Positions 1 to 64,000 of a DNA stretch of 64,000 nt are shown here, in pieces; the stretch's first letter is position 1, and every line of letters begins with the position of its first letter. The translations under genes and the position numbers were made by a program. The notes under the pieces are model-generated. The model saw nothing but the letters and a program-made list of their open reading frames with translations, was not told the origin of the DNA and ran no database searches. The DNA is taken from contig NZ_JAOQNS010000004.1 of assembly GCF_025961475.1 (NCBI RefSeq), positions 186,001 through 250,000 on the forward strand, given 5' to 3'. This DNA is from Rhodobium gokarnense. Lineage in GTDB: Bacteria > Pseudomonadota > Alphaproteobacteria > Rhizobiales > Rhodobiaceae.

Positions 1-678
1 ATTTTCCACGGGGTGCTCGAACGGATCGAACGGGACGCCAAATGCTTGTGGCAACTCGCCGGTCCGGCGCAGCGGGCACGGACTTGTGTCGATGTCAGGT
101 CATATGCTGACGACCCGGTGGTGCGTGACCTGCTTGACCGGATCGAACATGCCGGGTTCCGCATCCAGTTGTTCGATGTCACCAGCGACGTCGGCGTGCC
201 GGTGTTCATGGCGTTGCTGGCGCCGGCCACGCTCCGGATGAGCGCAGCAGCGAAGTACATCGACGTGACCCACGGCAGCGGGGCGCATCCGCACCCCGTG
301 CGCGCGCTCATCCGCGCGCTGACGGAGGCGGTCCAGTCGCGGCTGACGCTGATCAGCGGCACGCGCGACGATGTTGCGCCGGAGACCTTTGCCCGGCCGC
401 TGCCGCCTGCGCTGCGGCAGGAGCTGGACTTTCCCGTTCGGTGCGACCACCGCAGCTATGCGGTGGCGCCGGCCGGATCGCTGACCGAGATGACGGCCGC
501 GGTGATCGGGATGCTCGACCGCAAGGGGCTGGGTCCGCTGCTGGCAGTCCGGCTCAATCCTGACGAAGACCGGATGGCGGTGGTCAAAGTCCTGGCTCCC
601 CGCCTGGAAAATCCTCCCGGCGCACGCAAGCACCCTTTGGGCGCGCGGGCATTGGGCAAGATGCTGGTATTTCGATGA
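1..678 (+). CDS. YcaO-domain protein, C-terminal part (cut by window start)
   Basis: The reading frame is open from base 1, so the N-terminus lies outside the window. The visible 226 residues carry the C-terminal half of a YcaO domain: an ERDA segment near the start (E and D of the ATP/Mg site), then GSGAHPHP and RALTEAVQSRLT, then SGTRDD, all typical of the family. YcaO proteins activate peptide backbone amides with ATP. With a TfuA partner they are known to install thioamides, as in methyl-coenzyme M reductase and thioviridamide-type peptides. The stop codon overlaps the tfuA start by 4 bases (ATGA), so the two are translationally coupled. A YcaO-TfuA pair is clear; the substrate is not known. 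Confidence 0.9.
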   Translation: MFHGVLERIERDAKCLWQLAGPAQRARTCVDVRSYADDPVVRDLLDRIEHAGFRIQLFDVTSDVGVPVFMALLAPATLRMSAAAKYIDVTHGSGAHPHPVRALIRALTEAVQSRLTLISGTRDDVAPETFARPLPPALRQELDFPVRCDHRSYAVAPAGSLTEMTAAVIGMLDRKGLGPLLAVRLNPDEDRMAVVKVLAPRLENPPGARKHPLGARALGKMLVFR

Positions 679-1391
679 AGGTTATCTTTGCGGGTCCATC
701 GCTGTCGGGCATGCCCTGGAACGAAGCAGCCGACGTTGACCTACGCGCACCGGCGGCCCAGGGCGACGTTTATGCCGCCGTTGGCGGCGGCGCCAATGTG
801 ATTGGCCTGATTGACGGGGCGTATGAAAGTGTGGCCGCCATTTGGCACAAGGAAATTCTGTTTGCTCTGGCCCAAGGGGTCCAGGTGTTCGGCGGCGCCA
901 GCATCGGCGCGCTGCGCGCGGCCGAGTGCGCCGCGTTCGGTATGATCGGCGTCGGGGAAATCTATCGCGCCTATGCGGCCGGCGACGTCGACGACGACGC
1001 CGCGGTGGCCTTGCTCCACGGCCCGGCCGAACTTGGTTATGCCCCGCTGACCGAACCCTTGGTGAATGTCTGGGCCACGTTGGCGCATGCGCAGCAACAG
1101 GGCCTGATTTCCGGCGAAGAGCAGGTGCGGTTGGCCGCGGCGGCTGAAGCCACATTCTTCAAGGAGCGGACCTGGGGCACAATCGTTGCCGGTGCCGGCC
1201 TGGCGCCGGCGCGCCGCGCCGCGCTGGCCCGCATCCTTAAGGAGAATGGTGTCGATCAAAAGCAGCTCGACGCGGCAGCGGTACTGCAAGCGGTGCGTGG
1301 CGCAAAGAATGCGCGGGTGCCGCAGCCCGAAGGCTGGGAGTTCGCGCACACGGCGCAATTCCGGCAATGGGTAGCCCGCGAACAGGAATAA
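675..1391 (+). CDS. TfuA-like protein, YcaO partner
   Basis: This 238-residue protein matches the TfuA-like family: an N-terminal GPSL segment, the core GGASIGALRAAE, and GVGEIYRAY followed by acidic residues. TfuA was first named from trifolitoxin biosynthesis. In thioamidation systems it is thought to deliver or release sulfur for the YcaO enzyme on the same operon. The gene starts inside the end of the YcaO gene with an ATGA overlap. A 110-base gap separates it from the next small gene. No transporter, leader peptidase or other tailoring gene follows within the window, so any other members of a biosynthetic locus must lie to the left. Confidence 0.85.
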   Translation: MKVIFAGPSLSGMPWNEAADVDLRAPAAQGDVYAAVGGGANVIGLIDGAYESVAAIWHKEILFALAQGVQVFGGASIGALRAAECAAFGMIGVGEIYRAYAAGDVDDDAAVALLHGPAELGYAPLTEPLVNVWATLAHAQQQGLISGEEQVRLAAAAEATFFKERTWGTIVAGAGLAPARRAALARILKENGVDQKQLDAAAVLQAVRGAKNARVPQPEGWEFAHTAQFRQWVAREQE

Positions 1392-1501
1392 ACCGGTACC
1401 GGAGTATGCGCGTGTAACGCTGATATAACGCCCAACCAAGTTGAATAGCTGGATTGGGGACGCTGATCTGTCTGCTAGATCAACAAAGAGGGGTGTGGAA
1501 C

Positions 1502-1738
1502 ATGTCAACGGAACTCACGGCTACCGTGTCCGAAACGGAAACCGAACGCGAAATTGCTGCGATCGCGCGGATGATTGCCTTTGCCCGCCAAAGCGCACAC
1601 GCGCAGGCGCTTGATCTGGTCACCTATTGCCTTGATACGGCGCTCGCGGCCGCGTTGGAGGAACTCGACAAATCGGCCGCCAACGCGGCCGAGGCCCAGG
1701 TCCACGTGGAGGCTCTCTGCGGTGAGGTGGTTCACTAG
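1502..1738 (+). CDS. Small helical protein downstream of YcaO-TfuA (possible precursor or partner)
   Basis: This 78-residue ORF has a good ribosome binding site (AAAGAGGGG) a few bases before ATG 1502, which decides the start over upstream codons. It is rich in Ala and Glu, predicted strongly helical, and has two Cys, one near the end in LCGEVVH. I do not recognise a family. Its place directly after YcaO-tfuA on the same strand makes it a candidate substrate (leader-like helix, short Cys-containing tail) or accessory protein. It could equally be an unrelated small island protein. The coding call rests on the RBS and on codon composition like that of its neighbours. Confidence 0.6.
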   Translation: MSTELTATVSETETEREIAAIARMIAFARQSAHAQALDLVTYCLDTALAAALEELDKSAANAAEAQVHVEALCGEVVH

Positions 1739-1834
1739 GCTAGCGCCAGCCGAGCTGGCCACGGGAGGCTAAACCGCCTGATTTGCCGCGCCTAAGTAAA
1801 GGTTCGTGGCATTTCCTTTAATTACGCCGACGCT

Positions 1835-1875
1835 AAGAAAAGGATGCCCGCTCCGGCAACAGCCGGGGCGGGCAT
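1835..1875 (-). terminator. Probable terminator of the ardA operon
   Basis: A 13-bp stem with one mismatch (arms 1844-1856 and 1863-1875, six-base loop) lies just after the ardA stop. Read on the minus strand it is followed by a short T-rich run (CCTTTTCTTAG). It therefore suits the leftward ardA transcript rather than the rightward small gene ending at 1738. Confidence 0.5.
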
Positions 1876-1890
1876 CGTGCTGGTGGACGA

Positions 1891-2415
1891 TCAGTAGCCC
1901 ATGATCAGGACGGTCTCGCCATCGATGTCAACCTCGTTGATCTCGCCGTTCAGACGCATGTCGCGGGCAACCGCGGCATAGTCGACGTAGTAGCGCAGCG
2001 CCTCGGGCAGCTCATAGCAGTCCTCGACCAGTTCCTGCGCGTACTCCTCGGCTGTGCCGTGCCAGACGGTCAGGTCGTCCAGCCGATCGGGGATATCGGC
2101 CATGGCGTAGCCGTTCTCGGCCAGATAGACCGCCTTGAGGTAGTCGTCGTTATCTGGATCAAGCTCCGCGAACGTCTCGAACCAGAGCGACAAGGTCGCT
2201 TGGTTGACGTTGAGGGCGTTAAACAGCCGCGCGTTGTCCCCGTCGATGAACTGGATTTCGTACTCTTCGACCGGCATGCCGTGGCGGTCGGTGTGCCCGG
2301 CCGCCCGGGCTTCATACTCCTCCAGGGCGGAGAAGTAGAAGCCTTCGGCGACGATGCTGTACGGCTGGGCGAAGTACACCGCCTCTGGCGGGTAGATGAG
2401 GGGAAGCGGGCTCAT
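1891..2415 (-). CDS. ardA: Antirestriction protein ArdA
   Basis: This 174-residue acidic protein has the ArdA signature: an N-terminal segment naming YEIQFIDGD, a repeated pattern of Asp and Glu on a DNA-mimicking surface, and a C-terminal YVDYAAVARDMRLNGE motif. ArdA mimics B-form DNA and blocks type I restriction enzymes, protecting incoming plasmid or ICE DNA. Length fits the family (about 165-180). The ATG overlaps the stop of the upstream 70-residue gene (ATGA), so the two are translated together. It supports the view that this region is a conjugative or mobilizable element. Confidence 0.93.
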   Translation of the reverse strand: MSPLPLIYPPEAVYFAQPYSIVAEGFYFSALEEYEARAAGHTDRHGMPVEEYEIQFIDGDNARLFNALNVNQATLSLWFETFAELDPDNDDYLKAVYLAENGYAMADIPDRLDDLTVWHGTAEEYAQELVEDCYELPEALRYYVDYAAVARDMRLNGEINEVDIDGETVLIMGY

Positions 2416-2624
2416 TTGCTCGCCTCCTGATCCCGGTTCACCTTGCGGACCACCGTCCGGCCCTCGACCAGCGGGGTGTAGTTGATGGCGAGGTTCAGGC
2501 CGTCGCCGTCGTTGTGACCCCAGCCCACGCCGATTTTCGTCCAGCGGGCTTTATCCCCGTCGCCGACCACATGAAAAACTTCGTGGGTCGGTGCCTTGTT
2601 GAATGTTTTGGTTTGTTTTGCCAT
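2412..2624 (-). CDS. Small conserved-type protein upstream of ardA
   Basis: This 70-residue, lysine-rich protein of unknown function is coupled to ardA by a 4-base overlap. A strong ribosome binding site (GAAGGAGAG, minus strand) sits a few bases before its ATG at 2624. It contains FHVVGDGDKARWTKIG and a GHNDGDGLN segment. No enzymatic motif is visible. Its partnership with ardA suggests a role in establishment of the element in a new host, but that is inference from position only. Confidence 0.75.
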   Translation of the reverse strand: MAKQTKTFNKAPTHEVFHVVGDGDKARWTKIGVGWGHNDGDGLNLAINYTPLVEGRTVVRKVNRDQEASK

Positions 2625-2646
2625 GTCGGCTCTCCTTCCTTTCGTT

Positions 2647-2780
2647 ACAGCCGCCCCATGCGGCTGGTCGGAAAGCCAAAAAGGCCGCGCCCATCAGTTC
2701 CCCGTGCAATGGTCTTCTCGGGAGACCGCTTGCGGCGGAAGACCGTTGCACGGGGGACGGGTCGGCCTAATTTCCGACCG
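2647..2780. repeat. Long nested imperfect palindrome upstream of the ardA operon
   Basis: The inner arms 2700-2717 and 2738-2755 pair over 18 bases with one mismatch around a 20-base loop. Outer blocks also pair: GGTCGGAAA near 2666 with TTTCCGACC near 2771, and AGGCCG with CGGCCT between. A second small hairpin (CAGCCGC/GCGGCTG) lies at about 2647-2665, next to the first gene. The whole folds as one long interrupted stem if single-stranded. It could be a single-strand promoter of the Frpo/ssi type known upstream of ardA-like genes in other plasmids, a replication element, or a transcription attenuator. Confidence 0.6.
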
Positions 2781-3009
2781 TTCCCGGCCGCGGTGGGCTG
2801 TTCTAAGGGAAGGAGAGGCCTGCTGCCCAAACCAGGGCTTAACACGGCAGACCCAACATGATTTGTGGACGGTAGGAGCTATCCCGCGAACTTAATCAAT
2901 GTGGCTGATTTGTCAGAGCAGGCGATCGGCATCTAATTCCGTCAATAAAAATAATTGCTAACAGTTGTTATTTGTGGGAGCCTTCATAGGAAGAACAGGA
3001 GGTGCCGAA

Positions 3010-3252
3010 ATGAACTTTTCCCTGGGCAAGAAGCTGGAAGAGTACGTGGCCGAGCAGATTGCGCGTGGCCCCTACAACAACGCCAGCGAAGTAGTGCGGG
3101 ATGCCTTGCGGTTGCATGAGGAGCATCATTTGAAGCTGGAAAGCCTGCGCCGGGATGTCCAGCGCGGCATGGAATCGGTCAAAGCCGGCAAGGTCAGCCG
3201 CGCCAGTGCCGACGAAGTGATTGCCAAAGCCAAACAACGGAAGCAGGGGTAG
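3010..3252 (+). CDS. parD: ParD-type antitoxin
   Basis: This 80-residue protein has a ribbon-helix-helix N-terminus (MNFSLGKKLEEYVAEQIARG) followed by NASEVVRDALRLHE, the typical ParD core. The C-terminus is a basic toxin-binding tail. ATG 3010 is chosen because AGGAGG sits 7 bases before it; upstream codons in frame have no such site. It is expected to bind the promoter in front of it and neutralise the adjacent ParE toxin. The next gene starts at the last base of its stop codon. Confidence 0.92.
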   Translation: MNFSLGKKLEEYVAEQIARGPYNNASEVVRDALRLHEEHHLKLESLRRDVQRGMESVKAGKVSRASADEVIAKAKQRKQG

Positions 3253-3584
3253 TGGACACCTGGTTTCTGTCACTCGATGCCGAAGAAGATATCCAGGACA
3301 TTTATATCTATTCCGAAGGGAAGTGGGGCGAGGACCAAGCCCGCAGGTACGTGTTCAGCCTGTATGACGTCTTCGCGACTATCGGCGATAATCCGCGCAT
3401 AGGCCGCCTCCGGCGCGAACTCGGTGACGGCATCCGCAGTCTGCCCCATGCGTCGCACATCGTGTTCTTCATGGAGTGGCAAGGCGAAACAGCCATCGTG
3501 CGCGTGCTCCATAAATCCCGCGATTTTGAGGACCTGTTCGGGACCTATAACCCGCTGCCCGGCATTGAAGAAAGCCAGCGGTAG
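3252..3584 (+). CDS. parE: ParE/RelE-family toxin
   Basis: This 110-residue protein has the ParE fold signature: an N-terminal beta strand and two helices (AEEDIQDIYIYSEGKWGEDQARRYV), then NPRIGRLRREL, SLPHASHIVFF and a final strand AIVRVLHKSRDFEDLF. ParE toxins act on DNA gyrase, while RelE relatives cut mRNA; the ParD partner favours the first. The start is GTG, overlapping the parD stop (TAGTG), so translation is coupled. It probably stabilises the island. Confidence 0.92.
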   Translation: MDTWFLSLDAEEDIQDIYIYSEGKWGEDQARRYVFSLYDVFATIGDNPRIGRLRRELGDGIRSLPHASHIVFFMEWQGETAIVRVLHKSRDFEDLFGTYNPLPGIEESQR

Positions 3585-3601
3585 ACGCCACACCGAACGC
3601 C

Positions 3602-5050
3602 TCAGCGTTCGGGCTCGCGGTCCCGGTCGTCGCGCTCGTATTCCTCGCGCATCTTTTCCTGCGCCCGCTCGAGGGTGTCGCGGGTTTCCGGTCGGTAGTA
3701 GGGACCAGGCTCCGGCTGGGTTTGACCCTGCTGTCCCTGACCCTGACCGCCAAGGAAATCGTCCAGGCGTTCCCGTAGACTCGGGTCCATCTCTTTTTCG
3801 AACCTGGAGAGGCGTTTGGCGTCATCCTCGGCCCGGATGTGCCGCATACGCTCCTCGATGACGATTTCCTTGATGCGGTCGCGGACCTCCGGGGTCGCCC
3901 CCTCGGCCAACGTCAGCAGCTCGCGCTCCTCCCGGTTCGGTCCCTGATTGACGGCCCGTTCCCAGACGTTTTGCTCGTAGGCGCTGCGCCGCTCGGTGAG
4001 GTCCTGTTCCAGGTCACGCACCGGCTCTCGGACAACCCGGTCGTATCCTTCGGGCATCTGATGCTCGGCACGGGCGCGCGACAGCGCGGCCTCATACCAG
4101 GGTTTGGGTTCCCGGGCTTGCTCACGCCGCCGGGCGGCATCTTCATTGGTACGATCCAGCCAACTGCCGAGATCCCGCCTGCGGACCTCGGCGGTATTGG
4201 CCTGTTCGGCTTCTGCCCTGCGATCATCCCAATAGCGTGCCAACTCGCCCCGTTCGTGCTGGCTCATGTCCCGCGCGGGCTGTTCGCTGGTCGGGGGCCA
4301 GTCTTCCCGTTCGGTCAGCAACGGATACGCACGGCGTTCATCGTCACTCGCCCGGCGGTTCATGGTCTGCTCCTTGAACTGGCGGGCCTGTACACGGCGC
4401 AGCGCACGCTCGGCCGGGTTGGGTCCGCGGTGTTTGGTCGGTTCAGCCTGGATGCCGCGAGCCTTGTGGCTGCGTTTGTCCAAACGCAGCGCGGACCCGG
4501 CAGCCTCCAGAAATTTGTTGCTGTTCGCTTCCCAGCCCGTTCGGGCTTTGGTCACGAAGGTTTTTTGATCCACGTTCGTGATCTTGGCCCCGAAGCCCTC
4601 CGGCTTCAGGGTACGGACGGTCAGCAGAATGTGGACATGGGGGTTGTGACCCGTACCGTCGTCATGAATGGCCACGTCAGCCACCATGCCTTGCGCCACG
4701 TACGGGGCGACAAAGGCATGGAGCAGGGGCACCCATTGATCTTGCGGGATGTCCCGCGAGATCGCCGCATCGATGGTCTTGGCCAGGCGGGCGTCGCGCC
4801 GCTTGGCGGTCGTATCGACCATGTTCCAGAGTTGGGCGCGGTCCCGCGCCCATGCAGGGGCACCCTCCGGTGCCAGTAGCGCGCTATGCACCACATCGGC
4901 CCGGTTGCCGAAATTGGTGACCTTGTTCTCGCGCTCATTCCAGATGGCCGTGCCGGAGTTGTAGGCCGCTTTCGCCACGGCGGAACGTTCTCCGCCGTCC
5001 GCCTTGCGTCGGGACAGGTTGTCGACGTGACAGTGGATGGTGTCCATCAT
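3602..5050 (-). CDS. mobA: MobA/MobL-family (MOBQ) relaxase
   Basis: This 482-residue relaxase nicks the transfer origin and leads the DNA strand into the recipient. The N-terminal domain shows motif I with the probable catalytic tyrosine (AVAKAAYNSG, Tyr30) and the metal-binding histidine triad HNPHVH (about 135-140). The C-terminal half is charged and coiled-coil-like, ending in Gln/Glu/Arg-rich sequence, with no primase or helicase domain visible. The start at 5050 (ATG ATG GAC) is chosen from the family start and a GAAGG upstream; 5074 is an alternative. It diverges from the TraG-like gene across the oriT. Confidence 0.93.
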   Translation of the reverse strand: MMDTIHCHVDNLSRRKADGGERSAVAKAAYNSGTAIWNERENKVTNFGNRADVVHSALLAPEGAPAWARDRAQLWNMVDTTAKRRDARLAKTIDAAISRDIPQDQWVPLLHAFVAPYVAQGMVADVAIHDDGTGHNPHVHILLTVRTLKPEGFGAKITNVDQKTFVTKARTGWEANSNKFLEAAGSALRLDKRSHKARGIQAEPTKHRGPNPAERALRRVQARQFKEQTMNRRASDDERRAYPLLTEREDWPPTSEQPARDMSQHERGELARYWDDRRAEAEQANTAEVRRRDLGSWLDRTNEDAARRREQAREPKPWYEAALSRARAEHQMPEGYDRVVREPVRDLEQDLTERRSAYEQNVWERAVNQGPNREERELLTLAEGATPEVRDRIKEIVIEERMRHIRAEDDAKRLSRFEKEMDPSLRERLDDFLGGQGQGQQGQTQPEPGPYYRPETRDTLERAQEKMREEYERDDRDREPER

Positions 5051-5099
5051 CGGCGTCGGCCTTCGGGTACGCATTCACCAAATCGCACGGCGTGGGGGT

Positions 5100-5210
5100 G
5101 CAGGGGGTCTCCCCCTGCCGCACTTCCGTGTTCGCCGGGCCCGCGAGGGACCTGCGAACGCGGCAATGTTGCGCAACCTGTACGCGTTGTGCAACATGTA
5201 AGTGCGCTGT
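5100..5210 (+). other. oriT: Origin of transfer (oriT), RSF1010-like
   Basis: Between the divergent relaxase and coupling-protein genes lies an 11-bp inverted repeat (5166-5176 and 5187-5197, one mismatch, 10-base loop). GTAAGTGCGC follows directly at 5198-5207. From family knowledge this matches the arrangement of MOBQ origins such as RSF1010/R1162: hairpin, then GTAAGTGCGC, then the nick. The nick is predicted after 5207, with the transferred strand reading rightward into the TraG-like gene. A second perfect hairpin (5100-5118) lies closer to the relaxase and may serve regulation. Confidence 0.8.
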
Positions 5211-5288
5211 TAGATGGATAAACATATCCCCGAACATGTTCCGGGGAAAGTTGAGCAGCCTGAAGTAGTTGCGTGCCGGGGGGGCTAT

Positions 5289-7022
5289 ATGGCGGACGAT
5301 CCGTTCGACCAGCTCAAGAACATGCCAATCCAGCCGGTCAAAGGCTTCGGGAACGAGGTCCGGGACGGTGTGCGGATCACTCAGGGCGGGCTGCGTGCCG
5401 GTCTGAGTATCGGCCGTGGCATGAGTGCCTGGATGCTCCGCCGCCGTTTGGAGAAGGAAGGCTACGACCCCATCACGATTGAGGCCGCCGTCGAAGCGGT
5501 GAAGGCCGGACGTGAGCCGGACGGTATCCTTGCCGCTGCTCAGCAGGCCTATCGGGCCAGGCGCAAACTCGATGAGATGCGGACCAACCCGCCGCCGATC
5601 CACGGCTCAGCGGCGTGGGCATTGCCCCAGGCACTCGTCGACGCCGGGTTCCTCGGTCCCGAGACCCAGGCGGACGGCCGCGGCATCCTGCTGGGGAAGG
5701 CGGACAGCGGCCAGCCGTTGCAGTGGGCCGGTGAAAGCCACCTGCTGACTGTCGCCCCTACGCGGACCGGCAAGGCGACGATGCAGATCATCCCGAACCT
5801 GCTCCACTACCGGGGCAGTGCGGTGGTGCTCGACCCGAAAGGCGAACTGGCTCTCGCCACCGCCCGCTGGCGTGCCGAGAACGTCGGCCCGGTCTATATC
5901 CTCAATCCGTTCGATATCCCGCAGTTCAACGGTGTCGGTCACGCGTTCAACCCGCTTGACCACGTCAAGGACGAGCGGGACGCGACCAAGCTGGCGGAGA
6001 TGATTTATCCCCGAACGGACGACGATCGGCAGCGGTTCTTCGATAACGAAGCCATCGGGTTCCTGTCCGGCGTGATTTTGTTCAACGCCCGCTATGCGCC
6101 CGAACCGCACCGGAACTTCGGCACCATTCGCGACACGTTATCCTCGCTCAGCAAGGACTTTTACGGCCTCTTGCGGGCTATGAGCGATCCCGTGATGCCG
6201 GCGGCGATCCGCAACGCGGCCCAGACGGTCCAGACCAAAACCCGCGACGTGGGCCAGCCCCGGCTGATCGACAGCCTCAGCCAATATCTGCGCATCTGGG
6301 ATACCCCCGGCCTGCGCCAGGCCACAGCACAATCTGACTTTGATTTTCGGGCGCTGAAGGATGCGCCGGCGACGGTCTATCTGGTTCTGCCGTTCGAAGA
6401 GATCAACGCCTACGGCACCTATGTGCAAATGGTCTTTGCCGCCGCGCTCGACGCCATGCTCGCCAATCAGGCCAAGCCCGATATCCCCGTGCTGTTTGTG
6501 CTCGATGAGTTTCTGGCGCTGGAAGCCGATGACCGGTTCATCAACGCGCTCAGGACCCATGCCAGTGCCGGGGTGCGGCTGTGGTTCTTCCTCCAGGACC
6601 TGCCGACGCTGGAACAGAAATACCCGACCACCTGGAAATCGTTCTTCCAGGCGGAGGTGAAGACGTTTTTCGGGACCGATGACCCGCATACGGCGGAACT
6701 GGTCTCGAACTATCTTGGCGACACCACCGTTGCGTACGAGTCGCCCAACACGAACATGGCGGTGGGCGGCGGCGGGGCGTCGTATTCGATTTCCGACAAC
6801 GTGCATCTGACCGGCCGCAAGCTGCTGAACCCGGACGAAGTGATCCGGTTGCTGGCCACGACCGACGCCTCGAAGCCGCGCAAGGCGGTGCATTTCCTGC
6901 GGGGGGTTGCGCCGGTCCAGGCCACCCTGACGCCATGGTTTTCAAACGAGACCTGCCGCACTCGACACGGCAACTGGAATGGGGGGAATCCCAATGGCGA
7001 CACTCGATCCGGCCCGACTTAG
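5289..7022 (+). CDS. VirD4/TraG-like coupling ATPase without membrane anchor
   Basis: This 577-residue protein is a type IV coupling protein, the ATPase that links a relaxosome to a secretion channel. Walker A is APTRTGKAT (about 156-164); Walker B is VLFVLDEF (about 401-408, D406/E407); PKGEL and GTDDPHTAELVSNYLGD further on are typical of TraG/VirD4. Classical members have two N-terminal transmembrane helices, but none is visible here. ATG 5289 is preferred (G-rich site upstream, no site before 5214); an ATG at 5214 would add 25 residues. Its end overlaps the next gene. No channel genes are seen, so the element may borrow a secretion system or carry one off-window. Confidence 0.88.
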   Translation: MADDPFDQLKNMPIQPVKGFGNEVRDGVRITQGGLRAGLSIGRGMSAWMLRRRLEKEGYDPITIEAAVEAVKAGREPDGILAAAQQAYRARRKLDEMRTNPPPIHGSAAWALPQALVDAGFLGPETQADGRGILLGKADSGQPLQWAGESHLLTVAPTRTGKATMQIIPNLLHYRGSAVVLDPKGELALATARWRAENVGPVYILNPFDIPQFNGVGHAFNPLDHVKDERDATKLAEMIYPRTDDDRQRFFDNEAIGFLSGVILFNARYAPEPHRNFGTIRDTLSSLSKDFYGLLRAMSDPVMPAAIRNAAQTVQTKTRDVGQPRLIDSLSQYLRIWDTPGLRQATAQSDFDFRALKDAPATVYLVLPFEEINAYGTYVQMVFAAALDAMLANQAKPDIPVLFVLDEFLALEADDRFINALRTHASAGVRLWFFLQDLPTLEQKYPTTWKSFFQAEVKTFFGTDDPHTAELVSNYLGDTTVAYESPNTNMAVGGGGASYSISDNVHLTGRKLLNPDEVIRLLATTDASKPRKAVHFLRGVAPVQATLTPWFSNETCRTRHGNWNGGNPNGDTRSGPT

Positions 7023-7983
7023 GAATCCGGTCTGGCCGACGGTGACGATCATGGTGATCGGCGCCATCATCGGCGTGTTCATCGGTACAGCGTTCGCGCT
7101 GACGACCGGCATGTTTGCCGCGGGCTTTGCCGGGCCACTGGCCTTCCTCATGTTTGGCCCGCTGGTGTTGGCTGAAGCCGGGGCCGGTCTCGCACTGGCG
7201 CTGGTCGCAGCACCGACCTGGGCCGGGTTCGGCGGCTGGCACTTCGGCGCAAAAGCCGCCACGCCCGGCGTGGCTGCGACCACCCTGGGCGTGACGTTGT
7301 TTTCGGAAGGTCACCCCATCCACCAGTACATCAACAAAAAAGCCGAAGAACTGTCGTTGCCGCCGATCAAATGGGTCGGCTGGTTCGATGATGAAGCGAT
7401 TAACGCCTTCGCGATGGGGACCACACAAGAGAACGCGCTGCTGGCGTTCTCACGCGGGGCGATCCAGAAACTGACCATGCCACAACTGGATGCGGTGATG
7501 GCCCATGAACTGGCGCACGTGGCCAACAACGATATGGCCCGCATGACCTATGCCTATGGCGCGCAAAACGCCCTGACCTGGTTCCTCTACTTTCGCGGCC
7601 TCAAGAACATTGCCCGCTGGCTGTTCACGCCCACGTCGCAGATCGAAATTATGCGGTTCTCGCGACAGCGGGAGTTCTGGGCCGATGCCGTTGCGGCGGT
7701 GCTCACCAACCCGGAACAGATCATCGGGGCGTTGGACGCGATCCAGAACGATGTAGCCAAGCCCCCGAAGCAACAGCGCGCATTCGCCAGTTTCATGCTG
7801 CGGGCCAACCTCAACAATCTGTTCGCCAGTCATCCGCCGATTTCGGATCGGATACAGGCAATCGAAGATGGCCGATATATCAAGCGGTTGCCCTACCTGA
7901 ACGCTGACGCGGCTCAGGGTGCGCCCACGACAGCACCGGTCGGGGCTGCTATGCCCGCGCCCGTGCGCGCTTCCGAACGTTGA
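6994..7983 (+). CDS. M48-family (HtpX-like) membrane metalloprotease
   Basis: This 329-residue protein has two or three hydrophobic segments in the first 90 residues and then an M48 peptidase domain with the zinc motif HELAH (in VMAHELAHVANND) and a downstream third ligand in SRQREFWADAVAA. M48/HtpX enzymes cleave membrane or misfolded proteins at the inner membrane. It overlaps the coupling-protein gene by 29 bases and is probably cotranscribed with it. The last five codons fall inside sequence homologous to the integrase 3' end, so this gene's terminus was formed or altered at a recombination junction. Its job on the island is unknown. Confidence 0.9.
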   Translation: MATLDPARLRNPVWPTVTIMVIGAIIGVFIGTAFALTTGMFAAGFAGPLAFLMFGPLVLAEAGAGLALALVAAPTWAGFGGWHFGAKAATPGVAATTLGVTLFSEGHPIHQYINKKAEELSLPPIKWVGWFDDEAINAFAMGTTQENALLAFSRGAIQKLTMPQLDAVMAHELAHVANNDMARMTYAYGAQNALTWFLYFRGLKNIARWLFTPTSQIEIMRFSRQREFWADAVAAVLTNPEQIIGALDAIQNDVAKPPKQQRAFASFMLRANLNNLFASHPPISDRIQAIEDGRYIKRLPYLNADAAQGAPTTAPVGAAMPAPVRASER

Positions 7984-8205
7984 TCGCCGAGGCATTAAGC
8001 TGCGTCTTGATGTGCGCGGCATAGTGCTTCTCGATCATTTCGACGCTGGTGCGGCAGTTCTTGGCAACCTGATAGATGTCAGCGCCTTCCAGCAGGGCAG
8101 ACAGATATAGGTATGCCGTAGGCTGTAGGCCGTGCGGCGGGCGCTTTCATGCTCGAGCTTGAACACTGTTACCAGCAAAAGCGGTTGAACCGCTCATTGT
8201 AGATG
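7966..8205 (-). pseudogene. Relic of a tyrosine integrase C-terminus
   Basis: Bases 7966 to about 8145 match the 3' end of the intact integrase (12996 to about 13181) in the same orientation, with only scattered differences. The copy has lost one base near 8096 (CAGGGCAGAC against CAGGCGCAGAC), which breaks the frame. Read through frameshifts it gives RRTAYSLRHTYIC and VEMIEKHYAAH, including the active-site Tyr. Upstream of that (8145-8205) it still reads like an integrase (RFNR, VFKLEHESA) but differs from the intact copy. It is therefore the remnant of a related, not identical, integrase. No intact start or stop remains. Confidence 0.85.
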
Positions 8206-8463
8206 GTAGCAAATTTGACTCATAATCTATGACGTGTTGTTGTTTAATTTTGGAAGTTGAGGCTAGTCGATTTGCGTGACTTGAATTTCTGTAAATTAAT
8301 AACATTCGAGGCCTTTCGAATTAAAATGCGTTCGACAGTCAAAAACAGGTCTTATGATCGAATTCTTGGACGCAGAGACGACAACCTATAATTGACGATA
8401 GGCATAGAGATTATATACCATTATCAAAATGCGTCGCTATTGCGCTAACGGAGGAGCATATTG
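8206..8463. other. AT-rich leader region of the radical SAM operon
   Basis: This stretch carries the switch from GC-rich to AT-rich DNA, with no convincing full gene. Two overlapping mini-ORFs are present: 21 codons from 8326, and 13 codons from 8354 reading MIEFLDAETTTYN. The second has a weak AGG 4 bases upstream. A possible promoter (see 8392) overlaps the stop of the second, and the strong ribosome binding site GGAGGA at 8451 belongs to the radical SAM gene. Confidence 0.5.
8392..8419 (+). promoter_or_regulatory. Candidate promoter of the radical SAM-kinase-MBL operon
   Basis: TTGACG (8392-8397) is followed after 16 bases by TATACC (8414-8419), reasonable sigma-70-type boxes about 45 bases before the ATG at 8464. 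AT-rich DNA gives such matches by chance, so this is tentative. Confidence 0.35.
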
Positions 8464-9330
8464 ATGCCCTGTTCAATTTACGATCCCGAGTTAGATATCG
8501 TAAAAATAGATACAAAAAAAGAACATAATCCGCTAATCAGTGTTTGCTTCGAACCGACTAATCGATGCCAAGGCATGTGTCCATACTGTTTAATTGAGAG
8601 GCACAAACCTGATATCGCGTTGGATAAAGCAATCACGTATGTCGATCTTTTAAATCAACTTGGCACTCGCAGAATCGGGTGGGGTGGCGGAGAGCCTTTA
8701 CTTTTTCCGGGAATTTATGATCTCGGAACGTATGCACGCGGTCTCAACATGGGCTCATTATTGAGAACGAGTGGAACATTTACGATCGACGCGAGTGAGG
8801 CAATTAGTGCTTTCGATTGGGTCGATGTTTCACTTGACTCAATCGATCCAAACGTTTTCTCACAGTGTCGCCCGGGCGTTTCTTTCGAAAAACTGATTTA
8901 TAACATTGTTAGCTTGTCTCCAATACTAAGGGTTCGTGTAAGTATATTACTTACATCGGTAAATAAGAATTCTCTATTCGAAACAATAAAATGGGCTTCA
9001 GCCACTGGGGTCAGGTGTGTCAGGATTCAGACACTTGTTCCCCGCGGTCGTGCGAAATCAAGATATGGCCAACTATCGGTGGATCCGTCTATTGAGCATA
9101 AATTGATCGAAGAAGCGATAAATTACGCCGAAAGCCTTAGTCTCCCTTGCTATGAACTTAAATCTGTATCAAAAGGTTTGATCGCAATTTTGAAGCCAAA
9201 CGGAGATATCTATTCCGGTGACCCTGCGGGGATTGTCAAGTTAGGAAACTTGGAAGACGATCAAATTAGCATATTGATTGCAAATGCACTGGGAGATTCT
9301 CATAGGAGTCATTATGCAATTGGACAGTAA
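8464..9330 (+). CDS. Radical SAM protein with degenerate C-terminal extension
   Basis: This 288-residue protein begins with a radical SAM core: the cluster motif CQGMCPYC (CxxxCxxC) at about 37-44, the SAM-binding GGGEP at about 77, VDVSLD and RVRVSIL strands. The C-terminus keeps the shape of a SPASM/twitch start (GDIYSGDPAGIVKLGNLEDD) but has Ser where the auxiliary-cluster Cys is expected, so probably only one 4Fe-4S cluster. Relatives include PqqE, MoaA and RiPP-modifying enzymes; the substrate is unknown. ATG 8464 follows GGAGG by 8 bases. The next gene begins 17 bases before its stop. Codon use is AT-rich, unlike the surrounding genes, which indicates transfer. Confidence 0.85.
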   Translation: MPCSIYDPELDIVKIDTKKEHNPLISVCFEPTNRCQGMCPYCLIERHKPDIALDKAITYVDLLNQLGTRRIGWGGGEPLLFPGIYDLGTYARGLNMGSLLRTSGTFTIDASEAISAFDWVDVSLDSIDPNVFSQCRPGVSFEKLIYNIVSLSPILRVRVSILLTSVNKNSLFETIKWASATGVRCVRIQTLVPRGRAKSRYGQLSVDPSIEHKLIEEAINYAESLSLPCYELKSVSKGLIAILKPNGDIYSGDPAGIVKLGNLEDDQISILIANALGDSHRSHYAIGQ

Positions 9331-10852
9331 TTATCACGAAATAATAAAAACGCTTAAATATCCGTACAGTGATACGCTTTTTACAGCCAATGGCGGCATT
9401 TTCTTTTGTGACGACTGTATTGTTAAGATTTCTCCAATTTCAATTAAAGATGTTATTCAATCAGTTAAAGAAAGGAAAATTTATGAGGAGCAAGATATCG
9501 ATGTTTCTTCAGAAAAATGCACGCTTAACGGAAAGCATTACAAAGTGGAGAAATTTCCATTATATGCAGAAAATAGGTTTCTTGCCAATATTCTATGTTC
9601 AAAAGACAAAGTAAATATAGAAAGGATAGTTGCCAGCCATTTTTCACTAAGTAAGGTGTTCCCGCGCGATCCTGTGCTCGCGAAAACCTATTTCGCGGCA
9701 CTTCGGAAGAATTTTAGGGAACAAAAAGCACACTTACATACGGAATATAGCCACGAGTTAGGTGAATTAGAAAGCGTGTTTCTATTTCTTATGGCTGCAT
9801 CGGAGGCGAATGAAAGATTGAATGCCCGCATATCGGCACTTCATTTGTGCCACGGAGATGTCCATCCAGGAAATATTCTCTTGCATGGTAGTCGATGCTT
9901 GTTTCTCGACCCTTCAACAGGGCCTAGATATCATTCAAGGAATTTTGTTTGGAATGATTTGGCCGCACTTGCGGGGAGTTCTATAATGTTAGCAAGGGAG
10001 GACGTTGCCGAAAATGTGATTTCTTGTTTGGATGGTCTGTATCATGATTTCGATCTGAGGTTGTTTAGTCAGTGGATGATTCTTAAATCTTTGGTCCGGG
10101 TTCGATTTGAGCGTTCGATACTTAATTTAAATGGGCACATGCCATCACACCGATTGTATTGGCGAAAGGAGTTGGTTACAAACGGTTTAAAACGATTAAT
10201 ATTTTATATAGACTCGTCTAACCTGCTTATACGCCGCGGAAGGCGCTGCTTCTCTCAAAATGATTTGCACGTAATTATTAATAGAAGCGATAAGATGTTG
10301 GAGACATTGAACTTCAGAAGAGTTGAACTCGTTTACAAGTCAACTGTTCTGCTTGCTGTCTATGCTGCTATTCTTGCGGCAGATATACAGGCGCTGTCGA
10401 CTATTGATAGCGGTGCAGTTGGGAAATATGCACGGTTTCTCGCTCTTGTTAGTTTATTTGCGGCTCTAATTGGTGCCATTAAGACATTGGGAATCATAAA
10501 GCGGTTATCAAAACCGAGAGGGAGCCGACGTATTCGTGGGAGAATTTTCTTTTTTGGTTGGATCGCTGGGCAAGAACAAAAAGTTTTACGAGAAGTCCTG
10601 CTCGAAAGCGATCCTGAAAAACTCATTGATGAAGTCGGACGCCAAGCGGTTGCTTTGTCTTTGAACTTAGAGGATCGATATGCGGCGCTTAGGTGGGCCT
10701 ATCGTTGGGCCGTCATCGCACTGACAATGCTTTGCGCCTATGCTGCTGTCGGCCCGTCCATAGAATTACTTAATGGCGTGACTAGTTGGTTGGCCGCATG
10801 GGACATTCGGGATATGGTAGTGTTGTTTTTGGAGTTTTTCCAAAGGGAGTAG
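9314..10852 (+). CDS. APH-like kinase fused to Pycsar-effector-like membrane domain
   Basis: This 512-residue protein has two parts. Residues 1 to about 300 resemble aminoglycoside phosphotransferase/choline-kinase-type kinases: VKI (Lys38), the catalytic loop HGDVHPGN (180-187) and FLDPS (Asp199), then NDLA. Residues about 330-480 have a hydrophobic helix at about 343-362, another at about 373-393, the segment FFFGWIA (412-418), a charged helix ending in GRQAVALSLNLEDRYAALRWAY, and a third hydrophobic helix at about 463-480. That order and spacing look like the PycTM/DUF5706 domain of Pycsar effectors. TAGGAG sits 5 bases before ATG 9314, inside the end of the radical SAM gene. The kinase call is firm; the membrane domain identity is by eye. 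Confidence 0.75.
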   Translation: MQLDSNYHEIIKTLKYPYSDTLFTANGGIFFCDDCIVKISPISIKDVIQSVKERKIYEEQDIDVSSEKCTLNGKHYKVEKFPLYAENRFLANILCSKDKVNIERIVASHFSLSKVFPRDPVLAKTYFAALRKNFREQKAHLHTEYSHELGELESVFLFLMAASEANERLNARISALHLCHGDVHPGNILLHGSRCLFLDPSTGPRYHSRNFVWNDLAALAGSSIMLAREDVAENVISCLDGLYHDFDLRLFSQWMILKSLVRVRFERSILNLNGHMPSHRLYWRKELVTNGLKRLIFYIDSSNLLIRRGRRCFSQNDLHVIINRSDKMLETLNFRRVELVYKSTVLLAVYAAILAADIQALSTIDSGAVGKYARFLALVSLFAALIGAIKTLGIIKRLSKPRGSRRIRGRIFFFGWIAGQEQKVLREVLLESDPEKLIDEVGRQAVALSLNLEDRYAALRWAYRWAVIALTMLCAYAAVGPSIELLNGVTSWLAAWDIRDMVVLFLEFFQRE

Positions 10853-10856
10853 GGTT

Positions 10857-11582
10857 ATGAAACTAACTATGATTGGAACGGGTTCGATTCTTACGAACCC
10901 TCTCAGTGCATGTTGTCTCATCGATGACTGTATAATGGTAGATGTTCCTAATGGCGCTGTTAAAAATTTGCGGCGAATGGATGTTAATATAGCTGATATC
11001 GACGTTTGCCTGATAACGCATTTCCATGGAGATCACTACTTCGACATACCTTTTATGTTACTAGAACAAGGGTTAAGAAATAAGCGGGAAAATGATTTTA
11101 ATATTGTTGGTCCTTCTAGCGTAGAAGAGTATGTTTTTAATTTGTTTAATATGGCTTATCCTGATCAGTGGGATCGAATAGCGGAGGGCTCGCGAGTCAA
11201 ATTTTTACCGCTGAGAGCCAATGAATTTCAGTCGGTGTGTATTAATGGCTACGAAATAAATTCGGTACCTGTAAAACATGATGGGCTCGAGGCTTATGGG
11301 TATTGTGTTACAAAAGACGGGAAAACGATTGGTATCTCGGGAGATTCGGAACTCTGTGATGGGGTTGAGTGGATAGCGCGGGTATCGGACTTAGCTGTTG
11401 TAGATACCTCTTTTTTAAAGGCTCGATCGGGGCATATGGGTGTTGATGATATGGCGTATCTTGTTAGGGCATATGGATCAATAGGAAAAACTTTTGTTGC
11501 CACACATATGAGTGATGAAGTGCAGTCCATTGATACGGATGAGTTTATTGTTCCGAAAGACGGTTCTGTTTTTAATGTTTAA
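10857..11582 (+). CDS. Metallo-beta-lactamase-fold hydrolase
   Basis: This 241-residue protein has the MBL metal motif THFHGDHYFD, an early GTGS turn, a later Asp in GDSEL (SGDSELCDG) and a terminal ATHMS histidine. It is closest in shape to the RNase Z/PqqB/arylsulfatase-like branch of the fold. These enzymes hydrolyse phosphodiesters, esters or oxidise peptide-derived substrates; which one applies cannot be told. ATG 10857 follows the kinase stop by 4 bases with GGAGTAGGG between, so it is the third gene of one operon. Its stop lies 3 bases from the stop of the convergent HprK-like gene. Confidence 0.88.
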   Translation: MKLTMIGTGSILTNPLSACCLIDDCIMVDVPNGAVKNLRRMDVNIADIDVCLITHFHGDHYFDIPFMLLEQGLRNKRENDFNIVGPSSVEEYVFNLFNMAYPDQWDRIAEGSRVKFLPLRANEFQSVCINGYEINSVPVKHDGLEAYGYCVTKDGKTIGISGDSELCDGVEWIARVSDLAVVDTSFLKARSGHMGVDDMAYLVRAYGSIGKTFVATHMSDEVQSIDTDEFIVPKDGSVFNV

Positions 11583-11585
11583 TAA

Positions 11586-12476
11586 TTACGATAGTATTTC
11601 GTTTAGTGCGTAGGCCCATGCCTTTTTGAGTGATGGGAGGTCAGACCTTAAACAGTAACAACGTATACCGGAGAAATTAAAGGTCGCAAAATTGTTTTTC
11701 TCTTGGAGTTCGAGCGGCTTCTTGATCGTTGTTGGAAGGACTTGTTCTGAGAGGGGGAGGTTGAGCAGGTCGATCACGTTCGATCGTTCTTTGTTTGTCT
11801 CTAGTTCGGATAAACTGTAGTGAGATTCGCATTTCTGATATTCGATAGCGGCGACTATTTCGCACTGATTGAGGATTTTGGGAGATTGGGAGCCTGTGTG
11901 TTCTCGGATTACCGAAAGATAGTCAACAGGGCTTAAACTTAGTCTGCCATCATAGTATCCGTTCAATGGACTGGCGTGAAGTATTTTCGGAATTGGCGAT
12001 TCTTCAATATACCCTAAGGGCGGCTCGCGAAAACGAGTTATGGCAGGGTAAGACAATGCCCGTAAAAAGTTGTTTTCTTGACGTAAAATGCACTGATCGT
12101 TTGTGACGAAATCGTAATGACCAATGGGGAGTATTCCCTGTAATGCTGTCGTTTTCCCGCCTCCTGGTTTCGCAGTGATGAGTACACCTTTTTTACACGT
12201 ATTGGCTATCGCGGCTGCGTGTATATTAACTCCACCCATTTCTATTGCTCGAAGCTTTGCTGAAATGCGAACGGTTGAAATAGCGTCTAAGATCTTCTGC
12301 CTTGTGTCGGTACCGTTGGCTTGATGTTGACCGTTTTCTTGAAATATTTGGACTTTTGAAAAATACGGATTGAGCTCTCTGGATAAAATATCGGATTGGT
12401 CGGATGAAAAGAAATTACTCGTAGCCGCCCGTATATTTAACTTTAGGCGCTCGTCGCTGAATTCAATTGTATTCAT
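11586..12476 (-). CDS. HPr kinase/phosphorylase-like P-loop protein
   Basis: This 296-residue protein has the C-terminal-domain features of HPr kinase: IHAAAI at 85-90, Walker A AKPGGGKTT (102-110), and FVTND (123-127) where HprK has its catalytic Asp. The N-terminal 80 residues have no domain I signature of true HprK. Stand-alone HprK-like kinases of this type accompany lasso-peptide and other RiPP loci, where some phosphorylate the peptide. It faces the radical SAM operon tail to tail and shares the AT-rich composition, so the four genes probably arrived together. No strong ribosome binding site is seen before ATG 12476. Confidence 0.82.
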   Translation of the reverse strand: MNTIEFSDERLKLNIRAATSNFFSSDQSDILSRELNPYFSKVQIFQENGQHQANGTDTRQKILDAISTVRISAKLRAIEMGGVNIHAAAIANTCKKGVLITAKPGGGKTTALQGILPIGHYDFVTNDQCILRQENNFLRALSYPAITRFREPPLGYIEESPIPKILHASPLNGYYDGRLSLSPVDYLSVIREHTGSQSPKILNQCEIVAAIEYQKCESHYSLSELETNKERSNVIDLLNLPLSEQVLPTTIKKPLELQEKNNFATFNFSGIRCYCLRSDLPSLKKAWAYALNEILS

Positions 12477-12975
12477 TGGTGGCGTGACTCCGATTGGATG
12501 GATCGAATTATTTGCAAATAGGAGGGGCGTTTTTTGGTCTACTCATGAGGCGCTATTTCGGGGCGACTTGAGCTAAAGGTTCCATCAATCTTTTTGGGAT
12601 GCTTTACGCAGAAAATAGTGATTTAAGACGTGAAATCTAGTGTTTGAGTAGCGCGAATTGTACGTGTTTAAGTGTGCTCGATCCAGCGCAATTTGAGGCG
12701 AAATGAAATATCGCGGATGCCAATGCGAACGGTCTTTGCGTCGTCGCACGCAATTGCCATAAACCAAACAGTTAAAAGGCATTTGGCGCTTAAGGCGTGT
12801 CTCGATACTGCGCAGCGCTAAGTCTAACGTTTTTTGCACCATTTAGTTCTTTTTGGCCGCCGGGGCTGTGAACATTGTCTGTACTATCACATTACCATCT
12901 TCGTTGGGCCGTTTGCACTATCCAAGGAGTTCGATTATATTTGGAATGATTTACGTTTTTCAATTTTGAATTCGA
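12477..12975. other. AT-rich intergenic stretch between HprK-like gene and integrase
   Basis: No convincing gene is visible. An 85-codon minus-strand ORF (12585-12842) has only a weak AAGAA before its ATG and an Arg/His/Tyr-rich, structureless product, so it is doubtful. Two very short minus-strand ORFs (about 10 and 12 codons) precede the HprK-like gene without ribosome binding sites. The promoter of the HprK-like gene should be here. GC content rises again at the integrase end, near 12,990. Confidence 0.4.
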
Positions 12976-14124
12976 TCATCCATCGTTTTTTGACACGCGT
13001 TTCCGAACGTTGATCGCCGAGGCGTTGAGCTGCGTCTTGATGTGCGCGGCGTAGTGCTTCTCGATCATTTCGACGCTGGTGCGGCAGTTTTTGGCGACCT
13101 GATAGATATCAGCGCCCTCCAACAGGCGCAGACAGATATAGGTATGGCGCAGGCTGTAGGCCGTTCGGCGGTTGCCCTGGCGGTCGTACTTGAGGCCTTC
13201 TTCCTCCAGGATCCGGTTGAACCCTTTGCGGTGATAGGCCGGAAACAGCTTGTCGGTGGGGGCAGGGGTGTTGCGCTCGACCATCCGCTTGAACGGATGC
13301 ACGGCCCCGGCCGTGCTCTTGCAGTAGCCGACCCCGCGCTTGCCCCGCACCTCAATCACCAGAATGGTTTGGCCGCCGTCCTGCTCAATCGACACGTCCC
13401 GGTATTCGAGGTTGTTGGCCTCATCGGGCCGCAGGCCGGTGTTGGCCATGAACAGCACATAGTCGTGCATCTGCTCGGCCGCCCATTGCCATTTCTTGCC
13501 CTGGGCTGCCTTCGCGTTGCGCCGGGTCGCCTGATAGAGCTTCTTGTAGTCCTCCGGTGAGAACCACGCCCGATGGGTGACCTTCCGGGAAAGCTGGTAG
13601 GGCGTTGAGAAGTCGGGCAGGTGCCCAATCCAGCCCTCGCGCAAGGCGGTCTTCATGACCTGCCGGAGCACGACGATTTCCTGATTGAGCGTGCTGTGTG
13701 CCGGCACTTTGCCGTTTTCGTCCGGCGTTCGCCGGAGCACCCGGTACTCCTGCAACAGGCCGGGGGTGATTTCCGACAGGCCCTTGGTGCCGAAGAACGG
13801 CAGCAGGTGGTTGTTTAGCCGTCCCTGGTGGTTCTGCACATACCGCTCGTTCCGCTCCCCTGCGGTCATCACCGCGTACTGCGTGGTGAACAGCTTCGCC
13901 GCGTCGGCAAACGTCTTCTCGTTCTTGATCTCGCCGCGGCGCACCTTGACGCGCAGTTCCAGATACCAGTCCTCGGCAAACTCCTTGGCGCGGGCCAGGC
14001 TCTTCTCACGGGTGCTGGTCCGCATCTTCTTGCGGTTGACGTAGGTATGGCACTGCCAGACGGAGCTGCTGCTCCGTTTGTAGACCCGAACCTTCCCGCC
14101 CAGAATGGAATGCGATTCAGCCAT
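12976..14124 (-). CDS. int: Tyrosine recombinase/integrase of the island
   Basis: This 382-residue site-specific integrase has a basic N-terminal arm-binding domain, a core-binding SAM-like domain around residues 60-170, and a catalytic domain with Arg in NTGLRPDEANN, YSLRHTY (HxxR box with Tyr in the first position) and the nucleophile in EMIEKHYAAH. It starts about 90 bases from tRNA-Gln and reads away from it, the usual layout for an element inserted at a tRNA 3' end. The gene is GC-rich, unlike the cargo to its left. The last few residues (after about 12,995) differ from the relic copy and are probably added at the cargo junction. Confidence 0.93.
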   Translation of the reverse strand: MAESHSILGGKVRVYKRSSSSVWQCHTYVNRKKMRTSTREKSLARAKEFAEDWYLELRVKVRRGEIKNEKTFADAAKLFTTQYAVMTAGERNERYVQNHQGRLNNHLLPFFGTKGLSEITPGLLQEYRVLRRTPDENGKVPAHSTLNQEIVVLRQVMKTALREGWIGHLPDFSTPYQLSRKVTHRAWFSPEDYKKLYQATRRNAKAAQGKKWQWAAEQMHDYVLFMANTGLRPDEANNLEYRDVSIEQDGGQTILVIEVRGKRGVGYCKSTAGAVHPFKRMVERNTPAPTDKLFPAYHRKGFNRILEEEGLKYDRQGNRRTAYSLRHTYICLRLLEGADIYQVAKNCRTSVEMIEKHYAAHIKTQLNASAINVRKRVSKNDG

Positions 14125-14216
14125 GGCACACCCTCCGAAAAGTGTGCCTGCAGTGTGCCTGCGGTTTTTGGCGAAAATGTGAGTCGAAAGACCGACCGTA
14201 AGTATCTGATTTTGCT

Positions 14217-14290
14217 TGGCTGGGGAACCTGGATTCGAACCAGGACCGACGGAGTCAGAGTCCGCTGTTCTACCGTTAAACTATTCCCCA
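14217..14290 (-). tRNA. tRNA-Gln (anticodon CUG)
   Basis: The minus strand folds as a full cloverleaf: acceptor TGGGGAA/TTCCCCA with the U1-A72 pair typical of tRNA-Gln, anticodon stem GCGGA/TCCGT with loop CTCTGAC (anticodon CTG), and T arm with TTCGAAT. Discriminator G and CCA are encoded (14220-14217). The 3' end points towards the integrase at 14124, so this gene is the probable attachment site of the island and has been left intact. Confidence 0.95.
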
Positions 14291-14512
14291 AGGATGCCGT
14301 CGGGTCGGCAGCCCGGCTCCGCGGGCGCGGCCCGCGGAAGACCCTCCGTATAGGGTCGGCAAAATGCGTTGTCAACGGCGGGGCGGCGCCGGCAAACGGG
14401 TTTTGCCGAAAGGGGCGTTCGGCCGGGCTGCATGGCGCTTGAGCGTTGCCGGCGCGGGGCGGGCCCGAGAGCTCGGTTGCGGCTGGCGTTGGGTCCGCAA
14501 GGCCTTGCCGGT

Positions 14513-15175
14513 TCAGGGCGTTCTCAGGATCCAGACGACCTTTGCTGCGATCCGCGTGTCGATGCCGTCCTTGCCGTGCCCGGTGCGGATGGGCTCGGCC
14601 GTGCCGGCGGCCGGGTCGGCTTCGACCAATTCGGTCCGGCCGCCATGTCGTGAGACGCGCCGCGCGGTGCGCTCGACGATGCCTTGCGCCTTCCTCAGGC
14701 GTTCCACCACGACGAGGGCGCCGTCATTTGGAGCGGCGTCGGGGTCGAGCGCCCGGCAGATGAGGAAGCCGCCTTCCGGAGCAAGGTGACCGAGCGAGCC
14801 GTCGCGGACGCGATAGGCGACCATGGCGCCGTCCTCCGTTCTGTCGTCAATGACCGGCAGGAAGGCCGTCGGCGTCCGGTCCGGGGCCTCCTCGATCCAC
14901 GCCCCCTTGGCGATCTCGCCGACGACCGGGGTAGGGGCGGGCGCTGCCTTGCCCTTTTTTTCCAGCGGTTCGGCCTCGCCCGTCAGCAGCCAGGCGGCAG
15001 TGACGCCAAACGCTTTGGCGTAGCGGCGGGCGACGTCCGGCCCGAAGGCGTTCTGGCCGTTTTCATGGGCGGCATAGGTGGAGGGGGAAAGGCCCAGGCT
15101 CAGCGCTGCGGCGCGGGCGGAGCGGAATCCAGCTTCGGCCCGGGCGGTGCGCAATCGGTCGGCCATCGTGTCCAT
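14513..15175 (-). CDS. Phage-type XRE-family transcriptional regulator
   Basis: This 220-residue regulator has an N-terminal helix-turn-helix (ARAAALSLGLSPSTYAAHENGQ) typical of Cro/CI-like proteins. The C-terminal half resembles the S24/LexA-like fold of phage repressors (GAMVAYRVRDGSLGHLAPEGGFLI, ALDPDAAPNDGALVVVERL), although the Ser/Lys catalytic dyad cannot be assigned with certainty. GTG/ATG codons further upstream exist, but GGGGGACAGG directly precedes ATG 15175. It diverges from the endolysin-holin cassette; an operator-like inverted repeat lies between, so it probably represses those genes and perhaps itself. Confidence 0.82.
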   Translation of the reverse strand: MDTMADRLRTARAEAGFRSARAAALSLGLSPSTYAAHENGQNAFGPDVARRYAKAFGVTAAWLLTGEAEPLEKKGKAAPAPTPVVGEIAKGAWIEEAPDRTPTAFLPVIDDRTEDGAMVAYRVRDGSLGHLAPEGGFLICRALDPDAAPNDGALVVVERLRKAQGIVERTARRVSRHGGRTELVEADPAAGTAEPIRTGHGKDGIDTRIAAKVVWILRTP

Positions 15176-15196
15176 CCTGTCCCCCTTCAACACGGA

Positions 15197-15237
15197 ATGT
15201 ACATAAATCATGTTGACATTATAAACACAAATAATGT
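15197..15237. promoter_or_regulatory. Divergent operator/promoter for XRE regulator and lysis cassette
   Basis: A perfect 7-bp inverted repeat ACATTAT-8-ATAATGT occupies 15216-15222 and 15231-15237. A TTGACA -35 box (15213-15218) for the rightward genes overlaps its left arm. A small palindrome ATGTACAT lies at 15197-15204 towards the regulator. The AT-rich patch inside GC-rich DNA and its position between divergent genes fit a phage-type operator. Confidence 0.55.
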
Positions 15238-15293
15238 AAATAACAGATCACCGCGAGGCGGTTTCTTTTCAAATCTTCAAGCGAGGCGACGCG

Positions 15294-15503
15294 ATGGCCG
15301 TTGCACAGATGCCGGCGCCGGCAGGGGCGCCGAACAATCCCGTTTTGCCCGAATGCGAGCGGGGGCGATCCACGGGCGTTGCCGCCGCCCTCGGCATCAC
15401 GCCCTGCACCTGGTGGGTGCCGAATGCCGATCCGCTGGCGCCGCGCGGCGGGCTCGTTGCTGTGTCGCTGGCGCGGCTGTCGTTCCTGGAGGATCCACAA
15501 TGA
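15294..15503 (+). CDS. Small protein at head of lysis cassette
   Basis: This 69-residue ORF starts at ATG 15294 after a GAGG and ends with a 4-base overlap (ATGA) with the endolysin start, so it is likely translated. RSTGVAAALGITP in its middle resembles the first helices of a Cro/YdaS-type helix-turn-helix, but the recognition helix looks shortened. It may be a decayed Cro-like protein or simply a leader gene for coupled translation. Confidence 0.5.
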   Translation: MAVAQMPAPAGAPNNPVLPECERGRSTGVAAALGITPCTWWVPNADPLAPRGGLVAVSLARLSFLEDPQ

Positions 15504-16414
15504 GCTTTTGCCTGTCGCCGCGCGGCGCGGCGTTCCTGGAGCGCCGGGAGGGGTTCGTCGCCAACGCCTATCGCGACGCGGTCGGCGTCGTCACCATCGG
15601 TACCGGTTTCACCGACGCCAGCCGCATATTCCGGGCCTATTGGCAGGAAACTCGCGGCCACCGGCTGCGCATGGGCGACACCATCACCCGCGCGGAAAAC
15701 GCCCGTCTCTTGAGCGAGGTCGCCGACGGGGAATATGGCGCCGCCGTCACCGCGTCGATCCGTCCAAAGGAGCAGCATCACTACGACGGTGCGACCTCGG
15801 TCGCCTTCAATCTCGGCAAGGGATCTGTCGCCTGGCGCTGGGCGCAGGCGCTGAGGGACGGCGATCCGGCCCGCTGCGCGGCGCTCTTGAGGGTCGGCTA
15901 CAACACGGCCGGCGGGCGTCGGCTTGCCGGGCTCGTCGCGCGGCGGCGGCTGGAAGCGGCGCTCATCGAGCACGGCGACTATGCCGACGGTGGCCCGAAT
16001 GGCCATTCCGCCGATGGGGACGACAAGAAAACGCTTGCCGACTACCAGAAGCTCCTGAAGGACCGCGGTTTCGATCCGGGGCCGGCCGACGGGCTCTGGG
16101 GGCCGAAGACGAGGGCAGCCGTGCTTGCCTTCCAGCGGTCCCATGACGGGCTCGCCAATGACGGCATTCTGGGGCCGGCGACGAAGGCCGCGCTCGACCG
16201 CGGCGCGGTCGCGACGCGTGATGCAAGGTCCTCGGCCCTTGCGGCGGGGCTCGCCACGGCGGCGGGCGGGGCCGTCTCTGCCGGCTCCGATACCGGCGCC
16301 CCGGCCTGGGTGCTCGCCGTGGTGGCGACAGTCATTGCCGCATCGCTCGCCTATGTCCTCTGGCGCAATGGCGACGAGATCGCCCGCAGGCTGCGGGGGC
16401 TCGGCCATGCGTGA
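15500..16414 (+). CDS. GH24 endolysin with peptidoglycan-binding domain and C-terminal TM helix
   Basis: This 304-residue enzyme has a phage lysozyme (GH24) domain with the catalytic spacing E-x8-D-x5-T (REGFVANAYRDAVGVVT). It is followed by a peptidoglycan-binding repeat at about 175-235 (LLKDRGFDPGPADGLWGPKTRAAV) and a hydrophobic helix near 268-290. It cleaves the glycan backbone of the wall. GGAGG lies 8 bases before ATG 15500. The C-terminal membrane helix may tether the enzyme until holin action. It overlaps the next gene by 8 bases. Confidence 0.9.
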   Translation: MSFCLSPRGAAFLERREGFVANAYRDAVGVVTIGTGFTDASRIFRAYWQETRGHRLRMGDTITRAENARLLSEVADGEYGAAVTASIRPKEQHHYDGATSVAFNLGKGSVAWRWAQALRDGDPARCAALLRVGYNTAGGRRLAGLVARRRLEAALIEHGDYADGGPNGHSADGDDKKTLADYQKLLKDRGFDPGPADGLWGPKTRAAVLAFQRSHDGLANDGILGPATKAALDRGAVATRDARSSALAAGLATAAGGAVSAGSDTGAPAWVLAVVATVIAASLAYVLWRNGDEIARRLRGLGHA

Positions 16415-16616
16415 GACCCTCAAACGCCTGAAGGGCTGGCGCACGCGGCTCTCCAACGCCGCCTTCGCCGTCGTCGGCCTCCTTGCCCTTGTCGAGCCGC
16501 AGCTCTGGGCGGCGGTCGTGCCGGTCAAGTATCAGGGCGCCGTCCTCGTCGTCTCGGCCCTTGCCAACATCCTGCTCCGCCAGGTCACCACCGGCCCGGC
16601 CGGCACCAAGGTGTGA
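16407..16616 (+). CDS. Small two-helix membrane protein (holin-like)
   Basis: This 69-residue protein has two hydrophobic segments (about 15-33 and 41-58) after a basic N-terminus, a small-holin-like architecture. Its ATG lies inside the endolysin end, and the next gene begins 3 bases after its stop. Assignment as a holin or holin partner is from size, topology and place in the cassette. Confidence 0.65.
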   Translation: MRETLKRLKGWRTRLSNAAFAVVGLLALVEPQLWAAVVPVKYQGAVLVVSALANILLRQVTTGPAGTKV

Positions 16617-16619
16617 ACG

Positions 16620-17000
16620 ATGCTGAAGCTGGTCCTCTCCTGGCTCACCGGCGGCGTCGCCGACCGGCTGATCGAGGCCTATCGGGCAAAGCTCGACGCC
16701 GCCAACGATGCGGAGCGAATCGCTGCCGATATCCGCATCGGCAAGCTGGAAGCCCAGCGCGATCTCGCCCTTGCCGAGAGCGGGTATTTCTGGTCGGCGA
16801 CCCGGCTCGGGCGGTTTCTCTTCGCCGTGCCGCTCGGCCTGTGGTACGCCGCAGGCGTCCTCGACAGCATCTTTTTCTTCGATTGGAACGTTGCGGCGCT
16901 GCCGCCGCAGTTCTGGTCGATCGCCGAGATCGTCATTCCGGCTCTGTTCCTGTCCGAGACGGCCCAGATCGGCCTGCGCTACTGGGGCCGCAAGGCCTGA
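16620..17000 (+). CDS. 3TM holin, gene-transfer-agent type
   Basis: This 126-residue protein starts with an amphipathic segment (LSWLTGGVADRLIEAYRAKL), then a coiled-coil rich in Glu/Arg, then hydrophobic segments around 62-80 and 95-115. This matches the family of 3TM holins linked to release of gene transfer agents in alphaproteobacteria. Together with the endolysin it forms a lysis module. No capsid or packaging genes are near, so it is either a remnant of a phage or a separately placed release module. Confidence 0.75.
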   Translation: MLKLVLSWLTGGVADRLIEAYRAKLDAANDAERIAADIRIGKLEAQRDLALAESGYFWSATRLGRFLFAVPLGLWYAAGVLDSIFFFDWNVAALPPQFWSIAEIVIPALFLSETAQIGLRYWGRKA

Positions 17001-17194
17001 CGGCTGCCGTCCGCGCGCTCGACAATCCGCCGGCACTCAATCGTCCATCGTGGGCAAGACGCATTCCGCCCGGTCAGTTTCGGCGCGGCGAATGCTTGCA
17101 CCCTGTCCTTTGCCTGCTACACTTGTCGGCAACGGGAAATATCGGCGTCGCCGCGCGCGGTCTCTCGCGCGGTCGGTGACGCGAGAGGATAAAA

Positions 17195-18934
17195 TTGAGT
17201 GACACGGGTGACGGTCCGCCGCCGGCGGATCGGGATAGGCCCGGTGACGGCGCGCGGATCGGCGTGAACGATCTCGCGTGCGGCAAGGCCGAGGCAGCCG
17301 GCGGAGCCGGCGCTGAACCGGGGCGCAAGCATCGCCGCCGCAAGAGAAGGCGTGGCAAGGCGGCGCATGGGACCGGGCAGGGGGCGTCGGCTGTGCCGGC
17401 GGGAGAGGCTGCGCGCGCGATGCAGCACTCCCGGCCTGACCAGCCCCGGCAGAACCAATTCCAAGACACTGAGAACGGACCGGCCGCGGCGAACGCGTCG
17501 ACGAGCGCTGCTGCGGGGGGCGATGCTTCCGGCATCGATCCTGCCAATGGGCCGGGCAACGCCGTTGACCAGCCCCGACATGGCGGCCCGGACGGCGTCG
17601 CGTCTTCCGGGACCGGCGGAAAGCGCCGCCGGCGGCGCAACCGCGCAAGGCGGCGCCTGAAGGAGGCCCTCAGTCAGGAGCAGGCGCGGGCCCGCGAGGA
17701 AAGCGCGGCGGAAGAGCCCGTCGTTGCTCCCGTCCTGAAGGACCCGGGGCCGGTGCCGGACCTGCCGGGACCCGAAGAACCGGTGGTCATTGCCGCCGCC
17801 GACCCCGTGCCGCCCGCCGATCCCCCCTTTCCCGAAAAGGCGCCGGATGCCGGGCGGCCGAGATATGGTCACGGCGGCTCGCGGCCGCCTTCCGGCAATG
17901 GCAAGCGCGCCCTTTATGCTGCCCTTGATCTCGGCACCAACAACTGCCGGCTGCTCGTTGCCGAACCCCAGGAGCGCGGGTTCAGGGTCGTCGATGCGTT
18001 CTCGCGCATCGTCCGGCTCGGCGAGGGCGTCCAGCGCACGGGCACGCTCAGCGACAACGCCATGGAGCGGGCGATCGAGGCGCTGCATGTGTGCCGCAAG
18101 AAGCTGACGGACCGCGGCGTGGAGCGGGTCCGGCTGATCGCCACAGAGGCCTGCCGGGCGGCCCTCAACGGCGAGGCGTTCCTGGAGCGCGTCCATGGCG
18201 AGACCGGCCTGACGCTGGAGATCGTCAGCCGCGAAACCGAGGCGCGGCTTGCGGTTGCCGGCTGTTCGACGCTGGTCGATCCGCAGGCCGCCGGCGTCGT
18301 CCTGTTCGATATCGGCGGCGGCTCCTCGGAACTCGTCTGGCTCGACCTGCGTGGCCGCTCGCGCGAGCGCGGTGTCGCGCTGACCCGCTTCATCCGCTCC
18401 TGGACGTCGATGCCGCTTGGCGTCGTCACCCTGTCGGAGCGTCATGGCGGGGTGCATGTCTCGCGCGCCGTCTTTGAGGACATGGTCGCCGACGTCGACA
18501 CCCATCTCGACCATTTCGCCGAGGCCGCGCTCCTCACCAAGATCATCGCCGGCCGGCAGGTCCACATGCTCGGCACGTCGGGCACGGTGACGACGCTTGC
18601 CGGCGTCTATCTCGGCCTTGAGCGCTACGACCGGCGCCGGGTCGACGGCGTCTGGCTCGACGAGGACGATCTCGGCGCGATGATCACGCGGGTCGCCTCC
18701 ATGAGCTATGACGAGCGGGTGGCGAATCCGTGCATCGGCGCCGACCGAGCCGATCTGGTGCTGGCCGGCTGTGCCATCCTGGAGGCGATCCGCCGGCGCT
18801 GGCCCTGTCCGCGCCTGCGCGTTGCCGACCGGGGACTGCGCGAGGGCATCCTCGTGGAACTGATGGCCGCCGACGGCGTCTGGCGGCGGCGACGCCAGCA
18901 ACGGCGCCAGCGCAACCGGGGAGGTCCGTCATGA
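17195..18934 (+). CDS. ppx: Ppx/GppA-family exopolyphosphatase with long basic N-terminus
   Basis: This 579-residue protein has its Ppx/GppA domain at about 240-560, with the actin-like ATPase phosphate loops [13 protein letters not shown] and [14 protein letters not shown]. The family hydrolyses polyphosphate or (p)ppGpp derivatives. The first 230 residues are disordered, with Arg-rich clusters ([24 protein letters not shown]) and Pro/Ala stretches, which might bind nucleic acid or polyphosphate. The start is TTG 17195 with GAGAGGA before it. It overlaps rlmE by 4 bases; the pairing with rlmE is common in alphaproteobacteria. Exopolyphosphatase versus GppA activity cannot be separated by eye. 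Confidence 0.88.
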
Positions 18935-19647
18935 GCGGCAGGCGAAGCGGCGGTACTGGCAGTGGCAGTGGGGGCGGCCGCAACATCCACACCAAGGTGC
19001 GCGCCAACAGGAAGCGGACCGAATCCTCGCGCCGCTGGCTGGAGCGCCAGCTCAACGACCCTTACGTACAGCGCGCCAAGATCGAAGGGTTCCGCTCGCG
19101 CGCGGCCTTCAAGCTGATCGAGATCGACGAGCGTTACTCGCTCCTGAAGCCGGGCGCCCGGGTCGTCGACCTCGGCGCCGCGCCCGGCGGCTGGTCGCAG
19201 GTCGCGGCCGACAAGGTCGGATCGACGGATACCGACCCGCTGGTCGTCGCCATCGACCTCCTCGACATGGAGCCGGTGCCGGGCGTTATCTTCATGAAGA
19301 AGGATTTTCTGGACGACGACGCGCCGGACGCCCTCAAGGCCGCGCTCGGCGGGCACCCGGCCGATCTCGTCCTCTCCGACATGGCGGCCCACGCCACCGG
19401 CCACCGTAAGACCGACCATTTGCAGATCATGCATCTGTGCGAGGTGGCGCACGAGTTCGCCCGCGAGGTGCTGGCGCCCGGCGGACATTTCCTCGCCAAG
19501 GTCCTGCGCGGCGGCACCGAGCACACCCTGCTCGCCGCCCTGAAGCGCGATTTTTCGTCCGTCGGCCACGTCAAGCCGGCGGCGAGCCGGCAGGATTCGG
19601 CGGAACTCTATGTGCTGGCGCGGGGATTCCGGGGCGAGGGGGAATAG
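18931..19647 (+). CDS. rlmE: 23S rRNA (uridine-2'-O) methyltransferase RlmE
   Basis: This 238-residue FtsJ/RrmJ-type methyltransferase modifies U2552 (E. coli numbering) in the peptidyl-transferase loop. It shows the SAM motif [15 protein letters not shown], the catalytic context with Asp in [13 protein letters not shown] and Lys in [12 protein letters not shown], and an N-terminal Lys near [11 protein letters not shown]. The N-terminus carries a Gly/Ser-rich basic tail. ATG 18931 overlaps the ppx stop. Confidence 0.95.
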
Positions 19648-19777
19648 GCTACGATTCCGGTCCTATTCTCCGGCATTGGCTCCAACTCTGCCGTCACCCC
19701 GGCCGTAGCGGAGCGGAGAGCCGCGGGCTTTTGTCCTTGTCCCGACGTTATGCCGGGGCGCGTCACGGAGGCTGTTT

Positions 19778-19866
19778 CTGGATTGCTTCGCTGCGCTCGC
19801 AATGACGGTTTTCCCAAGAATTTCAACGTCATTGTGAGGAGGCCGTAAGGCCGACGCGGCAATCCA
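19778..19866. repeat. Interspersed palindromic repeat, copy 1
   Basis: The element begins CTGGATTGCTTCGCTGCGCT, has a central CGTCATTGTGAGGAGGCCG block and ends GCGGCAATCCAG; its ends and centre are inverted repeats. It is nearly the same as 50901-50994. It lies between the convergent rlmE and SDR genes. Such small palindromic repeats are common intergenic elements in alphaproteobacterial genomes. Confidence 0.85.
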
Positions 19867-19935
19867 GTCCTGCCTTGCCAGGCGCTCCAGCGTCGATGCG
19901 GGCATCTGTCTGGCTTGATGTCCGACCGACGTTCC

Positions 19936-20637
19936 TCACGTCGAATGGGTGAAGCCGCCGTCGACCCGGATATTCTGGCCGGTGATGTAGCCGGCGCCGT
20001 CCGAGAGCAGGAATGCCGCCGTCTCGGAGATCTCCGTGAACCGGCCGTAGCGCGCCATCGGGATGCGGTTGAGGATCGCGTCTTTCGGCTCCAGGGACTC
20101 CATGAAGCCCGGCAGCACGTTGTTGATGCGGATGCCCTTGGCCGCGTGCTGGTCGGCGTAGAGCTTGACGAAATTGGCGAGCGCGGCGCGAAACACCGAT
20201 GAGGTCGGAAAGGCGGCTTCCGGCTCGACCGATGAGAAGCCGGTGATGTTGACGATGGCGCCCCTGGTCTTTTCCAGGTGCGGTGTCGCCAGCCGGATGA
20301 AGCGGACGATCGCCAGGAAATAGACCTCCATGCCGCGCACCCAGTCATAGTCGGTCAGTTCCGCGACCGGACCCTTGGGCCCGTGGCCGGCGCTGTTGAC
20401 GAGGGCGTCGATGCGCCCGTAGCGCTGAACGACCGCGTCGATGAAATCGGTGCAGGCATCGTGGTCGAGATTGTCGGCGATCATGCCGAAACCGCCGAGT
20501 TCGGCACCGAGCTTTTCGGCCTTGTCCGACGACGAGGAGACGGCGACGGTATAGCCCCTGGCAGCAAGGGTGCGGGCGATGTCGGCGCCCATGCCGCTGC
20601 CGGCGGCGGTGACGACGGCGATTTTCGGCTCGCTCAT
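19936..20637 (-). CDS. SDR-family protein lacking the usual catalytic Tyr and Lys
   Basis: This 233-residue protein has a Rossmann fold with the nucleotide motif TAAGSGMG (10-17), NSAG (81-84) and GxxI near the end, as in classical short-chain dehydrogenases/reductases. Where YxxxK should be (about 146-150) it reads SSVFR, so the catalytic Tyr is Ser and the Lys is Arg. It may be inactive, use a different mechanism or act as a binding protein. Its length fits the family. It faces guaB divergently across 285 bases without a gene. Confidence 0.85.
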   Translation of the reverse strand: MSEPKIAVVTAAGSGMGADIARTLAARGYTVAVSSSSDKAEKLGAELGGFGMIADNLDHDACTDFIDAVVQRYGRIDALVNSAGHGPKGPVAELTDYDWVRGMEVYFLAIVRFIRLATPHLEKTRGAIVNITGFSSVEPEAAFPTSSVFRAALANFVKLYADQHAAKGIRINNVLPGFMESLEPKDAILNRIPMARYGRFTEISETAAFLLSDGAGYITGQNIRVDGGFTHST

Positions 20638-22425
<1,788 letters not shown>

Positions 22426-22556
22426 GCACCGCGGCATGCCGGTTCTTGCGGGGGTTTTTGCCCCGGTGCTATAGCCCGGTGTGAGGGACCCGTGTGAACG
22501 ACCGTTTCGGGCGCGCCTCCCGTTGCCTCGCGCCCGCCATCTCTTTTGGAGCATCC

Positions 22557-22844
22557 ATGTCCGTCGATACCGCCACCGTCAAACGCGTCGCGCACCTGGC
22601 GCGGATCGCCGTCACCGAGGAAGAGGCCGAGAAGATGACCGGCGAGCTCAACGCCATTCTCGGTTTCGTGGAGCAGCTCGACGAGGTCGACGTGACCGGC
22701 GTCGAGCCGATGACCTCTGTCGTCGCCGTCACCATGAAGAAGCGGGCGGACGGCGTCACCGACGGCGGCTATCCCGACGACGTGGTCGCCAACGCGCCGG
22801 AGACGGAAGACCATTTCTTCGTCGTGCCGAAGGTCGTGGAGTAA
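22557..22844 (+). CDS. gatC: Asp-tRNA(Asn)/Glu-tRNA(Gln) amidotransferase subunit C
   Basis: This 95-residue GatC stabilises the GatAB amidotransferase that makes Gln-tRNA(Gln) (and Asn-tRNA) by transamidation. Typical features are [20 protein letters not shown], a central [12 protein letters not shown] and the C-terminal [17 protein letters not shown] precedes ATG 22557. gatA follows after 4 bases. Confidence 0.95.
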
Positions 22845-22848
22845 GCCG

Positions 22849-24330
22849 ATGACCGATCTGACGGAGCTGACCGTTTCCGAAATCCGCGACGGCCTTGCCG
22901 CCAAGGATTTCTCCGCCCTGGAACTGACCGACGCCTACCTTGCGGCGATTGACGCCTTCAACGGGCGCTTCAATGCCTATGTGGCGGTGACGCCCGATGA
23001 GGCCCGCGAGATGGCGATCGCGTCGGACGCGCGGATCGCCACCGGCGAGGTCCGGCCGCTGGAGGGCGTGCCGGTCGGCGTCAAGGACCTCTACTGCACC
23101 AGGGGCGTCCACTCCCAGGCCGGCAGCCACATCCTCGACGGCTTCAAGCCGCCCTATGAATCCACCGTCACGGCGAACCTGTGGAACGACGGTGCGGTGA
23201 TGCTCGGCAAGCTCAACATGGACGAGTTCGCCATGGGTTCCTCCAACGAGACCAGCTATTACGGCCCGGTCGTCAGCCCGTGGAAGTCGCGCGAGAGCAA
23301 CGCCGACCTCGTGCCCGGCGGCTCGTCGGGCGGCTCGGCGGCGGCCGTCGCGGCGAACCTTTGCGCGGCGGCAACCGCAACCGACACCGGCGGCTCTATC
23401 CGCCAGCCGGCCTCGCTGACCGGCACGGTCGGCATCAAGCCGACCTATGGCCGCTGCTCGCGCTGGGGCATCGTTGCCTTTGCCTCCTCGCTCGACCAGG
23501 CCGGGCCGATCACCCACACCGTGCGCGATGCGGCGATGATGCTGAAGTCGATGGCCTCCGTCGACGCCAAAGACACCACTTCGGTCGATATCGAGGTGCC
23601 GGACTACGAGGCGGCGATCGGCCAGTCGGTCAAGGGCATGAAGATCGGCATTCCCAAGGAATACCGGGTCGAGGGCATGCCGGCGGAGATCGAGACCCTG
23701 TGGGCGAAGGGCCGCGACTGGCTGAAGGATGCCGGGGCGGAGATCGTCGACATCTCGCTGCCGCACACGAAATATGCGCTGGCTGCCTATTACATCGTGG
23801 CGCCGGCCGAGGCCTCGTCGAACCTTGCCCGCTATGACGGCGTGCGCTACGGCCTCCGGGTGCCGTCCGACGAGATCATCGAGCAGTATGAAAAGACTCG
23901 GTCCGCCGGCTTCGGCGCCGAGGTCAAACGGCGCATCCTGATCGGCACTTATGTGCTCTCGGCCGGCTATTACGACGCCTACTACCTGAAGGCGCAGAAG
24001 GTCCGAACGCTGATCAAGAAGGACTTCGAGGACGTCTTTGCCGCCGGCGTCGATGCGATCCTGGCCCCGGCAACCCCGTCCGCGGCCTTTGCCGTCGGGG
24101 CCATGGACAATGCCTCGCCGGTTGAGATGTACCTGCAGGACATTTTTACCGTCACCGTGAACATGGCCGGTCTGCCGGGCATTTCCGTCCCCGGTGGGCT
24201 CGACGCCTCCGGCCTGCCGCTCGGCCTGCAGCTCATCGGCCGCCCGTTCGACGAGGCGACGCTGTTCCGCGCCGGCCAGGTCATCGAGGATGCCGCCGGG
24301 CGCCTGCGGCCGCAGAAGTGGTGGGGCTGA
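22849..24330 (+). CDS. gatA: Asp-tRNA(Asn)/Glu-tRNA(Gln) amidotransferase subunit A
   Basis: This 493-residue amidase subunit releases ammonia from glutamine. The Ser-cisSer-Lys triad is visible in GVPVGVKDL (Lys), [13 protein letters not shown] and [10 protein letters not shown] (Ser nucleophile). Length is normal. It is cotranscribed with gatC. gatB is not next to it and is expected elsewhere. Confidence 0.97.
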
Positions 24331-24352
24331 GCGCCCGCGCCTCAAAAATTCA

Positions 24353-24396
24353 CCGGAAAACAAAAACGCCGCGCGGCCGGATCGGCTCGCGCGGCG
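24353..24396 (-). terminator. Terminator of the secreted-protein gene
   Basis: A perfect 9-bp stem CGCCGCGCG/CGCGCGGCG (24367-24375 and 24388-24396) is followed on the minus strand by TTTTTGTTTT. It can also slow transcription coming from gatA, although the plus-side T run is weak. Confidence 0.65.
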
Positions 24397-24435
24397 TCTT
24401 GATTCCGCGGAAAGGTCGGGCCGGCGGCGTCGGCG

Positions 24436-24924
24436 CTACTGCGCTTTGGCGGCGGCGTCGCAGGGCGTGTAGGTGCCGGTGATGTATTCGAAGTTCGGCA
24501 CCACCTCGTCGGCCTGGTCGTCGGTCTGCTCGCCGTCGTTTTCCGGCACCGGCGTCAGGCTGAGGGCGACCTCGCCCATGACGAACTCGTTCTGCGACTG
24601 CACCCGCAACTCGCCGTTCTGTTCGCGGATGACGGACAGCATGTCCGGGCGGGTGATGCCCGAATCGTCGCCGCAGGAGACCAGCACGGTCACCGTACCG
24701 TCCTTGCCGCCCCAGAAGTCGCGGTAGGTGCAGCCGAACTCGGTACCAAAGATGCCGGTCTTGTCGAGCACGAGGGCGCCGGACTCCTCCCGCGCCGCCT
24801 GGTCTTTGCACGCGGCGGGATCGGTGGCGTATGTCTTGTTGAAGAAGTCGGGCATCTGACCGGCCAGCGCCGGCAGCGTCGTCCCGGTAAGGATCATGGC
24901 AACGAGCGCAGTCTTTCGAAGCAT
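24436..24924 (-). CDS. Secreted protein of unknown function
   Basis: This 162-residue protein starts with a clear Sec signal peptide (MLRKTALVAMILTGTTLPALAG, cut after ALA). The mature part has four Cys (likely two disulfides), Phe/Tyr-rich strands and an acidic patch (ENDGEQTDDQADE). It is probably periplasmic. No family is recognised. ATG 24924 is chosen because upstream codons would bury the signal peptide. Confidence 0.75.
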   Translation of the reverse strand: MLRKTALVAMILTGTTLPALAGQMPDFFNKTYATDPAACKDQAAREESGALVLDKTGIFGTEFGCTYRDFWGGKDGTVTVLVSCGDDSGITRPDMLSVIREQNGELRVQSQNEFVMGEVALSLTPVPENDGEQTDDQADEVVPNFEYITGTYTPCDAAAKAQ

Positions 24925-25236
24925 GGAAAACCACCTGAAGGGTTCGAGAAACGGTGCGGGATTATTAGGCAAGTTTTTGGCGTTGCCAATGGCGAAATGG
25001 CGGCGAAAAAGAGGCGCCGTCAGGGGTTTTTCGCGCCCGGGCATGCGGCCGTGCGAAGACATCGCAAGAAAGGCCGTTCCGGCGTGACCGGGCCGCTTGC
25101 ACTGCGATTGCCGGTGGGTCCGTTCGGGAGCAGATTGGGGGCGCTTCAGGCCGACGCTCTCGTCGCGGAGCAGCACCCCATAGGACCATGATGCGACAGG
25201 TGTCGTTTCCGGGCCCGACGATGCAAAGACAAGGGG
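24925..25236. other. Intergenic region between secreted protein gene and 98-residue gene
   Basis: I see no gene or RNA structure in these 312 bases. It should contain divergent promoters for its two neighbours. Confidence 0.4.
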
Positions 25237-25533
25237 ATGAATGTGATGACGGTCGACGAATTCGCAGCCACGCTTGACGCCGGCACGCCGCCGGCCGGCC
25301 TGTCACCGGCGCTCCTCGGCCTGTGGCATGCGGGACGGGGCGAATGGACGACGGCGCACGAGATCGTTCAGGACGACGACGGGCGCGACGCGGCCTGGGT
25401 CCACGCCTGGCTGCACCGCGACGAGGGCGACACCTGGAACGCCGGCTACTGGTACCGCCGCGCCGGCCGGCCGGTATATTCCGGTGCGCTGGACGAGGAG
25501 TGGCGCGAGATCGCGGAAGGGCTGCTGGGGTGA
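25237..25533 (+). CDS. Small conserved hypothetical protein
   Basis: This 98-residue cytosolic protein is rich in Trp, His and Asp, with WHAGRGEWTTAHEIVQDDDG and WVHAWLHRDEGDTWNAGYWYRRAGR. Small proteins with this HAWLHR-EGD-NA-YWYRRAGR pattern recur in proteobacteria, but I know of no assigned function. The pattern hints at a TPR-like helix pair. The start at ATG 25237 has a weak AAGGGGAT upstream. Confidence 0.75.
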   Translation: MNVMTVDEFAATLDAGTPPAGLSPALLGLWHAGRGEWTTAHEIVQDDDGRDAAWVHAWLHRDEGDTWNAGYWYRRAGRPVYSGALDEEWREIAEGLLG

Positions 25534-25574
25534 GGGGTTATCTTGCCTTTTGAGGTTCCTGAGCGGCTCCCCCA

Positions 25575-26738
25575 TCACGCCTCGATTTCATATTTCTTGG
25601 GGAAGTTCACCGGGTCGTAGTCGGTGTCGCTCCGCCGGTCGACAACGGATTTGTGGATGCGGGGGACGACCGCGTCGTTGTCGATCATGCGCGGCTCGGC
25701 AAGCGGCAGATAAAGGCCTCCCAACCGCCGTCGCGGCCATTCCATCCACTTTGCGTCTTTCGGCACGTATTCGAGCGGCTGCCAGCCCCATGTGAGCGAG
25801 TCGTGGGCCCTGGCCTTGTGGTCGGGCCTGACGTAGACGGTCTTTGCGCCCATTCGCGGCTTGCCGAGGACGATGTGGTTCCACATCGGAGTATTGACGC
25901 TGAGGCCGCTGGCCTTGGCTTCGCGCAGCATCCAGTCGAGGGGGAACTTCGCCAGCCCGCTTTCCGCCTCCGGATAACCGCCGCCGACGTCCGAATGGCA
26001 GCCGGCGAACCAGACCTGTTTGATGTCCTGGAGGGTTGCAGGGGCCTTTTTGTCGAACGGGTTGCGTTTGAAGGGTTGCGGTTCGATCCATCGATTGAGG
26101 CGGAACATCGCCCGTCTTTCGTCGATCGCCATGGCGTGGCGGACGATTTCGACACTCGGATTGGTCCGCGTGTGGACCAGCATCTGGAGTTGCGGGACCA
26201 GGCGATCGGGCCGGGGAGTGATGATCGACGACACCGTATCCCAGATGCCGAGGAACTTGATGCGAACACGCGTGTTGCTTCCCGCGATCTTGGCAAAATG
26301 CCAGGAAATGGTGAATTCGCCTTCCTTGCTCGTTTGCTTGAAGGCGCGAAAGGCATAGTTCGCGATGTTGAGCTGGTCGACGGGGAGCAGTCCGACGACG
26401 TGGACGAAGGCGGCAAGCACGCGGACCGTGTAGGCACCCCGGCTGAAGCCGAACAGGAAGATCTGGTCGCCTTTTTCGTAGTTGCGGCACAGGAAGTCGT
26501 AGGGGCCGAGCACGTCGTCGTCGAGGCCGTGGCCGGTCGCCAGTTCGAACACCGATTTGACGTTCTGACGGTAACGCGCCCAGGCGTCGCTCGAGCCGAC
26601 CGTTCCCACGCCGGCATTGTAATAGACGCGCTGGGCATCGTTCTTGCGGCAAACGCGAAACAATTTCAGGACATTCGACAGATTTTCTTCGATCTGGTTT
26701 CCCGTGCCGTCGCAACAAATGACGATGTTTTTTCCCAT
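25575..26738 (-). CDS. DUF2235 alpha/beta hydrolase
   Basis: This 387-residue protein opens with VICCDGTGNQ and has the nucleophile elbow GFSRGAYTVR, followed by GIWDTVSS and CHSDVGGGYPE (catalytic Asp/His region). DUF2235 includes Tle1-type phospholipases of type VI secretion and other hydrolases. No VgrG, adaptor or immunity gene is nearby, so an effector role is not supported by context. ATG 26738 is preferred over an upstream in-frame start because the family begins at the first beta strand. It diverges from the DUF2779 gene. Confidence 0.85.
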   Translation of the reverse strand: MGKNIVICCDGTGNQIEENLSNVLKLFRVCRKNDAQRVYYNAGVGTVGSSDAWARYRQNVKSVFELATGHGLDDDVLGPYDFLCRNYEKGDQIFLFGFSRGAYTVRVLAAFVHVVGLLPVDQLNIANYAFRAFKQTSKEGEFTISWHFAKIAGSNTRVRIKFLGIWDTVSSIITPRPDRLVPQLQMLVHTRTNPSVEIVRHAMAIDERRAMFRLNRWIEPQPFKRNPFDKKAPATLQDIKQVWFAGCHSDVGGGYPEAESGLAKFPLDWMLREAKASGLSVNTPMWNHIVLGKPRMGAKTVYVRPDHKARAHDSLTWGWQPLEYVPKDAKWMEWPRRRLGGLYLPLAEPRMIDNDAVVPRIHKSVVDRRSDTDYDPVNFPKKYEIEA

Positions 26739-26857
26739 GCACCGGCCCCAATTCGAAATACCCTGTATCCCTTTTCGGTCGCCCAATTAGATCAATAATT
26801 GAAATCTCGATCAATTGCCCGGTAGGGTGGTTTTTTCGGAGAGCTGTGGGCGGCGCA

Positions 26858-28285
26858 ATGTTGTCGAAGTCGGATTTCATTCAGTATCTCAATTGCCCGA
26901 AGTCCCTCTGGCTCAAGCAGCACAAGCCGGACGCCTATCCCGAGGACGATTCCTCCGAATACCCGGGAAAGCTCGCCGCGGAAGGCTATCTGGTGGAAGG
27001 TTATGCGCGGCAACTGGTCGAGGGCCGACCGGATTCCGGGCGCTTCTCATTCCAGACCGTTTTCGAGACGGAAGACGGTCTTTATGCCCGCGTCGACATG
27101 CTCCGGAAAAACGAGGACGGCAGCGTCGATATCTTCGAGGTCAAGTCGTCGACGAGCGTGAAGGGCGACACAGCTCACGATCACCTGAAGGATGCGGCCT
27201 TCCAGACGATTGCGGCGGGAAAGGCAGGGCACGACGTCAGAAACGTCTTTATCGTTCACCTGAACAAGGACTATGTGCGCGATGGAGAGATCGACCCGCA
27301 GGGCCTTCTTGCTTTCGCCGACGCGACAGAGCCGGTCAAAGGCCTTTTGAAAGAGACGGAGCTGGAAATCGCCGGGGCATTGGCGCTGCTCCGTGAGCCC
27401 TCGATCGACGAAAGCTCCTGTAGTTGTCTGGCCCTATCCCGTGCGCATCACTGCGAAAGCTTCGACTATTTCAATCCGGCCGTGCCGGAATTCTCGATCT
27501 ACTCCCTTCCGAACTTATCCGCATCAAAACGGGCGACCTTCGTGGCCGAGGGGCGGTTCGGCCTCGATCAGATCGAGCCCGGGGAAGTCACGCGGCTGCA
27601 AAAACCGGTCCTCCACGCCCACAATGTCGAGAATCCTTATGTGGATCTGGCCGACATCGATAACTTCCTCGATGTGTTGGAGTATCCGCTCCATTTCCTC
27701 GACTACGAGACCTACGCATCGGCAGTTCCGATCATGAACGGAATGGCGCCGCACGAGCCGCTGCCGTTTCAGTTCTCGTTGCACGTGCTTCACGACGACG
27801 GCCGGCTCGATCATGTCGAGTATCTGGCCGACCGGCCGCAACGGCCGCTTCCTCTGGTGGAAGCCCTGGAACAGGCAGTCGGCGCGGCAGGATCCGTGAT
27901 CGTCTGGAACAAGCGGTTCGAGAACGGACAAAACGAGCGCATGGCGAAAGCCTTTCCGGAGAAGAGGGCATTTCTACTGGGTGTCGTCGACCGGACCGTC
28001 GATCTGAGGGATGTTTTCAAGACGGGCTACGTCGATATCCGGTTCAATGGCTCGACCTCGATCAAGAAGGTCTTGCCGGTCGTCATTCCGGAATTGAGCT
28101 ATGAGGGAATGGAGATCGCCGACGGCACTGCGGCGATGGATGGCTGGGAAAAGATGCTCGGTGAGAGCGACCCGGCAAGGCGCGAACACCTGCGGCAGGC
28201 GCTTTTGACCTATTGCGAGCTCGACACGCTCGCGATGGTGCGCATATTCCAGTTTGTGGCAGCTCGCGACTTTCGCAGCGGATAG
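26858..28285 (+). CDS. DUF2779 protein: Cas4-like Fe-S nuclease fused to DEDD-type exonuclease
   Basis: This 475-residue protein has two nuclease-like halves. The first has PD-(D/E)XK residues D79 and E93-V-K95 (RVDML, FEVKSS), with Cys at 13, 187, 189 and 198 placed like the iron-sulfur staple of Cas4/AddB. The second (about 285-470) has LDYETY (D-x-E) and YCELDTLAMV, as in DnaQ-like exonucleases. The family function is unknown; processing of DNA or RNA ends is the obvious guess. ATG 26858 is chosen; GTG 26846 is possible. Confidence 0.82.
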   Translation: MLSKSDFIQYLNCPKSLWLKQHKPDAYPEDDSSEYPGKLAAEGYLVEGYARQLVEGRPDSGRFSFQTVFETEDGLYARVDMLRKNEDGSVDIFEVKSSTSVKGDTAHDHLKDAAFQTIAAGKAGHDVRNVFIVHLNKDYVRDGEIDPQGLLAFADATEPVKGLLKETELEIAGALALLREPSIDESSCSCLALSRAHHCESFDYFNPAVPEFSIYSLPNLSASKRATFVAEGRFGLDQIEPGEVTRLQKPVLHAHNVENPYVDLADIDNFLDVLEYPLHFLDYETYASAVPIMNGMAPHEPLPFQFSLHVLHDDGRLDHVEYLADRPQRPLPLVEALEQAVGAAGSVIVWNKRFENGQNERMAKAFPEKRAFLLGVVDRTVDLRDVFKTGYVDIRFNGSTSIKKVLPVVIPELSYEGMEIADGTAAMDGWEKMLGESDPARREHLRQALLTYCELDTLAMVRIFQFVAARDFRSG

Positions 28286-28456
28286 AGCGAAGTCGCACCG
28301 GCCGGCGCGGCACGGCTCGCTCGGAAAAAGGATCGGCAGGACATCGGCGAAGCGCCGTTGGGGGAGGGGCGTCGCTGCTCGGCGCCCCCTGCGTCACGCC
28401 CAACATGATTTCAGGACGTTGGTCCGTTCAGGCTCCTCTTTGGGCGACCAGTGCAG

Positions 28457-28795
28457 TCAGGAGGAGCAGTTCTTTGCAATGATGGCTTGCTGCACCGCTT
28501 GTCGCTCACCCTTCAGGCGCGCGATTTCGGGGGCGATGTTGTCGCCTGAAAGCGACGAGACCGGAAGACCAATAAGGATTACCCCGACCGTATCGTTGGA
28601 TCTCGCTTTCTCCTGCTGCTTGGCGGCAACGGTATAGGCGTCGGTCAGACGTATATCTTCTTCGTTAAGTTGCTCGCAGGTATAATCGCGGTACTTTAGA
28701 TCGCTCACATAGGCGGGAGAAATACTTTCTGGGGATTTGGCGCAGGCGGCAACGGCTAAAGTCGCGAAAAACAAAATAAATCTATTTATCATCAT
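28457..28795 (-). CDS. Small lipoprotein
   Basis: This 112-residue protein begins MMINRFILFFATLAVAACAKS, a lipoprotein signal with lipobox VAAC. The mature part has YRDYTCEQLNEEDIRLTDAY and a central hydrophobic segment (TVGVILIGLPVSSL). It resembles short lipoproteins seen in many proteobacteria, with no assigned role. GGAGAGG lies 4 bases before ATG 28795, which decides the start. Confidence 0.8.
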   Translation of the reverse strand: MMINRFILFFATLAVAACAKSPESISPAYVSDLKYRDYTCEQLNEEDIRLTDAYTVAAKQQEKARSNDTVGVILIGLPVSSLSGDNIAPEIARLKGERQAVQQAIIAKNCSS

Positions 28796-28983
28796 GCGTC
28801 CTCTCCGGTGTCGCATTCAATCAGTTCCCCCTGCTTCGGTCATCCTTTCCAGCGTTGCTATTAGGGAAACTTGGTAGTGACATTCTGTCCGGAAATGAGC
28901 TTCGGCACGGGCGCGCAGGTGGCGGCGTCTTCGTGCAGCTTCGTCCGGCGCCGTGGGCCGGATTTCGACACAGCATGGCGGTC

Positions 28984-29015
28984 CTCAAAACAAAAAGGCG
29001 GCCCTGGGGCCGCCT
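28984..29015 (-). terminator. Terminator of nrdJ
   Basis: A perfect 8-bp stem AGGCGGCC/GGCCGCCT (28996-29003, 29008-29015; 4-base loop) is followed on the minus strand by TTTTTGTTTTG. It lies 73 bases after the nrdJ stop. Confidence 0.75.
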
Positions 29016-29088
29016 AGTCTGGACGCACCGGGAGGTGCGTCTTCGCCGGAAAGGGCCGCCGGCGTTGGTGCCGGCGGCTGGCTGTTCC

Positions 29089-32000
29089 TTAGCTGCAGCC
29101 GCTGGTGGCGCCGCAGGTGTCGCATTTCAGGCAGGTGCCGTTGCGGACCATGGTGAAGTTGCCGCATTCGCCGCAGGCCTCGCCCTCATAGCCCTTGAGG
29201 CGGGCAAGGGCGATCTGGTCGGCCTTCGGCGCGGTCTCGGCTTCCATGGGGGCCTCGTCGGCGCTGAGTTCGGCCTCAAGCTCCTCCTGCAGGTCGCGCT
29301 TGAACGCGGTGGCCGCGGCCTGGCCGGAGGCCGCCGTCGTCGACGCGGAGCTCTTCAGGCTGGTCACGTTGCTGCCCGAAGCCGTCGTGCCGCCGCCGGC
29401 CTCGCCCTTCGGGTCGCCGGAGCCGGAGAGCACCCGGAAGCGCTCGGTGCGGCCGCGCACCAGCCCCTTGGAGACGACGTTCTCAGCAGGCTTTCCTTCG
29501 GCAACGCCGGAACCCATCGCCGTGGAGCCGATGTCGTTCGGGTCCACATGGGCAAGGTCGTGGCGGCCGAGATAGGAGACGGCCAGCTCGCGGAACACGT
29601 AGTCGAGGATCGAGGTGGCGTTCTTGATCGCCTCGTTGCCCTGCACCAGGCCCGCCGGCTCGAAGCGGGTGAAGGTGAAGGCGTCGACATATTCCTCCAG
29701 CGGCACGCCGTATTGCAGGCCGAGCGAGATGGCGATGGCGAAGTTGTTCATCAGCGACCGGAAGGCGGCGCCTTCCTTGTGCATGTCGATGAAGATCTCG
29801 CCGATGCGCCCGTCATTGTACTCGCCGGTCCTGAGGTAGACCTTGTGGCCGCCGACGATCGCCTTCTGGGTGTAGCCCTTGCGCCGGTCGGGGAGCTTTT
29901 CGCGGTCGCGGATGTGGCGCTCCACGATCCGCTCCACGATCCGTTCGGCCACGGCCGCCGCGCGGGCATTGGCCGGCTCGGAGGCGACCATCGCCTCTGC
30001 CGCGTCCTCCGCATCGTCCTCGTCCTCGGCAAGGAGCTGGGAATTCAGCGGCTGCGACAGCTTGGAGCCGTCGCGGTAGAGGGCGTTCGCCTTAAGGGCC
30101 AGCCGCCAGGACAGCTCGTAGGCGCTCTTGCAGTCGGCGACGGTGGCGTCGTTCGGCATGTTGATGGTCTTGGAGATGGCGCCGGAGATGAACGGCTGGG
30201 AGGCCGCCATCATGCGGATGTGGCTTTCCACCGACAGGTAGCGCTTGCCGATGCGGCCGCAGGGATTGGCGCAGTCGAAGACGGCAAGGTCGTCTTCCTT
30301 CAGGTTCGGCGCGCCTTCCAGCGTCATCGCCCCGCAGCAATAGACATTGGCGGCGTCGATGTCGGCCCTGGAAAAGCCGATGGCGGCCAGCAGGTCGAAG
30401 CCGGGATCGTCGAGGGAGGCGGCATCGAGGCCGAGGGTCTCCACGCAGAAGGTCTCCGTCAGCGTCCACTTGTTGAAGCAGAACTTGATGTCGAAGGCCG
30501 AGGCGAGGGAGCCCTCCACGGTCTTGATGGCGTCCTCGGTGAAGCCCTTGGCCTTCAGCGTCTCGTGGTTGACGCCGGGCGCACCGGCAAGCGTGCCGCG
30601 GCCGACCGCATAGTCGACGATGGCGCGGATGTCGGCCTCGCCGTAGCCGAGGGTGGCAAGGGCCTCGGGAACCGCCCGGTTGATGATCTTGAAGTAGCCG
30701 CCGCCGGCCAGCTTCTTGAACTTGACGAGGGCGAAGTCCGGTTCGATGCCGGTGGTGTCGCAGTCCATGACGAGGCCGATGGTGCCGGTCGGCGCGATGA
30801 CCGTCGCCTGGGCGTTGCGGTAGCCGTGCTCCTCGCCGAGCGCGAGCGCCCGGTCCCAGGCCTGGCAGGCCGCGTCGACCAGACGGCGGTCCGGGCAGGC
30901 GTCGTGCTCCAGCGGCACCGGCGGCGTGTTGAGGCCTTCATAGCCCTCGACCATGCCGTGGGCGGCGCGGCGGTGATTGCGGATCACCTTCAGCATCGCC
31001 TCGCGGTTCGGCTCGTATTGCGGGAAGGCGCCGAGCTCGCCCGCCATTTCGGCGCTGGTGGCGTAGGAAACGCCGGTCATCAGCGCGGAGATGGAGCCGG
31101 CAATGGCGCGGCCCTCGTCGCTGTCGTAGGGGATCGCCGAGGACATCAGGAGGCCGCCGATATTGGCAAAGCCGAGGCCGAGCGTGCGGTACTGGTAGGA
31201 GAGTTCGGCGATGCGCTCGGACGGGAACTGCGCCATCAGGACGGAGATTTCCAGGACGACGGTCCACAGCCGGACGGCATGCTCGAAGGAGACGACGTCG
31301 AAGCGCTTCGCCTGATCGCGGAACTGCATGAGGTTCAGCGAAGCGAGATTGCAGGCCGTATCGTCGAGGAACATGTACTCCGAGCACGGATTGGAGGCGC
31401 GGATTTCGCCGCCGGCCGGGCAGGTGTGCCAGTCGTTGATGGTGGTGTGGAACTGGATGCCCGGATCGGCCGAGGCCCAGGCGGCGTGGCCGATGTCTTC
31501 CCACAGGTCCGAAGCGTTGAGGGTCTTGGCGACGTCGCCATTGGTGCGGCGGATCAGGTTCCAGTCGTCGCCGTTCTGGGCGGCTTCCAGGAACTCGTCG
31601 GTGACGCGCACCGTGTTGTTGGAGTTCTGGCCGGAAACCGTCAGGTAGGCCTCCGAATCCCAGTCGGTGTCATAGGTGTCGAACTGGATCGAGGTGTAGC
31701 CCTGGCGGGCGAACTGGATCACCCGGCGGATGTAGTTCTCCGGCACGCCGGCGCGCTTGGCGGCGCGGATTTCGCGCTTCAATGCCGGGTTCTTGGCCGG
31801 ATCGAAGCAGTCGTCGCCGGGGCCCTGGCAGTTGATGCAGGCCTTCATGATGGCGTTGAGGTGCCGGTTGCAGATCTTGGAGCCGGTGACGAGGGCGGCG
31901 ACCTTCTGCTCTTCCTTGACCTTCCAGTTGACGAATTTCTCGATGTCCGGATGGTCGATGTCGCAGACCACCATCTTGGCGGCGCGGCGGGTGGTGCCGC

Positions 32001-32811
32001 CCGACTTGATGGCGCCGGCGGCGCGGTCGCCGATCTTCAGGAAGCTCATCAGGCCGGAGGAGCGGCCGCCGCCGGACAGCGGCTCGCCTTCGCCGCGAAG
32101 GGCGGAGAAGTTGGTGCCGGTGCCGGAGCCGTATTTGAACAGGCGCGCCTCGCGCACCCACAAATCCATGATGCCGCCGCTGTTGACGAGATCATCGCCG
32201 ATCGACTGGATGAAGCAGGCGTGCGGCTGGGGATGCTCGTAGGCGGTCAGGGAGCGGGTCAGCTCGCCGGTGCGGAAGTCGACATAGTGGTGGCCCTGGC
32301 TCGGGCCGTCGATGCCGTAGGCCCAGTGCAGGCCGGTGTTGAACCATTGCGGCGAGTTCGGCGCCACCTTCTGGGTCGCCAGCATGAAGCGGATTTCGTC
32401 GAAGAAGGCGCGGGCGTCGTCCTCGCCGTCGAAATAGCCGCCCTGCCAGCCCCAGTAGGTCCAGGTGCCGGCAAGTCGGTCGAACACCTGCTTGGCGGAG
32501 ATTTCAGAGCCGGCGCGCTCGGCCTCGGGCAGTTCGGCGAGCGCCTCGGCGTCGGCCTCGGAGCGCCACAGCCAGGACGGGACGGTGTTTTCCTCGACCC
32601 GCTTCAGGCGCGCAGGCACGCCGGCCTTGCGGAAATATTTCTGGGCGATGATGTCGCTGGCGACCTGCGACCACGCCGCAGGCACCTCGATGTCGGCCAG
32701 ACGGAAGACGATCGAGCCATCCGGATTCCGGATCTCGCTGGTGGTGGTCCGGAACTCAATGTCCGCATAGGGAGAACGCCCCTTGGACGTGTAACGCCGC
32801 TCGATCCGCAT
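29089..32811 (-). CDS. nrdJ: Vitamin B12-dependent ribonucleotide reductase (class II)
   Basis: This 1240-residue enzyme reduces ribonucleotides to deoxyribonucleotides with adenosylcobalamin, independent of oxygen. The start [20 protein letters not shown], the NSPQWFNTG segment, catalytic Cys in the barrel and [20 protein letters not shown] are characteristic of the alphaproteobacterial NrdJ. The C-terminus carries a zinc-ribbon-like [21 protein letters not shown]-type Cys cluster thought to help re-reduction. ATG 32811 is chosen from this start; an upstream codon at 32883 would add 24 unrelated residues. Two NrdR boxes sit upstream. Confidence 0.96.
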
Positions 32812-33413
32812 CGATTTGCCTCTTTCAATTCGCTTGTCTTCAGGCCGCGTCCGGACGTGCCGGACCCGTTGCCCGGTCCCCAAAACCCGGCGCCCGCATC
32901 TCTGTTTGAAGCCTGCTTAAACCCGATTCGCCGATCGGTTATCTAGTGTCTTATGCCGCCTCGAAACACTAAATATAGTGTTAACAGGGTTTGAAAGGCA
33001 AATCCTTTGTCACTCCGGAAGCGGCCCTTGACAAGGCACGCAAAATCCCCTGCCGGCGGCGGGTGGAAAACCCGCAGGTCGGCCTGAAAACCCCAGAAAT
33101 CACAGGAACTTGCCGTACTCGTGCCGCAACGCCCGAAAGGGCTCTCGACGACGAGGGAAAAGCTAGTCTGACTCGGCTTTTGCCGTCAAGCGATAGTGGC
33201 GCCAAATCCCTAATCGGCTAAATATTGTGTATGGGCTGTGGAGATCGGTTTTCCGGCCGCGAAAGACGACTGTACAGGTGCGGAAAAAACGCGCCCGGGA
33301 AAGGGATTTGCGCCGATCGTTACAATTGTAGGCATCTTCTTGAACCGGGTTTAAGCCGGTTGTGGCAGGGTCACCGTCCGATAGTGTGAAACCCCGCAGC
33401 AGGCCTAGACAAA
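32812..33413. other. Long regulatory region between nrdJ and a response regulator gene
   Basis: These 602 bases hold the nrdJ promoter with NrdR boxes and the divergent promoter of the response regulator. No gene was identified. The middle part (33,000-33,230) is low in recognisable structure; short plus-strand frames there lack ribosome binding sites. Confidence 0.5.
32934..32981 (-). promoter_or_regulatory. Two NrdR boxes upstream of nrdJ
   Basis: Box 1 (32966-32981) reads ACACTAAATATAGTGT, a near-perfect NrdR palindrome. Box 2 (32934-32949, ATCGGTTATCTAGTGT) keeps only its right half. Their centres are 32 bases apart, about three helical turns, as expected for NrdR. NrdR represses ribonucleotide reductase genes when dATP is high. 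Confidence 0.75.
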
Positions 33414-34127
33414 ATGGCGCACCACACCGCGTTTCGGCGTCCGCCGGAAGACCTCGACGTGATCATCGTGGAGGACTCAAAGCCGATGCAGACCGTGCTC
33501 CGCTCGATCCTGATGCCGCTGCGCTTTGCACGCACCAGGGTGTTCGATTCGGCCGACGTCGCGCTGCAGGCCATGCTGAACGAGCCGCCGAGCCTGCTGA
33601 TCACCGACTGGCGCATGCGCCCGACCAGCGGCTTCCAGCTGCTGCGCGCCATCCGCCACGAGCAGATGGCGCCGCTGTGCTACGTCCCGGTGATCTTCGT
33701 CACCGCGCATGCGACGCGGCCGCTGGTGGAAAAGGCGATGCGGGCGGGCGCCCATCATCTCCTTGCCAAGCCGGTCTCTCCGGCGCGGATGCACGAATGC
33801 ATCTCCTGGGTGATCCGCGATTCGCGCGAGCTGCACGCCGCCGAGGACGGCACGGTCGGCATCGAGGGCGTGCGCGAGGCGTTCGACGCCCAGCACGAGC
33901 GGATGAAGACGATCAACCGGGCCAAGGCCTTCCACCAGCACATGGAGCGCCGCTCCAACGAGCTGCAGGGCCAGGTCGACCAGATCATGGGCAGCCAGGC
34001 CGTCGGCGCCGAGCCGGTGACGGCGACCAGCGCCGCCAAGGCGAAGATGCAGGTGAAGCCGGTGCTGCGCTCGCGCCGCGCCGGCGAGGCCGGCGAGTTC
34101 GCCGCGGTCAAGCGCCGCTTCGGCTGA
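33414..34127 (+). CDS. Response regulator, receiver domain with unknown C-terminal region
   Basis: This 237-residue protein has a CheY-like receiver at about 14-135: acidic pair in VIIVEDS, phosphoacceptor Asp in LLITDWRM, Thr/Ser in VIFVTAH and Lys in LLAKPVSP. After it is a helical region (residues 150-200) with a Gln/Arg-rich helix, and a basic tail. No DNA-binding domain or output enzyme is seen, and no histidine kinase gene is adjacent, so its partner and output are unknown. Confidence 0.88.
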   Translation: MAHHTAFRRPPEDLDVIIVEDSKPMQTVLRSILMPLRFARTRVFDSADVALQAMLNEPPSLLITDWRMRPTSGFQLLRAIRHEQMAPLCYVPVIFVTAHATRPLVEKAMRAGAHHLLAKPVSPARMHECISWVIRDSRELHAAEDGTVGIEGVREAFDAQHERMKTINRAKAFHQHMERRSNELQGQVDQIMGSQAVGAEPVTATSAAKAKMQVKPVLRSRRAGEAGEFAAVKRRFG

Positions 34128-34296
34128 GCGTCCCGTCGCGACAGGGGACGGCCGGGAAGGGACCTGCCCCCATGGCCGGCTCCCCGGTGATTCCCCGCAC
34201 AAAAGCCGGCGGCGCGCTTCCCGCAACAGGTTCTGGACAAGCGCGGGCGCGGGCGGCATAGTCCGGCCCGTTGTTCCCGGAATTCGGACCTGTCCC

Positions 34297-34695
34297 ATGA
34301 AGACCCTTCTTCTCCTCATCTTCACCTGGTGGAACCGCCAGACCGCCGGCACCTGGTTCTATACCTGGCGCAAGGGCGAACGCGTCGGCGAGGACGAATA
34401 CGGCAACGTCTACTACCGGGCGAAGAACGCCGGGCCGCTCGGCGAGCGGCGCTGGGTGGTCTTCAGCGGTGTGGCCGAGGCGAGCGCCATTCCGGCAAGC
34501 TGGCACGGCTGGATGCACCACCGCACCGACCGGACGCCGGACGAGGAAAAGCGGGCGCCGTTCCCCTGGGAAAAGCCGCATCGCCAGAACCTGACCGGCA
34601 CTGCCGGCGCCTACCGGCCGGCCGGCTCGATCCTCAACACCCGTCCGCGGGCCGAGGGCGACGGCGACTACGAGGCCTGGACGCCGGGCACCTGA
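34297..34695 (+). CDS. NADH:ubiquinone oxidoreductase subunit NDUFA12
   Basis: This 132-residue protein is the bacterial counterpart of the mitochondrial complex I accessory subunit B17.2/NDUFA12. Marks are TWFYTWRKGERVGEDEYGNVYYR, RRWVVFSG, IPASWHGWMHH and PPW-like FPWEKPH. It is typical of alphaproteobacteria and sits outside the main nuo operon. Role: peripheral arm assembly or stability of complex I at the membrane. Confidence 0.93.
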   Translation: MKTLLLLIFTWWNRQTAGTWFYTWRKGERVGEDEYGNVYYRAKNAGPLGERRWVVFSGVAEASAIPASWHGWMHHRTDRTPDEEKRAPFPWEKPHRQNLTGTAGAYRPAGSILNTRPRAEGDGDYEAWTPGT

Positions 34696-34845
34696 GTTCG
34701 GGGCACCCCTTGCGGTATCGGGCACCTGAACCCGTCACCGTCCGGGCCCTGCCAACCTTCGTTCACTCGATCGTGATCCCGCCGACGGCGCGCTGCCGAG
34801 ACCCGCGCCGGCCCGGCATGTCGTCTTCCTGAAGGAACACCCGCA

Positions 34846-35604
34846 ATGGCCGACAAACAGACCTGGTCCGCCGAATCCTACGGCCGCGATGCCCGGTTCG
34901 TCTCCGATCTCGGGGCCGATGTGGTGGCGCTGCTCGATCCCAAGCCCGGCGAGCGGATCCTCGATCTCGGCTGCGGCGACGGAGCGCTGACGGAAGAGAT
35001 CGCGGCGGCCGGGGCCGAGGTCGTTGCCGTCGATTCCAGCCCGGATTTCGTTGCCGCCGCAAAGGATCGCGGCCTCGACGCACGGCTGATGGACGGCGAG
35101 GCGCTGACCTTTTCCGGCGAGTTCGATGCGGTTTTTTCCAATGCGGCGCTGCACTGGATGGTGGATGCGGGCGCCGTTCTCGACGGCGTGTCCCGGGCCC
35201 TGAAGCCCGGCGGGCGCTTCGTTGCCGAGTTCGGCGGCCACGGCAACGTGGCGGCGATCGCGACTGCCATGGTCGCCATTGCGCGCCACCGCGGCGCCGA
35301 TCCGGCACTGGCCCATCCCTGGTTCTTCCCGACCCCGGCGGAATATGCCGAACTGCTTGAGGCCAAGGGCTTTTCGGTGGAGACGATTTTCGCCTTTTCC
35401 CGGCCGACGCCGCTGCCGACCGGCATGAAGGCCTGGATCGCCTTGTTCCGGGACCCGCTGTTCCGCCAGTTCGGGCCCGAGCGCGAGGAGGCGCTCGACG
35501 AGGTGGAGGCGCTGCTTGCCCCGGCGCTTCGCGATTCGAGCGGAAAATGGCACGCCGACTATGTTCGGCTGCGGGTGGCGGCCTCGCTCAAACCCGTTTT
35601 TTAA
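34846..35604 (+). CDS. Class I SAM-dependent methyltransferase
   Basis: This 252-residue methyltransferase has SAM motif I ILDLGCGDGALT, acidic residue of motif II in VVAVDSS, FDAVFSNAALHWM and LKPGGRFVAE. The overall form resembles trans-aconitate methyltransferase/BioC relatives (ALHWMVD). The substrate cannot be fixed. GAAGGAAC lies before ATG 34846. Confidence 0.88.
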   Translation: MADKQTWSAESYGRDARFVSDLGADVVALLDPKPGERILDLGCGDGALTEEIAAAGAEVVAVDSSPDFVAAAKDRGLDARLMDGEALTFSGEFDAVFSNAALHWMVDAGAVLDGVSRALKPGGRFVAEFGGHGNVAAIATAMVAIARHRGADPALAHPWFFPTPAEYAELLEAKGFSVETIFAFSRPTPLPTGMKAWIALFRDPLFRQFGPEREEALDEVEALLAPALRDSSGKWHADYVRLRVAASLKPVF

Positions 35605-36169
35605 AAGCGCTTTAAACGGTTTGACTGTGCGGACTTGCCATTTGGTCAGCCGCTACGTAAATAACAAAGTACGGATTTCCTTGTCCGGCCCAAGCTAACC
35701 GACCACGGGCGACGAGGGTGCGCGCGAGAATTTCCGCGTTGGCCTCAACGCGTTACGCGAACACCGACCGGCTCTCGGTCTCGCCCGTTCGACCAGCACC
35801 AACGGCTACAGGATCCGAAGGTTTTGCGCTTGCCGACGCCGGCAAATCGTCACAACGCACGGCAAGCGGGTTGATAGGTCGTGACCGGATTCCGGCGCGG
35901 CCACGATGCGGACGCCGCTAGACCAACAGCGGGTCAAACAAACACGAGGGGTCGCCAGCGCACGCCATGATGCATCACGCCACGGACAGTTTTGTGCGCG
36001 TGGTCGGGCGGCGCTCAGCCGGTCCGTGCGAGGCCGGCCGACTTCGTCGACGCCGACAGGGCTCGCGGCTCCTTTACCCCCATCCTGCCACAGACGGCAT
36101 CGTCCCGGGAATCGCGGCGCATCAGCGCGCGTGGGGACCCCCGCACGATCGCCGTGGAGTTTTCGCCAA
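35605..36169. other. rne: Long upstream region of rne
   Basis: Between the methyltransferase gene and rne are 565 bases without a plausible gene. By analogy with enteric bacteria, where rne has a long structured 5' leader used for feedback control, this may be a 5' UTR with hairpins. I did not identify a specific fold, and short in-frame extensions before ATG 36170 are not family-like. Confidence 0.4.
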
Positions 36170-39043
36170 ATGGCCAACAAAATGCTTATCGATGCCGCCC
36201 ACCCGGAAGAGACCCGGGTCGTGGTGGTGCGTGGAAACCGGGTCGAGGAATTCGACTTCGAGGCCGCCAACCGCAAGCAACTGCGCGGCAACATCTATCT
36301 TGCCAAGGTAACGCGGGTCGAGCCGTCGCTGCAGGCGGCCTTCGTCGATTATGGCGGCAACCGCCACGGCTTCCTCGCCTTCAGTGAAATCCACCCGGAC
36401 TACTACCAGATCCCGGTCGCTGACCGGCAGGCGCTTCTGGACGAGGAGGCCGCGGAAGAGGCCGCCGCCAAGGAAGAGGACGTCGAGGACGACGAGGCTT
36501 CCGCCGACGAGCACGGCGAAGACGCGGGCGACCACGACGATCCGGACGCCGACGACGAGGCCCATAACGACGCCGACGCGGACGACGAGGACGACTCCGA
36601 CGAGGAGCCGGACCACGATGACGAGGATGGCGACGACGATGACGGCGACGAGCCGTCCGGGGACGACGACGCGCCCCGGGCGATGGCCGCATCGGCCGGT
36701 GACGGCGACACGGTGACCGCGGAGGCCGACGAGCTTTCCGACGATGGCGAGTCCGATGACGATGCCGGTGACGGGGAAAAGACCCAGCGTTCCAGCTCCC
36801 GCTCGCGCGGCCGGCGCCGCCGGCGCCCGTCGGGCCGCGACCGGGGCGGCGATCGCGACGACGACGACCAGGTCGAATCGGTCGGCGCCGAAGATGCCCT
36901 GGAAGAGGTGCCGCAGCGCGGCCTTCGCCGCCGCCGGCAGTACAAGATCCAGGAAGTGATCCGGCGTCGCCAGGTGCTGCTGGTCCAGGTCGTCAAGGAG
37001 GAGCGCGGCAACAAGGGCGCGGCGCTGACCACCTATCTGTCGCTCGCCGGGCGCTATTCCGTCCTGATGCCGAACACGGCGCGGGGCGGCGGCATTTCCC
37101 GCAAGATCACCAATCCGACCGACCGCAAGCGCCTGAAGAAGGTCGCCTCCGATCTCGCCGTGCCGGAGGGCATGGGCGTGATCCTGAGGACCGCCGGCGC
37201 CAGCCGCACCAAGTCGGAGATCAAGCGCGACTTCGAATATCTCCTCAGGCTGTGGGAGAACGTGCGCGACCTGACCCTGCAGTCCTCTGCGCCGTCGCTG
37301 GTCTATGAGGAAGGCAGCCTGATCAAGCGGTCGATCCGCGATCTCTACAACAAGGACATCGACGAGGTTTCCGTCTCCGGCGAGGAAGGCTACCGCGAGG
37401 CGAAAGACTTCATGCGCATGCTGATGCCGAGCCATTCCAAGCATGTGCAGCCCTATCGGGACGCAACGCCGCTGTTCACGAAGCACGGGGTCGAGGCGCA
37501 GCTCGATGCTATGTTCTCGCCCCAGGTGACACTGCCGTCGGGCGGCTACATCGTCATCAACCAGACCGAGGCGCTGGTCGCCATCGACGTCAACTCCGGC
37601 CGCGCGACCCGCGAGCACAATATCGAGGACACCGCGCTTGCCACCAACATGGAGGCGGCGTCCGAAGTGGCGCGGCAGCTCCGCCTGCGCGACCTTGCCG
37701 GCCTCATCGTCATCGACTTCATCGACATGGAGGAGAAGCGCAACAACCGGTCGGTCGAGCGCAAGCTCAAGGAATGCCTGAAGTCGGACCGGGCGCGCAT
37801 CCAGGTCGGCCGCATCTCCCATTTCGGGCTGATGGAAATGTCGCGCCAGCGCATCCGCACCGGCGTCCTTGAAAGCTCCACCGAGGTCTGCCCGACCTGC
37901 CGCGGCACCGGCACGGTGCGCTCCACGGAGTCCGTTGCCCTGCACGTGCTTCGGGCGCTGGAAGACCACCTGATGCGCGGCGTCAAGCATCACCTCAGGA
38001 TCCGCACCCGGACCGAGGTGGCGCTCTACATCCTCAACCAGAAGCGGCCGCACCTGGCCGACCTGGAAAGCCGCTTCGGCCTGACCGTTGCGGTCTTCGC
38101 CGACGAGATGATCAATGGCGAGCACTTCATCCTGGAGCGCGGCGATCCGATCGAGCGGGTCGAGCGGCCCGGCGTGGAGGCGATCGCGCCGGATCAGGTG
38201 CGCGCCGACGAAATCGACATGGAAGAGGACGAGGACGACAGCGAGACGGATACGGATACGGACGGCGACGAGAAGAAGTCGTCGAGCCGCCGCCGTCGCC
38301 GGCGGCCGCGCCGGCGCTCCTCGTCGGACCGGGACGGGTACGACCGGGACGGCTCCGAGACGTCCCAGCGGTCCGACGAGGGCGAGGACGAACTCGCCGC
38401 TTCCGACGACAGCGGCGACGACAACGGCGACGGCAATTCTTCCGACGGCGACGACGGCGACAACAAGCGCCGGCGCCGGCGCGGCCGCCGCGGCGGCCGC
38501 CGCAACCGCCGCAACCGCTCGGACAAGGACGACGCACGCGCCTCCGAGGGCGACGAGGACCGGCAGGACGGTTCCGATCAGGATGGCTCCGATCAGGACA
38601 ACTCGGACGCCGATGGCGGCGACAGCTACGACAGCCAGCCGGTCGCCGAGGCTTCTGACGTCAGTCAGGGTTCCGGAGATGCCGGAGACGCGGCGGCGCC
38701 CGTTGCCGCAAATGACGATGATACGTCCGGTCCGGAAGAGGCAGCCGGCGGTGCGTCCGTCGCCGAGGAGACTTCGGAAACACCGGATGCCGGCGAGGCC
38801 GAGCCCGTTCGCGTCGAGGAGGCCGAAGACGTACCGGCCGCCGAAGCGCCGTCAGGGGACAACGATGCCGCAACGGGCGAGGAAGACGACACCGCGCCCG
38901 CGGCGGCGTCCGCCGATGGAGAGACTGACGAGACCGCTGGCGACGTTGCTGGCGAGACGCCGTCCGATGAGGCGGACGACGGTGAGGGCGAATCGGGCGG
39001 GACGAAGCGGTCCGGCTGGTGGCAGCGCCGCTCGTTCTTCTGA
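36170..39043 (+). CDS. rne: Ribonuclease E
   Basis: This 957-residue enzyme is the single-strand endonuclease at the core of the degradosome. The start MANKMLIDAAHPEETRVVVV is conserved; the S1 domain is split by an acidic insert (about 91-255, rich in DDE and an Arg cluster), a feature of alphaproteobacterial RNase E. Catalytic Asp residues lie in VAIDVNSGR and IDFIDM; the zinc link is CPTCRGTG. The C-terminal 300 residues are acidic and disordered with Arg-rich islands ([30 protein letters not shown]) for RNA and protein binding. ATG 36170 is chosen by family start. Confidence 0.95.
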   Translation: MANKMLIDAAHPEETRVVVVRGNRVEEFDFEAANRKQLRGNIYLAKVTRVEPSLQAAFVDYGGNRHGFLAFSEIHPDYYQIPVADRQALLDEEAAEEAAAKEEDVEDDEASADEHGEDAGDHDDPDADDEAHNDADADDEDDSDEEPDHDDEDGDDDDGDEPSGDDDAPRAMAASAGDGDTVTAEADELSDDGESDDDAGDGEKTQRSSSRSRGRRRRRPSGRDRGGDRDDDDQVESVGAEDALEEVPQRGLRRRRQYKIQEVIRRRQVLLVQVVKEERGNKGAALTTYLSLAGRYSVLMPNTARGGGISRKITNPTDRKRLKKVASDLAVPEGMGVILRTAGASRTKSEIKRDFEYLLRLWENVRDLTLQSSAPSLVYEEGSLIKRSIRDLYNKDIDEVSVSGEEGYREAKDFMRMLMPSHSKHVQPYRDATPLFTKHGVEAQLDAMFSPQVTLPSGGYIVINQTEALVAIDVNSGRATREHNIEDTALATNMEAASEVARQLRLRDLAGLIVIDFIDMEEKRNNRSVERKLKECLKSDRARIQVGRISHFGLMEMSRQRIRTGVLESSTEVCPTCRGTGTVRSTESVALHVLRALEDHLMRGVKHHLRIRTRTEVALYILNQKRPHLADLESRFGLTVAVFADEMINGEHFILERGDPIERVERPGVEAIAPDQVRADEIDMEEDEDDSETDTDTDGDEKKSSSRRRRRRPRRRSSSDRDGYDRDGSETSQRSDEGEDELAASDDSGDDNGDGNSSDGDDGDNKRRRRRGRRGGRRNRRNRSDKDDARASEGDEDRQDGSDQDGSDQDNSDADGGDSYDSQPVAEASDVSQGSGDAGDAAAPVAANDDDTSGPEEAAGGASVAEETSETPDAGEAEPVRVEEAEDVPAAEAPSGDNDAATGEEDDTAPAAASADGETDETAGDVAGETPSDEADDGEGESGGTKRSGWWQRRSFF

Positions 39044-39094
39044 TTTTCAGGGGCGTTCAGGCGCCACGCGGGCTTGACGGCGCAAGAGCGCCGT

Positions 39095-40258
39095 CTATCT
39101 GAGCCAGTTCTGGAGGCGGTCGCAGCCCTCTGCGATCGCCTCCGTCGTTCCGGCGAAGGAAAACCGCAGATAGTTGTGGCCGCCGAGCGGATCGAAATCG
39201 ACGCCGGGCGAGGCGGCAACGCCCGCCTCAAGCAGCATCTTTTGCGCGAACTCCATGGAATCGTTGGAGAACTTCCGCACGCTGCCATACACGTAAAAGG
39301 CGCCGTCGACGGGTAGCAGCTCGTCGAAGCCGATCTGCGGCAGCCGGTCGAGCAGAAGCCTGCGGTTGGCGGCGTAGCCTTCCTTGATGGCTTCGAGTGC
39401 GTCCTTTGCCTCGAAGGCGGCAACAGCAGCGCGCTGGGACAGCTCCGGCACGGAGAGATAGAGGTTCTGGCCGAGGCGCTCGATCGGCCGCACCAGCCGC
39501 TCCGGCACCACCATCCAGCCGACCCGCCAGCCGGTCATGCAGTAGTATTTCGAAAAGCTGTTGATGACGATCGCATCGTCGGAGAGCGCCAGCGCCGTCT
39601 CTGCGCGGCCCTCATAGACGAGGCCGTGGTAAATCTCGTCGGAGATGAACCAGATGCCGAGTTCGCGGCAGACATCCGTCAGCGCCTTCAGGGCGTCCGG
39701 CCGGACCATGGTGCCGGTCGGGTTGGCGGGGCTGGCGACGAGGACACCCTTCAGCGGTTTTTCGGCGTGGGCGGCGCGGACCATCTCCGGCGTCAGCGCC
39801 CAGCGGCTTTCCGCCGTCGTCTCGATCTCCACGGCGTCAAGGCCGAGGGCGGCGAGGATGTTGCGGTAGGCCGGATAGCCGGGCGTCGGCAGGGCGACCC
39901 GGTCGCCGACGTCAAAGCCGGCGAGGAAGGCGAGGTTAAAGGCGGCCGACGAGCCGGTCGTGATGGCTATGCGGTCCACCGGCACCTCGATGCCATAGGC
40001 CTCGCGGTAATGCACCGCGATGCGCTCGCGCAGCGGCAGGATGCCGAGGGCCTCGGTGTAACGCACCTGGCCGACGTCCAGCACCCGGCGGGCGGCTTCC
40101 AGAACCGGAGCAGGGGCGGGTGCGCCCGGCTGGCCGACTTCCATGTGGACGATCGTCCGTCCGGCGGCCTCCAGCGCATTGGCCTTGGCCAGCACATCCA
40201 TGGCGTGAAACGGTGCGACATTGCATCGCGCGGACGGGGCGGGGGCGTTGGCGGACAT
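39095..40258 (-). CDS. PLP-dependent aminotransferase (class I/II)
   Basis: This 387-residue aminotransferase has fold type I features: TGSSAAF, SPANPTGTM, ISDEIYHGL and the PLP-lysine in NSFSKYYCMTGWRVG, with a final Arg in FSFAGTT context. Close in form to aspartate aminotransferase-like enzymes; substrate is not determined. It converges with rne, with 51 bases between the stops. Confidence 0.92.
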   Translation of the reverse strand: MSANAPAPSARCNVAPFHAMDVLAKANALEAAGRTIVHMEVGQPGAPAPAPVLEAARRVLDVGQVRYTEALGILPLRERIAVHYREAYGIEVPVDRIAITTGSSAAFNLAFLAGFDVGDRVALPTPGYPAYRNILAALGLDAVEIETTAESRWALTPEMVRAAHAEKPLKGVLVASPANPTGTMVRPDALKALTDVCRELGIWFISDEIYHGLVYEGRAETALALSDDAIVINSFSKYYCMTGWRVGWMVVPERLVRPIERLGQNLYLSVPELSQRAAVAAFEAKDALEAIKEGYAANRRLLLDRLPQIGFDELLPVDGAFYVYGSVRKFSNDSMEFAQKMLLEAGVAASPGVDFDPLGGHNYLRFSFAGTTEAIAEGCDRLQNWLR

Positions 40259-40464
40259 GGGTCAGTCCCTGCTGCTTCGGCGCGTTTCGTGGTGCGGCCC
40301 GGGGCGGTAAGGGCGTCTGCGCTCAAGCAAAATTGAAGCTTCCGCCGATGCGGCGGGTTTTGGGCAGCCGCGTGCTGCCCTATAACCCGGCGCCAGGATC
40401 ACATACCCGTTGCCGAGCGATGTGACAACGCAGGACCGGCGGCCCAACACTGGAGAACACCCAT

Positions 40465-41235
40465 ATGAACCGTCTCGTGCGCGCCGCCACTGCCGGCGCC
40501 CTCATGCTTTCCTTTGCCGGCGCTACTGTGTCCGTCCAGGCCGCCGACGAGGTGTCTGATGCGGAACGCGGCCGTATCGAGGGCGTCGTCCGGGACTATC
40601 TCCTGAAGAACCCGGAAATCATCCAGGAAGCGCTGGTCGCTCTGGAGAAGAAGCAGGAGGCGGAAAAGGTCGAAAAGCGCAAGCAGATGATGTCGGAGAA
40701 CAGCGGCGCGCTGTTCAACTCGCCGCGCCAGGTGGTGCTCGGCAATCCGGACGGCAAGATCACAGTCGTTGAGTTCTTCGACTACAATTGCGGTGTCTGC
40801 CGGCGCGGCTATGGCGACATGATGAAGGTCCTGAAGGAGAACGAGGACGTCAAGTTCGTCCTCAAGGAGTTCCCGATTCTCGGCCGGCCGTCCCAGGAGG
40901 CGGCGCGGGTCGCCATCGCCCTGCACCTGACCGATCCCGACAAGTATCTCGACTTCCACACGGCGATGTTCGCGCTTGAGGGCGGCGTCAACGAGGAAAA
41001 GGCGCTGATGGTCGCGGAAAACCTCGGCGCCGACATGGATGCGCTGAAGAAGAACATGGACAATCCGGAGATCTTCAAGACCGTGGAAGAGGTCTACACG
41101 CTCGCCAACGGTCTGGGGCTCACCGGCACGCCGTCCTACGTGGTCGGCTCGGAAGTCTTCGGCGGCCTGATCGGCTACGAGCAGATGTCGAAGGTGATCG
41201 CCTCCATGCGCGAGTGCGGCGAGACCTCCTGCTGA
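40465..41235 (+). CDS. DsbA-family periplasmic thiol oxidoreductase
   Basis: This 256-residue protein has a signal peptide (MNRLVRAATAGALMLSFAGA, cleaved near VQAAD), an N-terminal helical region, then a thioredoxin fold with FFDYNCGVCRRGY (active site CGVC) and the cis-Pro loop TGTPSYVVG. A pair of C-terminal Cys (ECGETSC) is also present. It resembles DsbA/Com1-type oxidoreductases that form or isomerise disulfides in exported proteins. Confidence 0.9.
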   Translation: MNRLVRAATAGALMLSFAGATVSVQAADEVSDAERGRIEGVVRDYLLKNPEIIQEALVALEKKQEAEKVEKRKQMMSENSGALFNSPRQVVLGNPDGKITVVEFFDYNCGVCRRGYGDMMKVLKENEDVKFVLKEFPILGRPSQEAARVAIALHLTDPDKYLDFHTAMFALEGGVNEEKALMVAENLGADMDALKKNMDNPEIFKTVEEVYTLANGLGLTGTPSYVVGSEVFGGLIGYEQMSKVIASMRECGETSC

Positions 41236-41378
41236 CGGCTGCATCGCCTGCCGAAAATTCCCTGCGGCATTCGATTTTGCCCCTGACGGCGGCGGGGTCT
41301 TTCCCTCGTTCATGAGGTCCCCTATAAGAGCGGAGCTTCGTGGCGCGGTTCCGGCCGCGCCACCGTCAAAGGCTGCTC

Positions 41379-41831
41379 ATGGCGATCTCGATCTATATCC
41401 TCAACGGCCCCAACCTGAACCGCCTCGGCACGCGCGAGCCGCAGATCTATGGCTCGGCGACGCTTGCCGACATCGAGGCGGATTGCGTCCGCCGTGGCGC
41501 GGCGCTCGGGCTGGACATCGACTTTCGCCAGAGCAACCACGAAGGCATGCTGGTCGACTGGATCCATGAGGCAGGGGACGCCGCCAAGGGTCTGATCATC
41601 AATCCCGGTGCCTATTCGCACACCTCCATCGCCTTGCACGACGCCATTCAGTCGGTCTCCCTGCCGGTGATCGAAGTCCATATCTCGAACATCTTTGCGC
41701 GGGAGAGCTTCCGCCATCACTCCTATGTCTCGCCGGTGGCGCGCGGAGTGATCTGCGGAATGGGGACGCAGGGATACGGGCTCGCACTTGAAGCGCTGGC
41801 CGGAATGGTCGGCGGGGCGCGATCGTCATAA
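41379..41831 (+). CDS. aroQ: 3-dehydroquinate dehydratase, type II
   Basis: This 150-residue enzyme dehydrates 3-dehydroquinate in the shikimate pathway. Marks are [19 protein letters not shown] (with the catalytic Tyr) and [15 protein letters not shown], then [17 protein letters not shown]. The next gene accB starts 13 bases later; aroQ-accB-accC is a common alphaproteobacterial order. ATG 41379 is preferred over a longer in-frame start at 41340. Confidence 0.96.
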
Positions 41832-41844
41832 CGGACAGGTTTAG

Positions 41845-42312
41845 ATGTCATCAAAAAAACACGCGATCAATCAGGACCTCATTCGCGAGCTCGCCGCGCT
41901 TCTCAATGAGACGGATCTGACCGAGATCGAGGTCGAGCAGGACAATCTGCGCATCCGCGTCGCCCGCCAGACCCAGGTCGCGGCCGCCGTCGCCGCTCCC
42001 GTGCCGATGGTCGCGCCGGTCGGCATCACCTCGCCGTCGGGCAAGGCGGCACAGGGCGCCGACGAGTTCGCCGACCATCCGGGCGTCGTCACCTCGCCGA
42101 TGGTCGGCACCGCCTACCGCTCTCCGGAGCCGGGCTCGGCCCCGTTCGTATCGGTCGGCGATACGGTCACCGAGGGCCAGACGCTCCTCATCGTCGAGGC
42201 GATGAAGACCATGAACCAGATCCCGGCACCGCGCGGCGGCGTCATCAAGTCGATCCTGGTCGAGGACACCCAGCCGGTCGAGTACGGTGAGCCGCTGGTC
42301 ATCATCGAGTGA
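41845..42312 (+). CDS. accB: Biotin carboxyl carrier protein of acetyl-CoA carboxylase
   Basis: This 155-residue BCCP carries biotin on the Lys of [10 protein letters not shown] in the C-terminal biotinyl domain. The middle is an Ala/Pro-rich linker, and an N-terminal helix ([21 protein letters not shown]) docks to AccC. It moves CO2 between biotin carboxylase and carboxyltransferase in fatty acid synthesis. accC follows with 11 bases between. Confidence 0.96.
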
Positions 42313-42323
42313 GCGGCGCACCC

Positions 42324-43673
42324 ATGTTCTCAAAAATCCTGATTGCCAATCGCGGCGAGATCGCCCTTCGGGTCCTCAGGGCCTGCAAGGAACTCGGGAT
42401 CTCGACCGTCGCGGTGCACTCCACCGCCGATGCGGACGCCATGCATGTGCGGCTCGCCGACGAGAGCGTGTGCATCGGCCCGCCTTCGGCCGCCGAAAGC
42501 TACCTCAACATCCCGCAGTTGCTGGCCGCCTGCGAGATCACCGGCGCCGACGCGGTGCATCCGGGCTACGGCTTCTTGTCGGAAAACGCCCGCTTTGCCG
42601 ACATCCTGAAGGCGCACAAGATCAATTTCATCGGCCCCTCCGGCGACCACATCCGGCTGATGGGCGACAAGATCGAGGCCAAGAAGACGGCCGAAAAGCT
42701 CGGCATCCCGGTGGTTCCGGGCTCCGACGGCGAGGTGGCGACGCTTGAGGATGCGCGCCGGGTCGCCAAGGAGATCGGCTATCCGGTCCTGATCAAGGCG
42801 TCTGCCGGCGGCGGCGGGCGCGGCATGAAGATCGCCCTGACCCCCGACGACATCGAGATGGCGTTTTCCACGGCGCGGGCCGAGGCGCGGGCGGCCTTCG
42901 GCAACGATGCGGTCTATCTGGAAAAATACCTCGCCAAGCCGCGCCACATCGAATTCCAGGTGCTCGGCGACGGACGCGGCAACGCCATCCACCTCGGCGA
43001 GCGCGACTGCTCGCTGCAGCGGCGCCACCAGAAGGTCTGGGAAGAGGCGCCGTCGCCGGCGCTCAACGAGGAAGCGCGCACGCGGATGGGCGAGATCGTC
43101 GCCAAGGCGGTGGGCGACCTCGGCTATGCCGGCGCGGGCACCATCGAGTTCCTCTACGAGGACGGCGAGTTCTATTTCATCGAGATGAACACCCGCCTGC
43201 AGGTCGAGCATCCGGTGACCGAGATGGTCACCCGCATCGACCTCGTCAACGAGCAGATCCGGGTCGCCTCGGGCGCCAACATCTCGTTCTCGCAGGAAGA
43301 TGTGCTGCCGTCGGGCCATGCCATCGAGTGCCGGCTCAACGCCGAGGACCCGCGCACCTTCGCGCCGTCGCCGGGCAACATCACCTATTACCATCCGCCG
43401 GGCGGCCTCGGCGTCAGGGTCGATTCCGCCGTCTATCAGGGCTATTCGATCCCGCCCTATTACGACAGCCTGATCGGCAAGCTGATCGTCCACGGTCGCA
43501 ACCGTGTCGAGTGCATGATGCGCTTGAAACGCTGTCTCGATGAGATCATCATAGACGGAATCAAGACCACGCTTCCGCTGTTCCGCGACCTTGTGGACCA
43601 TCAGGACATTGCCGACGGCATGTATGATATCCACTGGCTGGAGCGGTATCTTTCGCAACCGGAAGATGCGTGA
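42324..43673 (+). CDS. accC: Biotin carboxylase of acetyl-CoA carboxylase
   Basis: This 449-residue ATP-grasp enzyme carboxylates biotin on AccB. Signature segments are [20 protein letters not shown], the glycine-rich loop [22 protein letters not shown] and [16 protein letters not shown]. Start ATG 42324 is the family start; a GTG at 42309 would add five residues. Confidence 0.97.
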
Positions 43674-43769
43674 GGAGCGGTGACGGCGGGGCCCGCGGCA
43701 TGCGGGCCCGGTACGGCGGGATGACGGCATTCGGGCATTTGGAATTCGGGGTTTCGGCAAGAGCGGCTC

Positions 43770-44456
43770 ATGGCAGGTTCTGACGACGTCGTTCTGGAAA
43801 TCACGCCGCAGGTCCTCCTGAAAGCCTATGCCTGCGGCATCTTCCCGATGGCCGAGTCGGCGGAGGATCCGGGGCTCTACTGGATCGAACCGGAACTGCG
43901 CGGCATTGTGCCGTTCGAGCGCATCCACGTCCCGAAACGGCTCGTGCGCACCATCCGCCAAGACGTCTTCACCGTTCGCATCGACACCGATTTCGAGGGC
44001 GTCATCGGCGGCTGTGCGGAATCAACGCCGGACCGCGGCAAGACCTGGATCAATTCGCGCATCCGCCGCCTCTACCAGGAGCTCTACGAGCTCGGCCACT
44101 GCCATAGCGTCGAAGCTTGGCGCGACGGGAAACTGGTCGGCGGGCTCTACGGGGTGCGGCTCGGCAAGGCATTCTTCGGCGAGAGCATGTTCTCGCGCGA
44201 GCGGGATGCCTCCAAGGTTGCGCTGGTGCATCTGATGGCGCGGCTGATCGCCGGCGGCTTCACGCTCCTCGACACCCAGTTCGTCACCGACCATCTGCGC
44301 CGCTTCGGCGCGGTGGAAATCCCGCGGCACGACTATCACGTGCTCCTGGAGGATTCCCTCAACGGCTTCGGCGATTTCTTCGCCCTCGACCGGGAGGCGG
44401 ACGGCGTCGCCGTCCTGAAGGTCCTTGCGGACCACGCCGGGGAGCGGCATCGCTAA
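43770..44456 (+). CDS. aat: Leucyl/phenylalanyl-tRNA--protein transferase
   Basis: This 228-residue Aat adds Leu or Phe to N-terminal Arg or Lys of proteins, marking them for ClpS/ClpAP (N-end rule). Motifs are [40 protein letters not shown] and FGESMFS. It follows accBC after 96 bases and is probably read in the same direction. Confidence 0.96.
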
Positions 44457-44587
44457 AGCGTTTCACGCGATGATGGCATCGCCCGAAACGCTCCGGCTTC
44501 TTGTCTTGACGCGTATTCCTGTCCGACAACCGGGTCCCGCTTTTTGCGGAACACGGTCAAACGGCGTCGCCCGTCGTCGGAGAAAAA

Positions 44588-45301
44588 CTAGTCAGTCAGA
44601 TTGAGCTGCGGCAGGGGCTGCTGCTCGAACTGGTCCTGCCCGAAGGGCTGCTGCTCGAATTCCTGCTGGCCCGGCGGCTGTTGGTCGAACTGTTGTTGAC
44701 CCAGCGGCTGCCGTCCCGTCGGCGGTTCGGGCTTGGGCTTCGGCACGTCGGTCGGGGCCGGGCCGTTATAGTCGCTGCTGTCGCCCTCATTGGCCGGCGT
44801 CAGCTCGGTGGCGCGCTCTTCGGCATTGGACTTGGCCGCCTCGGCGGCCTTGGAGCCCGGCGGTGGCGGCACGTTGCTCTTTTCCTTGCAGCCGGTCAGC
44901 CAGATGTCATAGACGGCGTGCTCGACGGCGTGCAAGCCGGGGCTGGAGGCGAACATCCAGCCGGTGAAGATGCGGCGCACCTTGTTGTCGAGGGTGATCT
45001 CGTCGATTTCCACGAAGGTGGTCGTCTGCGGCGCTTCGGACAGCGGCCGCGTATAACAGACGCGGGGCGTCACCTGCAGGGCACCGAATTGCACCGTCTC
45101 GTCGATATAGACGTCGAAGGAGATGATGCGGCCGGTGATCTTGTCGAGGCCGGAAAAGACGGCGACCGGATTGGAGATCTTTTCCGCCCGGGCCGGGCCG
45201 GTGCTGAAAAGCGAGACCGACGCAGCGGCAAGCGCGGCGAGGAAAAGGGCAGGGCGAAAGGCCGGGATCAGGCGGTCCGTGAGGAGAGACATAAGCCGCA
45301 T
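44588..45301 (-). CDS. DUF2155 secreted/periplasmic protein with Gln-rich repeat tail
   Basis: This 237-residue protein has a signal peptide (hydrophobic stretch ending TGPARAEK), then the DUF2155 domain (GLDKITGRIISFDVYI, VCYTRPLSEAPQTTTFVEI, FTGWMFASSPGLHAVEHAVYDIWLTGC). The C-terminus is a low-complexity tail of Pro/Gln/Phe repeats (about five units such as QQPFGQ). DUF2155 is conserved in alphaproteobacteria and placed near aat, but its function is not known to me. The start may be 45301 or 45292. Confidence 0.88.
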   Translation of the reverse strand: MRLMSLLTDRLIPAFRPALFLAALAAASVSLFSTGPARAEKISNPVAVFSGLDKITGRIISFDVYIDETVQFGALQVTPRVCYTRPLSEAPQTTTFVEIDEITLDNKVRRIFTGWMFASSPGLHAVEHAVYDIWLTGCKEKSNVPPPPGSKAAEAAKSNAEERATELTPANEGDSSDYNGPAPTDVPKPKPEPPTGRQPLGQQQFDQQPPGQQEFEQQPFGQDQFEQQPLPQLNLTD

Positions 45302-45536
45302 GCGCTCGTTCGTTGTGCTGGCCGCGTGGCGCTCGCGGCCGGGCCGCTCAGATGACAGGCAAAGGGTCGCACCGGGACGCCGGGACCGGCGCGGGGCGCG
45401 CGTGAAAACGCGCCGACATATAGCTGACAGCGTCCTTTGAGGGCAATATCTCGGCGACTTCGTCAATACCGGGTTAACCAAAGCAGTCCTATGTCTTATA
45501 GCTGACGCAGCAAGGGAGCCGCGAGACCGGGTCGCA

Positions 45537-46841
45537 ATGTTCCGCACACGCATCAATGGCTTGATACGCGCGCCGGGGGGGCTGGCGCTGGCATTTCTGG
45601 CGCTTTTCGCCGCGACGGTGCTCGCCGTCGGCAACGGCCCCGTGCTAGCGGCCGAGGCGGGCGAGATTGAGGCCAGGGCCGCCCGAATCGCGGGCGACGC
45701 CACCCGCACCCGCTTCGTCGTCGATTTGACCGACGCGGTGGAGATCGCTCCCTTCGTGCTCGGCGACCCGCACCGAATCATCGTCGACCTGCCGAATGTG
45801 CGCTTTGCGCTGCCGCCGGAGGCCGGCAAGGGCGGGCGCGGCCTCATCACCGGCTGGCGCTACGGCAGCATCGCCCGCAACAAGGCCCGCATCGTCATCG
45901 ACACCAAGGGCCCGGCGCTGATCGACAAGAGCTTCGTGTTGCCGAAGGTCGACGACCAGCCGGCGCGCATGGTGCTCGACATCGTCACGGCGACCGAGGA
46001 AGCGTTCGCCGAGGAAGTGGCGCGCACCGCCAACGCGGCGCAGGCCGGCGCGGTGACCGCCGGCAAGGGCGACCGCCAGCCGATCCGCAACAAGGAGCGG
46101 ACCCGGCCGCTGATCGTGCTCGATCCCGGCCATGGTGGCATCGATTCCGGCGCCGTCGGCAAGAAGGGCACGCTGGAAAAGGCCGTGGTGCTCGATTTCG
46201 CCAGCGTCCTGAAGCGCAAGCTGGAAGAGACCGGCCGCTTCGAGGTTGCCCTGACGCGCTCCGACGACAGCTTCATCCCCCTGAAACAGCGGGTGGAAAT
46301 CGCCCGCGGGCTGCATGCCGACCTGTTCGTGTCCGTGCACGCCGACTCCGTGCGCCAGGCCTATGTGCGCGGCGGCACCGTCTACACCCTTTCGGAGCGG
46401 GCCTCGGACCGCCTTGCCGCGCAGATCGCGCGCAACGAAAACCAGTCGGACATCCTCGCCGGCCTGGAATTCGAGGAGGAGGCGGACGACGTCAGCGACA
46501 TCCTCATCGACCTGACGCGGCGCGAGACCAAGAATTTTTCGGTCTATTTTGCCAATGCGCTCGTCGGCGAGCTGCAGAGCGCGGTGAAGATGATCAACAA
46601 TCCGCACCGCTCCGCCGGCTTCGTCGTCCTGAAGGCCGCCGACGTTCCCTCCGTGCTGGTGGAACTCGGCTACCTCTCCAATGCGCATGACGAGCAGCTT
46701 CTGACATCCGACGAATGGCGGGGGCGGGCGGCTGATGCCATCACCGCGGCGATAACACGTTTTTTTGAGCCGCGAATCGCGCACCAGGATGCCGCGATCG
46801 AGGGAAATTCGATAGCCGGTGTTGCGCCGTCACAACAATAG
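45537..46841 (+). CDS. N-acetylmuramoyl-L-alanine amidase (AmiC-like)
   Basis: This 434-residue periplasmic amidase splits daughter cells by removing stem peptides. A signal peptide (FLALFAATVLAVGNGPVLAAE) is followed by an AMIN septal-targeting domain (about 45-150) and the amidase_3 catalytic domain. Zinc ligands and catalytic residues are in LDPGHGGIDSG, SVHADS and VELGYLSN. It precedes mrcA with a 250-base gap, both being wall enzymes. Confidence 0.93.
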   Translation: MFRTRINGLIRAPGGLALAFLALFAATVLAVGNGPVLAAEAGEIEARAARIAGDATRTRFVVDLTDAVEIAPFVLGDPHRIIVDLPNVRFALPPEAGKGGRGLITGWRYGSIARNKARIVIDTKGPALIDKSFVLPKVDDQPARMVLDIVTATEEAFAEEVARTANAAQAGAVTAGKGDRQPIRNKERTRPLIVLDPGHGGIDSGAVGKKGTLEKAVVLDFASVLKRKLEETGRFEVALTRSDDSFIPLKQRVEIARGLHADLFVSVHADSVRQAYVRGGTVYTLSERASDRLAAQIARNENQSDILAGLEFEEEADDVSDILIDLTRRETKNFSVYFANALVGELQSAVKMINNPHRSAGFVVLKAADVPSVLVELGYLSNAHDEQLLTSDEWRGRAADAITAAITRFFEPRIAHQDAAIEGNSIAGVAPSQQ

Positions 46842-47090
46842 TGCCACAGCATCACCACAGACTTGTCGATATTGAGCGATAACGGCATTCGGGCATGGCG
46901 ATCGGTCGTTGACCGGTTCGCCCCGTCGCTGAGACAATCAATGGAACCGGCGAACGGGACGGCGGAACGGACCCGAGCGAACCGGCGACAGGCACCGTGC
47001 CGCCACCCTTTTTGAAACGGCCGAGAAACGGCGCCGCGGCGCCCGGCGGCAAGCGACACGCAATTAGCGAGAATTACGGAAACCGGCGAT

Positions 47091-49562
47091 ATGAAGTTTT
47101 TCGTCAAAATGTTCGGCTACTTCTTCGGGATCGGCGCGGTCTTTTTCCTGATCGTCGCAGCAGTCCTGTGGATCGTGCTGAGCGATGCGACCAAGGACCT
47201 GCCCGACTACACGGCGCTGAAGAAATACGAGCCGCCGGTGATGACTCGCGTGCATGCCAGCGACGGCAGCCTGATCGCCGAATATGCCCGCGAGCGGCGC
47301 CTGTTCCTGCCGATCCAGGCGGTGCCGGACCTGGTCAAGAACGCGTTCCTGGCGGCCGAGGACAAGAACTTCTATTCCCATCCCGGCGTCGACATGATGG
47401 GCATCGCGCGCGCCGTCGTCACCAACATCAAGAACCGCGGCTCGAACCGGCGCATGGTCGGCGCCTCGACCATCACCCAGCAGGTCGCCAAGAACTTCCT
47501 GCTCTCCAACGAATACAGCTACGAGCGCAAGATCCGCGAGGCGATCCTGGCGCTGAGGATCGAGCAGGCCTTCACCAAGGACGAGATTCTCGAGCTCTAC
47601 CTCAACGAGATCTATCTCGGCATGGGCTCCTACGGCGTCGCCGCGGCCTCGCTGTTGTATTTCGACAAGGCGGTGCAGGAGCTGACGCTGGCCGAGGCCG
47701 CCTATCTGGCGGCGCTGCCGAAGGCGCCGAGCAACTACCATCCCTTCGACAACACCGAAGCGGCGATCGAGCGCCGCAACTGGGTCATCGACCGCATGGT
47801 CGAGAACGGCATGGCGACCGCCGAGGCGGCCGAAAAGGCGAAGGTGCTTCCGCTCGACGTGACGCCCCGCACCCGCGGCCCGCACCTCTTTGCCTCCGAC
47901 TATTTCGCCGAGGAAGTGCGCCGCCGGCTGCTGGAGCGCTACGGCGAGAAGGGCCTTTACGAGGGCGGCCTGTCGGTCCGCGGCACGCTCGATCCGCAAT
48001 TGCAGGTCCTCGCCCGCAAGGCGCTGATGGACGGCCTCGTGGAATTCGACCGCCGCCGCCGCGGCTGGCGCGGTGCGGTCACCACGATCGACGTCAGCGC
48101 CGGCGATTGGGGTCCGGCGCTCGGCAAGGTCGAGGCGCTGTCCGACGTGCCCGAATGGCGGCTCGCGGTGGTGCTTTCCTCCGGCGACGGCGAGGCGCAG
48201 ATCGGCCTGCAGCCGAAAAAGCTCGTCTCCGGCAAGCTGTCGACGGATCGCGAGCGCGCCGTCGTGCCGCTCGAACACGTCAAATGGGCGCGCTGGGAGA
48301 AGGGGCCGAAGCGGCGCCAGCCGATCCGCGCCGTCAGCGATGTGCTCGCCCCCGGCGACGTCGTCTATGTGGAAAAGGACCCGGAAGGGGGGTCGGACAC
48401 CTATATCCTGCGCCAGGTGCCCGAGGTCTCCGGCGCGATCGTCGCCATGGACCCGCACACAGGGCGCGTGCTGGCGCTGGTCGGCGGCTTCACCTTCGCC
48501 AAGAGCCAGTTCAACCGCGCCACCCAGGCTTGGCGCCAGCCCGGCTCCTCGTTCAAGCCGATCGTCTATGCGGCCGCGCTCGACAACGGCTATACGCCGT
48601 CGAGCGTCGTGCTCGATGCGCCGATCTCGCTGCCGATGGGCAACGGCAAGATGTGGACGCCGAAGAACTATGGCGGCAAGTTCTACGGCCCGTCGACGCT
48701 TCGCACCGGCATCGAGCGCTCGCGTAACGTGATGACCGTGCGGCTCGCCAAGGACATGGGCATGCCGCTGGTCGCCGAATATGCGACCCGCTTCGGCATC
48801 TATGACGAGCTGACGCCGGTGCTCTCCATGGCGCTCGGTGCCGGCGAGACGACGGTGCTGCGGCTGACGGCGGCCTATGCGATGATCGCCAATGGCGGGC
48901 GCAAGCTGCATCCGACGCTGATCGACCGCATCCAGGACCGCCGCGGCAAGACCATCTACAAGCACGAGGAGCGCATCTGCGACGCCTGCGAGGCCAGTTC
49001 CTGGACCGGCCAGGACGAGCCGGAGCTGATCGACAATCGCGAGCAGGTGCTCGATCCGATGACCGCCTACCAGATCACCTCCATGATGGAGGGCGTCGTC
49101 CAGCGCGGCACGGCGACCCGGGTCAAGGCCGTCGGCAAGCCGGTCGCCGGCAAGACCGGCACCACCAATGACGAACGCGACGCCTGGTTCGTCGGCTTCT
49201 CGCCGGACCTCGCTGTCGGCGTCTTCGTCGGCTACGACACGCCGCGGCCGATGGGGCGCGGTGCGACCGGCGGCCAGGTGGCCGCGCCGATCTTTACCGA
49301 GTTCATGAAGGCGGCCCTGAAGGACAAGCCGGCCGTGGAATTCCGCGTGCCGCCGGGCATCAAGCTGATCGCCATCAACCGGCGCACCGGCATGCCGGCG
49401 AGCGGCTCGGGCGGCGACGTCATCCTGGAAGCCTTCAAGCCCGGCACCGGTCCGGCCGACACCTATTCCATCATCGGCTTCGACGGCTCCTCCGGCACCC
49501 TGCAGCAGGTCTCGCCGGCGGCGGCGAGGGCAGTCATTTCCTCGCCCGGCGGGCTCTACTGA
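47091..49562 (+). CDS. mrcA: Penicillin-binding protein 1A
   Basis: This 823-residue bifunctional enzyme polymerises and crosslinks peptidoglycan. An N-terminal anchor (YFFGIGAVFFLIVAAVLWIV) precedes the GT51 domain with catalytic Glu in AAEDKNFYSHPG and STITQQVAKN. The transpeptidase has SSFK (PGSSFKPIVYAA), SRN and KTGT (GKTGTTNDE). An OB-like insertion lies between (about 320-440). Length and motifs are normal for class A PBPs. Confidence 0.97.
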   Translation: MKFFVKMFGYFFGIGAVFFLIVAAVLWIVLSDATKDLPDYTALKKYEPPVMTRVHASDGSLIAEYARERRLFLPIQAVPDLVKNAFLAAEDKNFYSHPGVDMMGIARAVVTNIKNRGSNRRMVGASTITQQVAKNFLLSNEYSYERKIREAILALRIEQAFTKDEILELYLNEIYLGMGSYGVAAASLLYFDKAVQELTLAEAAYLAALPKAPSNYHPFDNTEAAIERRNWVIDRMVENGMATAEAAEKAKVLPLDVTPRTRGPHLFASDYFAEEVRRRLLERYGEKGLYEGGLSVRGTLDPQLQVLARKALMDGLVEFDRRRRGWRGAVTTIDVSAGDWGPALGKVEALSDVPEWRLAVVLSSGDGEAQIGLQPKKLVSGKLSTDRERAVVPLEHVKWARWEKGPKRRQPIRAVSDVLAPGDVVYVEKDPEGGSDTYILRQVPEVSGAIVAMDPHTGRVLALVGGFTFAKSQFNRATQAWRQPGSSFKPIVYAAALDNGYTPSSVVLDAPISLPMGNGKMWTPKNYGGKFYGPSTLRTGIERSRNVMTVRLAKDMGMPLVAEYATRFGIYDELTPVLSMALGAGETTVLRLTAAYAMIANGGRKLHPTLIDRIQDRRGKTIYKHEERICDACEASSWTGQDEPELIDNREQVLDPMTAYQITSMMEGVVQRGTATRVKAVGKPVAGKTGTTNDERDAWFVGFSPDLAVGVFVGYDTPRPMGRGATGGQVAAPIFTEFMKAALKDKPAVEFRVPPGIKLIAINRRTGMPASGSGGDVILEAFKPGTGPADTYSIIGFDGSSGTLQQVSPAAARAVISSPGGLY

Positions 49563-49703
49563 CAGCGCCCGCCGATCCGTCCGGATCGGTCTCGTCGGAC
49601 GTTTACAGGCCGCGGGCGGCCCGTTACATTCGCCGACCGCAGCGGTTGCCGGGTTTCCTCCGGCAGCCTTGCATATATCCAACCAACCGAGAGCGAGTAG
49701 CGA

Positions 49704-50829
49704 ATGCGTGCCGAAGTGCAGGGCATTGTCGACGAAATCAAGCAGACGATCGGTCTGCTGAGGAGGCATCTTTGACTGGGATGCCGCAACCGCACGCCTT
49801 GAAGAGCTGAACGCCAAGGCCGAAGACCCCGACCTCTGGAACGACCCGGAAGCCGCCCAGAAGCTGATGCGCGAGCGCCAGCAGCTGGACGACAGCCTGA
49901 CGTCCATCCGCACCGTCGAGCAGCGGCTCACCGACAATATCGAGCTGATCGAACTCGGCGAGATGGAGGGCGAGGAGAGTATCGTCGCCGAGGCGGAAAA
50001 GGCGCTGGGCGACCTTGAGGACGAACTGGCGCGGCGCCAGGTCGAGACCATGCTGTCCGGCGAGGCCGATGCCAACGACACCTATTTCGAGGTCCATGCG
50101 GGCGCCGGCGGCACGGAGAGCCAGGACTGGGCCAGCATGCTCCTTCGGATGTACATCCGCTGGGCGGAGCGGCGCGGCTTCAAGACCGAGGTGCTGGAAG
50201 TCCATGACGGCGAAGAGGCGGGCATCAAGTCCGCCACTGTCATGATCAAGGGCCATAACGCCTATGGCTGGATGAAGACCGAATCGGGCGTCCACCGCCT
50301 GGTGCGCATCTCGCCCTTCGACAGCCAGGCGCGGCGGCATACCTCTTTCGCCAGCGTCTGGATCTATCCCGTCGTCGACGACAATATCGAGATCGACGTG
50401 TCGGAAAGCGACGTGCGCATCGACACCTACCGGGCGTCGGGCGCCGGCGGCCAGCACGTCAACACGACCGATTCGGCGGTGCGCATCACTCACATTCCGA
50501 CCAATATCGTCGTGCAGTGCCAGAACGAGCGCTCGCAGCACAAGAACCGGGCGACGGCCTGGGCGATGCTGAAGGCGCGGCTCTACGAGGTGGAGCTGCA
50601 GAAGCGGGAAGAAGAGGCAGCGGCGAGCGCGGCCTCCAAGACCGAGATCGGCTGGGGCCACCAGATCCGCTCCTACGTCCTGCAGCCCTACCAGCTCGTC
50701 AAGGACCTCAGGACCAACGTGGAAAGCACCAACCCGAACGACGTGCTGGACGGCGCGCTCGATCCGTTCATGGAGGCAGCACTGGCCCAGCGCGTGCTCG
50801 GCGAGGCGGCGACCGAGGCGGCGGGGTAG
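49704..50829 (+). CDS. prfB: Peptide chain release factor 2, with programmed +1 frameshift
   Basis: RF2 releases peptides at UGA and UAA. The first 23 codons (49704-49772) end CTT followed by an in-frame TGA at 49773-49775; translation continues in the +1 frame from GAC at 49774 to 50829, giving about 374 residues. The internal Shine-Dalgarno-like AGGAGG (49761-49766) and CTTTGAC match the classic autoregulated RF2 site. Downstream are the SPF stop-reading loop ([12 protein letters not shown]) and the GGQ loop ([12 protein letters not shown]). The frameshift makes RF2 level control its own synthesis. Confidence 0.97.
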
Positions 50830-50858
50830 GCGATCCGGTCGCGTTCGATTGGAAACAA

Positions 50859-50889
50859 AACGGCGCCCATTGCGGCGCCGTTTTTCGTT
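50859..50889 (+). terminator. Terminator of prfB
   Basis: A perfect 8-bp stem ACGGCGCC/GGCGCCGT (50860-50867, 50874-50881; six-base loop) is followed by TTTTCGTTT, 30 bases after the prfB stop. The A-rich left flank lets it also act on the opposite strand. Confidence 0.7.
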
Positions 50890-50900
50890 TCACAAGTGGG

Positions 50901-50994
50901 CTGGATTGCTTCGCTGCGCTCGCAATGACGAATGAGAATCCTCAAACATTTCAATGTCATTGCGAGGAGGCCGTAAGGCCGACGCGGCAATCCA
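50901..50994. repeat. Interspersed palindromic repeat, copy 2
   Basis: This is nearly identical to 19778-19866 at both ends and centre (CTGGATTGCTTCGCTGCGCT, GTCATTGCGAGGAGGCCG, GCGGCAATCCA). It lies between the convergent prfB and LytM peptidase genes, as copy 1 does between convergent genes. Confidence 0.85.
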
Positions 50995-51025
50995 AAAGGC
51001 GGTCAGTGGAAATGCACCCCAACCC

Positions 51026-52327
51026 TCAGAGCAGGTTGCCGAGCTTGCGGCCGGCGCTGAGGTAGAGCATCGGGTTGATGGTCTTCTTGCCGACGCGGGT
51101 CTCGTAGTGAAGGTGCGGGCCGGTGGAGCGGCCGGTAGAGCCGACCTCGCCGATCTTCTGGCCGATGACGACGCGCTGGCCGCGTTTCACGGAAATCCGC
51201 GACAGGTGCGAGTAGCGGCTCCGGAGCCCGCGGCCGTGGTCGATCTCCACGGTGTTGCCGTAGCCGCCCTTGCGGCCGGCGATGACGACGCGTCCGTTGG
51301 CGGTGGCGTTGACCCGGGTGCCGGTGGTGCCGCGGAAATCGATCCCGGTGTGCATCGCCGGGCGGCCGAGGAAGGGATCGATGCGCGGACCGTAGCGGCT
51401 GGTGACCGGGGCATTGCCGATCGGTTTCCTCAGCGGGATGGCGGTGGTCGCCTTGCGGATCTGCGTCAGCCGGGTGATCGCCGTCTCGGCGCGCTTGATG
51501 CGGTCGGCAAAGCCGTTTGGCGACAGCGGCACGAAGGGCCCGCCGGTCGCCGTGTTGTCGGCGTCGTCGCCGGCCATCGGGTCGGCTTTCGCGAGGCGTA
51601 CGCCGATCCGCTTCAGCACCTTCTCGAAGCGGTTGACGTCGGTCTCCGCAGCAAGGGCAAGGGCGTCGAGGGCGTTGCCCTGTTCGTTGAGCATCGCCGT
51701 CATGTCGGTCGCGACCGTGTCGAGCTTTTTCGCGTAGGGCGAGCCGTAGCGCTCGGGATCGTCGGCGCGGGCCTCCTCGTCGGAGGGCAGGGCCATCGAC
51801 GACTTCATCGGCTCGGCCGGCTCCAACTCGCCGCCGATGCCGCCGGTCACATCCGGGTCATCAAGGTCGACGCCCGGTTTCGGCTGCGGGACGATGGTGG
51901 AGGCGAGTTCGATGCCGTTCTTGCGGGCCTGCTCGATGACCTGGGTGACCAGCACCTGGCGGTCGGAGAGCGCGTTCTGCTTGGCGAGCAGCCTGTCGAG
52001 CTTGATCTCGAAGGATTCCTGGTCGATGAGCTGGCGGCTGGTGATGCGATCGACTTCCGAGCGCAGCGCCGCTATACGGTCCTCATAGGCGTGCTGCATG
52101 CGGGCCTGGCGGGCCATCGCCGCGCCGATCAGGTCGTCGCGGAAGAAGAGGTAGGTGGTGGCGCCGAGATAGACGACCGCGAACAGCGTCAGCAGCCCGG
52201 CGATGGCGCCGACCATCAACGGGTTCAGCGTCACGGAGGTGATGCGCTCGCCCTTGGCGAAAATGATCTGGTGATGGTCCTTGCGGCGTCCGAATGCCTT
52301 CGGAGTTCCTGCAGCCCGGGTTTCCAT
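51026..52327 (-). CDS. M23-family (LytM) peptidase, membrane anchored
   Basis: This 433-residue protein has a cytosolic start, a transmembrane helix (VGAIAGLLTLFAVVYLGATTYLF, about 38-60), a coiled coil (about 75-150) and a C-terminal M23 domain with the zinc motif HTGIDF and GPHLHYE. M23/LytM proteins cut peptide crosslinks or activate amidases. All metal ligands appear present, so it may be active; an EnvC-like activator is an alternative because an AmiC-like gene is nearby. Confidence 0.92.
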   Translation of the reverse strand: METRAAGTPKAFGRRKDHHQIIFAKGERITSVTLNPLMVGAIAGLLTLFAVVYLGATTYLFFRDDLIGAAMARQARMQHAYEDRIAALRSEVDRITSRQLIDQESFEIKLDRLLAKQNALSDRQVLVTQVIEQARKNGIELASTIVPQPKPGVDLDDPDVTGGIGGELEPAEPMKSSMALPSDEEARADDPERYGSPYAKKLDTVATDMTAMLNEQGNALDALALAAETDVNRFEKVLKRIGVRLAKADPMAGDDADNTATGGPFVPLSPNGFADRIKRAETAITRLTQIRKATTAIPLRKPIGNAPVTSRYGPRIDPFLGRPAMHTGIDFRGTTGTRVNATANGRVVIAGRKGGYGNTVEIDHGRGLRSRYSHLSRISVKRGQRVVIGQKIGEVGSTGRSTGPHLHYETRVGKKTINPMLYLSAGRKLGNLL

Positions 52328-52455
52328 GTTCTGTCACCGTTGGCGCTACGCGTTACAGGTCCGGACCGCCGGGCGGCCAACCCTCTCAAATCCCGGTGAC
52401 GATTAGAAACCGTTAGGGTTAATTTTTGCTTTCGCGGCGCTGTCAGTCAGTCGGC

Positions 52456-53268
52456 TTATCGGGCGGTTGCGACCAGCGGCTTGTAAAAGCCCGGCGTCAG
52501 GCCGGCAGCGGCGCGCGCGGCGTCGTTGAAGGGCGGCTTGAGGGCGCCGCGGAAGTGCTTTCTGACCAGCGCGTGGAAGGTCGGCTCCGGCTCCAGCCTT
52601 TCGCGGTCGCACAGGAACCGGAACCATTTGGCGCCCGCCGCCACATGGCCCTTTTCGTCGCGGTAGATGATTTTCAGGATATCGGCAGTGGCGCCGTCGC
52701 CGGCCTCCTCGGTGCGCTCGATCATCGAGGGCGTGATGTCGAGGCCGCGCGCCTCCAGCACCAGGGGGATGATGGCGAGCCGGGCAACGAGGGAGTCCCT
52801 GGTCGAATCGGCCGCCTGCCAGAGGCCGTCATGGGCGGGCAGGGCGCCGTAGTCGGCGCCGAGGTCCTGCAGCCTCTGGCGCAACAGGCCGAAATGCTTT
52901 GCTTCCTCCATGCCGATCTTGACGAAATCGTCGAAGAAGGAGCGCGGCATCGCCGTGTCGTTGAAGCGGGCGATGAGATCCCAGGTGAGGTCGATGGCGT
53001 TGAGTTCGATATGGGCGAGGGCGTGGATCATGGTGATCCGGCCGCGAAGCCCGTGGGAGGTGCGCTTCGGCATCTCGCGCGGCGGCAGCAGTTCCGGCTT
53101 TTCCGGCCGTCCGGGACGCGCCGGCAGCGGGCCGTCGGTGCGCGGCGCGCTGCGGTCGAGCCGGCGCGCGAACCAGGCAGTGCCGGCCGCGCCCGAAAGC
53201 GCGACCTTTTCCGCCGGGTCCGGGGCGGCGACGATGCGCCGGGCAAGGCCGGTGAGGCTGTCGGCCAT
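52456..53268 (-). CDS. DUF455 ferritin-like protein
   Basis: This 270-residue helical protein has ferritin-like metal sites: HALAHIELNAIDLTWDL, MEEAKHFGLLRQRL and a later ILKIIYRDEKGHV with Glu/His. DUF455 proteins are di-iron-type carboxylate proteins of unclear role. It lies 20 bases upstream of bcp in transcription terms (bcp is downstream on the map left, same strand order reversed), so the two may be co-regulated. Confidence 0.88.
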   Translation of the reverse strand: MADSLTGLARRIVAAPDPAEKVALSGAAGTAWFARRLDRSAPRTDGPLPARPGRPEKPELLPPREMPKRTSHGLRGRITMIHALAHIELNAIDLTWDLIARFNDTAMPRSFFDDFVKIGMEEAKHFGLLRQRLQDLGADYGALPAHDGLWQAADSTRDSLVARLAIIPLVLEARGLDITPSMIERTEEAGDGATADILKIIYRDEKGHVAAGAKWFRFLCDRERLEPEPTFHALVRKHFRGALKPPFNDAARAAAGLTPGFYKPLVATAR

Positions 53269-53288
53269 GGCGTCTGGGGCCTTGGTTC

Positions 53289-53756
53289 CTAGAGCGCCTT
53301 TGCGGCGTCCAGAACGGCCTCGGCGTGGCCGGCCACCTTCACCTTGCGCCAGACCCTGGCGACCTTGCCGCCGCCGTCGATCAGGAAGGTGGAGCGTTCC
53401 ACGCCCATGTATTTCTTGCCGTACATGGATTTCTCCACCCAGACCCCATAGGCCTCGATGGTCGCCTTGTCCTCATCGGCGGCGAGCATGACGCTGAGCT
53501 CGTGCTTGGCCTTGAACTTGTCGTGCTTGGCGGCCGAATCGGGCGAGATGCCGATGACGACGGCGCCGGCCTTCTCGAACTCCCCGGCCAGTTCGGTGAA
53601 GGCAATCGCTTCCTTGGTGCAGCCGGAGGTGTCGTCCTTGGGATAGAAATAGACGACGACGGTTTTTCCTTGCAGATCCGACAGCTTGACGCGTCCGCCG
53701 CCGTCGGTCGGAAGGTCGAAGTCTGGCGCCTTGGCGCCTTCGGTGATGTCGCTCAT
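53289..53756 (-). CDS. bcp: Thioredoxin-dependent peroxiredoxin (Bcp/PrxQ)
   Basis: This 155-residue peroxidase has the motif PKDDTSGC with peroxidatic Cys46. The usual second Cys of PrxQ five residues on is Ile here (CTKEAIA), so it is a 1-Cys type at that site or resolves with another thiol. It reduces hydroperoxides in the cytosol. ATG 53756 is the family start. Transcribed leftward into the DUF455 gene, 20 bases apart. Confidence 0.93.
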   Translation of the reverse strand: MSDITEGAKAPDFDLPTDGGGRVKLSDLQGKTVVVYFYPKDDTSGCTKEAIAFTELAGEFEKAGAVVIGISPDSAAKHDKFKAKHELSVMLAADEDKATIEAYGVWVEKSMYGKKYMGVERSTFLIDGGGKVARVWRKVKVAGHAEAVLDAAKAL

Positions 53757-54021
53757 GCTGCCTCCGTTTGGTCGCGTTTTCGTTGCTTGATGTAGCGGAA
53801 ATCCGCAAGGGTTGCCAGCGGGCATCGGCGCCACGACAAAGGGGGGGAAGGGGCGCAACGACCCGGTACTCCAGTATGCCGTGCAAATGCCGCAAGGGCA
53901 CCACATGCCCCCTGCACCGGGCGTCGTTTTCGCGCTATGGGTTGGCAAAGGGGGCAGGCAGGCTGCGCGGCAAAGCGCACCGCGATGCCCTTGGCGGGGA
54001 CAACGAGACACAGGGACTGGA

Positions 54022-57000
54022 ATGGCGCCGCGACGGCTCCAGCCGTTAACACAGCATACCCATCACGTTCACAGCGCCTTCGGCATCCTGCTGCGGGTGG
54101 CGCTGGTGCTGGTTGTGGTGACGGCGATCGCCATCGGCGCCTTCGCCTGGCGGGTCTCCAGCGGGCCACTGACCCTCAACATCTTTGCCGAGGCCGTGCG
54201 GGCGCGGATTGCCGAGGCCGTCGGTCCCGACGCCAGGGTCGGGCTGTCCGCCATCGTCCTTGCCTGGTCGGAGGACGGCGGGCCGCGGGTGCGCCTGCGC
54301 GGCCTCGTCATCGCTGATACCGAGGCCGGCTTCGAGGCCGAAGTGCCGACCGCGGACGTCCGGCTCAACGGTTTTCAGCTTGTCATCGGCCGGGTCTCGC
54401 CGCGGGCGATCCGGGTCTATTCGCCCCGCGTGCGCATCCCGGTCGCCGGCGGCGCCAGCGCGTCGCCGGAAACGCTTTTGGAATTCGCCGATCACGCCTT
54501 CAAGGGCACGCTCGCCGGCGCCCGCTCCATCGGCCTTTCCAGCATCCGGGTCGAGGACGCCACGGTGGAGATGCGCTCCACCGACGACGATGGACACAGC
54601 CGGACCTATTCCAGCGTTTCCGCCGATCTCGGCTTTGCCCACGACACCCGCACGACGACCCTCGACGTCAGCGGCATCGGATTCGGCGGCAAATGGTCGG
54701 CGTCCGCGGTGCATCGTCCGGACCCGGCCTCCGGCGGCTCGGTGCTGGCGCTTTCCGGCACCGACATTACCGTCGACGACGTCTTCGGCATCGGCGATGC
54801 CGCGCGCACCGGGTCCGCCACCCGTATCCCGCTCTATCCGAGCTTTGCGGCCCAGTATGACGAGGTCGGCCGGCTGACGGCAGCGCATATGAAGCTGGTC
54901 GTCGGCGCCGGCCATGTGCCGTTCGGTGGCGGCTCGCCCTATCTGCTCGACGAAGCGGTGGTGGACGTTGCCTGGGTGCCGGACGAGAAGGTCTTCAAGA
55001 TCGGGCCCTCCGTGGCCGAGTTCGGACCGACGAAGCTTCCCTTCACCGGCATCGTCGTGCCGCCGCGCGGCCCGGAGGCGGCGCTTTGGGAGTTCGGCGT
55101 CGAGGCGCGCGATGTGGAAATCGCCTCGCCCTTCGAGGGCGAGCCGCCGACGCCACTCGACCTGGTGGTGACGACCGGGACGTTCGACCCCGATCTGCTC
55201 CGGATCGGTGTGACGAAATTCCAGGTCGGTGCCGGCGCGACGCCGCTGATCCAGTCGACGGCCGTCGTCGATCTCGGTGCCTTCGGGCCGAAACTGGAGG
55301 TCGACGGCCGGCTCAACGCGGTCCCGGTGCACGAGCTGAAGCGGATCTGGCCGGAATTCATCGCCCCGCCGGCGCGGCGCTGGATCCTCGACAACGTCGT
55401 CTCCGGCGACACCGTCGACGGCAGCTTTCGTGCCGCGGTCGGCGCGGAGGAACTGGACGACAATCCGGAGACCTGGGGCTGGGGCGAGGACGACCTGACG
55501 GCACACTTCACCGTCAGAAACGCCGTCGTGAAGACCTTCGGCGAGATGCCGGCGGCCAGGGCACCGGTCGCGACCGGGCAGATCGACGGCGGCCATCTGA
55601 AGGTCGAGATTCCCGGGGCGAGCCTCACGACCGCTTCCGGCGGGAAGGTCACCGTCGACGAGGCGGTGTTCGAGATCGCCGACATCAGGCCGCCCAAGCA
55701 GACGGCGAGCCTGCGCCTGCAGCTCTCCGGTCCGACCCGGAACGTTGCCGAGGTCGTCAACGCCAAGCCGATCGAGGCGCTGGGGCCGATCGGCGTTACC
55801 CCCGCCGCGCTCGGCGGCACGGCGACCGTGAAGGCGGGGGCGAGCTTCGCGCTGCTGCGCGAGCTGTCCTTCGACGATGTGGACTACGGCCTGACGGCGG
55901 AGCTTGACGATTTCTCCTCAAAGACCCCGATTTCCGGCAGGAAGGTCACCGACGGCACGCTCTCCGTCACGGTCGCCGAGGGCGTTGCGCGGATCGACGG
56001 CAAGGCCCGGTTCGACGGAGCGATGGCAACCGTCGACCTGACGGAGCCGCTCGACGGCAGCGGCGGCGGCGCCAGCAAGGTCGGCATCACCCTGAAGCTC
56101 AGCGATGCGGAACGGCGCGAGCAGGGGCTCGACCTCGGCGGGCTCCTCACGGGTCCGATCGAGGTCTCGATCGCGTCTGAGGGCGACGGCGCCGACAGGT
56201 ACGAGATCGACCTGAAGGACGCACGGCTCGCCGTTTCGCCCCTCGGCTGGGCCAAGGAGCCCGGCGTTCCGGCGACGGCCCGGTTCCGGATCGCCGGTGC
56301 CCGCAAGAACGAGGTCAGCGACCTTCGGATCGAGGGCAAGGATTTCGCGATCGCCGGCCATGTGGTGCTTGACGACAAGGGCGACCTGAAGTCGGGCGAG
56401 CTGACGTCGGCGCGGCTCGGACGGACGGTCATCGACCGGGCCGTGATGCGGGCCTCCGACGCCGGCCAGGACGTCGTCCTCACGGCGAGCGCGATCGATG
56501 CGCGTACCATCCTCAAGGGCATCACCGACGTGCGCGGCAAGGACGAGGGCGCCGACCTGGAAGGCGATTTCCACATCCGCGGCAAGATCGGCACCCTGAT
56601 CGGCTTCAACGGGGCCAACTTCTCCGGCGTCGACCTCGACGTGACGGTCGCCGGCGGCAGCCTCAGGGCGCTGAAAGTCACCGGCAGCTCCGGCAAGCGC
56701 GGCCGGCTCGACCTGACGCTGAAGCCGGACGGCGCCCGGCGGGCGCTCTATGTGGAATCCGACAATGTCGGCGACTTCCTGCGCTTCCTCAACATCTACA
56801 AGCGCATGCAGGGCGGCTCCGGCGAGATCACCGCCGCCCTCGGCGACGGCACGGCCTCACAGGGCCGATTCCGGATCAGCGACTTCCGGGTCACCGAGGA
56901 CCCGGCCCTGAAGCAGCTCGTCGCCCGCGGCAATTTCGAGGATCGGCTGCGCGGTGACCGCCCGGTCAACATCCGGCCGATCGCGGAAAGCGGCGATACG

Positions 57001-57339
57001 GTCTTTGAAAAGCTCGACGTTTCGTTCCGGCTGGAGAGCAACCGCATGGTGATCACCGATGCGCTCTTAAAAGGCGCGGTGATCGGCGGCACCATGAAAG
57101 GGACCGTCGATTTCCGCAACAAGCGCATGGCGATCGCCGGGACCATGGTGCCGGCCTATGGCATCAACAATCTGTTCGGGCGGGTGCCGCTGCTCGGCCA
57201 GGCGCTTGGCGGCGGCCGCAATGGCGGGCTGATCGGCGTCACCTTCAAGATCGAGGGACCTGTCGGCGACACCAAGATGACGGTCAATCCGATGTCCGTC
57301 GTCGCGCCCGGCATTTTCCGCAAGATATTCGAGTACTGA
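54022..57339 (+). CDS. AsmA/YhdP-like envelope protein
   Basis: This 1105-residue protein has one N-terminal transmembrane helix (HSAFGILLRVALVLVVVTAIAIGAFAW) and a very long beta-rich periplasmic part of repeating hydrophobic/charged strands, ending in an AsmA-like C-terminal region (VPAYGINNLFGRVPLLGQALGG, GVTFKIEGPVGDTKMTVNPMS). Proteins of this type form a hydrophobic groove that carries phospholipid between membranes. DUF3971 features are seen in the first third. ATG 54022 follows AGGGACTGG; longer in-frame starts upstream are not family-like. Confidence 0.85.
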   Translation: MAPRRLQPLTQHTHHVHSAFGILLRVALVLVVVTAIAIGAFAWRVSSGPLTLNIFAEAVRARIAEAVGPDARVGLSAIVLAWSEDGGPRVRLRGLVIADTEAGFEAEVPTADVRLNGFQLVIGRVSPRAIRVYSPRVRIPVAGGASASPETLLEFADHAFKGTLAGARSIGLSSIRVEDATVEMRSTDDDGHSRTYSSVSADLGFAHDTRTTTLDVSGIGFGGKWSASAVHRPDPASGGSVLALSGTDITVDDVFGIGDAARTGSATRIPLYPSFAAQYDEVGRLTAAHMKLVVGAGHVPFGGGSPYLLDEAVVDVAWVPDEKVFKIGPSVAEFGPTKLPFTGIVVPPRGPEAALWEFGVEARDVEIASPFEGEPPTPLDLVVTTGTFDPDLLRIGVTKFQVGAGATPLIQSTAVVDLGAFGPKLEVDGRLNAVPVHELKRIWPEFIAPPARRWILDNVVSGDTVDGSFRAAVGAEELDDNPETWGWGEDDLTAHFTVRNAVVKTFGEMPAARAPVATGQIDGGHLKVEIPGASLTTASGGKVTVDEAVFEIADIRPPKQTASLRLQLSGPTRNVAEVVNAKPIEALGPIGVTPAALGGTATVKAGASFALLRELSFDDVDYGLTAELDDFSSKTPISGRKVTDGTLSVTVAEGVARIDGKARFDGAMATVDLTEPLDGSGGGASKVGITLKLSDAERREQGLDLGGLLTGPIEVSIASEGDGADRYEIDLKDARLAVSPLGWAKEPGVPATARFRIAGARKNEVSDLRIEGKDFAIAGHVVLDDKGDLKSGELTSARLGRTVIDRAVMRASDAGQDVVLTASAIDARTILKGITDVRGKDEGADLEGDFHIRGKIGTLIGFNGANFSGVDLDVTVAGGSLRALKVTGSSGKRGRLDLTLKPDGARRALYVESDNVGDFLRFLNIYKRMQGGSGEITAALGDGTASQGRFRISDFRVTEDPALKQLVARGNFEDRLRGDRPVNIRPIAESGDTVFEKLDVSFRLESNRMVITDALLKGAVIGGTMKGTVDFRNKRMAIAGTMVPAYGINNLFGRVPLLGQALGGGRNGGLIGVTFKIEGPVGDTKMTVNPMSVVAPGIFRKIFEY

Positions 57340-57353
57340 CCGCGCCGCGGTTC

Positions 57354-58607
57354 TTACACCGGGCGCAGCAGCACGTGGCGCTTCTTGCCGACTGACAATT
57401 TGATGACGCCGTCGCCGGTGACGTCGGCCATGGTCAGGGATCCGCGCTCGTCGGTGACGACGCTGTCGTTGACGCGGATGCCACCGGAGCGGACCTGGCG
57501 GCGGACCTCGCCATTGGAGGCGGCAAGGCCGGCATGGACGAAGGCGGCAAGGACGCCAAGGCCGGCTTCAAGCTCCGCGGCTGCGATGTCGACGCTCGGA
57601 AGGTTCTCCGCCAGGGCGCCTTCCTCGAAGGTCAGGCGGGCCGTTTCGGCCGCAGCCTCGGCCGCGGCGCGCCCGTGCAGCATGGCGGTCGCTTCGGTTG
57701 CAAGCGTTTTCTTTGCATCGTTTAGTTCGGAACCTTCGAGCGCTTCCAGGCGTTTGATCTCATCCATCGGCAGATCGGTGAACAGCCTCAGGAACCGGCC
57801 GATGTCGGCGTCCTCCGTGTTGCGCCAGAACTGCCAGTACTCGTAGGGGCTCTTGGCGTCGGCGTTGAGCCAGACGGCGCCGTCCGCCGTCTTGCCCATC
57901 TTGGCGCCGGAGGCCGTGGTGATCAGCGGCGTCGTCACGGCGAACAATTCGGCGCCGGCGAGACGGCGTCCGAGGTCGATGCCGGACAGGATGTTGCCCC
58001 ACTGGTCCGAGCCGCCCATCTGCAGCCGGCAGCCGGTACGTCGAAAAAGCTCGACGAAATCGTAGGCCTGCAGGACCATGTAGTTGAATTCGAGGAATGA
58101 GAGATGCTGTTCCCGCTCAAGGCGCATCCGGACGGCGTCGCGCTGGATCATCTGGTTGACCGAGACGTGGCGCCCGACATCGCGCAGGAGATCCACATAG
58201 CCGAGGCCGAGCAGCCAGTCGGCGTTGTCGACCATGACGGCGTCTTGCGGCCCGTCGCCGAAGGTCAGGAACGACGAGAAGACCTGCCGGATGCCTTCCT
58301 TGTTGGTCTCGATCGCGTCCGGCGTCAGCAGCTTGCGCGATTCGTCCTTGCCGGACGGATCGCCGACCCTGGTCGTGCCGCCGCCCATCAGGACGATCGG
58401 CCGATGGCCGCATTTCTGCAGCCAGCGCAGCATCATGATCTGCACCAGCGAGCCGACATGCAGGCTCGGCGCCGTGCAGTCGAAGCCGATATAGGCGCTG
58501 ACCGTTTCCGTCGTCAGGCAGCGATCGAGCGCTTGCGGATCGGAGCACTGATGGATGAAGCCGCGCTCGGAAAGCGTGGCGAGAAACTCGGACGAAAACT
58601 CGGTCAT
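57354..58607 (-). CDS. tyrS: Tyrosyl-tRNA synthetase
   Basis: This 417-residue class I synthetase charges tRNA-Tyr. The HIGH-like motif is HVGS ([10 protein letters not shown]), tyrosine-binding GFDCTAPS and GGSDQWGN, and KMSKS is KMGKT ([11 protein letters not shown]). The C-terminal S4-like domain ([14 protein letters not shown]) contacts tRNA. It converges with the AsmA-like gene and diverges from anmK. Confidence 0.97.
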
Positions 58608-58861
58608 GACCGGAACTTCCCTGGAAAGGATCGGGGATCGGCGGGCCGGATCAAGGGGCCCGGCGCGCTCTATAGCGCAACTTTTGTGCAAAGGCACGGG
58701 GGGCGGCCAATGCGAAATGCGGGAGCCCGCCATGCGCAGGAATACCCCGAAGGATTAACCCCCTCTTTGCATACAGCCAATACAATTTGTCGCTGCGCCG
58801 TACGGCGCGACCACGCTAAGCTGGCTTGCTGCGGGCATTCTCTGGGAGGTCACAAAAACAG

Positions 58862-59971
58862 ATGAAAACCTTTCGGGCCATCGGGCTCATGAGCGGGACG
58901 TCGTTCGACGGCGTCGACGCCGCCATCATCGAAACGGACGGCGAAAAGGTTTTTGCGACCGGCCCGGGACTGACCCAGCCCTACACCGACGACGAGCGCC
59001 AGATCCTGAGGACCGCGATGGCGGTGGCGGCGCAGCAAAGCGACCGCGACGCCCGTCCCCCGGAGCTGGCCGAGGCCGAACTGGTGGTGACGGAGGCCCA
59101 CGCCAAGGCGGTCGACGTCATCCTGGCCGCGGCCGGCCGCGACCGCTCCGAGATCGACATCATCGGCTTTCACGGCCAGACGGTGTTCCACGCGCCCGAC
59201 CGGCACCTGACCATCCAGCTCGGTGACGGCAACGCGCTGTCGCGGGCGACCGGCATTCCCGTCGTCTTCGATTTCCGCAAGTCCGACGTTGCCGCCGGCG
59301 GCCAGGGCGCGCCGATGGTCCCGGTCTATCACCGGGCGCTGGCCGACCAGAGCGGCCTTGAGCGGCCGCTCGCCATCATCAATCTCGGCGGCGTTGCCAA
59401 TTTCACCTGGATCGGCCGCGACGGCGCAATGGTCGCCTGTGACACCGGACCGGCGAGCGCGCTGATCGACGACTGGGTGTTTTCCCATTCCGGCGCCGCC
59501 TTCGACATGGACGGCGAGCTTGCGGCCTCCGGAACGGTCGACCGGGGGGTGCTCGGTGCCCTGCTGGACAATCCCTATTTCGGGTTGCCGGCGCCGAAGT
59601 CTTTGGACCGGCACGCCTTTTCGCTCGATCCGGTGAGGGGGCTGTCACTGGAGGACGGGGCGGCGACGCTGACCGCGTTCACCGCCGAGACGCTCGCCAT
59701 CGGCCTGAAACGGGTGCCGGAGACGCCGCGCATGCTGGTCGTTTGCGGCGGCGGCGCGCACAACCCGTCCCTGTTGTCGGCGATCGAACGGGCGACGGGC
59801 ATCTTCACGGTGGTCACCGGCGAAGCGCTCGGCTGGTCGTCAGACCACATCGAGGCGGAGGCCTTCGGCTATCTCGCGGTCCGGCGGATGCTGTTCCTGC
59901 CGATCAGCTTTCCGATGACGACGGCCGTCGATGCGCCGATGATGGGCGGCGAGATCGCCGCGCCGAAATAG
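58862..59971 (+). CDS. anmK: Anhydro-N-acetylmuramic acid kinase
   Basis: This 369-residue kinase converts anhMurNAc to MurNAc-6-phosphate in cell wall recycling. Marks are GLMSGTSFDGVDAAI, GFHGQTVFHAP, LGDGNALS, VVFDFRKSDVAAGGQGAP, NLGGVANFT and CGGGAHN. It is divergent from tyrS, a usual arrangement in alphaproteobacteria. ATG 58862 has GGGAGGT upstream. Confidence 0.96.
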   Translation: MKTFRAIGLMSGTSFDGVDAAIIETDGEKVFATGPGLTQPYTDDERQILRTAMAVAAQQSDRDARPPELAEAELVVTEAHAKAVDVILAAAGRDRSEIDIIGFHGQTVFHAPDRHLTIQLGDGNALSRATGIPVVFDFRKSDVAAGGQGAPMVPVYHRALADQSGLERPLAIINLGGVANFTWIGRDGAMVACDTGPASALIDDWVFSHSGAAFDMDGELAASGTVDRGVLGALLDNPYFGLPAPKSLDRHAFSLDPVRGLSLEDGAATLTAFTAETLAIGLKRVPETPRMLVVCGGGAHNPSLLSAIERATGIFTVVTGEALGWSSDHIEAEAFGYLAVRRMLFLPISFPMTTAVDAPMMGGEIAAPK

Positions 59972-59996
59972 GGCGCCGAGACCGGACGTTTCTGAC

Positions 59997-60653
59997 TTAA
60001 GCGGCGTCGGTGATCGCGGCCAGCCGCCGGTCGACATAGTCGGAGCAGACGCCGACCAGTTCTTCCACGTGATTCTCGAAGAAATGGTTGGCGCCGGAGA
60101 TCGTCGTCTGGTCGATGACGATGCCCTTCTGGGTCTTCAGCTTGTCGACGAGCGCCTGGACGTCCTTGACCGGCACCACCTTGTCGGCGTCGCCATGGGC
60201 GATCAGGCCGGACGAGGGGCAGGGGGCCAGGAACGAGAAATCGTTGAGATTGGCCGGCGGGGCGATCGAGATGAAGCCTTCCACTTCCGGGCGCCGCATC
60301 AGCAGTTGCATGCCGATCCAGGCGCCGAAGGAAAAGCCGGCGATCCAGCAGGCGCGGGCGTCGGGGTGGATGGTCTGCACCCAGTCGAGCGCGGCGGCGG
60401 CATCGGACAACTCGCCCGAGCCGTGGTCGAACTCGCCCTGGCTGCGGCCGACGCCGCGGAAGTTGAAGCGCAGCACCGCAAACTCGCGTTTCGCGAACAT
60501 ATAGAACAGCTGGTAGACGATCTGATTGTTCATCGTCCCGCCGAACTGCGGATGCGGGTGCAGGATGAGGGCGATCGGTGCGTTGCGGCTCTTGGCGGGC
60601 TGAAACCGCCCTTCCAGTCGGCCCGCAGGACCGTTGAAAATGACTTCCGGCAT
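59997..60653 (-). CDS. Alpha/beta hydrolase
   Basis: This 218-residue hydrolase has LHPHPQFGGTMNN, the oxyanion region FNFRGVGRSQG, the nucleophile elbow GFSFGAW (Ser) and GANHFF (catalytic His) with Asp in HGDADKV. Proteins of this family are often placed next to the cysteine desulfurase gene in alphaproteobacteria. The substrate is unknown. Confidence 0.9.
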   Translation of the reverse strand: MPEVIFNGPAGRLEGRFQPAKSRNAPIALILHPHPQFGGTMNNQIVYQLFYMFAKREFAVLRFNFRGVGRSQGEFDHGSGELSDAAAALDWVQTIHPDARACWIAGFSFGAWIGMQLLMRRPEVEGFISIAPPANLNDFSFLAPCPSSGLIAHGDADKVVPVKDVQALVDKLKTQKGIVIDQTTISGANHFFENHVEELVGVCSDYVDRRLAAITDAA

Positions 60654-60987
60654 GGTGCGTTGGGGTCTCTCTGAGGCGTTTTACGGGAACGTTACTCTTG
60701 TCGATCGCAGGGACCTTCAGCCTCGGGCGATCCTTGACTTGGATATAGGGGCTCCCTAGAACTTTGCTAAGAGCTAATTTGCTTGTCCGACCGGACCTTG
60801 ACCCCGGCCAGGGCGGCGCGAAATGGACATGAGGGGAGTTTCGTCTCCCCAAACTCGTCTTCTTAGACAGGTGCCCGCGTTTTCTCAAGGCGGGTTTTGT
60901 CGGGGAGCATCCGGTCCTTGCGTTTCAGCGCCTTCCTGCCTTGGCCGTGTCAGGCCGGCCCGACACCGGGGCGATGGCAACGAGGCG
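60654..60987. other. Upstream region of the suf operon
   Basis: These 334 bases separate the hydrolase from the cysteine desulfurase. A promoter-like pair with a palindrome is annotated at 60734. No gene was identified; upstream in-frame starts for the desulfurase lack family sequence. Confidence 0.4.
60734..60762 (+). promoter_or_regulatory. Candidate suf promoter with operator-like palindrome
   Basis: TTGACT (60734-60739), 17-base spacer, TAGAAC (60757-60762). The perfect palindrome TAGGG-GCT-CCCTA (60746-60758) overlaps the -10 box and could bind a repressor. In alphaproteobacteria suf genes are commonly under iron/Fe-S regulators, but which one applies is not shown by this sequence. Confidence 0.35.
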
Positions 60988-62160
60988 ATGCAGGAAACCG
61001 TGACCGAGAACAGAGCCTATCTCGACTGGAATGCGACGACACCGCTGCGGCTTGATGCCCGCGCGGCGATGGCGGCTGCGTTCGACGTTGTCGGCAATCC
61101 GTCCTCCGTCCACGGCGAGGGCCGCAAGGCGGCGGCGATCCTGCGCGATGCCCGCGATGCGGTCGCCGACCTCGTCGGCGCTGCGTCCGACCGCGTCGTC
61201 TTCACCAGCGGCGGCACGGAGGCGAATGCCGCCGTCGTCCGTCCCGATCTCTATGACAGGATCATCGTCTCCGCCGTGGAGCACGATTCCGTCAAGGCGG
61301 CGGCCTCAAGCGATCCGGCAAGGCTCGTGACCATTCCCGTCGACGTGACGGGAGAGATCGATCTCACGGCCCTCGACCGCCTGCTCGACCAGACGGCCGG
61401 AGCGCGCGTGCTCGTCTCCGTCATGCTCGCCAACAACGAGGTCGGCACGATCCAGCCGGTCGCCGAGGCGGCCGAGCTCTGCCACGCCCATGGCGCCGTC
61501 ATCCATTGCGATGCCGTCCAGGCGGTCGGCAAGCTGCCGGTGTCGATGGCGGCCCTCGGCGTCGATTTCCTGACGCTCTCAGGCCACAAGTTCGGCGGCC
61601 CGAAGGGCGTCGGCGCGATCGTTTGCGGGCCCTCCGCCGCGGTTACCCCGCTCATTCGCGGCGGCGGCCAGGAGCGGCGCCAGCGGGCCGGTACGGAGAA
61701 TCTCATCGGCATTGCCGGCATGGGCGCGGCCATTCGGGCCGCGGCAGACGGCATGGACGATTGGGGCCGCGTTGCGGCGTTGCGTGACCGCATCGAGGAT
61801 TTCGTCGGCAAGCTGCCGGGCGTCGGGGCCAGCGCGCCGGTGCTGATCGCGCCCGAGAAGCGCCTTCCCAACACCACGGCGGTTGCATTGCCGGGCCTGA
61901 AGGCCGACATGATGGTGATGACGCTGGACCTTGAGGGCGTTGCGGTGAGCGCGGGCGCGGCCTGCTCGTCCGGCAAGGTCAAGCGGTCGGACGTCCTTGC
62001 GGCGATGGGCGCGCCGGCGGCGATCGCCGATGCCACCATCCGCGTCAGCCTCGGCTGGGAGACCGGCGAGAAGGACGTGGACCGCTTTTGCACCGCCTTT
62101 GAAACACTCTATCGCCGCTGGCGCCAGCGCCTCGGCGCCGACAGGCTTGAAGTGGCGTAA
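60988..62160 (+). CDS. Cysteine desulfurase (IscS/NifS-like) of the suf operon
   Basis: This 390-residue PLP enzyme takes sulfur from cysteine for Fe-S cluster assembly. PLP-Lys is in TLSGHKFGGPKG; the persulfide Cys is in SAGAACSSGKVK; substrate contact in GGTEANAAV and MLANNEVGTIQP. Group I (IscS/NifS-like) rather than SufS, going by the longer Cys loop. It heads the suf operon, with sufB 39 bases after it. ATG 60988 is the family start. Confidence 0.94.
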   Translation: MQETVTENRAYLDWNATTPLRLDARAAMAAAFDVVGNPSSVHGEGRKAAAILRDARDAVADLVGAASDRVVFTSGGTEANAAVVRPDLYDRIIVSAVEHDSVKAAASSDPARLVTIPVDVTGEIDLTALDRLLDQTAGARVLVSVMLANNEVGTIQPVAEAAELCHAHGAVIHCDAVQAVGKLPVSMAALGVDFLTLSGHKFGGPKGVGAIVCGPSAAVTPLIRGGGQERRQRAGTENLIGIAGMGAAIRAAADGMDDWGRVAALRDRIEDFVGKLPGVGASAPVLIAPEKRLPNTTAVALPGLKADMMVMTLDLEGVAVSAGAACSSGKVKRSDVLAAMGAPAAIADATIRVSLGWETGEKDVDRFCTAFETLYRRWRQRLGADRLEVA

Positions 62161-62199
62161 CGGGGCCTGAGCCCCGCCGTCCAAGGGAGACGAACAGAC

Positions 62200-63669
<1,470 letters not shown>

Positions 63670-63747
63670 GCGCGCTGGAACAGCGGACCGACACGATCGA
63701 TATCAGCCGGCCGGGGCGAAAAACCGGCAAGGGCAAGGGAAGAAAGA

Positions 63748-64000
63748 ATGCTTGAGATCAAGAACCTCCACGTCGCCGTCGACGGCAACGAAATCCTGAA
63801 GGGCATCGACCTGACGGTGAAGCCCGGCGAGGTGCACGCCATCATGGGCCCGAACGGCTCGGGCAAGTCGACGCTCTCCTATGTGCTCGCGGGCAAGGAC
63901 GACTACGACATCACCGAGGGCGAGGTTCTCTTCAACGGCGAGAACCTCCTGGAAATGGAGCCGAACGAGCGTGCCGTCGCCGGCATGTTCTTGGCCTTCC
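63748..64000 (+). CDS. sufC: Fe-S assembly ATPase SufC (cut by window end)
   Basis: The first 84 residues of an ABC-type ATPase are visible, opening [20 protein letters not shown], with Walker [10 protein letters not shown] and the SufC-like [24 protein letters not shown]. SufC binds SufB and SufD and drives cluster assembly. The rest lies outside the window. GGGAAGAAAG precedes ATG 63748. Confidence 0.95.

Follow-up and report, generated by a model that had tools for sequence, protein, structure and literature searches.

Experimental knowledge of single-strand promoters comes from a few enterobacterial plasmids, and the systems closest to the locus described here are Frpo1 and Frpo2 of plasmid F and ssi of ColIb-P9. 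These are long hairpins of the transferred strand (310 nt) that end just before the first gene, carry −35 and −10 elements in the stem, use the transferred strand as template, fold more favourably on that strand and precede establishment or anti-defence genes. Folded sites of another kind, the sso sites of rolling-circle plasmids, act on the displaced strand and sit just behind nic. The sso1 site of ICEBs1 is orientation-specific and composed of three stem-loops (PMC4595007). Samuel et al. 2024 (PMC11541004) described hairpins with predicted −35 and −10 elements before anti-defence genes of the leading region; these Frpo-like candidates came from BLAST searches in which five known Frpo/ssi sequences and candidates of a few islands served as queries. 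A search for Frpo together with leading region and Rhizobium gave no match in the literature within reach, from which preprints at bioRxiv and most subscription journals are excluded.

The window, a stretch of 64,000 nucleotides from Rhodobium gokarnense, contains a comparable hairpin. Its plus strand, the predicted transferred strand, folds between 2630 and 2817 into one imperfect hairpin of ~190 nt, with 2630 paired to 2817 (single-strand DNA fold), and the minimum free energy of −60.6 kcal/mol compares with −37.3 ± 3.4 for dinucleotide shuffles (z −6.90; 0 of 200 shuffles equal). The initial annotation had noted an interrupted palindrome at 2640-2790; the palindrome exists, with z-scores of −5.45 and −5.90 when each strand is folded separately, and by the fold its extent is larger, 2630-2817. 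The arms of the inner palindrome, 29 nt each, span 2689-2717 and 2738-2766, and the apical motif TCTCGGGAGACCGC..GCGGCGGAAG (2716-2741, plus strand) is kept in relatives. The left arm of the outer stem (2630-2642) pairs with 2805-2817 and is complementary to the Shine-Dalgarno region of the gene that follows, which encodes a 70-aa protein. On the right arm, also on the plus strand, a −35-like box, TTGCAC (2746-2751), non-template for the operon only in the folded strand, is followed 16 nt further by a −10-like box, TAATTT (2768-2773), both As of which lie in an internal loop. A 6-nt bulge (2781-2786) occupies the position where the start site would be expected, and the template junction opposite to it, 2664/2665, would give a leader of ~40 nt. 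Within the left arm lies, in addition, a small inverted repeat, ACAGCCGC..GCGGCTGGT (2647-2670), that the predicted transcript would carry in its 5′ leader; several relatives have a similar one.

In its predicted working the hairpin resembles Frpo (PMC9849209, PMC11541004). It shares with Frpo1, Frpo2 and ssi the features given above and differs from them in its length of ~190 nt, its own apical motif and its occurrence on alphaproteobacterial MobQ plasmids and integrated elements, where it may lie on the trailing side. With the candidates of PMC11541004 it shares a predicted hairpin with −35 and −10 boxes before anti-defence genes; in contrast to the present set, "alphaproteobacteria" has 0 occurrences in the main text of that paper, and its passages on the hairpins describe no covariation test. 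Comparison with positions 50-67.5 kb of plasmid F, which include Frpo1 and Frpo2, gave no sequence similarity (best E 0.17). Because sequence kinship is absent and the hairpin lies here outside the leading region, we describe it as a kind of single-strand promoter outside the Frpo family. It would best be read as an alphaproteobacterial Frpo-like promoter class without detectable sequence similarity to Frpo.

The palindrome stands directly before a two-gene operon on the minus strand, as first annotated. The first gene (2412-2624, minus strand) encodes the 70-aa protein, and the second (1891-2415, minus strand), whose start overlaps the stop of the first by 4 nt, is ardA (Pfam ArdA PF07275, E 1.5e-9; anti-restriction PHROG). 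The initial annotation had named the hairpin as a possible single-strand promoter in front of the ardA operon; the hairpin goes with the 70-aa gene, as the first gene, and not with ardA alone. The 70-aa protein has relatives and no match in Pfam, NCBIfam or PHROG. Its AlphaFold2 model (pLDDT 79.3, pTM 0.64) returned nothing in Foldseek at E 0.001, and VIA-align gave a best Z of 3.3, an uninformative score. The family, distributed across alphaproteobacterial plasmids and without a Pfam family, is a candidate establishment or anti-defence protein. An ordinary double-stranded promoter upstream of the operon, the alternative raised at the outset, was dropped: consensus scans of 1700-3200 and of 2600-3020 revealed no sigma70-like promoter toward the operon, and the only match common to both scans, at 2926 on the plus strand, is directed away from it.

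Relatives of the 70-aa protein occur in 20 plasmid records, 10 genome-contig loci and 34 of 199 genomes, the R. gokarnense genome counted. When the strand complementary to the 70-aa gene was folded in 56 entries, almost every close relative and plasmid copy gave a hairpin of about the same length that stops at the start of the gene; a clear hairpin is lacking in several of the more distant homologues, such as L036, L042 and L045. Fourteen close loci were aligned by sequence alone, with a mean column identity of 61%. RNAalifold on this alignment covers 33 pairs, with the outer stem outside them, and two-sided compensatory change keeps the pairing in 18 of the 33. Paired cells account for 93.2% of the total, a value reached by none of 500 shuffles, and drop to 36-47% when the partner is slid by 1-3 columns.

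A covariance model (R1), built from 13 of the 14 close sequences (without L019), matches 12 among 397 genomes from the order and misses the plasmid-type hairpins; what unites the close and plasmid groups is therefore their position, box spacing and shape, and not a common model. The exact apical motifs are narrow, since the pattern matches 2 of 385 genomes of the class (one being the window's own), the plasmid-type motif 1 of 385, and viral contigs contain neither. On the L015 contig, the model also matches a second hairpin (9898-10028; 57.4 bits), which lies ~330 nt ahead of a 104-aa ORF without assigned function.

The promoter signature was defined on 40 loci anchored on a TTG located beyond the apex and chosen without regard to the −10 box. 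Duplicates (L017, L020, L057b) were removed, nine distant or doubtful loci (L060, L033, L036, L040-L045) were dropped before the anchored analysis, and L038, L052, L053 and L059 were dropped for want of a TTG anchor. The dinucleotide [T/C]A is found at a spacer of 16 in 28 of the 40 loci, at a spacer of 17 in five and at the other spacings tested in 0-5; the remaining 12 loci have no YA at spacer 16. After clustering at 75% identity, spacer 16 accounts for 15 of 26 loci and spacer 17 for four. Read toward the gene, TTG-N16-YA is present in 27 of 39 right arms versus 3 of 39 left arms, and because the signature is confined to the right arm, the boxes face the gene only when the strand is folded and face away from it in the duplex. 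The A at −11, kept in 30 of 40 loci, has a mean unpaired probability of 0.53, versus 0.08-0.17 in the six preceding positions. At 33-37 nt from the start of the TTG, the place expected for initiation, there is a second unpaired patch (0.46-0.79 unpaired). The check suggested with the initial annotation, folding the strand and seeking −35/−10-like mismatches, yields TTGCAC-N16-TAATTT in the right arm of the hairpin; each box shares 3 of its 6 positions with the E. coli consensus, a weak match. Across the loci, it is the conserved TTG-N16-YA that supplies boxes reconstituted in the stem toward the gene. The ArdC/ArdA-type hairpins of L071, L072 and L074 keep the apical motif and not the N16 spacing.

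We consider it likely that the hairpin is a single-strand DNA promoter for the 70-aa gene and ardA; this reading, already proposed in the initial annotation, gains support from the compensatory pairs, the TTG-N16-YA signature, the strand stability and the strand relation to oriT. When the plus strand is single-stranded, the arms would pair, with the right arm serving as non-template and the left arm as template. The right-arm sequence TTGCAC-N16-TAATTT would be recognised by RNA polymerase, with the unpaired −11 A and the start-site bulge as probable aids, and transcription would begin at ~2664 and read outward across the 70-aa gene and then ardA. In duplex DNA the boxes point away from the operon, and synthesis of the second strand would therefore switch the promoter off. 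Were the operon transcribed from a double-strand promoter further upstream, the RNA would include the two arms and the Shine-Dalgarno sequence could be buried in it; the transcript of the folded promoter, without the right arm, would leave it open.

The hairpin is located in an integrative mobilizable element of ~30.8 kb, which extends to the left of the window and is bounded by 53-bp direct repeats of the 3′ end of tRNA-Gln(CTG). One att repeat lies at 14212-14264 and the second at about window coordinate −16634 (C4:169366), and the gene of a tyrosine integrase (12976-14124, minus strand) adjoins the tRNA-Gln. To the right of the hairpin, the element encodes parDE (3010-3584), a MobQ-type relaxase (3602-5074, minus strand), a VirD4-type coupling protein (5214-7022, plus strand), the latter two by family profile matches, and an M48 peptidase. 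No VirB4 was found in the genome, so the element is probably helper-dependent. Direct repeats at 7966-8162 and 12996-13193 (131 and 66 nt, 93% and 80% identical), one copy of which overlaps the integrase gene, flank a 5-kb cargo composed of a radical SAM protein, an APH/PycTM-like protein (PF18967, E 1.2e-5) and a metallo-beta-lactamase-fold protein. At 13-1391 of the window, a TfuA-like gene (PF07812) stands behind another gene, an arrangement resembling the YcaO/TfuA pairs of peptide modification, the first member being presumably YcaO.

The oriT-like site (5165-5213, plus strand; motif at ~5165-5207) consists of an inverted repeat followed by TAAGTGCGCT, with the predicted nic at ~5206 and plus as the transferred strand. 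Among 27 sources, 14 contain the TAAGTGCGC motif behind an inverted repeat, at a total of 15 oriTs (two in L057), and at each of the 15 the hairpin gene has the nic-motif strand as its template. The initial annotation's strand argument, in which plus is both the transferred strand and the template of the minus-strand operon, is borne out by this relation. For the cleaved strand and the placement of the repeat 5′ of nic, we assume the polarity of RSF1010-type oriTs. This polarity agrees with the usual location of the relaxase gene in the lagging region (PMC11541004). The gene direction is shared by ~68% of the genes on these plasmids (121 of 177; six tables counted), and since most genes thus run one way, the oriT strand rule alone is modest evidence.

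The side of oriT on which the hairpin lies varies. Four plasmid records (L046, L054, L057, L058) have it on the leading side, at 3.7-8.7 kb; the window and nine other loci (L006, L007, L008, L011-L014, L047, L056) have it on the trailing side, behind nic. The window hairpin would enter ~28.3 kb after nic in an element of ~30.8 kb, so the reservation made at the outset, that ardA enters late and that this weakens the idea of early expression, is justified, and early expression would be of lower value. Because late entry resembles the position of an sso, sso activity is the main rival and a possible second function: RNA polymerase or a primosome would prime the second strand along nearly the whole transferred strand, and ardA expression would be secondary. 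As the main role of the hairpin we regard this as unlikely. At the window and the nine other trailing loci, the hairpin stands just behind nic with the right polarity, close to the 3′ terminus of the displaced strand, and it may resemble rolling-circle sso sites and ICEBs1 sso1 as a folded, orientation-specific site on that strand (PMC4595007); Frpo, to judge by the title of Masai and Arai 1997, promotes primer RNA synthesis too. The four leading-side plasmid records do not fit this placement. Unlike the three stem-loops of sso1 (PMC4595007), the present site is a single long hairpin whose end falls on a Shine-Dalgarno sequence; among close loci and plasmid copies, it borders directly on the Shine-Dalgarno sequence of the gene and fronts anti-restriction genes, and an sso needs neither.

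Comparison of the two strands revealed that the transferred strand, complementary to the gene, forms the more stable hairpin in 37 of 40 loci, by a mean of −5.7 kcal/mol (DNA parameters). The same bias is present in 24 of 26 clustered anchored loci and in 44 of 53 distinct loci, with only 7 of the 13 loci outside the 40 folding better on the transferred strand; control stretches inside the operon gave 23 of 40, no significant strand bias. In plasmid F, used as positive control, the transferred strand is likewise the more stable for Frpo2 (−84.6 vs −76.0) and Frpo1 (−90.1 vs −79.1), ahead by 8.6 and 11.0 kcal/mol, respectively. In L082 (plasmid F), a large hairpin (z −4.3) is likewise formed by the transferred strand at 6276-6755, upstream of the antirestriction gene annotated at 56755 and beside its start.

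The strand-biased stability argues for DNA folding over an mRNA leader, that is, a hairpin in a transcript from an upstream promoter that would hide the Shine-Dalgarno sequence and regulate translation. The Shine-Dalgarno region does lie within the outer stem, but the mRNA-sense strand is the less stable one under RNA parameters as well (35 of 40 loci), the scans gave no upstream promoter, and a leader would leave TTG-N16-YA on the antisense arm unexplained, which makes this alternative very improbable. One-by-one mismatches on the transferred strand also speak against it in the close group (12 G.T vs 2 A.C), though the other loci (10 vs 8) show no such excess. A known RNA family was rejected, as the Rfam scan gave no match for the hairpin and tRNA as the sole match above threshold in the window.

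Long palindromes can be mobile repeats, operators or cruciform sites, but for this hairpin a mobile palindromic repeat (rejected for its single copy), a protein-binding operator or a cruciform site without promoter function is hardly credible, given one copy in the 5.1-Mb R. gokarnense genome, a fixed place before one gene family and compensatory divergence.

Taken more widely, the single-strand promoter reading leads to a tentative proposal, to which we give slightly less than even chances: a separate class of single-strand promoters, not related to Frpo by sequence, would be spread across alphaproteobacterial mobile elements and act as a DNA direction switch, and the trailing copies would double as second-strand origins, so that anti-restriction expression and strand completion would start at one site. 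A covarying alphaproteobacterial family with its own architecture would widen the principle beyond the sequence relatives of Frpo. Such a promoter would mark anti-defence genes, the 70-aa family included, and its conserved signature would help to find further single-strand promoters. The presence of the hairpin on either side of oriT makes timing versus priming testable.

The second gene behind the hairpin is ArdA-like in 10 of the 14 close loci (judged by eye; by Pfam scan for the window's) and an annotated DNA methyltransferase in seven plasmid records (L046, L047, L051, L054, L055, L056, L057). Hairpins with the apical motif also precede ArdC-like genes in L070, L071, Maritalea and Roseivivax (annotated as zincin-like in the latter two) and an ArdA-like gene in L072; the gene names in L070-L072 are those we presume from sequence resemblance. 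In L069 and L074, the hairpin core stands before genes without a clear anti-restriction role, and the association is thus not exclusive. In pNGR234a the order is the same: the core of the hairpin, then the small gene as a broken copy, then a homologue of ardA.
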